Source: Alloyangia pacifica
Lineage (GTDB): Bacteria; Pseudomonadota; Alphaproteobacteria; Rhodobacterales; Rhodobacteraceae
Assembly: GCF_020524285.1 (NCBI RefSeq)
Contig: NZ_JAIVKX010000001.1
Span: 1 to 64,000 of the forward strand
Direction of reading: 5' to 3'
Length of the DNA: 64,000 nt
A program made the position numbers and the translations under genes. Below are positions 1 through 64,000 of this stretch, in pieces; positions within the stretch are counted from its first letter, which is position 1; every line of letters starts with the position of its first letter. The notes beneath the pieces were generated by a model. The model saw nothing but the letters and a program-made list of their open reading frames with translations. It had not been told where the DNA came from and did no database searches.

Positions 1-143
1 CAGTCGAGCCGCTGCGCCTGCTCGCCCCAGAAGCCGTCCGGATCGGAGATCGAGCGCGCGTACATCTCGTCGTAGCGCGCCGCGTCAACATGGGCCTCGG
101 CCACGAAATCCTCGGACGGCGGGTGAAGGACGGGGTGCGTCAT
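1..143 (-). CDS. acs: Acetyl-CoA synthetase, N-terminal part (runs off the window)
   Basis: Only the first 47 codons are present; the gene continues past the left edge. The visible protein starts MTHPVLHPPSEDF and contains YDEMYARSISDPDGFWGEQA, the conserved opening segment of AMP-forming acetate--CoA ligases, which make acetyl-CoA from acetate, ATP and CoA in the cytoplasm. The ATG has a strong AGGAGG Shine-Dalgarno 7-8 bases upstream. It follows livF on the same strand after 273 bases, so it may have its own promoter. The call rests on the N-terminal segment only, since no adenylation motifs are in view. A linked ABC transporter, ScfR-type regulator and CrbS-type kinase agree with a role in acetate use. 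Confidence 0.85.
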   Translation of the reverse strand, partial: MTHPVLHPPSEDFVAEAHVDAARYDEMYARSISDPDGFWGEQAQRLD

Positions 144-215
144 GGTGTCTCCTCCTGTGTTGCCATGCAGGATGCGTGCCGCTGCGGCGAATGCAAGGGC
201 ACATCGCGCGAAGAT

Positions 216-243
216 CGGTCACGAAGTGCGAAAGCCGGTCACG
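216..243 (-). promoter_or_regulatory. Pair of CGGTCACG direct repeats upstream of acs
   Basis: Two identical 8-mers, CGGTCACG, sit at 216-223 and 236-243. Their start-to-start distance is 20 bp, about two helical turns, in the region 73-100 bases upstream of the acs start. This geometry suits tandem binding of an activator on one DNA face. The protein that would bind is unknown; this is a candidate site only. Confidence 0.35.
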
Positions 244-364
244 GATGCGCGGGGGCGCAGGGCAGGTTCCTGGCGGGGAAGCTCATGCGGGCACGTTCAT
301 GCAGGGAGATCCCTGCGGAGAGGTTCATGCGCGCGGGCGGCTCCCCAAAACCGTCCCGCGCGCG

Positions 365-393
365 ACCCGGCGGGTGTCCCCAATCCGCCGGGT
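365..393 (-). terminator. Stem-loop just after livF
   Basis: A perfect 9-bp stem (ACCCGGCGG at 365-373 and CCGCCGGGT at 385-393) with an 11-base loop lies 24 bases beyond the livF stop. The only U-rich stretch (TTTT) is about 15 bases further on, so this may be a weak terminator or a 3'-end stabilising hairpin between the transporter operon and acs. Confidence 0.4.
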
Positions 394-416
394 GTTCCCA
401 GGCGCCGCGACGGCGC

Positions 417-1172
417 TCAGATGGCGAGATACTCGGCGCGCAGTTCCTCGTTTTCAAGCACCTCGGCGGCGCTGCCGTCGAAAACGATGGATCCTGTGTC
501 CAGAATGATCGCCCGGTCGGCAAGCTGCAGCGCGCGCACGGCGTTCTGCTCGACGAGGATCGTGGTCATGCCCTGTTCCTTGATGTGGCGCAGGGTCTTC
601 TCGATCTCGTCAACGATCACCGGCGCCAGCCCCTCGTAGGGCTCGTCGAGCAGCAGCACCTTGATGTCGCGCGCCAAGGCACGGGCGATCGACAGCATCT
701 GCTGCTCGCCGCCGGACAGCGTCACACCTTCTTGCTTGCGGCGCTCGCCGAGGCGCGGGAAGAGGTCGTAGAGCCGCTCGATCGACCAGCCGATCGGCGG
801 CGCGATCTGCGCCAGCTGCAGGTTCTCCTCGACCGTCAGGCCGGGGATGATGCGCCGGTCCTCGGGCACGAGGCCGAGGCCCGCGGTCGCGGCCTCGTAG
901 GAGCTCATCGTGTGCAGCGGCTTGTGGTCGAGCCAGATCTCGCCGCGCTGCACCTGCGGCGAGTTGAGCCGGGCGATGGAGCGCAGCGTCGTGGTCTTGC
1001 CCGCGCCGTTGCGGCCGAGCAGGGCGACGATCTCGCCCTCGTGCACGTTGAAGTTGATCCCCTGCACGATGTAGCTCTCGCCGTAGTAGGAGTGCATGTC
1101 CCACACCGACAGGAAGGCGGGGGCGGTCTCGGCCATATTGGCGTTGCGGGAAAAATCCGGTCTGACGTTCAT
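417..1172 (-). CDS. Branched-chain amino acid-type ABC transporter ATPase (LivF family)
   Basis: A 251-residue ATPase of the LivF type, normal length for the family. Walker A GRNGAGKT is at 53-60, the signature LSGGEQQ begins at 152, and Walker B LLLDEP is at 173-178. It would sit on the cytoplasmic face and energise the two neighbouring permeases. The start is preceded by AAGGAG at good spacing. It is the last gene of the five-gene leftward transporter operon, 12 bases after the livG-like gene, and is followed by acs. The true substrate need not be an amino acid: linkage to acs, a ScfR-type regulator and a CrbS-type kinase suggests a short-chain carboxylate, which is inference. Confidence 0.9.
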   Translation of the reverse strand: MNVRPDFSRNANMAETAPAFLSVWDMHSYYGESYIVQGINFNVHEGEIVALLGRNGAGKTTTLRSIARLNSPQVQRGEIWLDHKPLHTMSSYEAATAGLGLVPEDRRIIPGLTVEENLQLAQIAPPIGWSIERLYDLFPRLGERRKQEGVTLSGGEQQMLSIARALARDIKVLLLDEPYEGLAPVIVDEIEKTLRHIKEQGMTTILVEQNAVRALQLADRAIILDTGSIVFDGSAAEVLENEELRAEYLAI

Positions 1173-1184
1173 CTGGTTCTCTCC

Positions 1185-1940
1185 TTACGCCGCTTCGCCG
1201 AGGTAGGCTTCGCGCACCTTGGGGTGGCCCTTGATGTTCTCGGGGGAATCCTCGACCAGCGGCGTGCCCTGGGCGAGCACGGTGATCCGGTCGGCGAGGC
1301 TGAAGACCACGTGCATGTCGTGCTCGATGATCGCCATGGTGATGTCGCGCTTCTCCTTGATCTCCTTGAGCAGGTCGATCGTGTTGTTGGTGTCGGCGCG
1401 CGCCATGCCGGCGGTGGGCTCGTCGAGCAGCAGCAGGCGCGGCTCCTGGACCAGGCACATGGCCATCTCGAGCCGCCGTTTGTCGCCGCGCGACATGGAG
1501 GCCGAGTGCATGTGCCGCTTGTCGAGCATCTTCACGTCCTCGAGCATCGCCTCGGCGCGGCTGCGCAGCTCGGCCTCGCTTTCGACCGAGCGGAAGGCAT
1601 GCAGCCGGTAGGCGCCATCCCGGCGCGCGAACAGCGGGATCATCATGTTCTCCATCACCGTCAGGTCGCCGAAGATCTCGGGGGTCTGAAACACCCGCGA
1701 AATGCCCATCTGGTTGATCTCGAAGGGCTTGCGGCCGAGCACCGACTGCCCGTCGAACATCACCGACCCGGTATCCGGGATCAGCTTGCCGACGAGGCAG
1801 TTGAGCAGCGTGGACTTGCCCGCGCCGTTGGGGCCGATGATCGCGTGCACGGTGTTCTCCGCGACGCTGAGATTGACCTCGGACAGGGCCTTCAGCCCGC
1901 CGAAGCGCTTGTTGACGTCTTTGACTTCAAGAATGCCCAT
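1185..1940 (-). CDS. Branched-chain amino acid-type ABC transporter ATPase (LivG family)
   Basis: The second ATPase of the transporter, 251 residues from the chosen start. That ATG begins MGILEVKDV and has GAGGAGG six bases upstream, within the tail of the livM-like gene. An ATG 27 bases earlier has a poorer site. Walker A GPNGAGKS is at about 36-43 and Walker B LLLLDEPTAG is intact. The ABC signature is unusual: the position normally occupied by LSGGQ/LSYGQ reads MSRGDKR. This suggests a distinct subfamily rather than a standard LivG, although the protein is complete and the rest of the fold looks normal. It probably forms a heterodimer with the LivF-type subunit. Confidence 0.88.
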   Translation of the reverse strand: MGILEVKDVNKRFGGLKALSEVNLSVAENTVHAIIGPNGAGKSTLLNCLVGKLIPDTGSVMFDGQSVLGRKPFEINQMGISRVFQTPEIFGDLTVMENMMIPLFARRDGAYRLHAFRSVESEAELRSRAEAMLEDVKMLDKRHMHSASMSRGDKRRLEMAMCLVQEPRLLLLDEPTAGMARADTNNTIDLLKEIKEKRDITMAIIEHDMHVVFSLADRITVLAQGTPLVEDSPENIKGHPKVREAYLGEAA

Positions 1941-1950
1941 CTGCGCCTCC

Positions 1951-3159
1951 TCACTCTGCGGGTTCATGGTTGGCCTTGCGGGCGGCGCCGCTGTCTTCCG
2001 GCTTGTTCCGCTTCAGCGCCTTCGAGATGCGCTGGCCGCCTTCCACCAGCCCGCCGGGCAGGAAGATCACCACCAGCATGAACATCAGGCCCAGCGTCAG
2101 GTGCCAGCCCTTGCCCACGAAGGGATGCAGGATGGCGATGACGAAATTCTCCAGCCCGTCGGGCAGGAAGGCGAACCAGCCGTGCAGCACGCCGTCGTTG
2201 ATCTTCGAGAAGATGTTCTCGAAGTACTTGATGAAGCCCGCGCCCAGCACCGGGCCGATCAGCGTGCCGGCGCCGCCGAGGATGGTCATCAGCACCACCT
2301 CGCCGCTCGCGGTCCACTGCATCCGCTCGGGGCCGGCCAGAGGGTCCATCGAGGCCATCAGGCCGCCCGCGAGCCCGGCGTACATGCCCGAGATCACGAA
2401 GACCGCGAGCGTGTAGGGGCGGGCGTTGAGGCCGGTGTAGTAGAGCCGCTGCTGGTTCGACTTGATCGCCCGCAGCATCATGCCGAAGGGCGAGCGGAAA
2501 ATGCGGATCGCCACGTAGAATGCAAGGATCATGATCACCGCGCAGAGGTAGTAGCCGACCGAGAAGTTGAAGCTCCAGCCGGCGACGTCGACGGTGGTGA
2601 AGTGGCGCATCTCCAGGCCGAAGAGGTTGGTCACCGGGATGCCGCCGTCGGCGGTGGCCGAGGCGCCGAGGATGCGCGGATCGTCGAGGGTGATCTGCAG
2701 CCCGGTCTCGCCGTTGGTGATCGGGGTGAGCACCGAGTAGGCGAGGTTGTAGCTCATCTGCGCGAAGGCCAGCGTCAGGATCGAGAAGTAGATGCCCGAG
2801 CGGCGCAGGCTGACGTAGCCGATCATCACCGCGAAGAGCCCCGCCACGATCATTGACAGCACGATCGCCGGGATGACGTTCATGCTCAGCAGCTTGAACA
2901 TCCACACCGCGGCATAGGAGCCCATGCCGAGGAACGCGGCGTGGCCGAAGCTGAGATAGCCGGTCAGGCCGAACAGCAGGTTGAAGCCGATGGCGAAGAT
3001 GCCGAAGATCACGAAGCGCTGCATCAGGTCGGGATAGCCCGCGTTGAACTGCGCCAGCGAGCTGCCGGTGGGGAAGGGGTTGAGGATGAACGGCGCGCAG
3101 AGCGCCAGGATGATCACGACCACGAAGACGGTGGTGTCTTTCTTGCCAAGTCCGAACAT
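1951..3159 (-). CDS. Branched-chain amino acid-type ABC transporter permease (LivM family)
   Basis: A 402-residue inner-membrane permease with many hydrophobic segments. It carries the LivM-type stretch [16 protein letters not shown] and a C-terminal [15 protein letters not shown] segment. A first hydrophobic helix (about 10-26) is followed by a periplasmic loop and then the core helices. Its ribosome site GGAGGAC overlaps the last codons of the livH-like gene, with four bases between stop and start, so translation is probably coupled. It should pair with the LivH-type permease to form the substrate channel. The charged C-terminal tail ([20 protein letters not shown]) is cytoplasmic by prediction. 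Confidence 0.9.
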
Positions 3160-3163
3160 GGTC

Positions 3164-4195
3164 TTAGTCCTCCATCACGCCCTTGCGGCCCATGAGGCCC
3201 CTCGGACGGGTCAGCAGAATGATGATGGCGACGAGGTAGATGATGATCTGGTCGATGCCGGGCAGGATCGACTTGATCTCGTTCATCGACGCGAAGCTCT
3301 CGAGCACGCCCAGAACGAAGCCCGCCAGCACCGCGCCGGGCAGCGAGCCCATGCCGCCGACGACCACCACCACGAAGCTCAGCACGAGGAAATCCATCCC
3401 CATGTGGTAGTTCGGCGAATTGATCGGCGCGTACATCACCCCCGCAAGCCCCGCCACGGCGGCGGCGAGGCCGAACATGATGGTGAAGCGGCGGTCGATG
3501 TTGATGCCGAGCAGCCCCACGGTCTCGCGGTCGGCCATGCCGGCGCGCACCACCATGCCGAAGGTGGTGAACTGCAGGAAGGCGAAGACGGCGCCGACGA
3601 TCAGCGCGGCGAAGCCGAAGTAGACGAGGCGCCAGTAGGGGTAGATGATCACATTGGGATCGAAGCCCAGCAGCACGCCGAAATCGAACGAGCCGCGGAA
3701 CACGTCGGGGGCGGGCGTCGGGATCGGGTTGGCGCCGTAGAAATACTTGATGATCTCCTGCAGCACGATGGCGAGGCCGAAGGTCACGAGGATCTGGTCG
3801 GCATGCGGGCGGCGGTAGAAATGCTTGATCAGCCCGCGCTCCATGATCACGCCGATGGCGATCATCACCGGGATCGAGAAGAGGATGGCCAGAGGCACCG
3901 ACCAGTCGATGATCGTGGCGCCCGCGGCCTCTCCGAACCAGTCGTTGACGTAGGGCACGTCGACCTTCAGCGGGTTGCCGAGAAAGTCCTTGCGGCTCTC
4001 GTCGACCACCTGGTGCGACAGGGTCAGGATGCGGTTGAGGGTGACGGCGCAGAAGGCGCCGATCATGAACAGCGCGCCATGGGCGAAGTTGACCACCCCG
4101 AGCGTGCCGAAGATGAGGGTGAGCCCCAGCGCGATCAGCGCATAGGCCGAGCCCTTGTCGAGCCCGTTCAGGATTTGAAGAATGATTGCGTCCAT
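3164..4195 (-). CDS. Branched-chain amino acid-type ABC transporter permease (LivH family)
   Basis: A 343-residue permease that opens with [20 protein letters not shown] and has the [13 protein letters not shown] segment typical of LivH. It is longer than the usual 290-300 residues. The extra length is a hydrophilic insertion near residues 48-85 (containing [20 protein letters not shown]), placed between the early helices and likely to face the periplasm. That insertion is another sign that this transporter is a separate subfamily, perhaps with a different binding-protein contact. It is separated from the upstream binding-protein gene by about 100 bases holding a hairpin. C-terminal helices end with [17 protein letters not shown]. 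Confidence 0.9.
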
Positions 4196-4227
4196 GTCCC
4201 GGCCTTCAGGTCAAAGGAAGTGCGGAC

Positions 4228-4250
4228 GTTCCCGGCGCGGGGCCGGGAAC
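4228..4250 (-). terminator. Hairpin between binding-protein gene and livH-like gene
   Basis: A perfect 9-bp stem (GTTCCCGGC at 4228-4236, GCCGGGAAC at 4242-4250) with a 5-base loop and no U-tract. In ABC transporter operons such hairpins after the binding-protein gene commonly protect that message or attenuate the rest, giving excess binding protein over permease. Its role here is inference from position. Confidence 0.5.
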
Positions 4251-4299
4251 GCGGGGATGCGGCCAGGCAAACGCGACCTGGCCGGCTCCGGTGAAGGGC

Positions 4300-5646
4300 T
4301 CAGGCGCCCGGGTTGCAGGACCCGAGGTTGCCGCCCGCGAACATCGGGTGATCCGGGGCATATTCCACCTGCGCACGGGGGGTGACCTCGACCACTTCCA
4401 AAAGGTCGAACTCGGATTCCGGGTTCTCCTTGCCGCGCACCACCAACACGTCCTTGAAGCACTGGTGATCGTCGGCGCGGTAGAGGGTCGGGCCGTTGCC
4501 CAGCCCGTCGAACTCGAAGCCCTCGAGCGCGGCGCCCACCTCGCAGGGGTTGAAGCTGCCGGCGCGCTGCACGGCGTCGGCATAGAGCAGGGTCTGCACG
4601 TAGCAGGTGTGCGCGGCCTGGCTCGGCGGGAAGCCGTACTTGGTGCCGAAGCTCTTCACGAAGGCCTTCGAACCCTCGTCCTGCAGCGACCAGTGCCAGT
4701 TGGTCGAGCCGAAAATGCCCTTGACGTTCTCGCCGGCGCCGCGCGCCATCAGGCGCGAATAGAGCGGCACGACGATCTCGAAGTTCTTGCCGTTCACCTG
4801 CTTGTCGCGCAGGCCGAACTGCACGGCGTTGGTGAGCGAGTTCACCATGTTGCCGCCGTAGTGGTTGAGCACCAGCACGTCGGCACCGGAGTTCAGCACC
4901 GGTGCGATGTAGGACGAGAAATCGGTCTGGGCGAGCGGCGTCAGCACGTTGTTGACGGTTTCCCAGCCAAGCGCCTCGGTGGCCGCCTGAATGGATTCCT
5001 GCTGGGTCCAGCCCCAGGTGTAGTCGGCGGTCAGGTGGTAGGCCTTGCGGTCCGAGCCGTACATCTTCTCGAGCACCGGGGCGAGCGCCGCGGCGGACAT
5101 GTAGGCGTTGAAGAAATGGCGGAAGCCGTTGGCCTTCTTGTCCTTGCCGGTGGTGTCGTTGGAGTGCGTGAGGCCGGCCATGAAGATCACGCCCGCCTCC
5201 TGGCACAGGCCCTGCACCGCCACGGCGACGCCCGAGGACGAGCCGCCGGAGATCATCACCGCGCCGTCCTTCTCGATCATCGATTTGGCGCTGGCGCGGG
5301 CGGCGTCGGACTTGGTCTGCGTGTCGCCGGTGACATACTCGACCTTCTTGCCGAGGATGCCGGTGCCATCCAGCGTCTTAGAGCTGAAGGTGTTGATCAT
5401 GCCGCCGTCGCCGCCGCCGTTCAGGTGCTCGACCGCCAGCTCGAAGGCGCGCAGCTCGTCGGCGCCCTCATCGGCATAGGGGCCGGTCTGCGGCACGTTG
5501 AAGCCGAGGGTCACGGTGCCGCCGGTGGGCTCGTTGGTGAAGGCGGATGCGCGCGAGCTGGTGAAGATCGTCGGCAGGGCGACACCGGCTCCCGCCACGG
5601 CACCCGTTCTCAGCACGCCGCGGCGTGTCAGAGTCGATTTGGACAT
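4300..5646 (-). CDS. ABC transporter substrate-binding protein (LivK-like, Tat-type signal)
   Basis: A 448-residue periplasmic binding protein, first gene of the leftward operon. The chosen ATG begins MSKSTLTRRGVLRTG and has GGGAGG seven bases upstream; an in-frame earlier start lacks a good site. A twin-arginine motif (TRRGVL), a hydrophobic stretch and a cut near SRASA suggest export by Tat. The mature part starts with VTLGFNVPQTGPYADEGADE, as in periplasmic-binding-protein fold type I receptors (Peripla_BP_6), but it is about 70 residues longer than LivK. The ligand cannot be read from the sequence. The divergent ScfR-type regulator and the acs gene downstream point to a carboxylate or acyl compound rather than leucine. 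Confidence 0.88.
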   Translation of the reverse strand: MSKSTLTRRGVLRTGAVAGAGVALPTIFTSSRASAFTNEPTGGTVTLGFNVPQTGPYADEGADELRAFELAVEHLNGGGDGGMINTFSSKTLDGTGILGKKVEYVTGDTQTKSDAARASAKSMIEKDGAVMISGGSSSGVAVAVQGLCQEAGVIFMAGLTHSNDTTGKDKKANGFRHFFNAYMSAAALAPVLEKMYGSDRKAYHLTADYTWGWTQQESIQAATEALGWETVNNVLTPLAQTDFSSYIAPVLNSGADVLVLNHYGGNMVNSLTNAVQFGLRDKQVNGKNFEIVVPLYSRLMARGAGENVKGIFGSTNWHWSLQDEGSKAFVKSFGTKYGFPPSQAAHTCYVQTLLYADAVQRAGSFNPCEVGAALEGFEFDGLGNGPTLYRADDHQCFKDVLVVRGKENPESEFDLLEVVEVTPRAQVEYAPDHPMFAGGNLGSCNPGA

Positions 5647-5866
5647 TGATTTCCTCCCGTTTTGAATTTGCACCGCCAGGCTCCTCTTCCCGAGGGTGCA
5701 AAACACGTTTCCGTGCAAAATCAGTATCGGGCCACGAAAGAAAATCGCGCAACAACTGCTTTTAGGTTAACGTTTTTTTTGTCAACAAATGCACAAAGTA
5801 ATAGGCTAAAGTGTAAATTAGTTTATCTTGCGCCGCAGAAAGGCCTTGAAAGGGTTCAAAAACCGC
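5647..5866. promoter_or_regulatory. Divergent promoter region with AT-rich operator-like cluster
   Basis: This 220-base intergenic space is strikingly AT-rich around 5755-5825 in a GC-rich genome. It contains an inverted repeat TTTGT-CA-ACAAA (5778-5789), a GTTAAC palindrome (5766-5771), and further TTTG/TTTA octamers read on the minus strand (TTTGTGCA, TTTGTTGA, TTTACACT). A perfect minus-strand -35 hexamer TTGACA (5785-5780) lies inside the inverted repeat and would serve the binding-protein gene; its -10 is unclear (TAAAAG at 15-base spacing is the best). ScfR-family regulators are known to bind paired TTTGCAAA-like octamers, so the adjacent ScfR-type protein is the likely binder. Confidence 0.5.
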
Positions 5867-7180
5867 ATGCCCCGCGACACGCTCACTGGAAGCCGGATCC
5901 GCGAAAGACGCACGATACTAGGCCTCAAGCAGGCCGATCTTGCACGGAAAGCGGGAATTTCTGCGTCGTATCTCAACCTGATTGAGCACAATCGCCGCAG
6001 AATCGGCGGGAAATTGCTGCTCGATTTGGCGGAAATTCTCAAGGTCGAACCGTCAATGCTCACCGAGGGGGCGGAGGCGGCGCTGATTGCCTCGCTGCGC
6101 GAGGCGGCAAGCACAACCCGGGGCAGCACGGCGGAATTGGACCGGGTCGATGAATTCGCCGGGCGATTTCCCGGCTGGGCCGGGCTTTTGGCAGAGGCAC
6201 GGCTGCGGATCGAAACGCTCGAGCGCAGCGTCGAAACGCTGAGCGATCGGCTGGCCCACGACCCGCAACTCGCCGAGGCGCTGCACGAGATGCTCTCGAC
6301 GGTGACCGCGATCCGCTCCGCCGCGTCGATCCTCAACGAGCCCGAGGAGATCGACCCGGACTGGCAGCGCCGCTTCCACCGCAACATCCACGAGGACAGC
6401 GCCCGGCTCGCCGAGAGCAGCCGCAGCCTCGTGAGCTACCTCGAGGCCGAGGGCAAGGCGGCCAGCGAAAGCGGCACCCCGCAGGAGGAGGTGACCGCGC
6501 TCTTCGAGGCGGCGGCCTATCACTTCCCGGCGCTCGAGGCGGGGCAGGCGCCCGAGGCGGTGGCGGCGGAGCTGGAGGCGGATCTCTCGGACAGCGCCCG
6601 CGTGCTGCTCTTGCGCGCGCTGCGCACCTATGCCGAGGACTCCGCCGCGCTGCCGCTTCCGCAGGTGCTGGAGGCGGTCGCCGAGGACGGGGCCGACCCG
6701 CTGGCGCTGCTGCGCCGCTTCGGCTGCGATCCCGCCCGCGCCATGCGCCGCCTCGCCGCTCTGCCCGGCGAGGCACCCTGCGGCCCGGTCGGGCTGGCGA
6801 TCTGCGACGCCTCGGGGGCGCTGACCTTCCGCAAGCCGCTGCCCGAGTTCCCGATCCCGCGCTTCGGCGCCGACTGCCCGCTCTGGCCGTTGTTTCCCGC
6901 GCTGAGCCGCCCGATGGCGGTGCTCTCGCGGCGGGTGCAGTTCGCCGGGCGGCAGGGCGGGGCGGTGCGCGCCTTTGCCGTGGCGCAGCCCGCCAGCCTG
7001 CCGCAGGCCAACCGCGATCCGATCTTCGAGGCGCACATGATGTTCACCCCCGAAGGACCGGCGCAGGGCGGCGAGGAGACCGAACTGGTCGGCGTCACCT
7101 GCCGCATCTGCGCCCGCGCGGCCTGCCCGGCCCGGCGCGAGCCCTCGCTTCTGGGTGACGCAGCGGAGCGGGGCGGCTGA
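5867..7180 (+). CDS. ScfR/RamB-type XRE-family transcriptional regulator
   Basis: A 437-residue regulator. An N-terminal Cro/XRE helix-turn-helix (about residues 9-65) includes LKQADLARKAGISASYLNLI. A long middle region follows, and then a C-terminal DUF2083-like end with the cysteine motif CRICARAACPARREP. This architecture is that of the short-chain fatty acyl-CoA regulator (ScfR) family, whose members (for example PccR, RamB) control propionate or acetate metabolism by sensing acyl-CoA. The ATG at MPRDTL was preferred over an upstream TTG. It is divergent from the ABC transporter and close to acs, so an acetate/acyl-CoA responsive role is the natural guess. The exact ligand is not shown by the sequence. 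Confidence 0.85.
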   Translation: MPRDTLTGSRIRERRTILGLKQADLARKAGISASYLNLIEHNRRRIGGKLLLDLAEILKVEPSMLTEGAEAALIASLREAASTTRGSTAELDRVDEFAGRFPGWAGLLAEARLRIETLERSVETLSDRLAHDPQLAEALHEMLSTVTAIRSAASILNEPEEIDPDWQRRFHRNIHEDSARLAESSRSLVSYLEAEGKAASESGTPQEEVTALFEAAAYHFPALEAGQAPEAVAAELEADLSDSARVLLLRALRTYAEDSAALPLPQVLEAVAEDGADPLALLRRFGCDPARAMRRLAALPGEAPCGPVGLAICDASGALTFRKPLPEFPIPRFGADCPLWPLFPALSRPMAVLSRRVQFAGRQGGAVRAFAVAQPASLPQANRDPIFEAHMMFTPEGPAQGGEETELVGVTCRICARAACPARREPSLLGDAAERGG

Positions 7181-7291
7181 GCGTGGTCTTATTTTGACAG
7201 GGCCGGAAACATTGGTGATAAAAAGACATCACGGGGGAGCTAGCCTCGGTGCCGGAAGGGGGAGTGTCCGGGGCCTTGGGGAAAGGGGTGC

Positions 7292-7687
7292 ATGTCCAAA
7301 CACGTGCTGCTGATCGAGGATGAGCCGAATATCATCGAGGCGATCAGCTTCATCCTGTCGCGCGAGGGTCTCGCGGTCGAGACCCATTCCGATGGCACCA
7401 CCGCCAACGAGAAGCTGCGCGGCGCCAGCCCCGATCTGCTGATCCTCGACGTGATGCTGCCCGGCAAGAGCGGCTATGACATCCTGCGCGAGCTGCGCGC
7501 CGATCCCGCCACCGCGGCGCTGCCGGTGCTCATGCTCACCGCCCGCGGCCAGACCCGCGACCGCGAGATGGCCGAGCGCGAGGGGGTCAGCGCCTTCATG
7601 TCCAAACCCTTTGCCAATTCCGAGATGCTCGACACGGTGCGGGCGCTGCTGAACGGCGTGCCCGAAGAGGCCCCCGGCAAGCCATGA
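7292..7687 (+). CDS. Stand-alone response regulator receiver (no output domain)
   Basis: A 131-residue single receiver domain. The acidic pair is at D10/E11, the phospho-accepting Asp at D53 (LLILDVMLPG), the conserved Thr in VLMLTARG and the Lys in MSKPF. The protein ends about 15 residues after the domain, so there is no DNA-binding or enzymatic output. Its stop overlaps the start of the next gene (ATGA). It is encoded with a CrbS-type kinase, but the classical CrbR partner is a receiver with a LuxR-type DNA-binding domain. Here the signal must pass to another protein or act by protein contact. ATG start with a purine-rich GGGGAAAGG upstream. Confidence 0.92.
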   Translation: MSKHVLLIEDEPNIIEAISFILSREGLAVETHSDGTTANEKLRGASPDLLILDVMLPGKSGYDILRELRADPATAALPVLMLTARGQTRDREMAEREGVSAFMSKPFANSEMLDTVRALLNGVPEEAPGKP

Positions 7688-7971
7688 GCGAGGGCTCGCC
7701 CCGCCGCGGCACGCCGCCGGTCTTTCTCGAGCGCCAGTCCTACCGGCGCCGCCGGGTGATGGACGCGGCGCGGGTGCTGCCGTTTCTAGGCGCGCTGCTC
7801 TGGCTGGTGCCGCTGCTCTGGCAGGAGGACCCCGAGCAGGGCGTGCGCAGCTCGGCGGTGATCGTCTACCTGTTCGGCGTCTGGCTGCTGCTGGTGCTGC
7901 TGGCGGGGTTCATCGCCTCGGTGCTGGGGCGCCCGGCGCCGGGGGACGGGCTCGGCAGCGGGGGCGAGTGA
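7684..7971 (+). CDS. Small two-helix membrane protein between receiver and kinase
   Basis: A 95-residue protein with an arginine-rich cytoplasmic N-terminus (ERQSYRRRRVMDAAR) and two hydrophobic helices, about residues 24-39 and 58-80, separated by a short acidic loop. I do not recognise a family. Start and stop overlap both neighbours (ATGA and GTGA), so it is translationally coupled into the signalling operon. It may be an accessory subunit of the kinase or its symporter domain. That is inference from position, as no motif points to a function. Confidence 0.8.
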   Translation: MSEGSPRRGTPPVFLERQSYRRRRVMDAARVLPFLGALLWLVPLLWQEDPEQGVRSSAVIVYLFGVWLLLVLLAGFIASVLGRPAPGDGLGSGGE

Positions 7972-10649
7972 GCATGCTCAACACGCTGGTCGCCGTCTGC
8001 ATCGCCTACGCGCTGTTCCTTTTCGCCATCGCCTTCGCCGCCGAGCGCATCGCCGCCCACGGGCAGGCGCGCTGGCTGCGCTCGCCGGCGGTTTACACGC
8101 TGTCGCTGTCGATCTACTGCACCGCCTGGACCTTCTACGGCGCGGTCGGCTCGGCGGTGCGCAGCGGCTTCGAGTACATGGCGATCTACCTCGGCCCCTC
8201 GCTGGTGCTGGTCGGCTGGTGGTGGATTCTGCGCAAGCTGGTGCGCATCGGCCGTTCGCAGCGCATCACCTCGGTCGCCGACCTCGTGTCGTCGCGCTAC
8301 GGCAAGTCCAACCTGCTGGCGGTCGGCGTGACCCTGCTCGCGGTGATCGGCACCACGCCCTATATCGCGCTGCAGCTTCAGTCGGTGACGCTGAGCTTCG
8401 AGGTCTTCTCGGCGGGCGATCTCGCCACCGGCGAGGAGACCGGCCAGACCGCGCTCTGGGTCGCCGCCGGTCTGGCGCTCTTCACGGTGATCTTCGGCAC
8501 CCGCAACCTCGACGCCAACGAGCGGCACAACGGCGTGGTCATGGCCATTGCCGTCGAGGCGGTGGTGAAGCTCTTCGCGCTGCTCGCCGTCGGGGTCTTC
8601 GTGGTCTGGGGGCTGGGCGGCGGGCTGAGCGAGACGCTGGCGCGGATCGACGCCTCGGAGCTGGGCCACTGGCGCATCGACGGCGGCCGCTGGGCCGGGG
8701 TGATGCTGCTCTCGGCCGCCGCCTTCCTCTGCCTGCCGCGGATCTTCCAGGTGCTGGTGGTGGAGAACGACAACGAAACCCATCTGCGCACCGCCAGCTG
8801 GGCCTTCCCGCTCTATCTGGGCCTGATGAGCCTCTTCGTCGTGCCCATCGCGGTGATCGGCCTCGACCTGCTGCCCGAGGGGTCGAACCCCGATCTCTTC
8901 GTGCTGACCCTGCCGCTGTCGCAGGGGCAGGGCGGGCTGGCGGTGCTCTCCTTCCTCGGCGGCTTCAGCTCGGCGACCTCGATGGTCATCGTCGCGGCGA
9001 TCGCGCTGTCGACCATGGTGTCGAACCACGTGGTCATGCCGCTCTGGCTGCGCTTCGCCGAACCCGGCGCCACGGTCTCCGGCGACGTGCGCGGCGTGGT
9101 GCTGCTGGCCCGCCGCCTGTCGATCATCGGCGTGGTGATGCTGGGCTATCTCTACTACCGCCTGTCGGGCGGCGGCGAGGCACTGGCGACCATCGGCTTC
9201 GTCTCCTTTGCCGGGGTCGCGCAGGTGCTGCCGGCGATGCTCGGCGGCATCTTCTGGCGCGGCGCCTCCAAGGCCGGTGCCTTCACCGGGCTGATCCTGG
9301 GCTTCGTGGTGTGGAACTACACGCTCTTCCTGCCCTCCTTCGGGCCGGGGGTGCTGATGCCCGAGGCGTGGTTCGCGGACGGCCCCTTCGGCATCGGTTT
9401 CCTGCGCCCGCAGGCGATGTTCGGCCTGTCGGAGATGGACCCGCTACTGCACGCCTTCTTCTGGTCGATGAGCGTCAACACCGCCGGCTTCATTCTCGGC
9501 TCTCTGGTCAGCTTCCCGCAGCCGCTGGAACGCCTGCAGGGCGCGCAGTTCGTCAATGTCTTCGAGCATTCCACCAGCCCGCGCAGCTGGACCGGCAACG
9601 TGGCGCAATCCGAGGACCTGATGATCATGGCGCAGCGCATCCTCGGCGCGCGCGATGCGCAGGAGCTCTTCGAGCGCGAGGCCGAGCGGCAGGGCGGTCG
9701 CGGCCCGCTGCCCGACGTGACGCCGCAGTTCCTCGAGACCCTCGAGCGCGAGCTGGCGGGCTCCGTGGGCGCGGCGACGGCCCACGCGATGGTCGGGCAG
9801 ATCGTCGGCGGCATGTCGGTCTCGGTCGAGGATCTCATGGCCGTGGCCGACGAGACCGCGCAGATGATGGAATACTCCGCCCGGCTCGAGGCGCAGTCGC
9901 AGGAGCTGGCGCGCACCGCCGCGCAGCTGCGCGAGGCCAATGCCAAGCTCACCCGGCTGTCGGTGCAGAAGGACGCCTTCCTCAGCCAGATCAGCCACGA
10001 GCTGCGCACGCCGATGACCTCGATCCGCGCCTTCTCCGAGATCCTGCGCGACACCGCCGGGCTCGGCGACGCGGAGAAGACCAAATACGCCTCGATCATC
10101 CACGACGAGGCGATCCGCCTGACCCGGCTGCTCGACGACCTGCTGGACCTGTCGGTGCTGGAGAACGGGCAGGTGAACCTGAACCTGCGCGAGGGGCTGC
10201 TGTCGGACGTGCTTGACCGCGCGGTGGCCGCGGCGGCGGCGGACGAGGCCGGGCGTCGGCTGGAGATCCGCCGCGACCGCGCCGCCGAGCAGATCGTGCT
10301 GCACACCGATCTCGACCGGCTCAGCCAAGTGTTCATCAACCTCATCGCCAATGCCCGCAAGTATTGCGACGCGCCGCGCCCGCGGCTCGAGATCTCGGTG
10401 CGGGCGGGGGCGCGGCTGGCCATCGATTTCACCGACAACGGCTCGGGTGTCGCCGCCGAGGCGCAGGACGTGATCTTCGAGAAGTTCAGCCGGGTCAGCG
10501 ACCAGAAGGCCGGGGGCGCGGGTCTGGGCCTCGCGATCTGCCGGCAGATCGTCACGCGGCTTGGCGGCGACATCACCTACGTGCCGGGGCGCGGCGGTGC
10601 CTCCTTCCGGGTGAGCCTGCCTGGCGATCTGGCCATCGCGGCGCAGTGA
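7968..10649 (+). CDS. Sensor histidine kinase with sodium:solute symporter N-terminus (CbrA/CrbS type)
   Basis: An 893-residue fusion. Residues 1 to about 530 are a sodium:solute symporter domain with some 13 hydrophobic helices, including the SIYCTAWTFYGAVGSA segment typical of CbrA/CrbS kinases. A coiled-coil (SARLEAQSQELARTAAQL) leads to a HisKA domain with the phospho-acceptor His677 in ISHELRTPMTS. The HATPase end carries N-box INLIANARKY, G1 DNGSGVA and G2 GAGLGLAI. No PAS or receiver domain is visible. CrbS in Vibrio and Pseudomonas controls acs during acetate use, and here acs is nearby. The GTG start overlaps the preceding stop; an ATG two codons later is possible. Confidence 0.93.
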   Translation: MSMLNTLVAVCIAYALFLFAIAFAAERIAAHGQARWLRSPAVYTLSLSIYCTAWTFYGAVGSAVRSGFEYMAIYLGPSLVLVGWWWILRKLVRIGRSQRITSVADLVSSRYGKSNLLAVGVTLLAVIGTTPYIALQLQSVTLSFEVFSAGDLATGEETGQTALWVAAGLALFTVIFGTRNLDANERHNGVVMAIAVEAVVKLFALLAVGVFVVWGLGGGLSETLARIDASELGHWRIDGGRWAGVMLLSAAAFLCLPRIFQVLVVENDNETHLRTASWAFPLYLGLMSLFVVPIAVIGLDLLPEGSNPDLFVLTLPLSQGQGGLAVLSFLGGFSSATSMVIVAAIALSTMVSNHVVMPLWLRFAEPGATVSGDVRGVVLLARRLSIIGVVMLGYLYYRLSGGGEALATIGFVSFAGVAQVLPAMLGGIFWRGASKAGAFTGLILGFVVWNYTLFLPSFGPGVLMPEAWFADGPFGIGFLRPQAMFGLSEMDPLLHAFFWSMSVNTAGFILGSLVSFPQPLERLQGAQFVNVFEHSTSPRSWTGNVAQSEDLMIMAQRILGARDAQELFEREAERQGGRGPLPDVTPQFLETLERELAGSVGAATAHAMVGQIVGGMSVSVEDLMAVADETAQMMEYSARLEAQSQELARTAAQLREANAKLTRLSVQKDAFLSQISHELRTPMTSIRAFSEILRDTAGLGDAEKTKYASIIHDEAIRLTRLLDDLLDLSVLENGQVNLNLREGLLSDVLDRAVAAAAADEAGRRLEIRRDRAAEQIVLHTDLDRLSQVFINLIANARKYCDAPRPRLEISVRAGARLAIDFTDNGSGVAAEAQDVIFEKFSRVSDQKAGGAGLGLAICRQIVTRLGGDITYVPGRGGASFRVSLPGDLAIAAQ

Positions 10650-10744
10650 TCCCGGCCTTTCCGCGCGGCGATAAAGCCGATGGTAACCAAATCCCGTCAT
10701 AGATCGGTTCCGGGATTCCTCGAAAGATTGGGCCGACAGGGACG

Positions 10745-11968
10745 ATGCCAGACGCCGCCGGACAGGCTTCCAGACAGGCCAGCGCAGGGGCCACCGCCGA
10801 GGGCAGGGAGACGCGGGGCAGCAGCGGGGCCGGCAGCCACAACGTGCTGAGCCGCAAGGCCGAGGCTGCGCGCCGCGCCTTCGAGGCGCGCGCCATGTCC
10901 CCGGCCAAGGCGCTGCGCCGGGCGCTCTCGCGCAGTGCCGACGTGCTGTGGGATCTCGCGCTCGTCGCCCATGCGGTCGAGCAGGAGCATCTCGACCAGG
11001 ACGGGGTCGTCGCGCAGCTGCCGCCCGAAGCGCTGCTGCTGCTGCTCGACGGGCCGGACGGGGTGGTGGGCTTCGTCACGCTCGACCGCGATCTCGTCAC
11101 CGGGCTGACCGAGGTGCAGACCATGCTGCAGGTCACCCAGATGCCCGCCGACCCGCGCCCCTTCACCGCCACCGATGCCGCGATGACCGCGCCGCTGCTC
11201 GATGGCATGCTCGAGCGTTTCGCCCGCTTCCTCGAGGATCATCCTCTGCGCCCGCAGATCGAGGGGTTCCGCTTCGGCGCCATGCTCGAGGATGCGCGCG
11301 GCGCCGGGCTGCTGCTCGACGCGCCGGGCTACATGGTCTTCCGCGCCACGCTCGATCTCGCGCTGGGGCGGCGGCGCGGCGAATTGCGGCTGTTCCTGCC
11401 CGAGCGTCCCGGCGCGCGGCGGGCGGTGCCGCCGGGCCAGCCCGGCGCGCATGAGCGGAAGATGGCGCTCCTGCCGGCGCAGATGCGCGCGGTGCTGGGG
11501 GCCCTGCGCCTGCCGCTGAAGAAGGCGGAGGCGCTGCAACCCGGCGATCTTCTGCCGCTGAGCCCCGAGATGCTGGAGGCGGTGACCCTGCACGCCGGCC
11601 CCGGCGCCGCGGTTGCGGGCGGGCGGCTCGGGCAGATCAACGGCATGCGCGCGGTGCGCCTCACCTGGCCGCATGTCGCACCGCAGGGAGAGGCGCAGGA
11701 CACCCGCGGGGCGGCACGCTCCTCCGGAACCGCGCCGCCCGAGGTCGCCAAACCCGTTCCTGCCGCCGAGCCCGAGGAATTCGGCCTCGACGAGATGGCC
11801 GCCGGTCTTCCGGACCTGCCCGACCTGCCGGAGCCCTCGGCTGGGGATTTCGACTTTTCCGGAGGCTTCGAGGGCGAAAGGCCGGAAGAAGGGGCAGAAA
11901 CGGAAGACAGCGCGACCACCGACTTCGATTTCGACTTCTCCGCCGCGCCGCTGGACGACGACGGCTGA
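10745..11968 (+). CDS. Orphan FliM/FliN-family (SpoA) protein with acidic tail
   Basis: A 407-residue protein. The N-terminal half (LSRKAEAARRAFEARAMSP onward, to about 200) resembles the FliM middle region. Residues about 250-305 (LRLPLKKAEALQPGDLLPLS...LGQINGMRAVRL) look like a SpoA/FliN surface-presentation domain. These domains build the flagellar switch C-ring. The last 70 residues are an acidic, low-complexity tail rich in D, E, F and P (DFDFDFSAAP). No flagellar genes are nearby, so it may be an accessory FliM/FliN-like protein of Rhodobacterales. The first 35 residues are low complexity, and the exact start among early codons is not certain. Confidence 0.7.
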   Translation: MPDAAGQASRQASAGATAEGRETRGSSGAGSHNVLSRKAEAARRAFEARAMSPAKALRRALSRSADVLWDLALVAHAVEQEHLDQDGVVAQLPPEALLLLLDGPDGVVGFVTLDRDLVTGLTEVQTMLQVTQMPADPRPFTATDAAMTAPLLDGMLERFARFLEDHPLRPQIEGFRFGAMLEDARGAGLLLDAPGYMVFRATLDLALGRRRGELRLFLPERPGARRAVPPGQPGAHERKMALLPAQMRAVLGALRLPLKKAEALQPGDLLPLSPEMLEAVTLHAGPGAAVAGGRLGQINGMRAVRLTWPHVAPQGEAQDTRGAARSSGTAPPEVAKPVPAAEPEEFGLDEMAAGLPDLPDLPEPSAGDFDFSGGFEGERPEEGAETEDSATTDFDFDFSAAPLDDDG

Positions 11969-12080
11969 ACGCGCGTGCCTTGCCGGGGCTGCCGCGCGGC
12001 GCTCCCTTGCCATTTCCCGCGCGATGGCGTGATACACTGGCGCAAATCACGCTGTTCCTCCAGCCGCCGGAGTCGTCCCC

Positions 12081-14330
12081 ATGCCGAGCCAGCCCGACCG
12101 CAAGACCCGCGTCACCACCAGTCATTGGGGCGCCTTCCAGGTGACCACCGAGGGCGGGCGCATCACCGGCACCGCACCCTTTGCCGAGGATCCCGATCCC
12201 TCGGCGATCCCCGACATCCTGCCGCAGGCCGTGCATCACCGCAGCCGCGTCGCGCGGCCCTCGATCCGCCGCGGCTGGCTCGATCGCCGCGACCGCAGCG
12301 GACGCGGCAACGACGACTTCATCGAACTGCCCTGGGACGAGGCGCTGGACATCGCCGCCGCCGAGATCGACCGCATCCGCAAGGAGCACGGCAACGAGGC
12401 CATCTTTGGCGGCTCCTACGGTTGGTCCTCCGCCGGGCGCTTCCACCACGCGCAGAGCCAGGTGCACCGCTTCCTGAACAGCATCGGCGGCTATGTCGCC
12501 TCCTTCGGCAGCTATTCCACCGGCTGCGCCCAGGCGATCATGCCGCATGTCTTCGGCGTGACCTTCCTGCGCTACCTCTACAACGAGCAGGACAGCTGGC
12601 AGACCATCGCCGAGAACACCGAAACGCTGGTGATGTTCGGAGGCATCAACAAGAAGAACGCGCAGGTCAGCATGGGCGGCATCACCCGCCACGACACGGC
12701 GAGCTGGTTCGATCGCTTCCACGCCCAGGGCATGCGCTGCGTCAACATCGGCCCGCAGCGCCGCGATGCCCCCGAGGGCTGCGAGTGGCTCCCCGTCCGC
12801 CCCGGCTCGGACACCGCGTTGATGCTGGCGTTGGCCTTCGTGCTCGAGCAGGAGGGGCTGACCGACCACGATTTCCTTGATCGCTACACCGTCGGATTCG
12901 CGCGCTTCCGTCCCTACCTCATGGGCGAAAGCGACGGCCTGCCCAAGACCCCGGAATGGGCCAGCCCGATCTGTGGTGTCGACCCCGACACCCTCCGCGC
13001 GCTGGCGCGGCGCATGGCCAGCACCCGCACGCTGATCACCGTCGCCTGGTCGCTGCAGCGTGCCGAGCATGGCGAGCAGCCCTACTGGATGTCGGCGGTG
13101 CTGGCGGCGATGCTGGGGCAGATCGGCCTGCCGGGCGGCGGCGTCGGTTACGGCTACGGCGCCATCGGTGGCATCGGCAAGTCGATGAAATCGCTGCGCG
13201 GGGTGACGCTGGACCAGTTGCAGAACCCGGTCGGCACTTTCATCCCCGTGGCGCGGATCGCCGACATGCTGGCCAATCCCGGCGAACCTTACGACTTCAA
13301 TGGCCGGCGCGAGCCCTATCCCGACATCCGCCTGGTCTACTGGGCGGGCGGTAACCCGTTCCACCACCACCAGGACCTCAACCGCCTGTCCGAGGCCTGG
13401 AAATGCCCCGAGACGGTGATCGTCAACGAGCCGTGGTGGACCGCCACCGCCAAGCGCGCCGACATCGTCTTCCCGGCCACCACCAGCTACGAGCGCGAGG
13501 ACATCGGCCGCACCGATCTCGACGAGTATCTGTTTAACATGCCGGCGCTGATCGACCCGGTGGGCGAGGCGCGCGACGACTACGACATCTTCGCCGGGCT
13601 TGCCGAGCGCCTCGGCGCGGGCGAGGTGTTCACCGAAGGGCGCAGCAGCGAGGACTGGCTGCGGCAGCTCTACGAGGAGTACCGCACGCGCGGCGCCGAG
13701 GCGGGCATCGAAGTTCCGGGCTATGACGCGTTGCGCGCGCAGAACTGGGTCAAACTGCCCATCGTGCAGGAGCCGCCGCTGCCCTCCTTCCTCGCCCGTT
13801 TCCGCGCCGACCCCGAGGGCAAGGCGCTGAACACCCCTTCGGGCCGGATCGAGATCTTCTCCGAGACGGTCGACGGCTTCGGCTATGCGGACTGCCCCGG
13901 CCACCCGGCCTGGCTGGCGCCAACCGAATGGCTCGGCGCGGCCACGCCGCAGACCCCGCTGCACCTGGTCTCGCCGCAGCCCGGCGACAAGCTGCACAGC
14001 CAGCTCGAGAGCGCGCTGGCCGATCAGCCCGATGCCCGCCCCGAGCGGTTGCTGATCCACCCCGAGGATGCCCGCCCGCGCGGCATCGCCTCGGGCGATC
14101 TGGTGCTGGTGCGCAATGCCCGCGGCGCGGCCCGGGCGCGGGCCGTGGTGACCGAGGACATCCGCCTCGGCGTCGTCGCCCTGCCGACCGGCGCCTGGTA
14201 CGGCGATCCGTCCGAGAACATCGACCCGCATGGCAACCCCAACGTGCTGACCCGCGACAAGGGCACCTCGTCGCTGGGGCAGGGGTGCTCGGCCCATACC
14301 ACGCTGGTCGAGGTCGGCCCTCTGAGCTGA
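12081..14330 (+). CDS. Molybdopterin-dependent reductase, BisC/TorA/DMSO-reductase family
   Basis: A 749-residue catalytic subunit. GSYGWSSAGRFHH at about 111-123 carries the Tyr/Trp of the DMSO/TMAO/biotin-sulfoxide reductase active site, and YSTGC puts the Mo-ligand Ser near residue 146. A C-terminal molydopterin-dinucleotide binding domain is present (HLVSPQPGDKLHSQLES). There is no Tat signal and no N-terminal [4Fe-4S] cysteine motif, so it should be a cytoplasmic BisC-type enzyme reducing sulfoxides or N-oxides. No electron-transfer partner is encoded alongside. The ATG has GGAG upstream. The substrate (biotin sulfoxide, methionine sulfoxide, TMAO) is undetermined. Confidence 0.9.
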   Translation: MPSQPDRKTRVTTSHWGAFQVTTEGGRITGTAPFAEDPDPSAIPDILPQAVHHRSRVARPSIRRGWLDRRDRSGRGNDDFIELPWDEALDIAAAEIDRIRKEHGNEAIFGGSYGWSSAGRFHHAQSQVHRFLNSIGGYVASFGSYSTGCAQAIMPHVFGVTFLRYLYNEQDSWQTIAENTETLVMFGGINKKNAQVSMGGITRHDTASWFDRFHAQGMRCVNIGPQRRDAPEGCEWLPVRPGSDTALMLALAFVLEQEGLTDHDFLDRYTVGFARFRPYLMGESDGLPKTPEWASPICGVDPDTLRALARRMASTRTLITVAWSLQRAEHGEQPYWMSAVLAAMLGQIGLPGGGVGYGYGAIGGIGKSMKSLRGVTLDQLQNPVGTFIPVARIADMLANPGEPYDFNGRREPYPDIRLVYWAGGNPFHHHQDLNRLSEAWKCPETVIVNEPWWTATAKRADIVFPATTSYEREDIGRTDLDEYLFNMPALIDPVGEARDDYDIFAGLAERLGAGEVFTEGRSSEDWLRQLYEEYRTRGAEAGIEVPGYDALRAQNWVKLPIVQEPPLPSFLARFRADPEGKALNTPSGRIEIFSETVDGFGYADCPGHPAWLAPTEWLGAATPQTPLHLVSPQPGDKLHSQLESALADQPDARPERLLIHPEDARPRGIASGDLVLVRNARGAARARAVVTEDIRLGVVALPTGAWYGDPSENIDPHGNPNVLTRDKGTSSLGQGCSAHTTLVEVGPLS

Positions 14331-14429
14331 CGGCGCCGGCCAGCCGCCATCGCCGATTTGCGAAAGCGACGCTTCGGGTTACCTTTCCGTGAACGCCCCC
14401 GAAACGGGGATGCAGACTGGGAGGACCCG

Positions 14430-16220
14430 ATGCGCGCCACGATCCTGATCACCCTCTTGGCGGCGGGCCTTGCCGCGCCGCTCACGGCGCAGCAGGCCGC
14501 CGACGCCGTGGCGCCGGAGACGGCCACCGGGGTCTCGGCCTTCGACGGGCTGTCGGAGGCCGCGCAGGCGGCGCTCGATGCCAAGGCGCAGGGGCTGCCG
14601 ACCGAGGCGCAGGACTGGATGGTCGCCGCCGCCAACCCGCTTGCGGTCGAAGCGGGCGCGCGGGTTCTGCGCGAGGGCGGCAGCGCCGCCGACGCCATGG
14701 TCGCGGTACAGGCGGTGCTTGGGCTGGTCGAGCCGCAGAGCTCCGGGCTCGGCGGCGGCGCCTTCCTCGTCTGGTACGATGCGAAGAGCCGCAGCCTCAC
14801 CACCCTCGACGGGCGTGAAACCGCGCCGCTGGCGGCCAAGCCCACCTATTTCCAGGACGAGAACGGTGAACCGCTCGGTTTCTTCGATGCGGTGGTCGGC
14901 GGGCTGTCGGTCGGCACGCCCGGCACGCCGCGGCTGATGGAAGAGGCGCACCGGCGCTGGGGTCGTGCCAACTGGGCCGGGCTCTTCGACGAAGCCATCG
15001 CGCTGGCCGAAGAGGGATTCATCGTCTCGCCGAGACTGGCGGAGCTGGTGGCGGGGGATGACGCGCGGCTGCGGCGGTTCCCGGAGACCGAAAGCTACTT
15101 CTACCCCGGCGGCACTGCGCTGCAGGCGGGCGACGTGGTGCAGAACCAGCCCTATGCCGAGACGCTTCGGGCGATTGCAACAGAAGGCAGCCGCGCCTTC
15201 TACACCGGCGAAATTGCCGAGGACATCGTGCGCACCGTGCGGAAGGCCGAGGGCAATCCGGGGCTGCTCAGCACCGCCGACCTCGCGCTCTACGACGTGA
15301 TCGAGCGGGCGCCGGTCTGCGTTGCGTACCGCGCCCATGACGTCTGCGGCATGGGGCCGCCCTCGTCGGGTGCGCTGACCGTCGGGCAGATCCTCGGCAC
15401 GCTCGAACCCTATGATCTCGCCACGCTCGGACCCGACAGCGCCGAGGCCTGGCGGCTGATCGGCGATGCCTCGCGGCTCGCCTTCGCCGACCGGGGCCGC
15501 TACATGGCCGACAGCGATTTCGTGCCCATGCCGACCGAGGGGCTGGTTGACCCGGCCTACCTGCAGGGGCGGGCCGAGCTCCTGGGCGGCGAGACGGCGC
15601 TGACCGACGTCGCCCCGGGCGAGCCCGACTGGGACCACGCGCAGCTCCGGGCCGATGATGCCTCGATCGAGTTCCCCTCGACCTCGCATATCTCCATCGT
15701 CGATGCGCAGGGCAACGCCCTGTCGATGACCACCACCATCGAGAACGGCTTCGGCTCGCGGCTTTTCGTGCGGGGCTTCCTGCTCAACAACGAGCTGACC
15801 GATTTCAGCTTCAAGACGCATGAGGGCGGCGTGCCCATCGCCAACCGGATCGAGCCGGGCAAGCGCCCGCGCTCCTCGATGGCGCCGACCATCGTGATGA
15901 AGGACGGCGCGCCGGTCATGGTGGTCGGCTCGCCCGGCGGCAGCCGGATCATCGGCTACGTCGCGCAGGCGGTGATCGCGCATCTCGACTGGGGCATGGA
16001 CGTGCAGCAGGCAGTCTCGGCGCCGCATGTGCTCAACCGCTTCGGCACCATGGACCTCGAGGCCGGCACCGGCGCCGAGGCGCTGGCCGGCCCGCTCGGA
16101 GAGGTGGGCTTCGAGACCGAGGTGCGCGGGTTGAACTCGGGTCTGCACGCCATCGCGGTCGGAGAGGGGCTCAGCGGCGGGGCCGATCCGCGCCGCGAGG
16201 GGATCGCGCTCGGCGAGTGA
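14430..16220 (+). CDS. ggt: Gamma-glutamyltransferase (glutathione hydrolase)
   Basis: A 596-residue N-terminal nucleophile hydrolase. The chosen start MRATILIT has GGGAGG six bases upstream and gives a clean signal peptide (cut near LTAQQA), so the enzyme is periplasmic. The proprotein would self-cleave before Thr418 in STSHISIVDAQGNALS, releasing the small subunit. The family motifs LGGGAFLVWYD and, later, VVGSPGGSRI are intact. It hydrolyses or transfers the gamma-glutamyl group of glutathione, supplying cysteinylglycine. It is monocistronic by spacing (99 bases after the reductase gene, 141 before the next gene). Confidence 0.94.
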   Translation: MRATILITLLAAGLAAPLTAQQAADAVAPETATGVSAFDGLSEAAQAALDAKAQGLPTEAQDWMVAAANPLAVEAGARVLREGGSAADAMVAVQAVLGLVEPQSSGLGGGAFLVWYDAKSRSLTTLDGRETAPLAAKPTYFQDENGEPLGFFDAVVGGLSVGTPGTPRLMEEAHRRWGRANWAGLFDEAIALAEEGFIVSPRLAELVAGDDARLRRFPETESYFYPGGTALQAGDVVQNQPYAETLRAIATEGSRAFYTGEIAEDIVRTVRKAEGNPGLLSTADLALYDVIERAPVCVAYRAHDVCGMGPPSSGALTVGQILGTLEPYDLATLGPDSAEAWRLIGDASRLAFADRGRYMADSDFVPMPTEGLVDPAYLQGRAELLGGETALTDVAPGEPDWDHAQLRADDASIEFPSTSHISIVDAQGNALSMTTTIENGFGSRLFVRGFLLNNELTDFSFKTHEGGVPIANRIEPGKRPRSSMAPTIVMKDGAPVMVVGSPGGSRIIGYVAQAVIAHLDWGMDVQQAVSAPHVLNRFGTMDLEAGTGAEALAGPLGEVGFETEVRGLNSGLHAIAVGEGLSGGADPRREGIALGE

Positions 16221-16361
16221 CAGGCCCCTGCGTGCCCCGGATTGATCCTGCGCAAGGACGCAGAAGCTGCCGTGTGGTAATGAAACTTGCGTGATCTGGG
16301 GAACTTCGCGCAGACTTCCCGGGTTGGTCGCCAAAGGACACCGCAGACGGAGGACGTCAAA

Positions 16362-16712
16362 ATGGCCCAGACTGCAACCAAATCGAACGGCACCCCCAAG
16401 GTCGCCGAACCGCTGCCCAGCGACAGCGAAGCGCTGAGCGATCAGATCAAGACCCTGCGCGCCGACGTGGCCTCGCTCGCCGAGCTGGTGGGTGACATCG
16501 GCAAGCGCCGCGGCGCCGAATACAAGGCCGCCGGCGAAGCCAAGGCGCAGGACGTGCGCGACCGCAGCGAGGAAGCGCTGCGCGAGGCTGGCCAGCGCGT
16601 GGCCGAGCTGGAAAACAACGCGCGCGGCCAGATTCAGGCCAACCCCTTCCAGGCCATCGGCCTTGCGGCGGCGGTCGGCTTCCTGATCGGTTACGTCGGC
16701 AGCCGGAGGTAA
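16362..16712 (+). CDS. DUF883/YqjD-ElaB-like membrane-anchored protein
   Basis: A 116-residue protein. A hydrophilic N-terminus is followed by an alpha-helical, coiled-coil-prone stretch (KTLRADVASLAELVGDIG to about 85) and a single C-terminal hydrophobic helix ending GFLIGYVGSRR. This is the layout of the YqjD/ElaB family, in which stationary-phase proteins anchor to the inner membrane and can bind ribosomes. The ATG at MAQTAT has CGGAGG at good spacing. It is co-oriented with the next gene, a YqjE-like protein, seven bases away; yqjD and yqjE are also neighbours in E. coli. A ribosome-binding role here is inference. Confidence 0.8.
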   Translation: MAQTATKSNGTPKVAEPLPSDSEALSDQIKTLRADVASLAELVGDIGKRRGAEYKAAGEAKAQDVRDRSEEALREAGQRVAELENNARGQIQANPFQAIGLAAAVGFLIGYVGSRR

Positions 16713-16718
16713 GATCGC

Positions 16719-17036
16719 TTGTTCGCCCTGTTCGAGGCAAGACTGAGAGCCGGCCTGACACGGGCCGGCCGCACCATCGCCGGGGCGGTCTGCATGGCCG
16801 TCGCGGCGATTTTTTTCACCATTGCCGGCTGGATTGCTCTGGTCGAGGCGCAAGGCGAGCTGATCGCCGCGCTGATCGTCGGCGTCGTCTACCTCGTGCT
16901 GGCGCTGCTGCTCTTCTTCCTGCCGGTCAGGCCGCGCCTGCCGGCCGCTTCGGCGACCAGCGCCGCGCCCATGACCTCGCTGGTCGAGGCCTTTCTGGCG
17001 GGGCGCGCAGCGGGGCAGGCGATGCGCAAGGACTAA
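16719..17036 (+). CDS. YqjE-like (phage holin superfamily III) membrane protein
   Basis: A 105-residue protein from a TTG start preceded by GGAGGT eight bases upstream. It has an amphipathic basic N-terminus (FEARLRAGLTRAGRT), two hydrophobic helices (about 20-38 and 48-66), and a charged C-terminus. This matches the Act_holin/YqjE group often annotated as phage holin family, but nothing else here is phage-like. With the preceding YqjD-like gene it forms a probable two-gene stress or membrane-associated unit closed by a terminator. No reaction is known. Confidence 0.78.
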   Translation: MFALFEARLRAGLTRAGRTIAGAVCMAVAAIFFTIAGWIALVEAQGELIAALIVGVVYLVLALLLFFLPVRPRLPAASATSAAPMTSLVEAFLAGRAAGQAMRKD

Positions 17037-17135
17037 TCGCCGGCTGATCATCGGCTGCCGGACTTTGCCCGGGATGCCCTTGGCGCGGGCCATAATTTCG
17101 CGCCAATATGTCAAAAATATATTGCTTTCGAAGCG

Positions 17136-17163
17136 CCCGCGCCACAGTCTGGTGCGGGTTTAT
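17136..17163 (+). terminator. Terminator of the YqjD/YqjE-like pair
   Basis: A 9-bp stem (CCCGCGCCA at 17136-17144, TGGTGCGGG at 17150-17158, one G-U pair) with a 5-base loop is followed by TTTATTCTTTT. It lies 100 bases past the last stop and before the pcm-like gene. Confidence 0.7.
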
Positions 17164-17249
17164 TCTTTTGTAGACAGCCGGACATTGCCCCGGGATAGCA
17201 AGTGTGGCAGAAGATTTTGTAAGGATATCTGAACGGAAGAGTTTAGCGG

Positions 17250-17900
17250 ATGACCGATTTCGTCACCCTCCGCCGTATGATGGTTGATACGCAGGTGCGC
17301 CCCTCGGACGTCACCAAGTTTCCGATCATCGAGGCCATGCTCCGTGTTCCGCGCGAAGCCTTTGTCCCCGACGAGGCCGTCGACGCGGCCTATGCCGGGC
17401 GCAACATCGACCTTGGCGACGGGCGCGTTGTTCTGGACCCGCGCACCTTTGCCAAGATGCTCGACGCACTGAACGTGGATGGCGACGACCTGGTGCTCGA
17501 TATCGGCGCGGGCCTCGGCTACAGCGCCGCGGTCATCGCCCGCATCGCCGAGGCGGTGGTCGCTGTCGAGGATGACGCCGAGCGCGCCGACGAGGCGCAG
17601 CCGCTGCTGATGGAGCATGCGGACAACGTCATCCAGCACACCGGCCCGCTTGCCGAGGGCGCGCCGCAGCACGGTCCCTACGATGCCATCGTGATCGAGG
17701 GCGGGATCGAGGAGCTTCCCGAGGCCATTGCCGGGCAGCTCAAGGACGGCGGGCGAATTGCCTGTATTTTCATGGACGGGGCGCTGGGAACGGTGAAGGT
17801 CGGCTGGAAGATCGACGGCACCATCACCTGGCGCTTTTCTTTCAACGCCACTGCACCGGTACTTCCCGGCTTCGAGAAAAAGGTGGCCTTTGCGCTCTGA
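17250..17900 (+). CDS. Protein-L-isoaspartate O-methyltransferase family protein (Pcm-like)
   Basis: A 216-residue SAM-dependent methyltransferase with motif I LVLDIGAGLGYSAAVIA at about 81-97. The N-terminal RRMMVDTQVRPSDV and LRVPREAFVP segments are those of the PCMT family. The canonical loop around the active-site Ser/Thr (normally like GYGQTISAP) is replaced by GRVVLDPRTFAKM, so repair of isoaspartyl residues is not assured. It sits 46 bases before a TolC-type gene on the same strand, likely one transcript, and the upstream terminator isolates it from the preceding operon. Confidence 0.82.
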   Translation: MTDFVTLRRMMVDTQVRPSDVTKFPIIEAMLRVPREAFVPDEAVDAAYAGRNIDLGDGRVVLDPRTFAKMLDALNVDGDDLVLDIGAGLGYSAAVIARIAEAVVAVEDDAERADEAQPLLMEHADNVIQHTGPLAEGAPQHGPYDAIVIEGGIEELPEAIAGQLKDGGRIACIFMDGALGTVKVGWKIDGTITWRFSFNATAPVLPGFEKKVAFAL

Positions 17901-17946
17901 CCCGACACGGGCAGGCGTCAAACGAAGAGATCGAGAGGGCAGGAAG

Positions 17947-19350
17947 ATGGCGCGTAAATCGCTGACAAAATGGATGACGGGCGTTTGTCTCGCAGCCGGG
18001 CTCGCGATGCCCGCGGCGGCAGAGACGCTCGCGGACGCATTGGCCGGTGCCTACAACACCAGCGGTCTGCTCGAGCAGAACCGCGCGGTGCTGCGCGCCG
18101 CCGATGAAGACGTGGCCCAGGCGGTCGGCGCGCTGCGCCCGGTGATCAGCTGGTCCGGCGACGTGACCCGCAACTACGGTGAAACCCGCAGCGCGATCAC
18201 CGGCAACTACACCGGCTCCGCCACCGACACCGCCTCGATCGGCCTCATCGCCTCGCTGGTGCTCTTCGACGGGGGCGCCAACCGCCTGTCGATCGACGCC
18301 GCCAAGGAAGCGGTTCTCGCAACCCGCTCGGGCCTCGTCTCGGTCGAGCAGGACGTGCTGCTGCGCGGCGTCTCGGCGTTCATGGAAGTCCGCCGCGCGG
18401 TCGAGACACTGACCCTGCGCCAGAACAACGTCCGGGTGATCGGCGAGGAACTCCGCGCCGCCGAAGACCGGTTCGAGGTCGGCGAAGTGACCCGCACCGA
18501 CGTGGCCTCCGCCGAGGCCCGCCTCGCCGCGGCCCGCTCGCTGCTCGCCGCCGCCGAAGGTGCGCTGGCACAGGCGCGCGAAGAGTACCGCGCCTCGGTC
18601 GGCCGCCTGCCGGGCAGCCTCGTGTCGCCGAGCAGCCTGCCGCGCATTCCGGCCACCGCCGATCAGGCCAAGGCCATCGCCCTGCGCAACCACCCGGACA
18701 TCATCCAGGTGCAGCACCAGGTCGCGGCCGCCGAGATCGGCATCGCCATCGCGCAAAGCAACATGAACCCCACCGTCTCGCTGCAGGGCACCTACGGCTA
18801 CGACGAGAGCTTCGACAGCGAAGCGGGCAGCCGCGGCGGCACCGTCGGGGTGAACCTCTCGGGCCCGATCTACCAGGGCGGCCAGCTCAGCTCGATCAAG
18901 CGCCAGGCGCACGCCAGCCGCGACCAGACGCGCGGCGCACTGCTGCAGCTGACCAAGTCGATCCCGCAGTCGGTGGCCAACGCCTATGCCAACCTGCGCG
19001 TTGCCCAGGCCGCCCGTGCCGCCTCGGACGAGCAGGTGCGCGCCGCAACCGTCGCCTTCCGCGGCACCCGCGAGGAAGCCACGCTCGGCGCCCGGACCAC
19101 GCTCGACGTGCTCGACGCCGAACAGGAACTGCTCGACGCGCGCAACACCCAGATCTCGGCCGTGGTCGACGAGACCATCGCGGCCTACACGGTGCTCTAC
19201 ACCATGGGTCAGCTCACCGCCGAGGATCTGGCGCTGAACGTGCCGCGCTATGACCCGGCCGAATACTACAACCTGGTCAAATCCGCTCCGGTCCAGTCCC
19301 GTCAGGGCGCAGACCTGAACCGCATCCTGAAGGCGATGGGGAAGCAGTAA
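17947..19350 (+). CDS. TolC-family outer membrane channel of a type I export or efflux system
   Basis: A 467-residue protein with a signal peptide (MARKSLTKWMTG...MPAAAET, cut near residue 23). Two repeated outer-membrane-efflux-protein domains follow, rich in long helices (for example SAEARLAAARSLLAAAEGAL and AATVAFRGTREEATLGART). The LDVLDAEQELLDARNTQ segment is typical of TolC. It would form the trimeric outer-membrane duct for type I secretion or drug efflux. No membrane-fusion protein or inner-membrane pump is adjacent, as is common for shared TolC. The start MARKSL was chosen because it opens the signal peptide and has AGGA upstream. It ends at a terminator. Confidence 0.92.
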   Translation: MARKSLTKWMTGVCLAAGLAMPAAAETLADALAGAYNTSGLLEQNRAVLRAADEDVAQAVGALRPVISWSGDVTRNYGETRSAITGNYTGSATDTASIGLIASLVLFDGGANRLSIDAAKEAVLATRSGLVSVEQDVLLRGVSAFMEVRRAVETLTLRQNNVRVIGEELRAAEDRFEVGEVTRTDVASAEARLAAARSLLAAAEGALAQAREEYRASVGRLPGSLVSPSSLPRIPATADQAKAIALRNHPDIIQVQHQVAAAEIGIAIAQSNMNPTVSLQGTYGYDESFDSEAGSRGGTVGVNLSGPIYQGGQLSSIKRQAHASRDQTRGALLQLTKSIPQSVANAYANLRVAQAARAASDEQVRAATVAFRGTREEATLGARTTLDVLDAEQELLDARNTQISAVVDETIAAYTVLYTMGQLTAEDLALNVPRYDPAEYYNLVKSAPVQSRQGADLNRILKAMGKQ

Positions 19351-19366
19351 GCTTCCCCGCGTCCCT

Positions 19367-19394
19367 GGACCGGTCCCCGGGCCGGTCCTTGTTG
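19367..19394 (+). terminator. Terminator after the TolC-type gene
   Basis: A 7-bp stem GGACCGG/CCGGTCC (19367-19373, 19382-19388) with an 8-base loop is followed by TTGTTGT, 16 bases past the stop. Confidence 0.6.
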
Positions 19395-19402
19395 TCTGGC
19401 GG

Positions 19403-19426
19403 TCCCCGAGTCGCTACACTCGGGGA
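19403..19426 (+). promoter_or_regulatory. Perfect 9-bp hairpin upstream of the PopZ-like gene
   Basis: TCCCCGAGT (19403-19411) and ACTCGGGGA (19418-19426) pair perfectly around a 6-base loop, ending 21 bases before the next ATG. With no U-tract it is better read as a leader hairpin or an operator than as a terminator. Confidence 0.4.
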
Positions 19427-19447
19427 ACAGGCAAGAGTGGTACATAA

Positions 19448-20611
19448 ATGTCCGATCCCGTGTCCAATGTGGAAATCGAGGACGTTCTTTCCTCTATCCG
19501 GAGGTTGGTTTCCGAAGATTCCCGTCCCGACTCCCCGTCAGATGCGCCCCTGGCGCCCGGCGCCGCTCCGGCAGGTCGCCTGGTTCTGACCCCTGCGCTA
19601 CGCGTGCAGGAGGCTCCGAGCCCGGACGCCTCCGATGACGCCGACAGCGCATTCGCCAATCTGGTGCAGGACGACAGCGCGCGCCATGCGGTCCCGGTCG
19701 CCGCGCGCCTCGTGCCCTCCGAAGAGGAAGTCGCCGAAACGGCGCGCCGCGCCCCCCTGCGGGACGTCGGCGCCACCGCGGAGCCTGCCGAGCGCCCTGC
19801 CGTGGACACGGTCGAAGAGGCCCCCTTCATCGAGGTGGAGGACGCCGACGCGTTTTCCGAGGCATCCATCGCCGACTTCTTCGCCCTCAAGCTGCAGGGC
19901 AGCGCATCGCCGCAGCCCGAGCCCGCCGCCGAACCTGCGGCGAAGGAAGGAAGCCTCGCGCAGAAGATCGCCGAGCTCGAGGAGATGATCGCCCGCAGCA
20001 CGCATGACTTCGAGCCGGAGCGCGGCGAAGAGGCGCCCGAGGCAATCTTCCGCCATCAGCCCGCCGATGCGGCCGAGCCTGCTGCGCAGGGGGCCCCCGT
20101 GGTGGCCGCGGAGGACGAAGATCCCGAGCTTGCCAGCCGCCCGATGCCTGAGCCGGAACTTGTCGACGAGCCCTACCAGCTCGAGACGCTGGCGGAACCG
20201 CAGTCGGACGAGAGCTCGGACGATGAAGACCTGGCGCAGGATGCCGGGCAGGACATCGAACAGGACATTGACCTGGGCGTCACGGAAGCCGGTGAGGCCG
20301 AGGAAGCCCAGGACGATGCGCTTGCGGTCGAGCCCGATCCGGCGCCGGTGCGCCGCCCGGTCAAAATCCTCCGCAACCCGGTCTGGCAGCGCAGCCAGAG
20401 CAACCTGCGCAGCGAGACGCCCGCGCCCGAGGCTCCGGCCCCGGACGCAGCCCTTCCTGCCGGTCTCGACGAGGATCGCCTGCGGGCGCTGATCACCGAG
20501 GTGGTTCGCGAGGAACTGCAGGGCGCGCTGGGAGAGCGGGCGACGCGCAATGTCCGCAAGATGGTCCGACGGGAACTGCAGCGCCTGCTGGCGAGCGACG
20601 ATCAGGACTGA
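19448..20611 (+). CDS. Acidic PopZ/DUF2497-like protein
   Basis: A 387-residue, strongly acidic protein with short conserved ends and a long disordered middle. The N-terminus VEIEDVLSSIRRLVSED resembles the N-terminal helix of PopZ (EEILSSIRKIISED). The C-terminus DEDRLRALITEVVREELQ...NVRKMVRRELQRLLA resembles the PopZ C-terminal oligomerisation helices. The roughly 290 residues between are rich in A, E, D and P. PopZ organises cell poles and tethers the chromosome origin in Alphaproteobacteria. This call rests on the two ends and overall design and could be wrong. It is a monocistronic gene with a leader hairpin and a terminator. Confidence 0.6.
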   Translation: MSDPVSNVEIEDVLSSIRRLVSEDSRPDSPSDAPLAPGAAPAGRLVLTPALRVQEAPSPDASDDADSAFANLVQDDSARHAVPVAARLVPSEEEVAETARRAPLRDVGATAEPAERPAVDTVEEAPFIEVEDADAFSEASIADFFALKLQGSASPQPEPAAEPAAKEGSLAQKIAELEEMIARSTHDFEPERGEEAPEAIFRHQPADAAEPAAQGAPVVAAEDEDPELASRPMPEPELVDEPYQLETLAEPQSDESSDDEDLAQDAGQDIEQDIDLGVTEAGEAEEAQDDALAVEPDPAPVRRPVKILRNPVWQRSQSNLRSETPAPEAPAPDAALPAGLDEDRLRALITEVVREELQGALGERATRNVRKMVRRELQRLLASDDQD

Positions 20612-20659
20612 GCGCAGGGCGCTGTCCGCGATCCCCTGAGCACATGCCTTTGAAACACA

Positions 20660-20690
20660 CCGAGCCCGGCGCGCAAGCGGCCGGGCTCGG
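20660..20690 (+). terminator. Terminator-like hairpin after the PopZ-like gene
   Basis: A perfect 11-bp stem CCGAGCCCGGC/GCCGGGCTCGG (20660-20670, 20680-20690) with a 9-base loop is followed by CTGTTCC, a poor U-tract. Confidence 0.55.
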
Positions 20691-20742
20691 CTGTTCCTGG
20701 AGGGGGGCGGGACATGGCGATCGCCGGCCCGCGCTTGCTCCG

Positions 20743-20780
20743 AAAACGCCGAAGGCGCGCCCGGTTCGGGGCGCGCCTTC
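20743..20780 (-). terminator. Strong terminator of the small DUF6280-like gene
   Basis: A perfect 12-bp stem GAAGGCGCGCCC/GGGCGCGCCTTC (20751-20762, 20769-20780) with a 6-base loop. On the minus strand it is followed by GGCGTTTTCGG. It lies 34 bases past the stop of the minus-strand gene. Confidence 0.75.
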
Positions 20781-20813
20781 GACTTGCTGGGAGCAGGGCT
20801 CCCTATGCCGGGA

Positions 20814-21143
20814 TCAAGCGGCTTCGGCTTGTTCCGCGGCTGCGGCTGCGTGACGACGCTCGCTCTCTTCGCGCGACAGCGCAACAGAGGTGCGGACACC
20901 TTTCGACACGAATTCCATCAGACCGGAGACAACCCGCTCGTTCGGGTCGATACCGGCACAGCTCAGAACTTCACGGCCGTCGCGCGAGCGTGCCCAACGG
21001 GCGATCTGCTCCGGACCATTGCCGTATTTCTTGTCATCGGCGATTGCATCGTCGAGCGCAGCCAGAACCACAGCGGCGAAAAGTTTCCGCGCGCGGTTGC
21101 CTTGTTCGGCATGGTAGGCTGTGCTGTCCACGAAATCCTTCAT
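20814..21143 (-). CDS. Conserved small protein (DUF6280-like)
   Basis: A 109-residue soluble protein starting MKDFVDSTAYHAEQGNRARK, with KYGNGPEQIARWARSRDGRE in the middle and an alanine/glutamate-rich tail. I recognise it as a protein conserved in Rhodobacteraceae and annotated as DUF6280, though the family number is from memory. Function unknown. It is divergent from efp across 220 bases, has AAGG upstream of its ATG, and ends at a strong terminator, so it is a single-gene transcript. Two cysteine-poor amphipathic helices are likely; no catalytic motif is visible. Confidence 0.8.
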   Translation of the reverse strand: MKDFVDSTAYHAEQGNRARKLFAAVVLAALDDAIADDKKYGNGPEQIARWARSRDGREVLSCAGIDPNERVVSGLMEFVSKGVRTSVALSREESERRHAAAAAEQAEAA

Positions 21144-21291
21144 CTTTCGACCTTTATGATTATTGCTCTTGTCTTTTCTGGCGTGTGCGGCGTTATGGAC
21201 CATTCCGTTCGATTCGGATACGGCACAAACGCATAACGTCGTTGCATCGGGTGCATATCTCGGCTTGTGCGGAACGCGAGATATCGTTGTC

Positions 21292-21320
21292 TTGCACGGG
21301 GCGAACCGGCCATATATAGG
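21292..21320 (+). promoter_or_regulatory. Probable sigma-70-type promoter of efp
   Basis: TTGCAC (21292-21297) and TATAGG (21315-21320) are spaced by 17 bases; an overlapping TATATA would give 15. It lies 44 bases before the efp ATG in an otherwise AT-rich intergenic stretch. Confidence 0.5.
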
Positions 21321-21363
21321 AGGCCGGAAAACCCCTTCAACCTTACTGTAAAGTTTTCTGACC

Positions 21364-21927
21364 ATGCCCAAGATCAACGGTAACGAGATCCGCCCCGGTA
21401 ACGTGCTCGAGCATGAAGGTGGCCTCTGGGCCGCGGTGAAGGTCGACCACGTGAAGCCCGGCAAGGGCGGCGCCTTCGCCCAGGTCGAGATGAAGAACCT
21501 GCGCAACGGCTCCAAGCTGAACGAGCGTTTCCGTTCGGCGGACAAGGTCGAGCGCGTGCGCCTCGAGCAGAAGGACATGCAGTTCCTCTACGAGGACGCG
21601 GGTCAGCTGATCTTCATGGACACCGAAACCTACGAGCAGGTGCAGCTCGACGCCGAGATTCTCGGCGAGCGTCGCCCCTTCCTGCAGGACGGCATGACCA
21701 TCGTGGTCGAATTCCACGAGGAAGAGGCGCTGAACGCGACCCTGCCGCAGAAGGTGACCTGCAAGGTCGTCGAGACCGAGCCGGTGGTCAAAGGTCAGAC
21801 CGCTGCCAACAGCTTCAAGCCCGCCGTGCTCGACAACGGCGTGCGTGTCCTGGTTCCGCCCTTCGTCGGGCAGGACGAGGACATCATCGTGAACACCGAG
21901 ACAATGGAGTATTCGGAACGCGCATAA
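21364..21927 (+). CDS. efp: Elongation factor P
   Basis: The 187-residue translation factor that relieves ribosome stalling at polyproline. The three-domain order is complete: an N-terminal KOW-like domain, then two OB-fold domains ending [16 protein letters not shown]. The modifiable lysine is at K34 in KPGKGGAF, as in EF-P proteins modified by EpmA/EpmB; those genes are not in this window. The ATG is preceded by a short AT-rich leader with a candidate promoter. The transcript ends at a hairpin that also covers the ribosome site of the next gene. Confidence 0.98.
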
Positions 21928-21982
21928 CCCGCGCGCCGACCAGTTTGTCCCCGTGCGATCCGGGGGCGATACATCATGATCC

Positions 21983-22018
21983 AAAGGGCCTCCGGCGCAT
22001 AGCCCAGGAGGCCCTTTT
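21983..22018 (+). terminator. efp terminator that contains the next gene's ribosome site
   Basis: A perfect 11-bp stem AAAGGGCCTCC/GGAGGCCCTTT (21983-21993, 22007-22017) with a 13-base loop runs into TTTT. The right arm includes GGAGG (22007-22011), the Shine-Dalgarno of the acetyltransferase whose ATG begins at 22020. Confidence 0.8.
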
Positions 22019-22019
22019 C

Positions 22020-22508
22020 ATGTTTACCCCTTGCGATTCAACGGACATTCCCGCGCTTGCCGTCACGCTGCGCGGTCTGCACGGGCAGCACGTCGCCCAT
22101 GTACCGCACCGCTTTCATGACCGGGCCAGCGAGGCCGAGCTGCAGGAGTTCTTCGCCACGGCCATGGCGGAGGGTGCGCAGCTCCGGGCCTACCGTGTCG
22201 GCGGCGTGCCGCGCGGCTACCTGATGTGGCGCTGGCGCTGCAGCCCGGCGACCGCGCTCAGGCATCCGCAGCGCCGGGCCGAGCTGGAGCACATCTGGGT
22301 CGAGCCCTCGTGGCGGCGGCGCGGGGTCGCGCGGCGGCTCATCGCCGGGTTCGAGGCCGAGATCGCCGGGCAGGGGGCGGAGGGTTGGACCACCACGGTG
22401 CATGCCTTCAACGCGCCCTCGCGCGCGCTTATGCTCGGCGCCGGGGCCTCGGGGGTCGTCGAGGTGCTTGAGAAGCGCTTTCAGGCGCCGGGGCGAACGT
22501 CGGGGTGA
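22020..22508 (+). CDS. GNAT-family N-acetyltransferase
   Basis: A 162-residue acetyltransferase. The AcCoA-binding motif A is visible as HIWVEPSWRRRGVARRLIAGFEAE (about residues 90-113). The ATG follows GGAGG directly within the efp terminator, so translation would need read-through and hairpin opening, or a promoter inside the loop. The 3' end overlaps the tail of the convergent kinase-like gene by 28 bases. The substrate is unknown. The start MFTPCDSTD is the only one with a ribosome site. Confidence 0.8.
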   Translation: MFTPCDSTDIPALAVTLRGLHGQHVAHVPHRFHDRASEAELQEFFATAMAEGAQLRAYRVGGVPRGYLMWRWRCSPATALRHPQRRAELEHIWVEPSWRRRGVARRLIAGFEAEIAGQGAEGWTTTVHAFNAPSRALMLGAGASGVVEVLEKRFQAPGRTSG

Positions 22509-23302
22509 GCGTCGGCCTGATCGAGCAGCCCGCGCAGCATGCCCGCGTAGCCGCCTCCGAAGAGCCGCAGGTGCACCAGCGCCGGGAACAGCTGGTAGAC
22601 CGGGCGGCGCGCGACGCGGCCCGGCTCGATCGGTCCGTAGCCCTGCCAGAAGGCGGCGGGCGGGGTGCCGAAAAGCTCCAGCATGGCCAGGTCGACCTCG
22701 GCGTGGCCATGGTAGCAGGCGGGGTCGATCAGCGCGGCGCCCCCCGACATGAAGAGCGCGTTGCCAGTCCAGAGATCGCCGTGCAGCAGCGCGGGCGTTG
22801 GGGTTTCGGGCAGCACTTCGGGCATCCGCTCGGCCAGCGCGCCGACGCGCCGGGCGAGATCGGTCGGAAGGTGCGGGACAAACGGCAGCAGCCGCGCCTC
22901 GGCCCAGAAGGCGGGCCAGGTCGCGCGCGGCGCATTGTCGAGGGGCAGGGGGCCGAAGCCATAGCCTTCGCCCCAGCCGTAGCCAGCGCCGGGTGTGTCA
23001 TGCAGCCTGCGCAACTCCCGCCCCAGTGCCAGCCAGCCGTCCGGGGTGGCGGCAATCTCCGGCAGGGCCTCCAGCGCCAGCCACTCACCTGCCTGCGCCA
23101 GCACCTCCGGCGCGCGGGCGCCGCAAGCGGCAATGGCCAGCAGCATCCGCGCTTCGGTGGCGACGCGTGCGCCGCGCTTGAGCACCACCTCACGGCCGTC
23201 GCTCAGGGTGGCAAGCGCCACTTCCGACAGGTCCCCGCCGTGCAGCGCCCGGCTGGCCGTGACGCGCGCGCCGAGCGCGGTCTCCAGCGCCTCCCGGCTC
23301 AA
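22481..23302 (-). CDS. Fructosamine kinase family protein
   Basis: A 273-residue kinase-like protein of the fructosamine/ketosamine-3-kinase group (aminoglycoside phosphotransferase fold). The catalytic loop LLHGDLWTGNAL and the metal-binding DPACYHGHAEVDLAM are intact, and VVLKRG supplies the ATP-site lysine. Such enzymes phosphorylate sugar adducts on amines so that they fall off, a deglycation repair. The start overlaps the stop of the ygfZ-like gene by four bases, so the two are translated together. Confidence 0.88.
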   Translation of the reverse strand: MSREALETALGARVTASRALHGGDLSEVALATLSDGREVVLKRGARVATEARMLLAIAACGARAPEVLAQAGEWLALEALPEIAATPDGWLALGRELRRLHDTPGAGYGWGEGYGFGPLPLDNAPRATWPAFWAEARLLPFVPHLPTDLARRVGALAERMPEVLPETPTPALLHGDLWTGNALFMSGGAALIDPACYHGHAEVDLAMLELFGTPPAAFWQGYGPIEPGRVARRPVYQLFPALVHLRLFGGGYAGMLRGLLDQADAHPDVRPGA

Positions 23303-24060
23303 GAGGTCCGGCGCAGCGTGGCCTCGCCGGCGGTCATCTCGCCCTGCGAGCGGTCGAAGCGCAGGAACGCAAGGCCGCGTCCGCCGGACTGCGTGTAGAG
23401 CGTGCCCGCGGGCTTGCCGCCGGTCTCGACCGGGGTGCCCACCGGGGCGTCGCCGCTCACCTCCACGGGGACCAGACCCTTGCGCAGCTCGGTCTTGTGT
23501 TTCATCCGCGCGACCACTTCCTGGCCAATGAAGCAGCCTTTCTTGAAGTCGACGCCGTTCAGACGCTCGAACCCGGCTTCGAGGATGAAGGTGTCCGGGG
23601 TCAGCTCGACGCCGCTTTCGGGCACGCAGGCGGCGACGCGCAGCGCCTCCCAGTCGGCGTCTTCGTCGGGTTGCCCGTCATAGCCGCGCCAGCCCAGCGA
23701 GGTGTCGCGCGGGTCGGCAAAGGCGCCCTCGGGGGTGGCGCCGGTGCCGCGGGTCACCTGGATATCGGTCTCCTCGAGATCGACCTTGGCGCGCAGCTTG
23801 TAGAGCGTGAGCGCGCGCGCCAGATCGGCGGCGAGGGGCGCGGCCACATCGATCAGGATCGACCCCTCGGGGCGCGGCACGAGGAAGAAATCCGCCCGGT
23901 ACTTGCCCTGCGGGGTCAGCAGCGCGGCATAGACCAGACCTTGGCTCAGCTTGCCCAGGTCGTTGGTGACGAGGTTCTGAAGGAAGTCGCGGGCCTCGGG
24001 GCCGCTGACGCGCAGCACGCTGCGCGGGGCGTCCGTCGGGATGCCTGTGGTGGCGGTCAT
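23299..24060 (-). CDS. ygfZ: YgfZ/GcvT-family folate-binding protein
   Basis: A 253-residue member of the YgfZ (IBA57-like) group, which uses tetrahydrofolate to help assemble or repair certain Fe-S enzymes such as MiaB. The diagnostic K-G-C-F-I-G-Q-E motif is at about 174-181, with the conserved Cys176. The N-terminal GcvT-like half includes RDFLQNLVTND and LTPQGKYRADFF. It is the first gene of a two-gene leftward unit with the fructosamine-kinase-like gene (four-base overlap). The preceding minus-strand exporter gene ends 69 bases away. Confidence 0.9.
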   Translation of the reverse strand: MTATTGIPTDAPRSVLRVSGPEARDFLQNLVTNDLGKLSQGLVYAALLTPQGKYRADFFLVPRPEGSILIDVAAPLAADLARALTLYKLRAKVDLEETDIQVTRGTGATPEGAFADPRDTSLGWRGYDGQPDEDADWEALRVAACVPESGVELTPDTFILEAGFERLNGVDFKKGCFIGQEVVARMKHKTELRKGLVPVEVSGDAPVGTPVETGGKPAGTLYTQSGGRGLAFLRFDRSQGEMTAGEATLRRTS

Positions 24061-24129
24061 GGTTGCTCCGTCCGTTGTCCGTTGCGCCGACTATAAGCGC
24101 GGCGCGGGACAGGTTACAGGGGCAGCGCC

Positions 24130-25883
<1,754 letters not shown>

Positions 25884-25887
<4 letters not shown>

Positions 25888-26579
25888 GCCATCTCTTCCG
25901 GCGGGCGCTTGTTGTCGAAGCCCGCCTGCAGCGTCTTGGAATCGTACTCGCTGCGCACCCAGTCCTCGAAAGAGATCGGCTTGCGGCGATTGCGGGCCGC
26001 GTAGGTGTCGAGGATGTAGCCCTGGATCCCGGTCTTGGTGAACTCGAGGTGGGCGTATTTCAGCCCCATCTGCTTGCGCGCCTCTTCCACCGGCACGCCC
26101 TCGAACACCATCAGGTAGACGGCGGAGGCGAAGCCGGCGCGGTCGGCGCCCGACTTGCAGTGGAACATCATCGGCTTCTCGGCCTCGCGCATCGTGTCGA
26201 TGAGATGCGTGATGCGGTCGGCCTTGGGCGCCATGCGCGCCCAGAGCTTGGCGTGCAGCAGCGTCAGGCCGAGCTTCTCGCAGCTCTCCTTCTCGAAGAG
26301 GTAATGCGAGTATTTCTCTTCGCCACGCAGGGTGATGACGGTCTTGATGCCCATCTGCGCGTATTTCTCGAAGCGCGCGTGGGTGGGCTGGTTCGAGCGC
26401 CAGACGCCCGGCGCGATCTGCCAGAAGTTGTGCCAGAAGAGCCGCAGGAAGGCGTGATCGAAGACATTGTAATGCAGCTTCGACAGCAGCCGGGCGCGGG
26501 GGGTCGAGATGTCCTTGCCGAAGGACCGGCGAAAGCGCCGCTCGGCCGTCTCGATCTTGTCCCAGAACTTCGTCAGCAT
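25884..26579 (-). CDS. Tyrosine/dual-specificity phosphatase-like protein
   Basis: A 231-residue protein starting MLTKFWDKIETAERR. It has the cysteine-phosphatase loop HCKSGADRAG with nucleophile Cys141 and Arg147 (C-x5-R), and the upstream WRSNQPT and GIKTVITLRGE segments typical of the DSP/DUF442 group. The ATG was chosen because the upstream in-frame extension is low complexity and overlaps the divergent gene's leader. Coupling to an MsbA-like exporter suggests a role in envelope lipid or sugar-phosphate metabolism, perhaps lipid A or polysaccharide phosphates. That is inference. Confidence 0.85.
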
Positions 26580-26778
26580 GCCTGTCTTCCTGTGCCTGTC
26601 GCGCGGCGGTTTACGGGCTCCGGCCACTGCTGGCAAGCGCCGTGCCCTCCACGGGGCAATGACCGTCCCCGCGGCGGCGGCGGGGACGGGGCGGGGCCGA
26701 GGGAGATTGACCTCGGCGCAACCGCGGTTAGGTTGGCCCTCGCCCCGCAATTTCAAGGGGTGTTTTCGGAGTTTTCGC

Positions 26779-27978
26779 ATGTCTCTCGCCCATGGTCGCC
26801 CCTATCTGGCCATTCCCGGTCCTTCCGTCATGCCCGACGCGGTGCTGCGCGCCATGCACCGCGCCTCGCCCAATATCTACGAGGGGGCGATCGTCGAGAT
26901 GGTGGCCGGGCTGATCCCCGACCTGCGCTACGTCGCGCAGACCGCGGCGGCCAAGGTGGCGATCTACATCGCCAACGGGCACGGTGCCTGGGAAGCGGCG
27001 CTGGCCAATGTCGTGGGCGAGGGCGACACGGTACTGGTGCCCGCCACCGGGCGGTTCGCCCATGGCTGGGCCGAGATGGCGCGCGGTCTCGGCGCCGAAG
27101 TCGAGCTGATCGAGTTCGGCACCAAGTCGACCTACGACCCGGCGCTGGTGGCCGAGGCGCTGCGCAACGACAAGGCGGGCAAGATCAAGGCGGTTCTCGC
27201 CAGCCACGTCGACACCGCCACCTCGATCCGCAACGACCTGGCCAGCCTGCGCGCGGCGATGGACAGCACCGGCCACCCGGCGCTGCTGATGGCCGATTGC
27301 GTCGCCTCGCTGGGCGTCGAGGAATTCCGCATGGATGACTGGGGCGTCGACATCATGGTCACCGGCTCGCAGAAGGGCCTGATGGTGCCGCCGGGCCTCG
27401 GCTTCGTCTTCTTCAACGCCAAGGCCGAGGCGCGCCGCGCCGAGATGACCCGCGTGTCGCGCTACTGGGACTGGACCCCGCGCGGCAACCCCGAATACTT
27501 CTACGAGTACTTCGGCGGCACCGCGCCGACCCATCACCTCTACGGTCTGCGCGCCGCGCTCGACATGATCCGCGAGGAGAGCATCGAGCAAATCTGGCAC
27601 CGCCACGCCGTGCTGGCCCGCACCATCTGGGCGGCGGCCGAGGCCTGGGGGCAGGGCGGTCCGCTGACGCTCAACGTCGCAGACCGCAGCCTGCGCAGCC
27701 ACGCGGTCACCGCGCTGCGGCTCGGCAAGCCCTATGGCGCGCAGCTGCGCAAGTGGTGCGAGACGGAGGCCGGGGTGACGCTGGGCATCGGGCTCGGGAT
27801 GGCCGAGCCGGACGATCCCATGGGCACCGGCTTCTTCCGCATCGGCCACATGGGCCACGTCAACACGCACATGATCCTCGGGCTGCTCGGCGTGCTCGAA
27901 GCGGGCTTCGTGTCGCTGGACATCCCGCACGGGCCGGGCGCGCTCACCGCGGCGGCGGCGGAGATTGCCAAGGGCTGA
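26779..27978 (+). CDS. Serine-glyoxylate / alanine-glyoxylate aminotransferase
   Basis: A 399-residue class V PLP aminotransferase. The PLP lysine is K199 in TGSQKGLMVPPG; LAIPGPSVMP opens the protein and GNPEYFYEYFGGTAP gives a family-specific loop. Such enzymes convert glyoxylate to glycine with serine or alanine as donor, feeding the serine cycle or photorespiration-like glycolate salvage. The ATG at MSLAHG has CGGAG seven bases upstream. It is divergent from the phosphatase-like gene. Serine is also handled by sdaA further along this window. Confidence 0.9.
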   Translation: MSLAHGRPYLAIPGPSVMPDAVLRAMHRASPNIYEGAIVEMVAGLIPDLRYVAQTAAAKVAIYIANGHGAWEAALANVVGEGDTVLVPATGRFAHGWAEMARGLGAEVELIEFGTKSTYDPALVAEALRNDKAGKIKAVLASHVDTATSIRNDLASLRAAMDSTGHPALLMADCVASLGVEEFRMDDWGVDIMVTGSQKGLMVPPGLGFVFFNAKAEARRAEMTRVSRYWDWTPRGNPEYFYEYFGGTAPTHHLYGLRAALDMIREESIEQIWHRHAVLARTIWAAAEAWGQGGPLTLNVADRSLRSHAVTALRLGKPYGAQLRKWCETEAGVTLGIGLGMAEPDDPMGTGFFRIGHMGHVNTHMILGLLGVLEAGFVSLDIPHGPGALTAAAAEIAKG

Positions 27979-28054
27979 AATGCCGGCCCCGCGCGCGCCA
28001 AGGCCCGGTGGGATTTCCCCGCGGGACTCATGGGGGGACTCATGGGCGCGGGGT

Positions 28055-28261
28055 TCACCCCTGCGGTGGGGTCTCTCGCGCGCTGGTTCGGCGATGCTCG
28101 ATGACGGAGATCACGTGGTTGATCGCCACCCCGGCGATCACCACCGGGCCGAGCCCGTAGCTGATCCAGAGCAGCAGGAAGACAAGAAACATCACCACGA
28201 AGAGCAGCACTAGGTTGGCGCTGAAGAAGTCGGGCCGCGGCGGTTCGGACGGATATGCCAT
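28055..28261 (-). CDS. Small membrane protein, unknown
   Basis: A 68-residue protein starting MAYPSEPPRPDFFSANL. It has one long hydrophobic region (LVLLFVVMFLVFLLLWISYG followed by GPVVIAGVAINHVI) that could form two helices, and a short basic C-terminus (EHRRTSARETPPQG). No family is recognised. It converges on the aminotransferase gene and stands 220 bases from the hisC-like gene, so it is probably a single-gene transcript. Codon use resembles its neighbours, supporting it as real. Confidence 0.65.
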   Translation of the reverse strand: MAYPSEPPRPDFFSANLVLLFVVMFLVFLLLWISYGLGPVVIAGVAINHVISVIEHRRTSARETPPQG

Positions 28262-28480
28262 GATGCGATCCTCAGACGGGCTGAAAGAGACGGCGGACTG
28301 GAAAAGACGTCGACTTGAGTGGGGCCTCAGGAGTGAGTGGGGCCCTGCAATACGACAAGGGTAGCGCACCTCGGGCCCGGGTCACGCATCAGGCTGGCCA
28401 AAACTGCTTTCGAAAACCTTTCCCGCCGATCTGCTTGTGCAGCTCGGCGGAAAATTTGTGCATCTGACCGGAGCGCGGGC

Positions 28481-29596
28481 TCAGCCGACGCTTTCGCGGG
28501 CCTCTGCCAGCGCCGCGGGCAGCGCCTCTTCCAGTGCGTCGAGATCGGACTCGGTGCCCGCGCCGACGCGGATGCAGCGGTTCTGCGGCGCCACGAAGGG
28601 CATGCGCACGAAGACCCCGCGCTTGCTCAGGCCCTCGAGCACGGCCTTGGCCAGCGCGCCGTCGCCGCCGCAGTCCACCGCGACGAAGTTGGTGGCCGAG
28701 GGCAGGGCGGACAGCCCGTTCGCCTGTGCGATGGCGGCGATGCGGCCCCGCGCGGCGGCGACCTTCTCGATGGTCTGCGCCAGCCACTCCCGGTCCTGCA
28801 GACCGGCCAGCGCCCCGGCCTGCGCCGTGCGGTTCATGCCGAAATGATTGCGGATCTTGTCGAAGGCGCGAATGAGCGGCGCCGCCGCCAGCGCGTAGCC
28901 GACGCGCGCGCCCGCCATGCCGTAGGCCTTCGAGAAGGTGCGGAAGCGGATCACCCGCGGGTCCTCGATGTCGATCTCGGGGGCCGTGCCCTCGGGGGCG
29001 AACTCCACGTAGGCCTCGTCGAGCACCAGCAGCGCGCCCTGGGGCACCTTGCCGAGCTGCGCGGCGATCTCGGCGCCCGGCTTCCATGAGCCCATCGGGT
29101 TGTCGGGGTTGGCGAAGTAGACGAGCTTGGCATCGACCTCGGCAGCCTTGGCCAGCAGCGCGGGCAGATCCTCGGCGTCGTTCTGGTAGGGCACCTTGTG
29201 CAGCACCCCGCCAAAGCCCGCCACGTGGTAGTTGAACGTGGGGTAGGCGCCATCGGAGGTCACCACCGCGTCGCCCTGCGCCACGACAAGCCGCACGAGA
29301 TAGCCCAGCAGCCCGTCGATGCCTTCGCCGACCATGACGTTCTCGGGGGCGACGCCATGCGCGGCCGCGATGGCGTTGCGCAGGTCGTAGCTGGTCGAGT
29401 CGCCGTATTTCCAGATCTCGGCGGCCTCGCGCTGCATGGCCTCGATCGCGCGGGGCGAGGGGCCGAAGACGTTCTCGTTGGCGCCGATGCGGGCGCGGAA
29501 CGGTGCGCTGCGCTCGCGCTCCTGGGTTTCCGGGCCGACGAATGGCACGGTTTCGGGAAGCGAAGCGACAAGCGGGGTGTAGCGAGGTCCAGTCAT
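28481..29596 (-). CDS. Histidinol-phosphate aminotransferase-like PLP enzyme
   Basis: A 371-residue class I/II aminotransferase. The PLP lysine is K223 in RTFSKAYGMAGARVGYAL; GANENVFGPSPRA binds the substrate phosphate side, and YFANPDNPMGS carries the conserved Asn. The family fits HisC, which moves the amino group onto imidazole acetol-phosphate, but HisC paralogues also act on aromatic amino acids. No other his gene is nearby, so the pathway is not certain. The start MTGPRYTPLV was chosen over upstream in-frame codons because it begins the conserved domain. Confidence 0.85.
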   Translation of the reverse strand: MTGPRYTPLVASLPETVPFVGPETQERERSAPFRARIGANENVFGPSPRAIEAMQREAAEIWKYGDSTSYDLRNAIAAAHGVAPENVMVGEGIDGLLGYLVRLVVAQGDAVVTSDGAYPTFNYHVAGFGGVLHKVPYQNDAEDLPALLAKAAEVDAKLVYFANPDNPMGSWKPGAEIAAQLGKVPQGALLVLDEAYVEFAPEGTAPEIDIEDPRVIRFRTFSKAYGMAGARVGYALAAAPLIRAFDKIRNHFGMNRTAQAGALAGLQDREWLAQTIEKVAAARGRIAAIAQANGLSALPSATNFVAVDCGGDGALAKAVLEGLSKRGVFVRMPFVAPQNRCIRVGAGTESDLDALEEALPAALAEARESVG

Positions 29597-29764
29597 GGCG
29601 GAGATATGCCGCAGCGGAAAAGCTCTGGCAATAGGCCGGAAACGGCTGTCGTCCGGCGCGCTCACGCAGATTATCTGTCCGCTTCGCACGGGATTGACGC
29701 TGCGGCAACGGGCGGATCACGCCTCTGCGCTACACCGGGGCATGGATCAGCAAAGGAGGAGATC

Positions 29765-29971
29765 ATGTCCCATCCCATCGCTTCAGGCAAAGTTCGCGCC
29801 TCCCGCCAGCCCCGCAAGCCAATCTGGCAAAGGTTGCGGGATTTTCTGCTCAAGGAGGACCGCGAGTTCCGCGAGGCCCGCCGCTACGAGTCCCTCGACG
29901 CCGCAGCGCGCCGCGACATGGGGCTGCCGCCCCGCACCGAGCCGCCGCGCCTGCCGGGTGGCCCTTGGTGA
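29765..29971 (+). CDS. Small basic DUF1127-like protein
   Basis: A 68-residue, arginine-rich protein with a textbook ribosome site (AAAGGAGGA) just before its ATG. The C-terminal half (RRYESLDAAARRDMGLPPR) resembles the DUF1127 motif, in which a short amphipathic helix ends with a D-x-G-L turn. DUF1127 proteins influence RNA turnover and phosphate or carbon metabolism in some Alphaproteobacteria. The N-terminal half is basic and probably unstructured. It is divergent from the hisC-like gene. The match is by eye and modest. Confidence 0.6.
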   Translation: MSHPIASGKVRASRQPRKPIWQRLRDFLLKEDREFREARRYESLDAAARRDMGLPPRTEPPRLPGGPW

Positions 29972-30069
29972 GCCTCCCCGGTGAGTTTCCCCGGTGCGCC
30001 TCGGTCACTCTTCGGTCACGCCTGAGGGTCGCGCGGTGCTCCGCGCAGCGTGGGCGCCCCGCGACCCCG

Positions 30070-30092
30070 CCACGCCGCGCGCGGCGGCGTGG
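30070..30092 (+). terminator. GC-rich hairpin before the lol genes
   Basis: A perfect 9-bp stem CCACGCCGC/GCGGCGTGG (30070-30078, 30084-30092) with a 5-base loop and no U-tract lies about 100 bases after the DUF1127-like gene and 94 bases before the permease gene. It may end the former transcript. Confidence 0.35.
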
Positions 30093-30185
30093 TAACAGGC
30101 CCGTAGGGCAGGGCGGCGAGGGATTGACCCCGCCGGGGGTTGCGGTCAGGTTCGCGCGCGACACGCTGACCCGGAAAGAGTGCCC

Positions 30186-31472
30186 ATGGCCCGTACCCCG
30201 CCACCTTTTGCCCCCTTCGAATGGATGATCGCCTGGCGCTACCTGCGCGCCCGGCGCGCCGAGGGCGGGGTCAGCGTCATGACCTGGATCAGCCTGATCG
30301 GCATCACCCTCGCGGTCTTCGCGCTGATCGCCACGCTTTCGGTGCGCTCGGGCTTCCGGGCCGAGTTCGTCGACACGATCCTCGGCTCCAACGCCCATGT
30401 CACGGTCTACGCCTCGGCGCGGGTCGATGAGCAGGGCCGCACCCAGCGCACCTTCGAGGACTACACCGACCGCGCCGAAGCCGTGGCCGGGCTGCCCGGC
30501 GTCGAGCGCGCCGCGCCGCTGGTCAAGGGGCAGGTCATGGCCAACGCCAATGGCCGCAACGCCGGGGTCGAGGTCTTCGGCATCTCCGCCGAGGACCTGC
30601 AGGGCATCCGCCGCGTCGTCGACCCCGAAACCGGCCGCGGCGATCTTTCCCGCTTCGGCGAGGGCATCGCGCTCGGCTCGGGCGTGGCGCGTGAACTGGG
30701 CGTCGACGTCGGCGACCAGGTGAAGCTGATCTCGCCCGAGGGGGTGAAGACCGCCTTCGGCGTCTCGCCGCGGGTCAAGGCCTACGAGGTGGTCTGGGTG
30801 TTCACCGCCGGGCGCTACGACATCGACCGCACCCGCGCTTACATGCCCTTCGAGGAGGCGCAGCTCTACTTCAACCGCGAGGGCGCGGCGGATGAGCTCG
30901 AGGTGATGGTGGACGACCCCGAAGCCGTCGACGGCATGGCCACGGCGATCCAGCAGGCCGCCGGGCAGGGCGCGCTGGTCTGGACATGGCAGGACGCCTC
31001 GGGCGGCTTCCTGCGCGCGCTGGAGGTGGAGGACAACGTGATGTTCGTGATCCTTTCGGTGCTGGTGCTGATCGCCACGATGAACATCGTTTCCGGCCTC
31101 ATCATGCTGGTGAAGAACAAGGGCCGCGACATCGGCATCCTGCGCACCATGGGGCTCACCGAGGGCTCGGTGCTGCGCGTCTTCTTCATCTGCGGCGCCT
31201 TCACCGGGGTGATCGGCACGGTACTCGGGGTGATCCTCGGCTGCCTTTTCGCCATCTACATCGACCCGATCTTCTCTTTCGTGAACTACGTCGCCGGCGG
31301 CGGGGTCTGGGATCCGGCGGTGCGCGGCATCTATTCGCTGCCCGCCAAGCTGCAATGGGGCGACGTCTTTGCCGCCATGGCCTTGTCGCTCGGCCTCAGC
31401 TTCATCGTGACCATCTTCCCCGCGCGCCGTGCCGCGCGCATGAACCCCGTGGAGGCGCTGCGCTATGAGTGA
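30186..31472 (+). CDS. Lipoprotein-releasing system permease (LolC/LolE family)
   Basis: A 428-residue membrane protein with the LolC/E layout. One N-terminal helix (about 33-55, [19 protein letters not shown]) precedes a large periplasmic domain and three C-terminal helices (from about 290), ending [17 protein letters not shown]. It extracts lipoproteins from the inner membrane for transfer to LolA. Only one permease gene is present, as in bacteria with a single LolF-type protein used as homodimer. The ATG was preferred over a GTG six bases earlier. It overlaps the LolD gene by eight bases. Confidence 0.92.
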
Positions 31473-32148
31473 TCCCGTCCTGCGTCTCTCGGGCATCGAG
31501 AAATTCTACAATCGTGGCCTGCCCAACGAGGTGCAGGTGCTGCGCGGCGCCGAGCTGTCGGTGGCGCGCGGCGAGGTGGTGGCGCTGGTCGCCCCCTCGG
31601 GTGCCGGCAAGTCGACCCTGCTGCACATCGCCGGGCTGCTCGACACCGCCGATGCGGGCGAGGTGGCGATCGCCGGCGAGGTGCTCGGAGGCAAGTCCGA
31701 CCGTCGCCGCACCATCGTGCGCCGGCAGGAGGTGGGCTTCGTCTACCAGTTCCACCACCTGTTGCCCGAGTTCACCGCCCTCGAGAACATCACCCTGCCG
31801 CAGCTCGCCAACGGCGTGCCGCCGAAGGAGGCCACGGCACGGGCGCGCGAGCTGCTCGCCTCGGTCGAGCTGGAAGGTCGCGCCGGGCATCGACCGGCTG
31901 CCATGTCCGGCGGCGAACAGCAGCGCGTCGCCTTCTGCCGCGCCATGGCCAATGCGCCGAAGCTGCTGCTGGCGGATGAGCCGACGGGCAACCTCGATCC
32001 GACGACCTCGGACCGGGTCTTCGGCGCGCTGATGACGCTGGTGCGCGAAACCGGGCTCTCGGCGCTCATCGCCACGCACAACCTCGAACTGGCGGGCCGC
32101 ATGGACCGGCAGGTGGAACTGCGCGAGGGGCAGCTGGTCGCGCTCTGA
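31465..32148 (+). CDS. lolD: Lipoprotein-releasing system ATPase LolD
   Basis: A 227-residue ATPase with Walker A APSGAGKS (43-50), signature MSGGEQQR and Walker [13 protein letters not shown]. The sequence [17 protein letters not shown] is typical of LolD. It powers the permease encoded just upstream, with which it overlaps by eight bases. A hairpin follows the stop. Confidence 0.94.
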
Positions 32149-32175
32149 GCGCGGCTGCCCCAAGCTCCACGCGAA

Positions 32176-32196
32176 GACCGCGGCGGGGCCGCGGTC
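32176..32196 (+). terminator. Terminator-like hairpin after lolD
   Basis: A perfect 9-bp stem GACCGCGGC/GCCGCGGTC (32176-32184, 32188-32196) with a 3-base loop and no clear U-tract, 27 bases after the lolD stop. Confidence 0.45.
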
Positions 32197-32272
32197 CTGC
32201 CCGAATGTGGCCAAACTCCGGGGGCAGTGTCCGGGCGAACCGCCCCGATGACCCTGCCTCCCGGACCCTTCC

Positions 32273-33124
32273 ATGCCCCTCGAATTCCTCGTTGCCCTGA
32301 CGGCGCTGCTGCCCTTCGCCGTCGCCGGATTCTCCTTTGCCTCTGGGGATGACGATGCCTCGGACGACACGGCGGACGACACGGCGGACGACGCGGAGGA
32401 GAGCGGCGACGAGAGCGTGATTCTGCCGGTCGAAGAGGACGATGCCGAGGAGGTTTCCGACGCGGAGACCGCGGAGACGCCCGACGAGGAGATCTCCGGC
32501 GAAGACACTACCGGCGCGGGCGAGGACACGCTCGAAAGCGGCGCAGGCGGGGCCGAGGACAGCGTCTCCGGCAGCGATGGCGACGACACGATCACAGGCA
32601 GTGAGACGGGCGACCGTCTGCTCGGAGGGGCGGGGGATGACGTGATCTACGGCCTCGGCGGCTCCGACAACATAGATGCGGGCCTCGGTGCCGACTATGC
32701 CGAGGGCGGCAGCGGCGGCGACACGCTGCTCGGCGGCAGCGGTGCGGACACGCTGATGGGCGGTTCGGGCGACGATGTGCTCTGGGGCTCGGACGCCGAG
32801 GGCGACGATGGCGAGACCGATCTGCTGATCGGCGGCACCGGGGATGACACGCTCATGCTCGGCAGCGGCGATCTCGGCATCGGCGGGGCCGGGGCCGACC
32901 GCTTCGTGCTCGCCGAGGATGCGGTCATCGAGGATTTCGACGAAGACGAGGACATGGTGGTCTTCAGCTACGAGGGCGACATCGCCCCCGAGATCGTCTC
33001 GCAGGTCGCCGGTCCCTCGGGGCTGGTGGTGACGCTGGACAATGGCGCCGCGGTCACGCTGATCGGGCGCAGCGCGCCGATCACCTCGGACAGCTACGCC
33101 TTCGTCAGCGAGACCGCCGCGTAG
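32273..33124 (+). CDS. RTX-like calcium-binding protein with N-terminal hydrophobic anchor
   Basis: A 283-residue protein. It has a hydrophobic N-terminus (LEFLVALTALLPFAVAGFSF) and then a very acidic linker of about 70 residues that includes a DDTADDTADD repeat. RTX nonapeptide-type repeats of the GGxGxD kind follow at about residues 105-205 (GGAGDDVIYG, GGSGADTLMG, GGSGDDVLWG, GGTGDDTLML). The C-terminus VVTLDNGAAVTLIGRSAPI resembles the end of many RTX proteins of Rhodobacteraceae. RTX repeats fold when they bind Ca2+ outside the cell. The N-terminal hydrophobic segment is unusual, because type I substrates normally carry only a C-terminal signal. Confidence 0.8.
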   Translation: MPLEFLVALTALLPFAVAGFSFASGDDDASDDTADDTADDAEESGDESVILPVEEDDAEEVSDAETAETPDEEISGEDTTGAGEDTLESGAGGAEDSVSGSDGDDTITGSETGDRLLGGAGDDVIYGLGGSDNIDAGLGADYAEGGSGGDTLLGGSGADTLMGGSGDDVLWGSDAEGDDGETDLLIGGTGDDTLMLGSGDLGIGGAGADRFVLAEDAVIEDFDEDEDMVVFSYEGDIAPEIVSQVAGPSGLVVTLDNGAAVTLIGRSAPITSDSYAFVSETAA

Positions 33125-33133
33125 CGCGGGGTC

Positions 33134-33565
33134 TCAGCGCTGCGCGAGGAAGACCCCCGCCGCCATCATCACCAGCCCCAGCCCGCGCCGCGCGCTGATC
33201 GGCGCGGCGGTCACCCCGAAGAGGCCGAAATGGTCGATCGCCGCGGCGCTGATCAGCTGCCCGATGAGCACGAAGAACACCGCCCGCCCGACGCCGAAGG
33301 TCGGCGCGACATAGGTGATGCTCAGCACGTAGAAGGCGACGAAGAGCCCGGCGAGGAAGAGGTGCTTCGGCGCATCCACGGCGCGCGCGATGGGCCGGGC
33401 GTCGAGCGAGAAGAGCACGATCAGGCTGGCGCTCAGCGCCACGCAGAACAGGATCACCGCCGCCGCCGCGGGCGAGCCCAGCCAGCCGCCGAGCCGCGAA
33501 TTGAGCGCCGCCAGCACCGGGATGCCGATCCCGGCGGCGAGCATGATCAGGGCTTGTGTCGGCAT
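33134..33565 (-). CDS. DMT-superfamily YdcZ-like membrane protein
   Basis: A 143-residue protein of about five hydrophobic helices, with NSRLGGWLGSPAAAAVILF and APTFGVGRAVFFVLIGQLISAA typical of the YdcZ (DUF606) half-size DMT transporters. Cargo unknown; such proteins often act as dimers. The ATG at MPTQAL has GGAG upstream. It converges on the RTX-like gene with nine bases between the ends. Confidence 0.85.
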   Translation of the reverse strand: MPTQALIMLAAGIGIPVLAALNSRLGGWLGSPAAAAVILFCVALSASLIVLFSLDARPIARAVDAPKHLFLAGLFVAFYVLSITYVAPTFGVGRAVFFVLIGQLISAAAIDHFGLFGVTAAPISARRGLGLVMMAAGVFLAQR

Positions 33566-33780
33566 CTTCGCTCTCCGTCGTCGCTGTCGCGCGGACACTG
33601 GCGCGCGGCGCGGCGATTGTCACCCGCCGAAAGCGCGGCGCTCTGACACTGCCCTGGCCCGATCCGGGCTTGATCCGGGCGTCACGGCGGGCGAAACAGG
33701 AGGAAAGGGGCAAATAATGGGTACGGACAACCGGCCCCGGCCCACGAGACAAGACGGGACACGGTGAGGGAGCAGGCGCG

Positions 33781-34209
33781 ATGACGAATGCGATGAAGGG
33801 TGGGATCTGGGCGATCTCGGCAGTGGGGCTTCTGGGCCTCGGGGCCTGCATGGAGGCCTCCATGCCCGAACCGGCGGACGGACAGGCGCTGTTCATGGAC
33901 TATTGCGCCTCCTGTCACGGCACAACGGCGGTCGGCAACGGGCCGATGGCGGCGGACCTCGGGGTCACCCCGGCGGATCTCACCCATATCGCCGCGCGCC
34001 GCGGTGGCAATTTCCCGCGCGCGGAAGTGCTGTCGATGATCGACGGCTACGCCCGTTCGGACCTGTCGGGGCCGGGCATGCCGGAATTCGGCGAGCTGCT
34101 GAAGGGCGACGAGCTGCCGCTCGACACCGGCGACGGCATCCTGACGCCGACGCCGCGCAAGATGGTGGCGCTGATGGAATACCTCGAATCGATCCAGGTG
34201 GCGGACTGA
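33781..34209 (+). CDS. Class I cytochrome c lipoprotein
   Basis: A 142-residue monohaem cytochrome. The haem motif C-A-S-C-H is at residues 42-46, and a Met ligand is likely in GPGMPEF. The N-terminus ends in a lipobox (LGLGAC, Cys23), so the mature protein is probably a lipid-anchored periplasmic electron carrier. Length and fold fit cytochrome c553/c-type proteins. Its partner is not evident; it converges on a TetR gene. Confidence 0.88.
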   Translation: MTNAMKGGIWAISAVGLLGLGACMEASMPEPADGQALFMDYCASCHGTTAVGNGPMAADLGVTPADLTHIAARRGGNFPRAEVLSMIDGYARSDLSGPGMPEFGELLKGDELPLDTGDGILTPTPRKMVALMEYLESIQVAD

Positions 34210-34289
34210 GCCCAATCTGCTCCGGAGCGGCTGCGCCAACGTCCTTCGATCGAGGTTGCAAACGCCTTCGGAGGCTTTTGGCGCGGCGC

Positions 34290-34880
34290 CTAGCCCGCGC
34301 CCACCGCCTTGCGCGCCATATCCCAGTAAAGCCCGGCGACCTCTTCCTCGGACAGACGCCCGCCCTCGCGGTACCAGGTGTTGACCCCGGTCAGCATGCC
34401 GATCAGCGCGAAGGCGGCGATCCGCGTGTCGGGCACCGACAGCTGCCCCGCCGCCTGGCCGTCGCGCAGGATCTGCTCCAGCACCGCCTCGTAGCGGCGC
34501 CGCAGCGCCTCGATCTGCGCGAAGTTCTCGGGGTCGAGATTGCGCAGCTCCATGTAGGAGATGAAGATCGACTCCGCCCGCCGCAGGGTGAAACCGATGT
34601 GAAAGCGCACGAAACCCTCGAGCCGCGCCAGCGGGTCGGCGGGATGGGGCTCGGCCTCCCAGGCCTCCAAAAGCTCGTCCATGTGGCCCTTGAGCAGCGA
34701 GAAGAGCAGCGCCTGCTTGTCGGGGATGTAATTGTAGAGCGCCCCCGCCTGCACGCCGACCTCGGCCGCGATGCGGCGCATCGAGACGGCGGCATAGCCG
34801 TGCTTGGCAAAGAGCCGCAGCGCCGCCTCGCGGATCCGCGGCCCGGTGATGTCTGAGTGCGATCCAGCGGTACGGGCCAT
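34290..34880 (-). CDS. TetR-family transcriptional regulator
   Basis: A 196-residue regulator. The N-terminal helix-turn-helix (about 15-60) includes LFAKHGYAAVSMRRIAAEVGVQAGALYNYIPDK, and a TetR C-terminal ligand domain follows. A perfect 20-bp palindrome lies 12 bases upstream of its ATG, a standard place for autoregulation. The divergent lipoprotein gene may share the site. The ligand is unknown. Confidence 0.9.
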   Translation of the reverse strand: MARTAGSHSDITGPRIREAALRLFAKHGYAAVSMRRIAAEVGVQAGALYNYIPDKQALLFSLLKGHMDELLEAWEAEPHPADPLARLEGFVRFHIGFTLRRAESIFISYMELRNLDPENFAQIEALRRRYEAVLEQILRDGQAAGQLSVPDTRIAAFALIGMLTGVNTWYREGGRLSEEEVAGLYWDMARKAVGAG

Positions 34881-34891
34881 GCCTCCTGTTT

Positions 34892-34911
34892 ATCTGAACG
34901 TGTGTTCAGAT
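34892..34911. promoter_or_regulatory. Perfect 20-bp palindromic operator of the TetR gene
   Basis: ATCTGAAC-GTGT-GTTCAGAT is a perfect 8+8 inverted repeat, 12 bases upstream of the TetR ATG and about 93 bases from the divergent lipoprotein ATG. TetR repressors typically bind such sites in their own promoters. Confidence 0.75.
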
Positions 34912-35003
34912 CAAGCGCGCGCCCTTGCCCTGACGGGACGCTTGCGGCAAGACGGGCACAGTCTGCCGTGAACGCGGCCCGCAACAGCGACCCGAACACC
35001 CTC

Positions 35004-35306
35004 ATGCGCCTCGTGCTCCTGCCTCTCCTTGCCCTGCTGGGCGCCTGCACCGACTTTCCCGAGTTCGACGGCTCGCAGAGCCCCGGTGTGGCCAACGCCC
35101 CCTGGCCGGAGCTGGTGCCGCTCTCGGGTCTGCTGGCGTCCCAGCCGCCGACGCGGGCCGAGCCGGAGATGGCCGAGAACTTGGACGCCCGCGCCGAGGC
35201 GCTGCGCCGCCGCGCCGAGGCGCTGCAGCAGGGCGAGGTGGTGGACTCCGGCACGCGCAGCCGAATGGACGGCGGCGTCAGCTTTCCCGAAATCCCGGAC
35301 GCGTAA
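35004..35306 (+). CDS. Small predicted lipoprotein
   Basis: A 100-residue protein. A signal peptide (MRLVLLPLLALLGAC) ends in a lipobox with Cys15; a short proline-rich linker and an amphipathic helix (LDARAEALRRRAEALQQ) follow, ending in a polar tail. I do not recognise the family. It is divergent from the TetR gene across a shared palindrome and precedes hom by 130 bases on the same strand. The start was set by the signal peptide, since upstream in-frame sequence is not hydrophobic. Confidence 0.75.
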   Translation: MRLVLLPLLALLGACTDFPEFDGSQSPGVANAPWPELVPLSGLLASQPPTRAEPEMAENLDARAEALRRRAEALQQGEVVDSGTRSRMDGGVSFPEIPDA

Positions 35307-35436
35307 AGCCGCGCCGCAACAGCGCCGCGTCAGCGGCCGCCGCGCGCCCTTCCGCGACGTTGCACCCGCGCCGCGATACGGCTAAGGCAACGCCAACCAA
35401 ATCACCCGAAGACACCGTAAAAGAAGGATCCCGCAT

Positions 35437-36729
35437 ATGTCTGAACCTCTGCGCCTGGGGATTGCGGGCCTTGGCACCGTCGGTGCCGGCGTCGTCAAGA
35501 TCGTGCGGCAGAAGGCGGAGCTGCTCGAAGCCCGCTCCGGCCGCAAGATCGTCATCTCGGCGGTCTCGGCGCGCAACCGCGACAAGGACCGCGGCGTCTC
35601 GCTCGCGGGCTACGCCTGGGAGGATGATCCCGTCGCCCTCGCCAAGCGCGACGACGTCGACGTGCTGGTCGAGCTGATGGGCGGCTCCGATGGCCCCGCA
35701 AAGGCCGCCACCGAGGCCGCGCTGAAGGCCGGCAAGGACGTGGTCACCGCCAACAAGGCACTGCTTGCCCACCACGGCCAGGCGCTGGCCGAGCTGGCCG
35801 AGAGCACCGGCGCGGTGCTGCGCTTCGAGGCCGCCGTCGCCGGCGGCATCCCGGTAATCAAGGCGTTGACCGAGGGGCTCTCGGCCAACCGCATCACCCG
35901 CGTCATGGGCGTGATGAACGGCACCTGCAACTACATCCTCACGCGGATGGAGAACGCCGGCCTGTCCTACCAGGAGGCCTTCTCCGAGGCCGACGGCCTC
36001 GGCTTTCTAGAGGCCGATCCGGAGCTCGACGTCGGCGGCATCGACGCCGGTCACAAGCTCTCGCTGCTGTCGTCCATCGCCTATGGCACCCAGGTCGCCT
36101 TCGACGCGGTCGAGCTCGAGGGCATCGGCCGGGTGTCGATCGAGGACATCCGCCAGGCCGCCGACATGGGTTACCGCATCAAGCTGCTGGGGGTCTGCCG
36201 GATGACCGAGCGCGGGCTCGAGCAGTCGATGGCGCCGAGCCTGGTGCCCGCCTCCTCGCCGCTGGGCCAGCTCGAGGGCGGCACCAATATGGTGGTGATC
36301 GAGGGCGACGAGGTCGGCCAGATCGTGCTGCGCGGTGCCGGCGCGGGCGAGGGGCCGACCGCCTCGGCGGTGATGGGCGACGTGATGGACGTGGCGCGCG
36401 GCACCCGGCTCTCGACCTTCGGCGCGCCGGCTTCGAGCCTGACCAAGCCCGCCTCGGCCAAGGCCACGACGCCCGCGCCCTACTACCTGCGCATGGCGCT
36501 GGCCGACCGGCCCGGCGCGCTGGCCAAGGTGGCCGCGGCGCTCGGCGAGGCCGGGGTCTCGATCAATCGCCTGCGCCAGTACGGCCAGAGCACCACGGCC
36601 GACACCGCCCCGGTGCTGGTTGTCACCCATAAGACCACGCGCGAGGCGCTCGATTCGGCGCTGGCGGCCATGGCGGACACCGGCGTGGTGCATGGCACCC
36701 CGGTTGCCCTGCGCATCGAGGCGGTCTGA
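35437..36729 (+). CDS. hom: Homoserine dehydrogenase
   Basis: A 430-residue enzyme reducing aspartate semialdehyde to homoserine for threonine and methionine synthesis. The N-terminal NAD(P) motif GIAGLGTVGAGVV, the catalytic-domain signature MNGTCNYILT and EADPELDVGGIDAGHKL are clear. A C-terminal ACT domain (about 350-425, starting YLRMALADRPGALAKVA) suggests threonine feedback inhibition. Usual length. glpX follows 146 bases later. Confidence 0.97.
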   Translation: MSEPLRLGIAGLGTVGAGVVKIVRQKAELLEARSGRKIVISAVSARNRDKDRGVSLAGYAWEDDPVALAKRDDVDVLVELMGGSDGPAKAATEAALKAGKDVVTANKALLAHHGQALAELAESTGAVLRFEAAVAGGIPVIKALTEGLSANRITRVMGVMNGTCNYILTRMENAGLSYQEAFSEADGLGFLEADPELDVGGIDAGHKLSLLSSIAYGTQVAFDAVELEGIGRVSIEDIRQAADMGYRIKLLGVCRMTERGLEQSMAPSLVPASSPLGQLEGGTNMVVIEGDEVGQIVLRGAGAGEGPTASAVMGDVMDVARGTRLSTFGAPASSLTKPASAKATTPAPYYLRMALADRPGALAKVAAALGEAGVSINRLRQYGQSTTADTAPVLVVTHKTTREALDSALAAMADTGVVHGTPVALRIEAV

Positions 36730-36875
36730 GCCGGGAATGCCCGGTTTGACACCTGCCTGACATCTCTCCGTCTCCGCGCTGTCACGCGCGGGGGCGGTTA
36801 GCGCCAGCGGACTTGCTCTTCGCGGACCGGGCGCGCTACACCCTTCCCAAGCGTTAATTTTTCAAGGAAGACTCC

Positions 36876-37844
36876 ATGTCCGCTCCCGTCGATTTCAATG
36901 ACCGTATGCTTTCTCTGGGCCTCGCCCGGGTTGCCGAACAGGCTGCCATCGCCTCTGCCAGCCTGATCGGCCGCGGCGACGAGAAGGCGGCGGACCAGGC
37001 GGCGGTCAACGCCATGCGCGAGCAGCTCAACATGCTGGACATCGCCGGGGTCGTGGTGATCGGCGAGGGCGAGCGCGACGAGGCCCCGATGCTCTACATC
37101 GGCGAGGAAGTGGGCACCGGCAACGGCCCGGGCGTGGACATTGCGCTCGACCCGCTGGAAGGCACCACGCTGACCGCCAAGGACATGCCCAACGCGCTGA
37201 CCGTGATCGCCATGGGCCCGCGCGGCTCGATGCTGCACGCGCCGGACGTCTACATGGACAAGCTGGCCATCGGCCCGGGCTTCGCCGAGGGCGTGGTGAC
37301 GCTCGACATGAGCCCCTCCGAGCGCGTCGCGGCGCTGGCCGCGGCCAAGGCCTGCGCGATGACCGACATCACCGTCTGCATCCTCGAGCGTCCGCGCCAC
37401 GAGGAGCTGATCGCCGAGGTGCGCGCCACCGGCGCCGGCATCCGGCTGATCACCGATGGTGACGTCGCGGGTGTCATGCACTGCGCCGAGCCCGAGATCA
37501 CCGGCATCGACATGTACATGGGCTCCGGCGGCGCCCCCGAGGGCGTGCTCGCCGCCGCGGCGCTGAAATGCATGGGCGGCCAGATGTATGGCCGGCTGCT
37601 GTTCCGCAACGACGACGAGCGCGGCCGCGCCGCCAAGGCGGGGATCACCGATCTCGACAAGATCTACGCGCGTGACGAGCTGGTCACCGCCGACGTGATC
37701 TTCGCCGCCACCGGCGTGACCAACGGCTCGATCCTCTCGGGCATCAAGCGTCAGCCGGGCTGGATCGAGACCGAGACCATCCTGATGCGCTCGAAGACCG
37801 GCTCGGTGCGCCGGGTGCAGTACCGCAACCCCTTCGAGGGCTGA
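36876..37844 (+). CDS. glpX: Class II fructose-1,6-bisphosphatase
   Basis: A 322-residue GlpX-type phosphatase of gluconeogenesis. The metal-binding motifs VVIGEGERDEAPML and DIALDPLEGTTL are intact, and IRLITDGDVAGVM lies in the second half. Usual length. The ATG is preceded by AAGGA. The hom-glpX-recJ order is common in Rhodobacteraceae. A repeat-bearing hairpin region follows. Confidence 0.97.
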   Translation: MSAPVDFNDRMLSLGLARVAEQAAIASASLIGRGDEKAADQAAVNAMREQLNMLDIAGVVVIGEGERDEAPMLYIGEEVGTGNGPGVDIALDPLEGTTLTAKDMPNALTVIAMGPRGSMLHAPDVYMDKLAIGPGFAEGVVTLDMSPSERVAALAAAKACAMTDITVCILERPRHEELIAEVRATGAGIRLITDGDVAGVMHCAEPEITGIDMYMGSGGAPEGVLAAAALKCMGGQMYGRLLFRNDDERGRAAKAGITDLDKIYARDELVTADVIFAATGVTNGSILSGIKRQPGWIETETILMRSKTGSVRRVQYRNPFEG

Positions 37845-37868
37845 GCGCGGGCCGGCTGGCGCCGGATT

Positions 37869-37959
37869 TGCGTATTTGGAAAGAGAAGAAGGGGCTCGCA
37901 TCGCGCGGGCCCTTTTCGCGTTCCCCGACCCCCGGCTTCTTCTCTTTCTCAAATACGCA
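37869..37959. repeat. Inverted pair of a 27-bp intergenic repeat enclosing a terminator-like hairpin
   Basis: The left arm at 37869-37894 begins TGCGTATTTGGAAAGAGAAG; the right arm at 37936-37959 is its inverse with one extra T. Between them lies GCGCGGGCCCTTTTCGCG, which is shared with the terminator after the tRNA genes. The left arm recurs at 43730-43755 with 27 identical bases. The whole could fold as a long hairpin between glpX and recJ and act as a terminator. Confidence 0.75.
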
Positions 37960-38072
37960 GATCCCATCCTCACCGCCCGCGCGGCGCCGGGTCCGCGCGC
38001 CCCGTTCCGTTCCCCGCCGTTTCGCGCTAGGAGGGGGCGGATTTCGGGCAGAGAGAAGAACGCGAGGGGCGC

Positions 38073-39818
38073 ATGAGCTATCTGGGTGTGGAGCAGTCGC
38101 TGACCGGGCGGCGCTGGGTCGGTCCGGCGGTCGAGGTCGAGCGGCAGGCCGAGGCGCTGGCGCAGGCCACCCACCTGCCGCGCCCGCTCTGCGCGGTGCT
38201 GGCGCGGCTCGGCGTGCCGGGCGAGGAGGTGCCGGGCTTCCTCGATCCCAAGCTGCGCGACCTGATGCCCGACCCGCGCTCCATGCGCGACATGGAAAAG
38301 GCCTCGGGGCGTATCCTGCAGGCGGTGCAGCGGCGCGAGCGCATCGCCATCTTCGCAGATTACGACGTCGACGGCGGCAGCTCGGCGGCGCTGCTGATCG
38401 ACTGGCTGCGCCAGCTCGGGCTCGAGGCAACGCTCTACGTGCCCGACCGCATCGACGAGGGCTATGGCCCCAATGTGCCCGCCATGCAGCAGCTCGCGGC
38501 GGCGCATGATCTGATCATCTGCGTCGACTGCGGCACGCTTTCGCATGAGCCGATCGCCGCGGCGCAGGGCGCCGACGTCGTGGTGCTCGACCACCACCTC
38601 GGCGGCGAGACGCTGCCTGACTGCGTGGCGGTGGTGAACCCCAACCGGCAGGACGAGGACGGTGCGCTGGCGCATCTCTGCGCCGCGGCCGTGGTCTTCA
38701 TGGTGCTGGTCGATTGCGGGCGGCTGATGCGCGAGGCGGGCACGCCCGGGCCCAACCTCATGTCGCTGCTCGATCTTGTGGCGCTGGCCACCGTCGCCGA
38801 CGTGGCGCCGCTGCGCGGTGTGAACCGCGCCTTCGTGCGCTCCGGCCTGCAGGTCATGGCCCGGCGCGAGCGCCCCGGCCTCGTGGCGCTGTCGGACGTG
38901 GCGCGTCTCGATACCGCGCCTTCGTCCTATCACCTCGGCTACGTGCTCGGCCCGCGGATCAACGCCGGCGGGCGGATCGGGCAGGCCGACCTTGGCGCCC
39001 GGCTGCTGGCCACCCGCGACCGGCACGAGGCCGAGGCGCTCGCCGAGCGGCTCGACAAGCTCAACTCCGAACGCCGCGAGGTCGAGGAGGCGGTGCGCGC
39101 CTCGGCGCTGGCGCAGGCCGAGGAACGCGGCCTCGACGCGCCGCTGGTCTGGGCGGCGGGCGAGGGCTGGCACCCGGGCGTGGTGGGCATCGTGGCCTCG
39201 CGCCTCAAGGAGATGACCAACCGCCCCTCCATCGTCATCGGCTTCGACGGCGGCGAGGGCAAGGGCTCGGGCCGCTCCGTCTCGGGCGTCGATCTGGGCG
39301 CGAGCATCCAGAAGCTCGCCGCCGAGGGGCTGCTGATCAAGGGCGGGGGGCACAAGATGGCGGCGGGGCTCACCGTGGCCGAGGACAAGCTCGAGCCCGC
39401 CATGGCGCGGTTGGCGGAGATCCTCGCCAAGCAGGGCGCCGGGCAGGGCGGCGCGGCCGACCTGCGGCTCGATGGTCTGATGATGCCGGGGGTCGCCAGC
39501 ACCGACCTCTGCGACCGCATGGAGCAGGCCGGGCCGTTCGGGGCCGGGGCACCGGGGCCGCGGTTCGCCATGCCCGATGCGCAGATCCTTTTTGCCAAGG
39601 AGGTCGGCACCGGCCACCTTAAGATCACCGCCGGGGACGGGCTGGGGGCGAAGATCGACGCCATCTGCTTCGGGGCCTTCGATACGCCGATGGGCCAGGC
39701 GCTGAGCCAGCACAAGGGTGGACGATTCCACCTCGCCGGGCGTTTCGAGATCAACGAGTGGAACGGGCGGCGCTCGGTGCAGATGCGTCTCGAGGATGCT
39801 GCGCCTGCCGCTGGGTAA
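38073..39818 (+). CDS. recJ: Single-stranded-DNA exonuclease RecJ
   Basis: A 581-residue DHH-superfamily nuclease, 5'-3' on single-stranded DNA in recombination and mismatch repair. The motifs FADYDVDGGSSAAL, CVDCGTLSHEPI and LDHHLGGETLPD are present, as is the later GGGGHKMAAGLT (DHHA1). Usual length for the Alphaproteobacterial form. The first motif reads DYDVDGG, with the usual T/C replaced by G before the serines, as often seen in this group. It is followed by the tRNA-Glu genes. Confidence 0.95.
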   Translation: MSYLGVEQSLTGRRWVGPAVEVERQAEALAQATHLPRPLCAVLARLGVPGEEVPGFLDPKLRDLMPDPRSMRDMEKASGRILQAVQRRERIAIFADYDVDGGSSAALLIDWLRQLGLEATLYVPDRIDEGYGPNVPAMQQLAAAHDLIICVDCGTLSHEPIAAAQGADVVVLDHHLGGETLPDCVAVVNPNRQDEDGALAHLCAAAVVFMVLVDCGRLMREAGTPGPNLMSLLDLVALATVADVAPLRGVNRAFVRSGLQVMARRERPGLVALSDVARLDTAPSSYHLGYVLGPRINAGGRIGQADLGARLLATRDRHEAEALAERLDKLNSERREVEEAVRASALAQAEERGLDAPLVWAAGEGWHPGVVGIVASRLKEMTNRPSIVIGFDGGEGKGSGRSVSGVDLGASIQKLAAEGLLIKGGGHKMAAGLTVAEDKLEPAMARLAEILAKQGAGQGGAADLRLDGLMMPGVASTDLCDRMEQAGPFGAGAPGPRFAMPDAQILFAKEVGTGHLKITAGDGLGAKIDAICFGAFDTPMGQALSQHKGGRFHLAGRFEINEWNGRRSVQMRLEDAAPAAG

Positions 39819-39901
39819 GCGGAACCGCTGCGGCAATTTTCCTGCCTTATCAGTGACTTGAGAAAAAGTCACGGATGGGTGAAAAAACCGCAAAATTCCG
39901 C

Positions 39902-39929
39902 TTGCAAGGGGTCTGAGCTTTGACTAGAA
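39902..39929 (+). promoter_or_regulatory. Probable promoter of the tRNA-Glu genes
   Basis: TTGCAA and CTAGAA are spaced by about 16 bases, 21 bases upstream of the first tRNA, in a local AT-rich stretch. The -35 is close to consensus; the -10 is less so. Confidence 0.45.
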
Positions 39930-39949
39930 CGCCCCTCACCAGCCGGCAC

Positions 39950-40024
39950 GGCCCGTTCGTCTATCGGTTAGGACGCCAGGTTTTCAACCTGGAAAGAGGG
40001 GTTCGATTCCCCTACGGGCTGCCA
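39950..40024 (+). tRNA. tRNA-Glu (UUC anticodon), first copy
   Basis: A 75-base cloverleaf. The acceptor stem GGCCCGT/ACGGGCT has a G-U end pair. The anticodon stem CCAGG/CCTGG encloses TTTTCAA (anticodon TTC), and the T-arm is AGGGG-TTCGATT-CCCCT. Discriminator G and an encoded CCA complete it. It is identical to the second copy 200 bp downstream. Confidence 0.98.
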
Positions 40025-40026
40025 CT

Positions 40027-40062
40027 GGTTTTGTTTTTGTCCCCGCGGGGACGGGCAAAACC
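40027..40062. other. Nested inverted repeats between the tRNA genes
   Basis: The 14-bp palindrome GTCCCCGCGGGGAC (40039-40052) is flanked by the inverted pair GGTTTTG (40027-40033) and CAAAACC (40056-40062). A near copy of the palindrome core is at about 40355-40368. It may aid processing of the tandem tRNA transcript or terminate the first. Confidence 0.5.
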
Positions 40063-40149
40063 GGGGGTCAGAGTCCGGGTCAGCTGGGGTTTATGAGGTT
40101 CGCAACAGCCTCTCCATCGGGTCGAAAGTTTCGGTGGTCGCGTTGCAAT

Positions 40150-40224
40150 GGCCCGTTCGTCTATCGGTTAGGACGCCAGGTTTTCAACCTGGAAAGAGGG
40201 GTTCGATTCCCCTACGGGCTGCCA
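40150..40224 (+). tRNA. tRNA-Glu (UUC anticodon), second copy
   Basis: Identical over its whole 75 bases to the copy at 39950-40024, including encoded CCA. A U-rich terminator-like hairpin follows 33 bases downstream. Confidence 0.98.
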
Positions 40225-40257
40225 TTTCTCCCAGCACAACATGAACAAGACGCCGAG

Positions 40258-40283
40258 GGCGCGCGAGTTTCGCGGGCCTTTTT
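40258..40283 (+). terminator. Terminator after the tRNA-Glu genes
   Basis: A stem GGCGCGCGA/TCGCGGGCC (40258-40266, 40270-40278, one mismatch) with a 3-base loop runs into TTTTT. It shares the GCGGGCC-TTTT-CGCGTT core with the glpX-recJ hairpin. Confidence 0.7.
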
Positions 40284-40289
40284 CGCGTT

Positions 40290-40351
40290 TCCGGATGCGC
40301 CCTCCGCGGGGTGCGAAAACTCCGGATGCGCCCTGCGCGGGGTGCGAAAAC
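40290..40351 (+). repeat. Two 31-bp tandem repeats
   Basis: Two adjacent 31-base units, each beginning TCCGGATGCGCCCT and ending GTGCGAAAAC, at 40290-40320 and 40321-40351. They differ at one base (C/G). They lie between the tRNA terminator and the 3' end of the deaminase-like gene. Confidence 0.85.
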
Positions 40352-40390
40352 CGCTGTCCCCGCAGGGACAACGGGTCATGCCCAGTGTGC

Positions 40391-41677
40391 TCAGGACGGC
40401 ACCTTGTGCCGCCGCCTTACGCTGGCGGGGCGGCCGGGCAGGGCGAGCCTTGCATCGTTGCGCGCCTGCCGGGCCACGACCTTGCCCTTCGAGATCACAC
40501 AGAGCCGGTCGGGCCGCAGCCGCAGCGCCTCGATCGGATCGCCCGCGTCGAGCACCACCAGCGAGGCCAAGTTGCCAACCGAGAGCCCGTAGCCGTCCAG
40601 ATGCAGGATCTTCGCGTTCTCCTCGGTGACCATGGTGAAGCAGCGGGCCATTTCCTGCGGCGAGGTCATCTGCGCCACGTGCAGCCCCATGAAGGCCACG
40701 TCGAGCATGTCGCCGGTGCCGAGCGAGTACCAAGGGTCGCGCACGCAGTCCTGCCCCCAGCCGACGCGGATGCCCATGGCCTGCATTTCCTTCACGCGGG
40801 TGAGGCCCCGGCGCTTGGGGTAGCTGTCGTGCCGTCCCTGCAGGGTGATGTTGATCAGCGGGTTGGGGATGGCGGAGATTTCCGCCTCCGCGATCAGCGG
40901 CAGAAGCTTGGACACGTAATAGTTGTCCATGGAGTGCATCGAGGTCAGGTGACTGCCCGCCACGCGCCCCTGCAGGCCGAGCCGCTGGGTCTCGAAGGCG
41001 AGGGCCTCGATATGGCGCGACATGGGATCGTCGGTCTCGTCGCAATGGATGTCGACCAGCAGGCCCCGGTCCGCGGCGATCTCGCAAAGCTCCTTCAGCG
41101 AGGCCGCGCCATCCGCCATCGTGCGCTCGAAGTGCGGAATGCCGCCGACCACGCCGACGCCCATGTCGAGCGCACGGATCAGGTTCTCGCGCCCCGTCGG
41201 CGTGCGCAGGAAGCCGTCCTGCGGGAAGGCGACGAGCTGCAGGTCGAGGTAGGGTTTCACCTTCTCCTGCACTTCCAGCATCGCCGTCACGGTGTTGAGG
41301 TGATCGGGCGTGGTGTCGACGTGGCTGCGGATCGCCAGCAGGCCCAGAGAGACCGCCCAGTCGCAATATTCCAGCGCCCGGGCGACCATCTCGTCGACGC
41401 TCGCCTCCTCGCGCAGCTCGCCCCAGAGGTCGATGCCTTCGAGCAGCGTGCCGCTCGCGTTGATCCGCGGCGTGCCGTAGCTGAGCGTGGCGTCCATGTG
41501 GAAATGCGGATCGACGAAGGGCGGGGCGACGAGATCACCCGAGGCGTCGATGGTCTCGCCCGCCTCGGAACCTGCAAGCTCGCCGATGGCGGCGATGCGG
41601 TCTCCGGTGATGCCGATGTCGGCAATGGTCCCGTCCGGCAGGGTGCCGCCGGTGACGAGGATGTCGAAAGTGGCCAT
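40391..41677 (-). CDS. Cytosine deaminase-like amidohydrolase
   Basis: A 428-residue metal-dependent hydrolase. The metal site is visible as DPHFHMD (H58, H60), HCDET (H211, E214), H243 and D310 in GWGQDCVRDPWYSLGTGD, the pattern of CodA-type cytosine deaminases. These convert cytosine to uracil. The start abuts the second permease stop with no gap, so it is the last gene of the BMP-type ABC operon. Import of a nucleoside or base followed by deamination is a consistent picture. Related enzymes act on isoguanine or other bases, so the exact substrate is open. The last 20 residues are basic and non-conserved-looking. Confidence 0.87.
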   Translation of the reverse strand: MATFDILVTGGTLPDGTIADIGITGDRIAAIGELAGSEAGETIDASGDLVAPPFVDPHFHMDATLSYGTPRINASGTLLEGIDLWGELREEASVDEMVARALEYCDWAVSLGLLAIRSHVDTTPDHLNTVTAMLEVQEKVKPYLDLQLVAFPQDGFLRTPTGRENLIRALDMGVGVVGGIPHFERTMADGAASLKELCEIAADRGLLVDIHCDETDDPMSRHIEALAFETQRLGLQGRVAGSHLTSMHSMDNYYVSKLLPLIAEAEISAIPNPLINITLQGRHDSYPKRRGLTRVKEMQAMGIRVGWGQDCVRDPWYSLGTGDMLDVAFMGLHVAQMTSPQEMARCFTMVTEENAKILHLDGYGLSVGNLASLVVLDAGDPIEALRLRPDRLCVISKGKVVARQARNDARLALPGRPASVRRRHKVPS

Positions 41678-42625
41678 TCAGCGCTCTCCGCGGTTGAAGG
41701 GGGTCATCAGCGCCGCGGGCACCTCGGCCCGGCGCGACATGAGGATAAGGGCGAGGATCGACAGCACGTAGGGGATCATCAGGAAGACCTGATAGGGCAC
41801 GAGCTGCCCCATCGGCGTCTGCTGCAGGCGAATCTGCAGCGCGTCGAACCCCGCGAAGAGCAGCGCGCCCAAGAGCGCCTTGCCCGGCTTCCATGCGCCG
41901 AAGACCACCAGCGCGATGCAGATCCAGCCGCGGCCGTTGACCATCTCGAAGAAGAAGGACGAGAAGGCCGACATGGTCAGGAAGGCGCCGCCCACGGCCA
42001 TGAGACCGGAGCCGACGATGACCGCGCCCATGCGGATCGCCGCCACCGAAAGCCCCTGCGCCTCGACCGCCTGCGGGTTCTCTCCGGCGGCGCGCACGGC
42101 AAGGCCCAGCGGCGTGCGATAGAGCACCAGCGCCACCAGCGCGGCGCAGCCGAAGGCGGCCCATGTGAGCGCGGTCTGCGAGAACAGCGCCTGCCCGAGC
42201 CACGGGATGTCCGACAGCACCGGGATGTGCAGCGGCTGGAAGGGGTCGATGCGCGGCGGGCTGGTGACCTCGGGCAGGGCGAGGCGGTAGGCGTAATAGG
42301 CCGACGACGTGGCGAGCATGGTGATGCCGAGGCCGACCACATGCTGCGACAGGCCGAAGGGCACCGTCAGCAGCGCGTGCAGCGCGCCGAAGGCCATGCC
42401 CGCCAGCAGCGCCACCAGCACACCGGGCCAGAGGCCGAACCCTGCGTAGACCGCCATCCAGCCGGCGAAGGCGCCGAAGACCATGATCCCCTCGATGCCG
42501 AGGTTGAGCACGCCCGCGCGCTCGCAGATCAGCTCTCCGAGGGTGGCGAAGATCAGCGGCGAGGCGATGCGCAGCACGGCGGCCCAGAAGCTGGCGGAGA
42601 TGAGAATGTCGATGATCTCGGTCAT
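41678..42625 (-). CDS. BMP-type ABC transporter permease, second subunit
   Basis: A 315-residue permease with about eight hydrophobic helices and the ICERAGVLNLGIEGIMVFGAF segment typical of the RbsC-like permeases of nucleoside (BMP-family) transporters such as NupQ. The ATG overlaps the stop of the first permease by four bases. It precedes the deaminase-like gene with zero spacing. A longer upstream reading frame exists but lies inside the first permease gene. Confidence 0.9.
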   Translation of the reverse strand: MTEIIDILISASFWAAVLRIASPLIFATLGELICERAGVLNLGIEGIMVFGAFAGWMAVYAGFGLWPGVLVALLAGMAFGALHALLTVPFGLSQHVVGLGITMLATSSAYYAYRLALPEVTSPPRIDPFQPLHIPVLSDIPWLGQALFSQTALTWAAFGCAALVALVLYRTPLGLAVRAAGENPQAVEAQGLSVAAIRMGAVIVGSGLMAVGGAFLTMSAFSSFFFEMVNGRGWICIALVVFGAWKPGKALLGALLFAGFDALQIRLQQTPMGQLVPYQVFLMIPYVLSILALILMSRRAEVPAALMTPFNRGER

Positions 42626-43668
42626 CCGCGCACCACCCGGACTTTCGTGAGCAGGATCGCCAGCACCATGAAGAGCAGCGCCGTTGCGAGCAGGATGTCG
42701 GCAATGTACGTCGGCACGCCCGCGGCGCGCGACATGCTGTCGGCGCCGACGAAGACCCCCGCCACGAAGAGCGCCGAGACGACGACCCCCAGCGGATGCA
42801 GCAGCGCCAGCATGGCGACCACGATGCCGGTGTAGCCGAAGCCGGGCGAGAGGTCGGCGGTGAGGTTGCCCTTCAGCCCCGCGACCTCGGAGAAGCCCGC
42901 AAGCGCCGCGAGCCCGCCGGAGATCAGCGCGGTCTTCACCAGAACCCTGCCCACCGGGATGCCCGCGAACCGCGCCGCCTCGGGGTTGAGGCCGGTGGCG
43001 CGGATCTCGTAGCCGAGCGTGGTGCGGGTCTGCATGATCCAGACCCCGAGCGCCGAGATCAGCGCCAGCCCGAAGCCCCAGTGCAGCCGCAGCCCCTCGA
43101 CGATCCGCGGCAGGCGGGCATCGCGGGGCAGGGCGGGCGATTTCGGCCAACCCATGCCCATCGGGTCCTTGAGCGGCCCCTCGAGCAGGTAGGAGATGAA
43201 CAGCGCCATGATGAAGTTGAGCAGCAGGGTGGTGACCACCTCGTCGACGCCGAGGCGGGTCTTCAGCAGCACCGGGCCGAGCAGCACCAGCGCCCCGGCA
43301 AGCACCGCGCCGAGCGCCATCAGCGGCAGCGCGAGAGGCCCCGGCAGGCCAAGCTGCGTGCCGATGACCACGGTGACCAGCGCGCCCACGTAGAGCTGCG
43401 CCTCGGCGCCGATGTTCCAGAGTTTGGCGCGGAAGGCGACCGAGATGGCGAGGCCGGTGAAGATGAGCGGCGTGGCGCGGTTGAGCGTCTCCAGCAGCGC
43501 GAACTTCGAGCCAGCGGCGCCCTTGACGATCAGCCCCAGCGTGGCGAGCGGATCGGCCCCGGCGATCAGCGCGAGGCCCATGGCGACGAGCACCGTGGCG
43601 CCGAGCGCCAGCGCGGGCAGGCCGACTGTGCGGGCCGGCGAGGGAGTGGTGATGGGATCAAGGCGCAT
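42622..43668 (-). CDS. BMP-type ABC transporter permease, first subunit
   Basis: A 348-residue permease with the NRATPLIFTGLAISVAFRAKLWNIGAEAQ segment characteristic of NupP/YufP nucleoside transporter subunits. The short LGVDEVVTTLLLNFI segment is also typical. About ten hydrophobic helices are predicted. It pairs with the next subunit, which overlaps it by four bases. Between it and the ATPase gene lie 104 bases carrying one copy of a 27-bp repeat. Confidence 0.9.
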   Translation of the reverse strand: MRLDPITTPSPARTVGLPALALGATVLVAMGLALIAGADPLATLGLIVKGAAGSKFALLETLNRATPLIFTGLAISVAFRAKLWNIGAEAQLYVGALVTVVIGTQLGLPGPLALPLMALGAVLAGALVLLGPVLLKTRLGVDEVVTTLLLNFIMALFISYLLEGPLKDPMGMGWPKSPALPRDARLPRIVEGLRLHWGFGLALISALGVWIMQTRTTLGYEIRATGLNPEAARFAGIPVGRVLVKTALISGGLAALAGFSEVAGLKGNLTADLSPGFGYTGIVVAMLALLHPLGVVVSALFVAGVFVGADSMSRAAGVPTYIADILLATALLFMVLAILLTKVRVVRG

Positions 43669-43729
43669 GGGGGGCTCTGGTGGGCTGTGCCTTTGCCCGG
43701 CCTGAGGCGCGGGCGGAGGGTGCGGGATG

Positions 43730-43755
43730 TGCGTATTTGGAAAGAGAAGAAGGGG
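43730..43755 (+). repeat. Solo copy of the 27-bp intergenic repeat inside the BMP operon
   Basis: It begins TGCGTATTTGGAAAGAGAAG and matches the left arm at 37869-37894, identical over 27 bases when the next C is included. It sits between the ATPase and first permease genes without its inverted partner. Confidence 0.8.
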
Positions 43756-43772
43756 CGAGGTGGCGCATACTC

Positions 43773-45311
43773 TCAGGCGGCATCACTGAACCCCTGTCCG
43801 GCCATCCACTGGCCCAGTTCGGCGGGTGTCTTGCTGCCGCGCGGGAACTCCGGCGAGAGGCGGCCCTCGCAGATCACCCGCACCACGTCCGAGAGCGTCA
43901 GCACCTCGTCGAGATCCTCGGAGATCAGCAGCACGGCGGCACCGGCGTCGCGGGCGGCGATGAGCCGTTCCTGCACGTAGGTGACCGCGCCGATGTCGAG
44001 GCCGCGCACCGGCTGGTTGGCAAGGATGATCCTCGGCTGCGCGCCCAGCACCCGGCCAAGGATGAGCTTTTGCATGTTGCCGCCCGAAAGCAGGCGGATG
44101 CGGGTGTCGGGGCCGGGGCAGCGGACGTCGTAGCTCTCGATGATCTGCTCGGCGGCACGGCGGGCGGCGGACCAGTCCATCCAGCCGCGGCGCGCGACGG
44201 GGGGCTGCGCGTAGCGCTCCAGCACGGCGTTCTCGGTCAGCGTGAAATCGGCGATGGTGCCGGTCTTGTGGCGATCCTCGGGGATGCGCCCGATGCGAGC
44301 CTGTAGCGCGTCGCGGGGGGTCCAGGTCGTGACCTCGGTGCCCGCCAGTTCCATGATCCCGGCGCTGGGCGTCTCGAGGCCCGACAGCAGGTCGGCGAGC
44401 GCGCCCTGGCCATTGCCCGACACCCCGGCGAGGCCGAGGATCTGCCCGGCCTTCAGCTCAAGGTCGATGCCGCGCAGCCCGGTGCGGTTGCCGCGGGTCG
44501 GGGTGGAGACGTTTTTCAGAGTCAGCAGGGTGGCGCCGGGGCGGGCCTCGGCGGGGGCGGGGGGCGTGATCTCGGCGCCGACCATCAGCGCGGCGAGCTG
44601 GTGGCGGTCGGTCTCGGCGGTCGGAACCTCGCCCACGAGCCTGCCGTGGCGCAGCACCAGCACGCGGGAGGAGGCCGCCATGACCTCGTGCAGCTTGTGC
44701 GAAATGAAGATCACCGAGAGCCCCTGCGCCACCGCCTTGCGCAGCGTTTCGAAGAGCGCGTCGCTTTCCTGCGGGGTGAGCACGGCGGTCGGCTCGTCGA
44801 GGATGAGAATGCGGGCGTCGCGGTAGAGGGCTTTCAGGATCTCGACCCGCTGCCGTTCGCCCACCGAGAGCGTCGCGACGCGGGCATCGGGATGCACCGC
44901 AAGGCCGAAATCGCGCGAGAGTTGCTCGACCCGCCGCCGCGCCGCCGCGCGGCCGAGGCCGGGGCGCCACAGCGGCGCGGTGCCGAGCAGGATGTTCTCC
45001 AGCACGGTCATATTGCCCGAGAGCGTGAAGTGCTGGTGTACCATGCCCACGCCCGCCGCCAGCGCCGCGCCGGGCAGGCCGGGGGGCAGGGGCTGGCCGA
45101 ACACCTCCACCGTGCCCGCATCGGCGGTGTAATGGCCGAAGAGGATGTTCATCAGGGTGGTCTTGCCGGCGCCGTTCTCGCCGAGCAGCGCCACGACCTC
45201 GCCGCGCGCCAGCGAGAAGCTGATCGCGTCATTGGCGGTGAGCGCGCCGAACCGTTTGGTGATGCCGGAAAGGCGCAGGACCACGTCCTGCGCCTCTTGT
45301 GCCTGTGCCAT
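43773..45311 (-). CDS. BMP-type ABC transporter ATPase with two cassettes
   Basis: A 512-residue double ATPase of the RbsA/NupO type. The first cassette has Walker A GENGAGKTT, signature LSVGERQR and Walker B ILILDEPTAVLT. The second has a degenerate Walker A (GVSGNGQGALA) but keeps LSGGNMQKL, as is normal for this class. Its ATG overlaps the stop of the binding-protein gene by one base (TGATG). It energises the two permeases encoded downstream. Confidence 0.92.
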   Translation of the reverse strand: MAQAQEAQDVVLRLSGITKRFGALTANDAISFSLARGEVVALLGENGAGKTTLMNILFGHYTADAGTVEVFGQPLPPGLPGAALAAGVGMVHQHFTLSGNMTVLENILLGTAPLWRPGLGRAAARRRVEQLSRDFGLAVHPDARVATLSVGERQRVEILKALYRDARILILDEPTAVLTPQESDALFETLRKAVAQGLSVIFISHKLHEVMAASSRVLVLRHGRLVGEVPTAETDRHQLAALMVGAEITPPAPAEARPGATLLTLKNVSTPTRGNRTGLRGIDLELKAGQILGLAGVSGNGQGALADLLSGLETPSAGIMELAGTEVTTWTPRDALQARIGRIPEDRHKTGTIADFTLTENAVLERYAQPPVARRGWMDWSAARRAAEQIIESYDVRCPGPDTRIRLLSGGNMQKLILGRVLGAQPRIILANQPVRGLDIGAVTYVQERLIAARDAGAAVLLISEDLDEVLTLSDVVRVICEGRLSPEFPRGSKTPAELGQWMAGQGFSDAA

Positions 45312-46336
45312 CAGGAGGAGGTCGGCTCTTCGTCGTTGATCTCGACGGTGAAGGAGCCGTCCTTGATCGCCGCTTCCTTCGCCGCCACCATGTCGAGGGC
45401 CTCCTGCGGGACCTTGCCCTCGAAGGTGCCGAGCGGGGCGAGCGAGCAGCCGCCTTCCTTCATGAAGCTATAGATGCCGTAGTTCTCGGCCGAGAAGCTG
45501 CCGTCGCTGACCTTGGCCAGCGCCGCGGCCAGCGTCGGGCCGAAGTCCCAGAGCGCCGAGGCGACGACGGTCTCGGGGTAGTCGGCCTGCGTGTCGATGA
45601 CGTTGCCGATCGCCAGCACGCCCTTCTCCTGCGCCGCGTCCGACACGCCGAAGCGCTCGGCGTAGAGCATGTCGGCGCCGCTTTCGATCATCGCGAAGGC
45701 GGTCTCCTTGGCCTTGGGCGGGTCGAACCAGGAGCCGATGAAGCTGACCTGGAAGGTCGCCTCGGGCTTGATCTCCTTCACCCCGGCCATGAAGGCATGC
45801 ATCAGCCGGTTCACCTCGGGGATCGGGAAGCCGCCGACCATGCCGATATTGCCGCTCTCGCTCATCGCGCCGGCGATGATGCCCGACAGGTACGAGGCGT
45901 CCTGGATGTAGTTGTCGAAGACGCCGAGGTTCGGATAGGCCTCGTCGGGCATGAAGCTCGAGCCCATGAGGAAGGCGGTGTCCGGGTAGTCGAGCACGAC
46001 CTCGCGGGCCTCCTGCTCGACGCCGAAGATCTCGCCGATGATCAGCTGCGCGCCGCTCTCGGCGTATTCGCGCATGACGCGCGGATAGTCGGTGTTGGCG
46101 GTGTTCTCGGAATAGGTGTAGCTGATCAGCCCCGCCGCCTTGGCCGCCTCGGCGGCGACATGGATGCGGCTCACCCATTGCTGCTCGACCGGCACCGTGT
46201 AGATGCCCGCGACGCTGATCGGCTCCTGCGCCATCAGCTTGCCGGCGAGCCCGGTGCTCGCAAGGGCGGCGAGCCCGCCCGTGCGCTTCAGCAGTCCGCG
46301 CCGGGTCAGCATCCCGGCCATGTTGTCGATTGCCAT
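45311..46336 (-). CDS. BMP-family substrate-binding protein (nucleoside-type)
   Basis: A 341-residue periplasmic receptor, first gene of the operon. The start MAIDNMAG has AAGGA nine bases upstream; a start six codons earlier is possible. A twin-arginine-like signal (LTRRGLLKRTGGLAALA) ends near MAQEP. The mature part (ISVAGIYTVPVEQQWVSRIH, then MVGGFPIPEVNRLMHAFMAG) fits the BMP/PnrA family, which binds purine nucleosides and related compounds. The presence of a cytosine-deaminase-like enzyme at the operon end suggests a pyrimidine base, nucleoside or analogue as cargo. Confidence 0.9.
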   Translation of the reverse strand: MAIDNMAGMLTRRGLLKRTGGLAALASTGLAGKLMAQEPISVAGIYTVPVEQQWVSRIHVAAEAAKAAGLISYTYSENTANTDYPRVMREYAESGAQLIIGEIFGVEQEAREVVLDYPDTAFLMGSSFMPDEAYPNLGVFDNYIQDASYLSGIIAGAMSESGNIGMVGGFPIPEVNRLMHAFMAGVKEIKPEATFQVSFIGSWFDPPKAKETAFAMIESGADMLYAERFGVSDAAQEKGVLAIGNVIDTQADYPETVVASALWDFGPTLAAALAKVSDGSFSAENYGIYSFMKEGGCSLAPLGTFEGKVPQEALDMVAAKEAAIKDGSFTVEINDEEPTSS

Positions 46337-46779
46337 CCGTCTGTCCTTTTCCATCCCTGTGGGTGTTCTGTGAATTTTTTACCAAGCGGTAAGGAATGCG
46401 CCGATTCGTGGCAATTGCCCTGGCGTCGGCGGTGGGGGATTCTTGCTCAGCGGCTAGGCAGGGTGGGGGCAGATGCTCAGGCAATGGGCAGGCTCTCCTT
46501 GTGCGCCTCGGGGATGCAATCGCAGGCTGAGCGAGGGGCTCTGGAGTCCCCCAACGCCTCGTTGGCCTGTGCCGGTGGGCATCGCCGGGCCCGCTGGGGA
46601 CTTCACCCCCGTCCGCTCTGCGGATTCTCGCCGGGATGTTTGGACCTGCACGAAAGGGAATATGCCGCCCGCTGCGCGGGCGTTGGCGCGAACAGGCTTG
46701 CCATGCGGCGGGGGGCTGCGCACGCTGGTGGCTGCGGGAGGGCGCAGGGCGCCGCGGGCGGCGCCGGAAAGGAGTTCGC
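46337..46779. promoter_or_regulatory. 443-base divergent intergenic region with a palindrome
   Basis: It separates the BMP operon from the malonyl-CoA decarboxylase gene. The inverted repeat TTACC-AAGC-GGTAA at 46379-46392, preceded by TTTTTT, is 43 bases upstream of the binding-protein start and is a good operator candidate for that operon. The rest (about 46400-46770) is GC-rich, has no credible gene on either strand, and contains GGAAAGGAG before the decarboxylase ATG. Confidence 0.55.
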
Positions 46780-48024
46780 ATGAGTCTCTTCGCCGATCTT
46801 CTCAGCACCATCTTCGATCGCCGTGCCGGGGCGGTGCCGCGGCTGCGGCGCGATCCACGCGCCTTGCCGGAGCTGGTGACGGAACTGCTCGAGGCGCGCA
46901 GCGAGACCGTCGCCGCGACGCTGGCCCGTCACGTGCTGCAGCGCTACGACGGCATGTCCGGGGCGGAAAAGCTGGAAGCCTTCCACGGGCTGGCCGCGCT
47001 CAACGTCGATGCCGAGGCGGTGCGCTCGGCGCTGGAGGCCTATGAGGCCGAGCCCTCGGGGCGCAGCTACCGCGCCTTCATGAGCGCCGCCGAGCCGCCG
47101 CGGGCCGAGCTGCTGCGCCGGCTCAACATGGTGCCGGGGGCGACCGAGCGGCTGGTGCGGATGCGTGCCGATCTCTTGCGGCGGGGTCGGGGCGAGCCCG
47201 AGCTGGAGGCGCTCGACGAGGATTTCCGGCATCTGTTCAAGAGCTGGTTCAACCGCGGCTTCCTTGTGCTGCGGCCGATCAGCTGGGAGAGCCCGGCGCA
47301 TGTGCTCGAGAAGATCATCGCCTACGAGGCGGTGCACGCGATCCAGAGCTGGGACGATCTGCGCCGCCGTCTTGCGCCGCCGGACCGGCGCTGCTTTGCC
47401 TTCTTCCATCCGGCGATGCCCGACGAGCCGCTGATCTTCGTCGAGGTGGCGCTGACCCGCGGCGTGCCGGGCTCGATCCAGGCGCTGCTCGAGGAGGAGC
47501 GGGTGCCGTTGGAGGAGCGCAGCGCCGACACCGCGGTGTTCTACTCGATCTCCAATTGCCAGCCGGGGCTGGCGGGCATTTCCTTCGGCAATTCGCTGAT
47601 CAAGCAGGTGGCCTCGGATCTGGCCAGCACCCTGCCGGGGCTGAAGACCTTCGTGACGCTCTCGCCGATCCCGGGGCTGGTGCGCTGGCTGGAGGAGCAG
47701 GGGGTGAGCTATGATCCCGCCGACGGCAAGCGCATGACCCAGCTCGCGGCGCATTACCTGCTCACCGCCAAGCGCGGCGACGGGCGGCCGCGCGATCCGG
47801 TGGCGCGCTTCCATCTCGGCAATGGCGCCATGGTGCACGCGGTGCACGCCGGGGCCGACACCTCGGAAAACGGTGTGCGCCAGTCCGGCGGGGCGATGGT
47901 CAACTACCTCTATGACCTGGCGAAGGTGGAGCAATACCATGACCGCTTTGCCGAGAGCGGCGAGGTGATCGCCTCGGGGTCGGTGAAATCGCTCTCGGCG
48001 GGGCGGGAGAAGGCGCAGGCGTGA
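46780..48024 (+). CDS. Malonyl-CoA decarboxylase
   Basis: A 414-residue enzyme of the MCD family, converting malonyl-CoA to acetyl-CoA and CO2. An N-terminal helical domain is followed by a catalytic GNAT-like domain with FYSISNCQPGLAGISFGN and FHLGNGAMVHAVHAGADTSE, the latter giving the conserved His. The ATG at MSLFAD has GGAAAGGAG upstream; earlier in-frame codons lie in low-complexity sequence. An XRE-cupin regulator and an acetyltransferase follow on the same strand, so malonate or malonyl-CoA may be the regulated metabolite. Confidence 0.93.
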   Translation: MSLFADLLSTIFDRRAGAVPRLRRDPRALPELVTELLEARSETVAATLARHVLQRYDGMSGAEKLEAFHGLAALNVDAEAVRSALEAYEAEPSGRSYRAFMSAAEPPRAELLRRLNMVPGATERLVRMRADLLRRGRGEPELEALDEDFRHLFKSWFNRGFLVLRPISWESPAHVLEKIIAYEAVHAIQSWDDLRRRLAPPDRRCFAFFHPAMPDEPLIFVEVALTRGVPGSIQALLEEERVPLEERSADTAVFYSISNCQPGLAGISFGNSLIKQVASDLASTLPGLKTFVTLSPIPGLVRWLEEQGVSYDPADGKRMTQLAAHYLLTAKRGDGRPRDPVARFHLGNGAMVHAVHAGADTSENGVRQSGGAMVNYLYDLAKVEQYHDRFAESGEVIASGSVKSLSAGREKAQA

Positions 48025-48059
48025 GCGGGCTTGCGTCTTCGGCCTGAATTGGGAATATT

Positions 48060-48073
48060 TCTCTCAATAGAGA
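48060..48073. promoter_or_regulatory. Inverted repeat upstream of the XRE-cupin gene
   Basis: TCTCT-CAAT-AGAGA lies in an AT-rich patch (GGGAATATT...GATTATCCC, which is itself roughly symmetric), eight bases before the GGAG ribosome site. It is placed for autoregulation by the XRE-cupin protein. Confidence 0.55.
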
Positions 48074-48092
48074 TTATCCCGGAGTTACCGCA

Positions 48093-48689
48093 ATGGCCGA
48101 GCTGGCTTCCCCGCCCCTTCCAGCACCTGCTGGCGATCTGACCGCCCGGCTGGCCCGCCGCCTTGCCGCGCTGCGTGCGGAGGCCGGGCTGACGCTCGAC
48201 CAGCTGGCCGAGCGCAGCAGTATCTCCCGCGCCGCGCTGTCGCGCTTCGAGAAGGGCGAGACCAGCCCCACCGCGGAGGTTCTGGGCAAGCTCTGCCTCC
48301 CCTACGGGCTCAGCATGTCGCGGCTGATGGCCATGGTGGAGGAGGGGTTCACCGCGCATGTCCCCGCCGCCGATCAGCCGGAATGGGCGGATGCGGCGAC
48401 GGGGTTCACCCGCCGGGTGATCTCGCCCGCCGCCACGGGGCTTGCCGCCGAGATGCTGCATTGCGCGCTGCAGCCGGGGGCGGAGATCGCCTATGACGCC
48501 TCGCCCGTGCCGGGGCTGGAGCATCACCTGCACCTGCTGTCGGGCAAGCTGCGGGTCGAGGTCGAGGGCGTGCCGCACGAGCTGGCGGCGGGCGACACGC
48601 TGCGCTACCGGCTGGAGGGGCCCTCGCGCTTCACCGCGCTCAGCAAGAAGAAACCGGCGCAATACGTGCTGGTGCTGGTGACGCCATGA
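48093..48689 (+). CDS. XRE-family regulator with C-terminal cupin domain
   Basis: A 198-residue regulator. The helix-turn-helix (about 18-72) contains LTLDQLAERSSISRAALSRFEKGETSP, and a cupin domain (about 105-195) contains the metal-binding-like PGLEHHLHLLSGKLRVEVEG. XRE-cupin proteins usually sense small metabolites. It starts 68 bases after the decarboxylase gene and its stop overlaps the start of the acetyltransferase gene (ATGA). An inverted repeat precedes it. Confidence 0.9.
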   Translation: MAELASPPLPAPAGDLTARLARRLAALRAEAGLTLDQLAERSSISRAALSRFEKGETSPTAEVLGKLCLPYGLSMSRLMAMVEEGFTAHVPAADQPEWADAATGFTRRVISPAATGLAAEMLHCALQPGAEIAYDASPVPGLEHHLHLLSGKLRVEVEGVPHELAAGDTLRYRLEGPSRFTALSKKKPAQYVLVLVTP

Positions 48690-49213
48690 TCCGAGAGATT
48701 CCCGCATCCGGGATTCGCGATCATCTGCGGGATCTGGCGGATATCCTTGCCGCCTGCGTGGCGGACGGGGCGAGCGTCGGCTTCGTGATGCCCTTCGGCA
48801 AGGCCGAGGCGCTGCGCTTCTGGGAGGAGCTGGTTCCCGAAATCGAGAGCGGCGAGCGCATTCTCTTCGGCGCTTTCGAGGGTGAACGGATGGTCGGCAC
48901 GGTCTCGCTGGCTCTGGCGGGCATGCCGAACCAGACGCACCGGGCAGAGATCTCGAAGATGCTGGTGCACCCGGAGTTCCGCCGCCGCGGGTTGGCCCGG
49001 GCGCTGGTCGAGGCGCTGCTGGTCCGGGCGGAGGGGCTGGGGCGGGATTTGATCACGCTCGACACGCGCACCGGGGATGCGGCGCAGCATCTCTATACGG
49101 CCTGCGGCTTCCTTCCGGCGGGGGAAATCCCGGAGTACGCGCTGGCGCCCGAGGGCACGGCGCGGCGGGATGCGACGCTGTTCATGTACCGGCTGGGGGC
49201 AAAGGCGGCGTGA
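48686..49213 (+). CDS. GNAT-family N-acetyltransferase
   Basis: A 175-residue acetyltransferase with the AcCoA motif ISKMLVHPEFRRRGLARALVEALL (about 91-114) and a C-terminal LDTRTGDAAQHLYTACGF segment. The start overlaps the XRE-cupin stop by four bases. Regulator-acetyltransferase pairs of this kind often modify amino acids or amino compounds; the substrate is unknown. Confidence 0.88.
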   Translation: MIREIPASGIRDHLRDLADILAACVADGASVGFVMPFGKAEALRFWEELVPEIESGERILFGAFEGERMVGTVSLALAGMPNQTHRAEISKMLVHPEFRRRGLARALVEALLVRAEGLGRDLITLDTRTGDAAQHLYTACGFLPAGEIPEYALAPEGTARRDATLFMYRLGAKAA

Positions 49214-49449
49214 ACGCCACTGGTCGCGGGTGCGCCCGGACTAAAGGCGAAGCCGCCGGGCGGGCGGTCGTTCATCATGGCGCCATCGGTGCGAGCACGA
49301 TGGACGACGTCGTTCCGGCGGGCTGGCGCTTTGTCGACCCTTTGCGACGCTCGAAGTTCGTCCGGACTTGGCCGAGATAAAGTGCTGACCTCACTCGTTG
49401 TGGCGCCACCGCACGGGCCGGCGCTCGCCCGGCTCCCGTAGCTCTTCCC

Positions 49450-50823
49450 TCAGCAGTTCGGCACGTTCACCGCGAGGCCGCCGAGCGAGGTCTCCTTGTA
49501 CTCGTGCCCCATGTCGCGGCCGGTCTGGCGCATGGTCTCGATGCAGGCGTCGAGCGACACCAGATGCGTGCCGTCGCCGCGCATCGACAGCGAGGCCGCC
49601 GAGACTGCCTTGATCGCGCCCAGCCCGTTGCGCTCGATGCAGGGCACCTGCACGAGGCCCTTCACCGGATCGCAGGTCATGCCGAGGTGATGCTCGAGGG
49701 CGATCTCGGCGGCATTCTCGATCTGCGCCGGGGTGCCGCCCATGACGGCGCAGAGCCCGGCGGCGGCCATGGCCGAGGCGCTGCCGACCTCGGCCTGACA
49801 GCCGGCCTCGGCGCCGGAGATCGACGCGTTGTATTTCACCAGCCCGCCGATGGCGGCGGCGGTGAGCAGGAACTCTGGGATGCGCGAGGGGGCGGCGCCG
49901 GGCACGAAGTCGAGCCAGTAGCGCAGCACCGCGGGCACCACGCCCGCCGCGCCGTTGGTCGGCGCGGTGACCACCTGACCGCCGGCGGCGTTCTCCTCGT
50001 TCACCGCCATGGCGTAGCAGCTCATCCAGTCGTTGATCACATGCGGCGCGGTGAGGTTGCGGCCGCGCTCGGCCTGTAGCTGCTCGTGGATGTTGCCGGC
50101 GCGGCGCTTGACGTTCAGCCCGCCGGGCAGGATGCCGCCGCCTTCCAGCCCGCGGTCGAGGCAGTTCATCATCACCTCGGAGATGCGCAGCAGCCCGGCG
50201 TCGAGCTCGGCGGCGGGGCGGCGCGAGAGCTCGTTGCGGCGCTTCATCTCGGCAATGGTGAGGCCCGACGTCTCGGCCATCTGCAGCATTTCGGCGGCGC
50301 TCTTGAAGGGGTAGGGCACGGCGGGGCCGTGGTCCTTGTCCTCGCCCGAAGTCAGCTCGTCTTCGGTGAGTACGAAGCCGCCGCCGACGGAATAGTAGGT
50401 CTCCTGCAGGATCACGTCGCCCTGCGCGTCGGTGGCCATCAGGATCATGCCGTTGGCGTGACCGGGCAGAGTGCGGTCGTAGTCGAAGCGCAGGTCGGTC
50501 TTGGGCGAGAACTTCAGCGGCTCGAGGCCCTCGGGGTGAACCGTGCCGGTGGCGTCGATCTCGGCCAGCGCCGCCTCGGCGGCCTCGGCGTCGTAGCTCT
50601 CCGGCTCGAAGCCTGCGAGGCCGAGGATGGTGGCGCGGTCGGTGGCATGGCCGACGCCGGTGAAGGCCAGCGAGCCGTGCAGCGAGCCGCGCAGCCCGGC
50701 GGCGGCGAAGGGCGCGCCGCGCAGACGGTCGAGGAAGCGCGCCGCGGCCACCATCGGCCCCATCGTGTGGGAGGACGACGGGCCGATGCCGACCTTGAAC
50801 ATCTCGAACACGGAAAGAAACAT
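49450..50823 (-). CDS. sdaA: L-serine ammonia-lyase (iron-sulfur type)
   Basis: A 457-residue enzyme converting L-serine to pyruvate and ammonia. [12 protein letters not shown] opens the beta domain. The alpha domain contains [18 protein letters not shown] and [16 protein letters not shown] with the iron-sulfur cysteines. The protein ends in VNVPNC, the C-terminal cysteine tail that reaches into the active site. It is a single fused chain of usual length and is monocistronic. Confidence 0.96.
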
Positions 50824-51005
50824 GACGGCCTCGACTCTGCGCTGTGGTTGCGGCGGACCCTAGCCCGTGTCGCCACCGGATCACATGAAGAATTGCGGCA
50901 TTTCATCGAAGGAAAACGCAGCGGCGGTGCGGGACTTTTGCCTATCGCCGGCGCGTGCGAAGATCCTATAAGCGCCGCGACATCCGAAGAAGGGGAATCG
51001 CAGCG

Positions 51006-51776
51006 ATGACCGCAGAGCTCTCGCCGACCGACATTGCAAAGTTCGTGGCCGCCCGCCGGGCTGCCGATTTCGTCGAGGACGGCATGCGCGTCGGTCTCGG
51101 CACCGGCTCCACCGCCGCCTGGCTGGTGAAGTACCTCGGCCGCCGGGTGCGCGACGAGGGGCTGACGATCCGCACCGTGCCGACCTCGACCCGCACCGCC
51201 GAACTGGCGCGGCAGGTGGGCATCGAGGTGATCTCGCTCGACGAGGCGGGCTGGCTCGATCTGACCATCGACGGCGCCGACGAGTTCGATCCCGCGCTCA
51301 ACCTGATCAAGGGCGGCGGCGGCGCGCATCTTCAGGAGAAGATCGTGGCCTCCGCCTCGGACCAGATGATCGTCATCGCCGATGCCGCCAAGGACGTGGC
51401 GACGCTGGGGGCCTTCCCGCTGCCGCTGGAAGTGATCCGTTTCGGCGGCGCCTCGACCCGCACGCTGGTCGAACGCGTGCTGGCGGACATGGACGTCGAT
51501 GGTCGCGAGACCTCGCTGCGCATGGCCGGGGACGCGCCCTTCATCACCGACGAGGGGAACCACGTTCTCGACCTGCACCTGAAGCGGATCGGTGACGTGA
51601 AGGCGCTGTCGCTGGCGCTGAACCAGATCCCCGGGGTGGTGGAGAACGGGCTGTTCATCGACATCTGCGACAAGGTGGTGATCGGCTTCGAGGACGGCAA
51701 GGCCGAGCTGCGCGACGGCGCGAGCGGCGAGGTCAGCGTGACCGAGGTCGATCTGGCGGAGGCGGCGGGGCTGTAA
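51006..51776 (+). CDS. rpiA: Ribose-5-phosphate isomerase A
   Basis: A 256-residue isomerase linking ribose-5-P and ribulose-5-P. The motifs VGLGTGSTAAWLV, TIDGADEFDPALNLIKGGGGA and KEKI-like HLQEKIVA are intact. The start MTAELS is preceded by a purine-rich GAAGGGGAA. It ends at a strong terminator. Confidence 0.96.
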   Translation: MTAELSPTDIAKFVAARRAADFVEDGMRVGLGTGSTAAWLVKYLGRRVRDEGLTIRTVPTSTRTAELARQVGIEVISLDEAGWLDLTIDGADEFDPALNLIKGGGGAHLQEKIVASASDQMIVIADAAKDVATLGAFPLPLEVIRFGGASTRTLVERVLADMDVDGRETSLRMAGDAPFITDEGNHVLDLHLKRIGDVKALSLALNQIPGVVENGLFIDICDKVVIGFEDGKAELRDGASGEVSVTEVDLAEAAGL

Positions 51777-51797
51777 GGCGCTGCCGGTTGGATTAGG

Positions 51798-51834
51798 AAG
51801 AGGCCGCCCGTCTGGGCGGCCTCTTTCGTTTTGC
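51798..51834 (+). terminator. Strong terminator of rpiA
   Basis: A perfect 12-bp stem AAGAGGCCGCCC/GGGCGGCCTCTT (51798-51809, 51814-51825) with a 4-base loop is followed by TCGTTTT. Confidence 0.85.
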
Positions 51835-52111
51835 CCCGCGCTGCTTCCGATTTGTGCACGGGAGCCCAGAGGACGACCGCTCTCACCGCCTGCGGCCTGG
51901 CACGCTATCCTGACGCTCTGCCGAACGGGTGATCGCGAGATGCCGGTGCAGACGCGGCCGCCCAGGGGGCGGTCGGCCGCTGGCCGGCGGCGCTGGGCCT
52001 TGATTCCGGCCAGATTTCGACCCGAACCGCCGTGCCACCCGGACCCGCCGCCTCTGGCCTTCCGTTGCGGCCTGTGGTCTACCTCCCGCCCGAAAGACTA
52101 TGAGGCGAGCC
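51835..52111. other. Intergenic region between rpiA terminator and gor
   Basis: No complete gene is supported. A short plus-strand open stretch ending at 52103 (reading ...GRWPAALGLDSGQISTRT...VYLPPERL) has plausible codon use but no start codon after an in-frame stop near 51930, so it could be a decayed small gene. The gor promoter should also lie here. Confidence 0.35.
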
Positions 52112-53569
52112 ATGAGCGATTTTGACTACGATCTTTTTGTCATCGGCGGCGGGTCCGGCGGCGTCCGTGCAGCGCGTGTCGCCGCGGGCGAGGCCGGGGC
52201 CAAGGTGGCTCTGGCCGAGGAAGACCGCTACGGCGGCACCTGCGTCATCCGCGGCTGCGTGCCCAAAAAGCTGATGGTCTTCGCCTCGGAATACGGCACC
52301 GTGGCCGAGGACGCCAAGGGCTACGGCTGGGATATCGAGGCGGGCAGCTTCGACTGGGGCAACTTCCAGCAGCGGCTGAACGCCGAACTCGACCGGCTCG
52401 AGGGCATCTACCGCAACCTGCTGAAGAACTCCGGCGTCACCTCCTACGACGCGCGGGCCAAGGTGAAGGACGCGCATACGGTCGAGCTGTCGACCGGCGA
52501 GACGATCACCGCGAAGAACATCCTCATCGCCACCGGCGGCCGCCCGGTGCGCCCCGAGATCCCCAATGCCGAGCTTGGACTGGTGTCGGACGACATCTTC
52601 CACCTCGAGACCCTGCCGAAGTCGGTGCTGATCGTCGGTGGCGGCTATATCGCCTGCGAGTTCGCCTGCATCCTCAACGGGCTCGGCGTCGAGGTGACGC
52701 AATACTATCGCGGCGCGCAGATCCTGCGCGGCTTCGACGAGCAGGCGCGCGGGCTGATCGCCGAGAGCATGATCGAGAACGGCGTGCACTTGCATTGCGG
52801 CACCGACATCGTCGAGATGCGCCGGGCGACCGCCGAGGATCTCGAGGGCAAGTCTTCCGCGGGCGTGCCCATGGGCGCCTCGATGCAGGAGATGCTGGCC
52901 GACCATAGCGGCGGCACGCCGGGCGAGGGGCCGATCCTCGTGAAGGGCACCAATGGCGACGTGAAGGTCTACGACCAGGTGTTCTTCGCCACCGGCCGCG
53001 CGCCCAACACCGTCGACATGGGGCTGGAAGAGGCGGGCGTGAAGCTGGGCCGCAAGGGCGAGATCGAGGTGGACGCGTTCAGCGCCACCGCGGTTCCCTC
53101 AATCCACGCCATCGGCGACGTCACCGACCGGGTGAACCTTACCCCGGTGGCGATCCGCGAGGGCATGGCCTTCGTCGAGACCGTCTTCAAGAACAACCCC
53201 ACGAAGGTCGATCACGAGCTGATCCCCTCGGCGGTGTTCACCCAGCCGGAATTCGGCACCATCGGCCTGTCGGAAGAGGAGGCCGCCGAGCAGGAGCCGA
53301 TCGAGGTCTACGCGACCTCCTTCCGGCCGATGCAGACGGCCTTTGCCGGGCGTCCCGACCGTGTGATGATGAAGCTCATAGTCTCGAAGGCGACACGCAA
53401 GGTGCTGGGCTGCCACATCGTCGCGCCGAATGCGGGCGAGATGATCCAGCTCGCCGGCATCGCGGTGAAGATGGGCGCGACCAAGGAAGATTTCGATCGT
53501 ACCGTGGCGGTGCACCCGACCATGGCAGAAGAGATGGTCACCATGCGGAACCCGGTGCGCACCGCTTGA
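52112..53569 (+). CDS. gor: Glutathione-disulfide reductase
   Basis: A 485-residue flavoprotein. The FAD motif is VIGGGSGGVRAARVAA, the redox-active disulfide is C44/C49 in GGTCVIRGCVPKKL, and the NADPH motif is VLIVGGGYIACEFA. The C-terminal dimer domain carries the HPTMAEEM catalytic His. It keeps glutathione reduced. The start MSDFDYDLFV was chosen over an ATG four codons earlier because it matches the family opening. An insert around residues 240-280 (SSAGVPMGASMQEMLADHSG) is longer than in E. coli Gor. Confidence 0.94.
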   Translation: MSDFDYDLFVIGGGSGGVRAARVAAGEAGAKVALAEEDRYGGTCVIRGCVPKKLMVFASEYGTVAEDAKGYGWDIEAGSFDWGNFQQRLNAELDRLEGIYRNLLKNSGVTSYDARAKVKDAHTVELSTGETITAKNILIATGGRPVRPEIPNAELGLVSDDIFHLETLPKSVLIVGGGYIACEFACILNGLGVEVTQYYRGAQILRGFDEQARGLIAESMIENGVHLHCGTDIVEMRRATAEDLEGKSSAGVPMGASMQEMLADHSGGTPGEGPILVKGTNGDVKVYDQVFFATGRAPNTVDMGLEEAGVKLGRKGEIEVDAFSATAVPSIHAIGDVTDRVNLTPVAIREGMAFVETVFKNNPTKVDHELIPSAVFTQPEFGTIGLSEEEAAEQEPIEVYATSFRPMQTAFAGRPDRVMMKLIVSKATRKVLGCHIVAPNAGEMIQLAGIAVKMGATKEDFDRTVAVHPTMAEEMVTMRNPVRTA

Positions 53570-53631
53570 ATTCGCGGGCTTAGTGCACAGGTAGGGAGAC
53601 ACGGACAAGTGAGTGAGAGGGAAGGAACCTA

Positions 53632-54783
53632 ATGGCAGGACACGGCGGCGGCCCCTGGGGCGGCGGTGGCAATCAGGGAGGTGGCAGGCCTCCCAGCGGT
53701 GGCGGAGGCGGCAACAACGGCGGCCGGCGCCCCGAGGATCCGCAGATCCCCGAGATTGACGAGCTGATGAAGAAGGGCCAGGAGCGGCTGCGCGTGCTGA
53801 TGGGCGGGCGCGGTGGCGGTGGCAACACCAATGGCACCGGCGGCGGCTCCGGCGGTCCGAAGTTCAACCGCGGCACCGTGGCAATCGCCGCGCTGGCGGC
53901 GATCGGCGTCTGGGCCTGGATGAGCTTCTACACCGTGCGCCCCGAGGAACAGTCGGTGGAGCTTTTCCTCGGCAAGTATTCCTCGACCGGCAACCCCGGT
54001 CTGAACTTCGCACCTTGGCCCTTCGTGACGCATGAGGTGGTCAACGTGACCTCCGAGCGCACCGAGACCATCGGCAACGGCCGAGATGCGGCGGACAGCC
54101 TGATGCTGACCACCGATGCGAACATCGTCGACATCGAGTTCCAGGTGGTCTGGAACATCAACGATCCGGCGAAGCTGCTGTTCAACATCCGCGACCCGCA
54201 GCTGACCGTCCAGGCGGTCTCGGAGGCGGTGATGCGCGAGATCATCGCGGCGAGCAACCTCGCGCCGATCCTCAACCGCGACCGCGGCATCATCGCCGAC
54301 ACCGCGCGCGAGCAGATCCAGGCGACGCTCGACGAGTACGAAAGCGGCATCAACATCGTGCGGATCAACCTCGACACGGCCGACCCGCCCCGCGAGGTGA
54401 TCGACGCCTTCCGCGAGGTGCAGGCCGCCGAGCAGGAGCGCGACCGTCTCGAACGCCAGGCCGACGCCTACGCCAACCGCGTGGTCGCCGAGGCCCGCGG
54501 TGAAGCGGCGCAGATCCGCGAGCAGGCCGAGGGCTACCGCGCCCGCGTGGTCAACGAGGCACTGGGTGAAGCCAGCCGCTTCTCGGCCGTGCGCGAGGAA
54601 TACGCCAAGGCGCCCGAGGTCACCCGCCGCCGTCTCTACCTCGAGACGATGGAGAAGGTCCTGGGCAGCGTCGACAAGACCATCCTCGACGAGGGTCTGA
54701 CCGGCGAGGGCGGTGTCGTGCCCTACCTGCCGCTGAACGAGCTGAACCGCAGCCGAACCACCACCACCGAGGGAGGCAACTGA
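53632..54783 (+). CDS. hflK: HflK, membrane-bound SPFH protein of the HflKC complex
   Basis: A 383-residue protein. A glycine-rich cytoplasmic N-terminus (GGGPWGGGGNQGGGRPP and similar runs) is followed by one hydrophobic helix (about 83-100). An SPFH/band 7 domain starts YTVRPEEQSVE, and an alanine/glutamate-rich coiled-coil follows. HflK and HflC form a periplasmic cage that regulates the FtsH protease. hflC begins one base after the stop. Confidence 0.95.
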   Translation: MAGHGGGPWGGGGNQGGGRPPSGGGGGNNGGRRPEDPQIPEIDELMKKGQERLRVLMGGRGGGGNTNGTGGGSGGPKFNRGTVAIAALAAIGVWAWMSFYTVRPEEQSVELFLGKYSSTGNPGLNFAPWPFVTHEVVNVTSERTETIGNGRDAADSLMLTTDANIVDIEFQVVWNINDPAKLLFNIRDPQLTVQAVSEAVMREIIAASNLAPILNRDRGIIADTAREQIQATLDEYESGINIVRINLDTADPPREVIDAFREVQAAEQERDRLERQADAYANRVVAEARGEAAQIREQAEGYRARVVNEALGEASRFSAVREEYAKAPEVTRRRLYLETMEKVLGSVDKTILDEGLTGEGGVVPYLPLNELNRSRTTTTEGGN

Positions 54784-54784
54784 C

Positions 54785-55759
54785 ATGCGCAAATCGACCT
54801 ATTTGCTGCCGGTCGTCGTCGTCCTGGCGGTCATCGCGCTCTCGTCGATCTTCGTCGTGGACGAGCGCGAGAAGGCGCTGGTGATGCAGTTCGGCCAGAT
54901 CAAGTCCGTCAAGGAAGAGCCGGGTCTCGCGTTCAAGATTCCGCTGATCCAGGAAGTGGTGAAATACGACGACCGCATCCTGTCGCTGGACACCGAAACC
55001 ATCGAGGTCACGCCGTCGGATGACCGCCGTCTCGTGGTGGACGCCTTCGCGCGCTACCGCATCTCCGACGTGGTCCGCTTCCGGCAGGCCGTCGGCGTGG
55101 GCGGGCTGCGCACCGCCGAGGACCGCCTGTCGGGCATCCTCAACGCGCAGATCCGCGAAGTGCTGGGTGCCGACCAGGTGACCTCGGACGTGATCCTGTC
55201 GACGGATCGCCGCGGGCTGACCAACCGCATCCGTGACCAGGCACGCCAGCAGGCGCTGTCGCTGGGTCTCGACGTTGTGGACGTGCGTCTCAAGCAGACC
55301 AACCTGCCGACGCAGAACCTCGACGCGACCTTCGCCCGGATGCGCGCCGAGCGTGAACGCGAGGCCGCCGACGAGATCGCCCGTGGTAACGAGGCCGCGC
55401 AGCGCGTGCGCGCGCTGGCCGACCGGACCGTGGTCGAGACGCAATCGGAAGCCAACCGCGATGGCGACATCATCCGCGGTGAGGCCGACGCGGAGCGCAA
55501 CAGCATCTTCGCCGAGGCCTATGGCGCGGACCCGGAGTTCTTTGCCTTCTACCGGTCGCTTCAGGCCTATGAGACGTCGCTCGCTTCGGGCAGCTCCTCG
55601 ATGGTCATGACGCCGAACGGCGAGTTCTTCGAGTACTTCACGTCGCAGGGCGAGATCGGCACGGTGCCGCCCGCCGCGAGCCAGGCTGACACGGCCGCCT
55701 CGACCGAGAGCTCTACCGGCGCCACGACCGGCACCGCGACCGGCACCGCGACCGAGTGA
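54785..55759 (+). CDS. hflC: HflC, partner of HflK
   Basis: A 324-residue SPFH protein with an N-terminal hydrophobic anchor (LLPVVVVLAVIALSSIFVV) and band 7 motif VDEREKALVMQFGQI. A long helix (ERERE...GNEAAQRVRALADRT) and a threonine/alanine-rich tail (TGATTGTATGTATE) complete it. It follows hflK by one base and its stop overlaps the GTG of the next gene. Confidence 0.95.
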   Translation: MRKSTYLLPVVVVLAVIALSSIFVVDEREKALVMQFGQIKSVKEEPGLAFKIPLIQEVVKYDDRILSLDTETIEVTPSDDRRLVVDAFARYRISDVVRFRQAVGVGGLRTAEDRLSGILNAQIREVLGADQVTSDVILSTDRRGLTNRIRDQARQQALSLGLDVVDVRLKQTNLPTQNLDATFARMRAEREREAADEIARGNEAAQRVRALADRTVVETQSEANRDGDIIRGEADAERNSIFAEAYGADPEFFAFYRSLQAYETSLASGSSSMVMTPNGEFFEYFTSQGEIGTVPPAASQADTAASTESSTGATTGTATGTATE

Positions 55760-55956
55760 CCGGCACGGACATACTGACGGGGATCGCTTTGGTCCTCGTG
55801 ATCGAGGGGCTGGTGTACGCACTGGCCCCTTCGCTTGTTGAGCGCATGCTCGAGGCGCTGCGGCAGATGCCGCTGGAGACGCGCCGGACGCTGGGGCTCG
55901 TGACCGTCGTGACCGGGGTAGTGCTGCTGTGGATCGCCCGGAGTTTCGGCGGGTAG
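55756..55956 (+). CDS. DUF2065 small membrane protein
   Basis: A 66-residue protein of two hydrophobic helices (TDILTGIALVLVIEGLVYAL and LGLVTVVTGVVLLWIARSFG) linked by MLEALRQMPLETRR. This is the DUF2065 family that commonly follows hflC. The GTG start overlaps the hflC stop, so it is coupled to HflKC production. Function unknown. Confidence 0.85.
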   Translation: MTGTDILTGIALVLVIEGLVYALAPSLVERMLEALRQMPLETRRTLGLVTVVTGVVLLWIARSFGG

Positions 55957-56163
55957 CGCCGATATTCCCGGGGGAATGCCCCGGCCTGGCAGGCGCCGAT
56001 TGCATTTCTGCATGGATGGTTTTTCACCGGCCTGTCACATGGGCTTGAAAGCTTGAAACCTTTTCTTTGGTGGCCGCAAAAACCTCCTATGTTACGCTTG
56101 TTCATGAGGAGGCAGCCCGCCGTGCGGCCCCGTGCGGCGAGTGCCGAACAAAAGGAGTTCCCT

Positions 56164-57639
56164 GTGAAACCAGAAAATCTTGCAATGAGAGAGGGGTCGC
56201 GCCCGGTGCGCCTGATCTGGCTGGCCACCGTCTCGATGTTCATGATCGTCTCGCAGTCGATCATGGCGCAGGCGCAGAGCGCGCCCTCCAGCTTCTCGTC
56301 GCTCGCCGAGCGGGTCAGCCCCTCGGTGGTGAACATCACCACGTCGACCATGGTCGCAGGCCGTACCGGCCCGCAGGGCATCGTGCCCGAGGGCTCGCCC
56401 TTCGAGGATTTCTTCCGCGAGTTCCAGAACCCGAACCCCGGCCCCGAAGGCGACCGTCCGCGCCGCTCCTCGGCGCTCGGCTCGGGCTTCGTGGTGTCGG
56501 AAGACGGCTACATCGTCACCAACAACCACGTCATCGAGGGCGCGGACGAGATCACCATCGAGTTCTTCTCCGGCAAGGAGCTGGACGCGGAACTGGTGGG
56601 CACCGACCCCAACACCGACATCGCCCTGCTGAAGGTCGAGGCCGACGAGCCGCTGCCCTTTGTGAAGTTCGGCAACTCCGACGACTCCAAGGTCGGCGAC
56701 TGGGTCATGGCCATGGGCAACCCGCTCGGCCAGGGCTTCTCGGTCTCGGCCGGCATCGTCTCAGCCCGCAACCGCGCGCTCTCGGGCACCTATGACGACT
56801 ACATCCAGACCGACGCGGCGATCAACCGCGGCAACTCGGGTGGCCCGCTGTTCAACATGAACGGCGACGTGATCGGCGTGAACACCGCGATCCTCTCGCC
56901 CAACGGCGGCTCGATCGGCATCGGCTTCTCGATGGCGTCGAACGTGGTGACCAAGGTTGTCGACCAGCTCAAGCAATACGGCGAGACCCGCCGCGGCTGG
57001 CTCGGCGTGCGCATCCAGGACGTGACCCCGGACATGGCCGAGGCGCTGGGTCTGGAGTCCGCCGAGGGCGCCATGGTCTCGGACGTGCCGGATGGCCCGG
57101 CAATGGACGCGGGCATGAAGTCGGGTGACGTGATCGTCTCCTTTGACGGCAAGCCGGTCACCGACACCCGCCAGCTCGTGCGCATCGTCGGCAACACCGA
57201 GGTCGGCAAGTCGGTCCGCGTGGTGGTCAACCGCAACGGCAACACCGAGACGCTGCTCGTCACGCTCGGCCGCCGCGAGGAAACCGCTCAGACCGTGCCC
57301 GCCTCGCAGGAGCAGGCGACGCCGGAAGCCCCGGAGACCCGCGACCTGATGGGCCTCACGCTGTCGCCGCTCACCGCTGAGCTGCGTGCCGAGCTTGGCC
57401 TTGCGGATACCGCCAAGGGCCTGGCCGTCACCGACGTCGATCCCGCCGCGGAAGCCTATGAAAAGGGTCTGCGCGCCGGCGACGTGATCACCGAGGCCGG
57501 CCAGGCCGAAGTGCTCAGCATCGAGGACCTCGAAGACAAGGTCACCGAGGCGAAGGACGCCGGCCGCAAGTCGCTGCTGCTGCTGGTGCGCCGCGGCGGT
57601 GATCCGCGCTTCGTGGCGCTGAGCATCGAAGACAACTGA
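56164..57639 (+). CDS. Do-family periplasmic serine protease (DegP/DegQ type)
   Basis: A 491-residue protease/chaperone. The GTG start has AAAGGAG six bases upstream and gives a signal peptide (VRLIWLATVSMFMIVSQSI, cut near AQAQS). The catalytic triad is H122 (NNHVIEG), D152 (NTDIALLKV) and S225 (RGNSGGPLF). Two PDZ domains follow, at about 290-370 and 400-480. It degrades misfolded envelope proteins. It follows the hflKC unit by about 200 bases, so a linked membrane quality-control role is reasonable. A direct repeat CTTGAAA lies upstream at 56044-56058. Confidence 0.95.
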   Translation: MKPENLAMREGSRPVRLIWLATVSMFMIVSQSIMAQAQSAPSSFSSLAERVSPSVVNITTSTMVAGRTGPQGIVPEGSPFEDFFREFQNPNPGPEGDRPRRSSALGSGFVVSEDGYIVTNNHVIEGADEITIEFFSGKELDAELVGTDPNTDIALLKVEADEPLPFVKFGNSDDSKVGDWVMAMGNPLGQGFSVSAGIVSARNRALSGTYDDYIQTDAAINRGNSGGPLFNMNGDVIGVNTAILSPNGGSIGIGFSMASNVVTKVVDQLKQYGETRRGWLGVRIQDVTPDMAEALGLESAEGAMVSDVPDGPAMDAGMKSGDVIVSFDGKPVTDTRQLVRIVGNTEVGKSVRVVVNRNGNTETLLVTLGRREETAQTVPASQEQATPEAPETRDLMGLTLSPLTAELRAELGLADTAKGLAVTDVDPAAEAYEKGLRAGDVITEAGQAEVLSIEDLEDKVTEAKDAGRKSLLLLVRRGGDPRFVALSIEDN

Positions 57640-57673
57640 CCGACGCGGTTCCACAGGACCGACTCATGAAATC

Positions 57674-57701
57674 GGGGCGGGGGAAACCCTCGCCCCTTTT
57701 T
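57674..57701 (+). terminator. Terminator of the Do-type protease gene
   Basis: A 10-bp stem GGGGCGGGGG/CCCTCGCCCC (57674-57683, 57687-57696, one G-U) with a 3-base loop is followed by TTTTT. Confidence 0.8.
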
Positions 57702-57808
57702 CGTGCCCGGCCGGTATCGCTGCCTCCGGCTTTCGTCGGTGTCCTGATGCTCACGTTGGTACCCTGCTGCCTGCGCCGAGGTGAGTATCTACGCCGAGAT
57801 GACGGGCG

Positions 57809-58570
57809 TCAGGGCAGCACCCGGCGCAGCCCCGCCTGCACCTTCAGCAGCGCCGGCAGGTAGTCCTGCGCCAGCTCCTCCGGCTCCGCCTGCATCGCCG
57901 GAAGCCCGGTGTTCAGCGCCGCCACCACCTTTCCGTGCGCGTTGTAGAGCGGCACGGCAATGGAGCGCAGCCCCATCTCCACCTCCTGGTCGATGATCGC
58001 GAAGCCCTGCGCGCGCACCTGCGCGATGCGCGCGGCGATCTCCGCCGGATCGGTCAGCGACCGCGGGGTGCGCGGCGTCAGGTCCGAGCGCTCGAGCAGC
58101 GTCCGCATCTCGGCCTCGGGCAGGGCGGCCAGCAGCACCCGGCCCATCGAGGTGCAATGGGCGGGCAGCCGCGAGCCGGGCATCAGGCCGATGCTCATCA
58201 CCTTTTGCTGTGCCGCGCGGGCGAGGTAGACGATCTCGGTCTCGTCGAGGATCGACACCGAGCTCGACTGGTGGATCTGCTCCGAAAGCTGGTCGAGCCA
58301 GGGCTGCACGAGCTGCGGCAGGGGCAGGGCGGCCAGCGCCCCCATGCCGAGCCGCAGGATGCGCGGGGTGAGCTGGAAGAACTTGCCGTCGTAATCGGCG
58401 TAGCCCAGCCGGTGCAGCGTCAGCAGGCAGCGCCGGGCCGTGGCGCGGTCGAGGCCGGTGGACTCGGCCACCTGCGCGATCGACAGCCGGGGAGTCTCGG
58501 CGCGAAAGCACTCGATCACCTGCAGGCCCTTCGCCAGTGAGGCGATGAAATCGGTCGGTTTGTTCAACAT
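57809..58570 (-). CDS. IclR-family regulator of the beta-ketoadipate pathway (PcaR type)
   Basis: A 253-residue regulator. The helix-turn-helix is at about 22-55 (LSIAQVAESTGLDRATARRCLLTL), and an IclR effector domain follows with LPAHCTSMGRVLLAALPEAE. The start MLNKPTDFIASLAKGL matches PcaR/PobR-type proteins and was preferred over an ATG 21 bases upstream and a GTG further up, which would overlap an operator-like repeat. It is divergent from pcaI-pcaJ-pcaF and is their likely activator with beta-ketoadipate as ligand, by analogy to PcaR. Confidence 0.88.
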   Translation of the reverse strand: MLNKPTDFIASLAKGLQVIECFRAETPRLSIAQVAESTGLDRATARRCLLTLHRLGYADYDGKFFQLTPRILRLGMGALAALPLPQLVQPWLDQLSEQIHQSSSVSILDETEIVYLARAAQQKVMSIGLMPGSRLPAHCTSMGRVLLAALPEAEMRTLLERSDLTPRTPRSLTDPAEIAARIAQVRAQGFAIIDQEVEMGLRSIAVPLYNAHGKVVAALNTGLPAMQAEPEELAQDYLPALLKVQAGLRRVLP

Positions 58571-58617
58571 GCGCACGATTTCTCTCGGCATATGAACAAA
58601 TGTCAATATGCGCACGA
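58564..58617. promoter_or_regulatory. Two near-identical 15-bp repeats between IclR gene and pcaI
   Basis: TCAACATGCGCACGA (58564-58578) and TCAATATGCGCACGA (58603-58617) differ at one base and are 39 bp apart. They flank the divergent promoters, the first overlapping the regulator's start. They are good candidates for PcaR-type operator sites. Confidence 0.65.
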
Positions 58618-58689
58618 AATTCGTGGTTCCTGTTCCGCCCAGGTCATATTTCAGGCGCCGAGGGCGATACGCGCCCCAAGGAGGATTTC

Positions 58690-59397
58690 ATGGACAAGAC
58701 CATCGCCAGCGCCGCGGAGGCCGTTTCGGCCATTCCCGATGGCGCGACCGTGATGATCGGCGGCTTCGGCGGCTCCGGCGCGCCGATCGAGCTGATCCAC
58801 GCGCTGATCGACCACGGCGCCAAGGACCTGACCGTCGTCAACAACAACGCGGGCAACGGCCACGTCGGCCTCGCTGCGCTGATCGAACAGAAGAGGGTGA
58901 AGAAGCTGATCTGCTCCTTCCCGCGCTCGGCGGACCCGCGGGTCTTCACCGAGGCCTACCTCGCCGGAGAGATCGAGCTTGAGATCGTGCCGCAGGGCAC
59001 GCTCGCCGAGCGTATCCGGGCAGGTGGCGCGGGCATCCCCGCCTTCTACACCGCCACGAGCTACGGCACCGAGCTGGCCGAGGGCAAGCCGACCGAGGAG
59101 TTCGAGGGCAAGCACTACGTCCGCGAGCGCTGGCTCAAGGCCGACTTCGCGCTGATCAAGGCCGAACTGGCCGATCCGCACGGCAACCTGACCTACCGGA
59201 TGGCGGCGCGCAACTTCAACCCGGTGATGGCCATGGCCGCGACCCACACCATCGCGCAGGCCTCGAAGATCGTCCCGCTGGGCGGCATCGATCCCGAGCA
59301 CGTCATCACCCCGGGCATCTTCGTCGGCTCGGTGGTCGAGGTGGCGAAGCCCGCACAGGAAGAAGAGCTGAACCGGGCGGAGGCTGTCTACCCATGA
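58690..59397 (+). CDS. pcaI: 3-oxoadipate CoA-transferase subunit A
   Basis: A 235-residue CoA-transferase alpha subunit. MIGGFGGSGAPIELIHALID near the N-terminus is the family motif. With PcaJ it moves CoA from succinyl-CoA to beta-ketoadipate. The start MDKTIAS has AAGGAGG upstream. Its stop overlaps the pcaJ start by four bases. Confidence 0.93.
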   Translation: MDKTIASAAEAVSAIPDGATVMIGGFGGSGAPIELIHALIDHGAKDLTVVNNNAGNGHVGLAALIEQKRVKKLICSFPRSADPRVFTEAYLAGEIELEIVPQGTLAERIRAGGAGIPAFYTATSYGTELAEGKPTEEFEGKHYVRERWLKADFALIKAELADPHGNLTYRMAARNFNPVMAMAATHTIAQASKIVPLGGIDPEHVITPGIFVGSVVEVAKPAQEEELNRAEAVYP

Positions 59398-60101
59398 GCG
59401 ATACTGCAAGCGATACCGTGACCGACATCTCTGCCATCAAGCTGAGCAACGCCCAGATCGCCTGGCGCGCGGCGCAGGACATCGAGGACGGCGCCTACGT
59501 CAACCTCGGTATCGGCTTCCCCGAGATGGTCGCCAAGTTCCAGCCCGAGGGCAAGCAGGCGATCTTCCACACCGAGAACGGCGTGCTGGACTTCGGCGAG
59601 GCGCCGAAGCCGGGCGAAGAGGACTGGGACTGCATCAACGCCGGCAAGAAGGCGATCACCATCAAGCCGGGCACCGCGTTCTTCCACCATGCCGACAGCT
59701 TCGCCATGGTGCGCGGCGGCCATCTCGACGTGGCCATCCTCGGCGCCTACGAGATCGCGCAGAACGGTGACCTCGCCAACTGGTCCACCGGCAAGGGCGG
59801 CGTGCCGGCCGTCGGCGGCGCGATGGACCTGGTGCAGAGCGCCAAGCGCGTGGCGGTGCTGACCGACCACGTCACCAAGAAGGGCGCTCCCAAGCTGGTG
59901 GCAAGCTGCTCGCTGCCGCTGACCGGCGTCGGCTGCGTGACCCGCATCTACACCTCGTTGGCGGTGGTCGACGTGGAGGGCGGCAAGTTCGTCCTGCGCG
60001 AGAAGATCCCCGCCATCTCCTTCGACGAGTTGCAGGCCCTGACCGGTGCCCCGCTGCATGTCGAGGGTGAGGTTGGCGACCTCATCTGCCCGGAGCTCTG
60101 A
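59394..60101 (+). CDS. pcaJ: 3-oxoadipate CoA-transferase subunit B
   Basis: A 235-residue beta subunit with the catalytic glutamate E61 in HTENGVLDF and the VNLGIGFPEMVAKF segment. It overlaps pcaI by four bases, and pcaF follows one base after its stop. It acts in the cytoplasm with PcaI. Confidence 0.93.
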   Translation: MSDTASDTVTDISAIKLSNAQIAWRAAQDIEDGAYVNLGIGFPEMVAKFQPEGKQAIFHTENGVLDFGEAPKPGEEDWDCINAGKKAITIKPGTAFFHHADSFAMVRGGHLDVAILGAYEIAQNGDLANWSTGKGGVPAVGGAMDLVQSAKRVAVLTDHVTKKGAPKLVASCSLPLTGVGCVTRIYTSLAVVDVEGGKFVLREKIPAISFDELQALTGAPLHVEGEVGDLICPEL

Positions 60102-60102
60102 G

Positions 60103-61296
<1,194 letters not shown>

Positions 61297-61357
61297 CCCG
61301 ACCAGCGCTCGAAGGCGCGTGATGCCCGCTGCGCTCTGAGGCGCTCGGAAGATTTAC

Positions 61358-61390
61358 ACGGGGCGGGGGGAAACCTCCGCCCCGTTGCCG
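61358..61390 (+). terminator. Terminator of the pca operon
   Basis: A 12-bp stem (61358-61369 with 61374-61385, one G-U) around the loop GAAA is followed by TGCCGTTT. It lies 62 bases past the pcaF stop. Confidence 0.7.
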
Positions 61391-61522
61391 TTTGCGGTGC
61401 CTGCGTGGGCGGCTTTGCCATCGCGGGAGGCCCCTGCCTCTTGCATCGCCGGGCTTGCATTGCAAAGCTCGGCGCAAGCCGGGCAAAGATCCGGAGAGCA
61501 GCCTCAGAAAACGGACCCAGCC

Positions 61523-62092
61523 ATGAAGATCACCGCTTCCCTCGGCGCGGCAGCGCTTGCCCTGACCCCGCTCGCCGCGCTTGCAGACGGCACCTTCGTG
61601 CAGATCGAGCAGGCCAATACCACCGCAGGTGCGGTGCTGGCGGTGACCCGCAACCGGCTCAACTACGGCGGCGTGGTCAGCCACTGGGACGGCGGCTACT
61701 CGGTGGTCGGCAGCGTGCTCTATGGCTTCGACACGCCTTTCGGTGCGAACTTCAAGGTCGGGCCGGCCCTCGGCGGTGTCTACAACGACGGCGAAGAAGA
61801 CGAGTACGAGATCGGCGTGCGCGCCTCGCTCGATCGCTGGATGCCGACCGACTGGGGCTCGTTCTATTACCTCGCCGAGGTCAGCAGCATCGACAACAGC
61901 TGGTTCCTGCTGGCCTCGTCAGGTTGGGGCGACTCGGGCTTCGGCACCGAGGTTTCGACCGGCGGCAGCGACAGCTACAGCGAGACGACATTGGCGGTGA
62001 GCAAGCACTACGACGGGCCGGTGAGCCTGCGCATCGGCTACCGGTTCGAGGCCGCGGAGTATTTCATCGGCTTCTCGGTCAACACCTTCTGA
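61523..62092 (+). CDS. Small outer-membrane beta-barrel-like protein
   Basis: A 189-residue secreted protein. A signal peptide (MKITASLGAAALALTPLAALA) precedes a mature part of alternating polar and hydrophobic strands (NYGGVVSHWDGGYSVVGSVLYGF, then SLRIGYRFEAAEYFIGFSVNTF). It ends in an aromatic residue (NTF), as outer-membrane barrels often do. It resembles the OmpW/porin-like small barrels but I do not recognise a family. The ribosome site is weak. It converges on the glycosyltransferase gene. Confidence 0.7.
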   Translation: MKITASLGAAALALTPLAALADGTFVQIEQANTTAGAVLAVTRNRLNYGGVVSHWDGGYSVVGSVLYGFDTPFGANFKVGPALGGVYNDGEEDEYEIGVRASLDRWMPTDWGSFYYLAEVSSIDNSWFLLASSGWGDSGFGTEVSTGGSDSYSETTLAVSKHYDGPVSLRIGYRFEAAEYFIGFSVNTF

Positions 62093-62176
62093 TCTTCCGC
62101 GGGCTGGTCGCCCCCGAACAGACCGTCCCCGCGCTGACCTTGCAGGGGCAGACCTTCCACGAATGCGGCCGGGCGC

Positions 62177-64000
62177 TCAGCCCGGCAGGCCGAAGCTGAT
62201 GCGCCGCGCGATGTCGGCGATCACCGCCGAGGTGCGCGTGCTGACCACGCCGGGCGCATCGCCCTCGGCGTAGAAGCGCACGAAGAGCGCCTCGCGCTGT
62301 TCCTCGGTCGGCACCAGCTGCAGGCGCGCGCCATCGGTGGTGGGCGCGATCACATAGGCCTCTAGGTTGCCTACGTCGGGCAGGTGCAGCATGCCGCGGG
62401 TCTGCGGCGGGTAGGGCTTGCCGCGCAGCCGCGCGGTGTCGAGCGTCAGCGACGACAGCCAGAGCTCCTGGGTCTCGCCGGCGGCGGTGAAGGTCACCCG
62501 CTCGGGCTTGTCGGCCATATGGGTCTCGGATCGGGGCAGCTCGACGCAGGTGAAGCAGGTCACCGACAGGACGATCAGGTTGTAGAGCGTCCAGAACAGG
62601 ATCACCCATTTGCCGTCGCCGGCGTCGTTCATCGCGAAACGATCGCTGAAGATGCCGAGGAACAGCCCCGCGATGCTCAGGATCAGGGCAATGGCAAAGG
62701 GCGCCATCAGCCGCCATTGCACCACCACCTTCGAGCGGTCGCCGCCCTTGGCGGTCACCGAGAACTTGTGGCCCTTGGGCCGGAACAGCCCGGTGTAGGC
62801 GGCGCGGGTGATCGGGATGGCGCCGATGAGCTGGCTGACGTCGTGGAACACCGGGATCATCAGCCCGCGCGACAGCAGGTTCATCACCATGGTGACCCAG
62901 ACGTAGTAGGGGCCGAAATAGACCAGCACGTCGGCGAGCCGTGCGTCGACCACGGTGATCCCGAAGAACCAGTAGAGCAGCGGGAATATGATGGCGGCGA
63001 TGCGGAACGGAAAGCTGGTGGCCCAGAAGAACACCGAGTCGATGACGCTCCAGCGGTCGCGCAGGCGCAGCTTCGCGTCCGAGAAGGGGCCCACCGAGGA
63101 ACGGGCGATCTGCATCAGGCCGAGGCACCAGCGGGCGCGCTGGGTGATGTACTCCTTGAGCCCCTCCGGTGCGAGCCCCTCGGTCAGCGGCTCGTTGAGG
63201 TAGACGGTGCGCCAGCCCTGGCTCTGCAGGGTGATGGTGAGCATGAAGTCTTCGGTGATGCTCTCGGTCGGGAAACCGCCGATGGCGCGCACCGCGTCGA
63301 AGCGGCAGATCGAGGAGGTGCCGCAGCAGATCGCGATGCCCCAGGCATCGCGCGAGGCCTGCATGTGATCGAAGAAGAAGCGCTGCTCGTCCGGGTAGGA
63401 GGCGCTGAGCCCGAGGTTGTGCTGGATCGGGTCGGCGTTGAAGAAGTGCTGCGGCGTCTGCACCAGCCCGACGTCCGGGTCGTGGAACAGCGCGAGGCAG
63501 CGCGACAGGAATCCCCGGTGCGGCACGAAATCGGCGTCGAGCACCGCGATGAACTGTGGCGGCTGCGGATCCTCGGCCAGCCGGTCGAGCGCATGGTTGA
63601 TGTTACCCGCCTTCGAGCCCTTGTTGTCCGGGCGGCGCATGTAGCGCACCTTCTGCTCGAGGCAGTAGTCGCGCAGCCAGTCGCGCCGGTTGTCATCGAG
63701 GATGATGACTTCCTTGTTCTTGTGGCGCAGCGACTTGGCACCGATGATGGTGCGCTCGAGGATGTCGCGGTCCTCGTTGTAGGTGGCGATCATCACCGCC
63801 ACCTTGGGCTCGTCGTCGCCCCACCAGTTCGCGTGCGTGTCGACCTCCTCGCTGCGACTGAGCGTCCGCGCGAGGATCACGAAGGCGCTGAGCGAGCCGA
63901 TCAGCGTGAGCAGTTCGAGCGCGTAGAGCATGTAGCTCAGCGCGGCGTCGAGAGTCAGGCCGAAGGGGGCGAGCGTCTCGGCCCCGCGCCACCAGGCGTA
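62177..64000 (-). CDS. Cellulose-synthase-like GT2 glycosyltransferase (5' end missing)
   Basis: At least 607 residues; the reading frame is open to the right edge. Hydrophobic N-terminal helices are followed by a GT2 catalytic domain. The motifs in order are VMIATYNED, ILDDNRRDWL, VLDADFVPHRG, the TED-type SITEDFMLTI and the Q-x-x-R-W motif TQRARWCLG. More helices and a C-terminal PilZ-like region follow (starting near RVTFTAAGETQELWLSSL). This is the BcsA-type order for processive beta-glucan synthesis. The RxxxR motif that binds c-di-GMP is not evident before the PilZ-like part, so activation may differ. Partner subunits are not in view. Confidence 0.88.
   Translation of the reverse strand, partial: YAWWRGAETLAPFGLTLDAALSYMLYALELLTLIGSLSAFVILARTLSRSEEVDTHANWWGDDEPKVAVMIATYNEDRDILERTIIGAKSLRHKNKEVIILDDNRRDWLRDYCLEQKVRYMRRPDNKGSKAGNINHALDRLAEDPQPPQFIAVLDADFVPHRGFLSRCLALFHDPDVGLVQTPQHFFNADPIQHNLGLSASYPDEQRFFFDHMQASRDAWGIAICCGTSSICRFDAVRAIGGFPTESITEDFMLTITLQSQGWRTVYLNEPLTEGLAPEGLKEYITQRARWCLGLMQIARSSVGPFSDAKLRLRDRWSVIDSVFFWATSFPFRIAAIIFPLLYWFFGITVVDARLADVLVYFGPYYVWVTMVMNLLSRGLMIPVFHDVSQLIGAIPITRAAYTGLFRPKGHKFSVTAKGGDRSKVVVQWRLMAPFAIALILSIAGLFLGIFSDRFAMNDAGDGKWVILFWTLYNLIVLSVTCFTCVELPRSETHMADKPERVTFTAAGETQELWLSSLTLDTARLRGKPYPPQTRGMLHLPDVGNLEAYVIAPTTDGARLQLVPTEEQREALFVRFYAEGDAPGVVSTRTSAVIADIARRISFGLPG

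Follow-up and report, generated by a model that had tools for sequence, protein, structure and literature searches.

Gene content of the locus

The window, a stretch of 64,000 nucleotides of Alloyangia pacifica DNA, opens with the start of acs (acetate-CoA ligase; positions 1–143, minus strand; translation MTHPVLHPPSEDF...), of which only the first 47 codons are present, the start of the window being a contig end. Identification of this fragment as acs derives from relatives that carry the whole gene at the same place and from acs termini located where other contigs of this genome begin; the assembly did not yield the gene body. Further genes on the minus strand encode a LivF-type ATPase (417–1172; signature LSGGEQQ), a LivG-type ATPase (1185–1967; signature SMSRGDKRR), a LivM-type permease (1951–3159), a LivH-type permease of 343 aa (3164–4195) with a conserved extra stretch near residues 50–100, and a LivK-type substrate-binding protein of 448 aa with a type I periplasmic fold (4300–5646). 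The divergent scfR/livK promoter region harbors a two-box element, TTTACA-N26-TTGACA (5780–5817, minus strand). On the plus strand lies the gene for a ScfR-type transcription factor (5867–7180) composed of an XRE HTH, a HisKA-like and a PrpR-like domain; its HisKA/DHp-like domain spans residues 114–200 (6212–6472), counted from base 5873, and includes a conserved His138 (codon 6284–6286). The scfR gene is followed on the same strand by those for a stand-alone receiver domain without output domain (7292–7687; Asp53 codon 7448–7450), a small protein of 95 aa (7684–7971) that from its sequence appears to form two membrane helices, and a non-hybrid SLC5/STAC-type sensor histidine kinase of 893 aa (7968–10649; His677 codon 9996–9998), whose start is overlapped by the small ORF by 4 bases. 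All components named in the earlier note, i.e., acs, livKHMGF, the ScfR-type regulator, the lone receiver and the SLC5-type kinase, were present at the positions claimed.

Relation to known transporters and kinases

With its five-gene K-H-M-G-F set and the corresponding folds, the transporter resembles Liv and Urt importers, but it differs from them in several respects. NCBIfam scores stayed below the cut-offs of the Liv equivalogs (LivF 192 versus 441 bits, LivG 224 versus 362, LivH 102 versus 379) and of the LivM subfamily model (82 versus 366 bits); Urt models were the best matches of the permeases and ATPases, yet likewise below cut-off, the top one being UrtD with 240 versus 304 bits. With scores under all listed cut-offs, an ordinary Liv or Urt transporter was rejected. 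The earlier note had drawn attention to an unusual LivH, LivK length and LivG signature. These features are real, but they represent conserved family traits: the LivG signature reads SRGDKRR in 74 of 76 rows (SRGNKRR in one, masked in one), LivH measures 335–348 aa in all of the 81 rows but one (L027, which is cut by a contig end), and LivK has 445–463 aa across 80 loci. The LivF signature LSGGEQQ was found in 77/77 rows. LivK is unusually conserved, with 68–93% identity among 24 near and class-wide members, and its R8 and R9 are invariant (24/24), which can be read as a putative twin-arginine signal. The titles of the nearest solved relatives of the LivK fold name no ligand, and other high-ranking solved relatives bind aromatic acids, urea, amides (acetamide), amino acids or a 2-oxo acid.

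The kinase combines a symporter-like membrane part with HisKA and HATPase domains, as is characteristic of the SLC5/STAC class. Pfam matched PF00512 and PF02518 and left the symporter part unmatched (SSF); residues 4–459 matched the ‘histidine kinase’ PDB 10ed with 228.8 bits, and the kinase family profile matched the same entry over positions 4–607 with 308.7 bits. The system shares with CrbS/CrbR (MxtR/ErdR) an SLC5-type kinase and the tie to acs and acetate transport. It departs from this pair, in which a REC-bearing hybrid kinase acts with a LuxR-type regulator, in that the kinase lacks a REC domain, PAS was unseen in Pfam, and the receiver has only 131 aa and no DNA-binding domain; moreover, the candidate output is a ScfR with a HisKA-like domain and the linked transporter is of the ABC type instead of ActP. 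Pseudomonas CbrA/CbrX/CbrB likewise features a non-hybrid SLC5 kinase and a small ORF with two predicted helices overlapping the kinase start, by 17 nt for cbrX in the available excerpt of the source (PMC8871633) versus 4 nt here, whereas CbrB has its own DNA-binding output and the pathway serves histidine and carbon control. In Sinorhizobium fredii, RpuS/RpuR provides another alphaproteobacterial case of an SLC5/STAC kinase that works for a carboxylate transporter, but, as far as the accessible part of that report goes, with a LuxR-type regulator, the MctP symporter and pyruvate (PMC9100948).

Conservation, the HisKA-like domain and the two-box element

At the 80 nearest LivK loci, the kinase–receiver–ScfR<>LivKHMGF order was complete up to each contig's limit. 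Across a class sample of 115 genomes, LivK and the HisKA-containing ScfR occurred together in 12, LivK alone in 2, ScfR alone in 3 and neither in 98, using bars that were set after inspection of the lists (LivK >800 bits, kinase >900 bits, a ScfR match spanning the HisKA-like stretch). The SLC5/STAC kinase was found in 14 of the 15 genomes with HisKA-containing ScfR. The one without, G078, also lacks LivK above the bar; this genome is 68% complete and its contig begins inside scfR. In G015, the sole kinase above the bar may not be the partner of ScfR, since it lies on another contig together with its own receiver. Kinase orthologues also occur in genomes without HisKA-containing ScfR (G101, G070, G065). 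At L168 (G071), which has LivKHMGF, and at L170 (LivK 38.6%), kinase, receiver and ScfR were unmatched within 19.5 kb each. The acs gene follows livF in 45 of 76 near loci and was not found beside livF in the other 31, where 2 contigs end too early to tell; among 13 stretches of 16.5–19.5 kb from other genomes, just 2 showed it. Many relatives encode a LuxR-type protein downstream of livF. Synteny and co-occurrence rule out a chance neighborhood, and a lack of linkage outside the source genome, which the earlier note had named as grounds for abandoning its proposal, did not materialize. As judged from these sequences, the island is real and conserved across many Alphaproteobacteria, with transporter, regulator and receiver kept in several families; it is a variant of known systems and itself new, and our literature search, within the excerpts it covered, did not find the island itself described.

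The regulator encoded in the window belongs to the ScfR family by its XRE HTH, its PF09856 match (38.3 bits, cut-off 24) and a PrpR-like fold with conserved cysteines; PF09856 was matched at E<=1 by 75/75 scanned members. Identity with RamB (NF038139) was ruled out, with 82 bits in two stretches (best residues 3–130) versus a cut-off of 700. The protein shares the HTH, the PrpR-like domain with conserved cysteines and two-box operators with RamB, PccR and MccR/PrpR, but differs from them by an inserted HisKA-like domain that follows the HTH region and thus lies between the DNA-binding and acyl-CoA domains, and by a box spacing of 31–32 bp start to start. HisKA was unmatched in canonical ScfRs (0/8). 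Pfam showed no M78/IrrE-like part in the window ScfR, unlike in its relatives L162 and L163. These two relatives exceed the Pfam HisKA cut-off (38.7 and 33.8 bits, respectively); the window ScfR matched weakly (13 bits versus 26.9, E 0.11), and single sequences were weak in most cases, with E<=1 in 24/75 near members and in 6/13 from other genomes (for L161 the listing stopped at E 0.01). A profile comparison of the HisKA-like stretch with HisKA gave 96.2%, and structure prediction suggests a helical hairpin (131–155 and 162–199). Whole-model fold searches returned lists taken up by HTH and PrpR matches and therefore say nothing on this stretch alone. His138 is invariant in 75/75 aligned members, as one of 35 invariant family columns, and 13 of the 14 members from other class-scan genomes retain it; the exception, L164, has Phe at this position in an otherwise present island. 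The island's main regulator appears to have taken in the phospho-acceptor piece of a sensor kinase. Because ScfR has this domain and the lone receiver lies next door, a phosphorelay is suggested. The dual control by kinase and acyl-CoA sensor envisaged in the earlier note gains strength from the HisKA-like domain, and is better founded than could be known at that stage.

The TTTACA two-box element (repeat of 31–32 bp) occurs between scfR and livK, in near relatives as well as in members from across the class, and also upstream of acs genes that stand alone. With the exact pattern fixed before both genome scans, 26 genomes of the family, among them our own with its site already known, gave 24 sites (11 at acs, 7 at livK/scfR, 6 elsewhere), and 14 genomes of other families gave 5 (3 at livK/scfR, 1 upstream of the G094 receiver, 1 other), none of these 5 being at acs. 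Relaxed boxes (TTKACW) were picked after a first look at the loci. The element is absent at acs of L119, a copy 77.8% identical to its sister. The classical ScfR box is TTTGCAAA; it was found in only 2 of 81 scfR/livK regions and was therefore ruled out as the element.

Proposed circuit and rival readings

We consider it somewhat probable that the island scavenges acetate or a very similar short carboxylate, with a kinase–receiver–ScfR circuit acting on the two-box elements. LivKHMGF would be a high-affinity ABC importer of acetate or a close relative, and Acs would convert the imported acid to acyl-CoA. The SLC5/STAC kinase may sense the substrate via its symporter-like part and phosphorylate the lone receiver, which would hand the phosphoryl group to His138 in ScfR. 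ScfR, reading acyl-CoA through its PrpR-like Fe-S domain, would act on TTTACA-type box pairs, spaced by about three helical turns, both in the scfR/livK promoter and at acs. The sequences themselves show the gene set with its synteny and co-occurrence, the domain composition, the conservation of the phospho-residues and the sharing of the element; from these we infer acetate as substrate, phosphoryl transfer, ScfR as the box-binding protein and activation as the direction of control. The more specific idea of a phosphorelay ending on a transcription factor, from kinase via lone receiver to the HisKA domain inside an acyl-CoA-sensing ScfR that drives an ATP-powered acetate importer and acs, is put forward tentatively, at somewhat less than an even chance.

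Regarding the signaling part, the HisKA-like domain might be a mere dimer-forming relic, with ScfR answering acyl-CoA alone and the kinase–receiver pair signaling elsewhere. HisKA domains also serve in dimerization, L164 does without the His, HisKA scores are poor in most single sequences, and transfer from kinase to ScfR is something that we infer from sequence. On the other hand, His138 is as strictly conserved as detailed above, the receiver without output domain travels with the HisKA-containing ScfR, and the kinase accompanies this ScfR in all but one of the genomes, such that we regard the relic as doubtful, though with an appreciable chance. That a regulator other than ScfR reads the element seems unlikely to us, though with a real chance: the element keeps its place between scfR and livK in both near relatives and members from across the class, and two like boxes with a spacer are described as common in ScfR sites, albeit with 18 bp between the boxes according to the part of the source at hand (PMC10370305). 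Yet binding of ScfR to the boxes is a prediction, and the LuxR-type protein downstream of livF in many relatives offers another candidate reader.

As to the substrate, the same island and circuit might serve an importer for another short carboxylate or an acetate precursor (pyruvate, propionate, lactate, amide), with acs present as the product meets acetyl-CoA metabolism. The ligands of the solved LivK relatives (aromatic acids, urea, acetamide, a 2-oxo acid) and the best, if sub-threshold, matches to Urt models would be in line with this idea, as would RpuS of the same kinase family, which in the excerpt available serves pyruvate uptake (PMC9100948) and is counted against acetate. However, acs is the recurrent partner in the shared-element scan (11/24 sites), and we deem a different carboxylate unlikely, albeit with a real chance. 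An ordinary branched-chain amino-acid transporter that lies beside acetate genes by chance, as the names of some database entries and the Pfam family of Liv-type binding proteins might suggest, is very improbable in view of the high LivK identity, scores far under the Liv cut-offs, the conserved linkage and the element shared with acs. When transposon mutants of Cereibacter sphaeroides were screened on acetate plates, two other acetate-compromised mutants, both in a single unrelated gene, and no such transporter were reported in the accessible portion of that work (PMC12632250); we list it against the acetate reading, with a weight that hinges on the island being present in that organism. The acetate island under dual control proposed in the earlier note is partly supported: the linkage holds outside this genome, and the element joins the transporter/regulator promoter with acs even when acs is located elsewhere, whereas acetate is a putative substrate of the ABC system.

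Among small carbon sources acetate is a major one, and the island supplies both a delimited set of genes and a defined operator for testing ATP-driven acetate import. As several families have kept the transporter, regulator and receiver, tractable and harmless strains are available for work on the circuit. A transcription factor with a kinase phospho-acceptor domain would, if true, be an unusual merger of two-component and metabolite sensing, in which one DNA-binding protein would join an outside carboxylate signal with the internal acyl-CoA state.

Composition of the island and its linkage in other genomes

The first base of the window is that of its contig, and from base 1 the minus strand carries 47 codons of acs followed by livF, livG, livM, livH and livK; divergent to the Liv genes, the plus strand encodes the ScfR-type regulator, a stand-alone receiver, a small protein and the sensor kinase. 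HisKA and HATPase domains were identified in the kinase, which has no receiver of its own and whose first half matches the solved 'histidine kinase' of PDB entry 10ed over family-profile positions 4-607, as expected for an SLC5/STAC kinase. No output domain was found in the adjoining receiver. The small ORF (7684-7971, plus strand), whose last 4 bases are shared with the start of the kinase gene and which is present in 64 of 80 LivK loci, was read as a putative protein of two membrane helices; it recalls CbrX before CbrA (PMC8871633). Behind the kinase lies a FliM/FliN C-terminal-domain protein (10745-11968), found in 62 of the same 80 loci; a BisC/TMAO reductase neighbour occurred in none of them.

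The earlier note had proposed that acs, the transporter, ScfR and the kinase form one island, and a neighbourhood search recovered conserved linkage outside the own genome. Among near loci (the best 80 of 501 confirmed LivK relatives, from named genomes; a set biased to close kin because the best 80 were retained), both ScfR and LivH adjoin LivK in 80/80. Receiver and kinase were present in 78 and 77 loci, respectively, the absences (loci L027, L047 and L054) coinciding with contig ends, and LivF and LivG were present in 76. Gene order is constant throughout, with extra DNA separating the receiver from ScfR in a few loci. Directly behind livF, acs was found in 45 of 76 near loci and was not found there in 31, two contigs (L068, L083) being too short to tell; where acs is absent, livF is followed by other genes, and accC lies downstream in many loci with and without acs. 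At L014, a locus lacking acs, a LuxR-type protein of 178 aa, named from its sequence (15450-15986), separates livF from accBC, and its relatives occur near accC in many loci.

Beyond the near set, profile searches of 115 genomes drawn evenly from the Alphaproteobacteria, with bars chosen after the lists were seen (an ScfR match running through the HisKA-like stretch, LivK >800 bits, kinase >900 bits), returned this ScfR in 15 genomes, LivK in 14 and the kinase in 17. LivK and ScfR were both present in 12, LivK alone in 2, ScfR alone in 3 and neither in 98 (p = 6.4e-12); for kinase and ScfR the corresponding numbers were 14, 3, 1 and 97 (p = 2.8e-14). We examined 13 of the 14 ScfR loci outside the own genome, 12 of them from other families, leaving out the one in G078, which begins inside scfR at a contig end. 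LivKHMGF lies beside ScfR in 11 of the 13; the remaining two (L162, L163) lack it and have the other three parts, kinase, receiver and ScfR. L164 carries its acs between livF and the receiver. The examined stretch of L160 has a receiver and no kinase, and the only kinase over 900 bits in that genome, on another contig with its own receiver, may be a paralogue; that of L157 has no receiver, and one is present on another contig. LivK identity to the window protein is 68-93% across a set of 24 members, near and class-wide, a high value for a binding protein. The Alloyangia pacifica LivK shares 99% identity with that of the window, which makes it probable that the own genome belongs to this kin.

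Copies of acs in the own genome and in near relatives

The own genome has acs in two copies whose sequences agree at either end of the gene (window 1-143 and the starts of contigs C32, C3 and C4). The window contig and C32 share exactly 119 bp, as do C3 and C4, and divergence sets in close to the acs gene ends. The acs body was not found in the own assembly, which suggests identical copies that collapsed, through gene conversion or recent duplication. Genome G003 has two acs copies with 98.65% identity across 1931 bp; in G007 the identity between two copies is 77.8%. The first 2.1 kb behind livF contain the contig end in 18/76 near loci, 16 times inside acs, and the next 2.1 kb in none; at least 11 of 14 genomes with such contig ends have two or more acs pieces among the matches listed. 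Across the clade, near-identical acs copies seem to be a cause of assembly breaks. Directly behind the acs stop on C4 (L103, 1-400), we noted a reading frame that is adenylate-kinase-like by sequence, whose product could recycle the AMP made by Acs.

Ties to acetate in other genomes and in the literature

In genome G050, the same transporter adjoins a hybrid kinase (10ed-like first part, PAS, HisKA, HATPase and REC) and a LuxR-type regulator with ErdR as its best NCBIfam match, at 231 bits versus a cut-off of 390. In genome G101, the orthologous kinase and receiver are grouped with a sodium symporter of the VC_2705 family (729 bits versus a cut-off of 321), a DUF294-CBS protein and a PAS-exonuclease. 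Genes for these three proteins often accompany acs elsewhere.

According to the accessible parts of the respective papers, acetate use requires CrbS/R in gammaproteobacteria and Sinorhizobium fredii (PMC9100948, PMC5715377), and an ScfR of Paracoccus denitrificans (Pden_1785 or Pden_2985) is mentioned in passing as clustered with a two-component system (PMC10370305). The SPO1848-1850 genes of Ruegeria pomeroyi carry the annotation of a branched-chain amino-acid ABC transporter and are listed as responsive to Micromonas exometabolites (PMC9870897); we infer that they are orthologues of the island transporter. Against an acetate link, however, the accessible part of a Cereibacter sphaeroides transposon screen reports no such transporter for acetate (PMC12632250).

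A two-box element at scfR/livK and upstream of acs

A pair of TTKACA boxes whose starts lie 31-33 bp apart (32 bp in 65 cases) was found in 66 of 81 sequences between scfR and livK, the set in which the element was also first noticed; the average over 50 base-composition shuffles was 0. The 32-bp pair is likewise present in 6 of 11 scfR/livK regions of the examined class loci. The own 5.7-Mb genome has two TTTACA-N25/26-TTKACA sites, one between scfR and livK, the other 156 bp upstream of the acs start codon in the second copy; this count is not above chance, since a reversed control pattern also occurs twice, and the telling point is the position of both sites. Facing the two-box promoter of that acs copy is a divergent TRAP-like transporter (L101 on C32, 559-3782), a likely DctPQM by reading of its ORFs. 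The kinase and ScfR families are known, as is the transporter superfamily. Our literature search, mostly without subscription journals, found no description of these genes in combination, of a HisKA insertion within ScfR or of the element shared by acs and livK.

Upstream of stand-alone acs genes, a TTKACW box pair was present in 6 of 7 cases (5 of 7 with stricter TTKACA boxes), against a mean of 0.005 of 7 in 3000 shuffles; in front of acs directly behind livF it was found in 0 of 9. The exact pattern TTTACA-N25/26-TTTACA gave 24 sites in 26 Rhodobacteraceae genomes, own included: 11 precede acs, 7 are at livK/scfR and 6 lie elsewhere. The reversed control gave 11 sites, counted without regard to position. 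A single genome, G154, holds 5 of the 24, including 4 of the 6 elsewhere, and the exact element is absent from 11 of the 26 genomes. Fourteen genomes of other families contained 5 exact sites: 3 at livK/scfR, 1 upstream of the receiver of genome G094 and 1 other. This receiver has been displaced from the island to another contig (L197; element at C141, 38352-38389), as if it had kept its regulation after moving. None of the sites in these 14 genomes lies at acs, and a regulon that includes acs is thus shown for the Rhodobacteraceae only, the family of the window genome.
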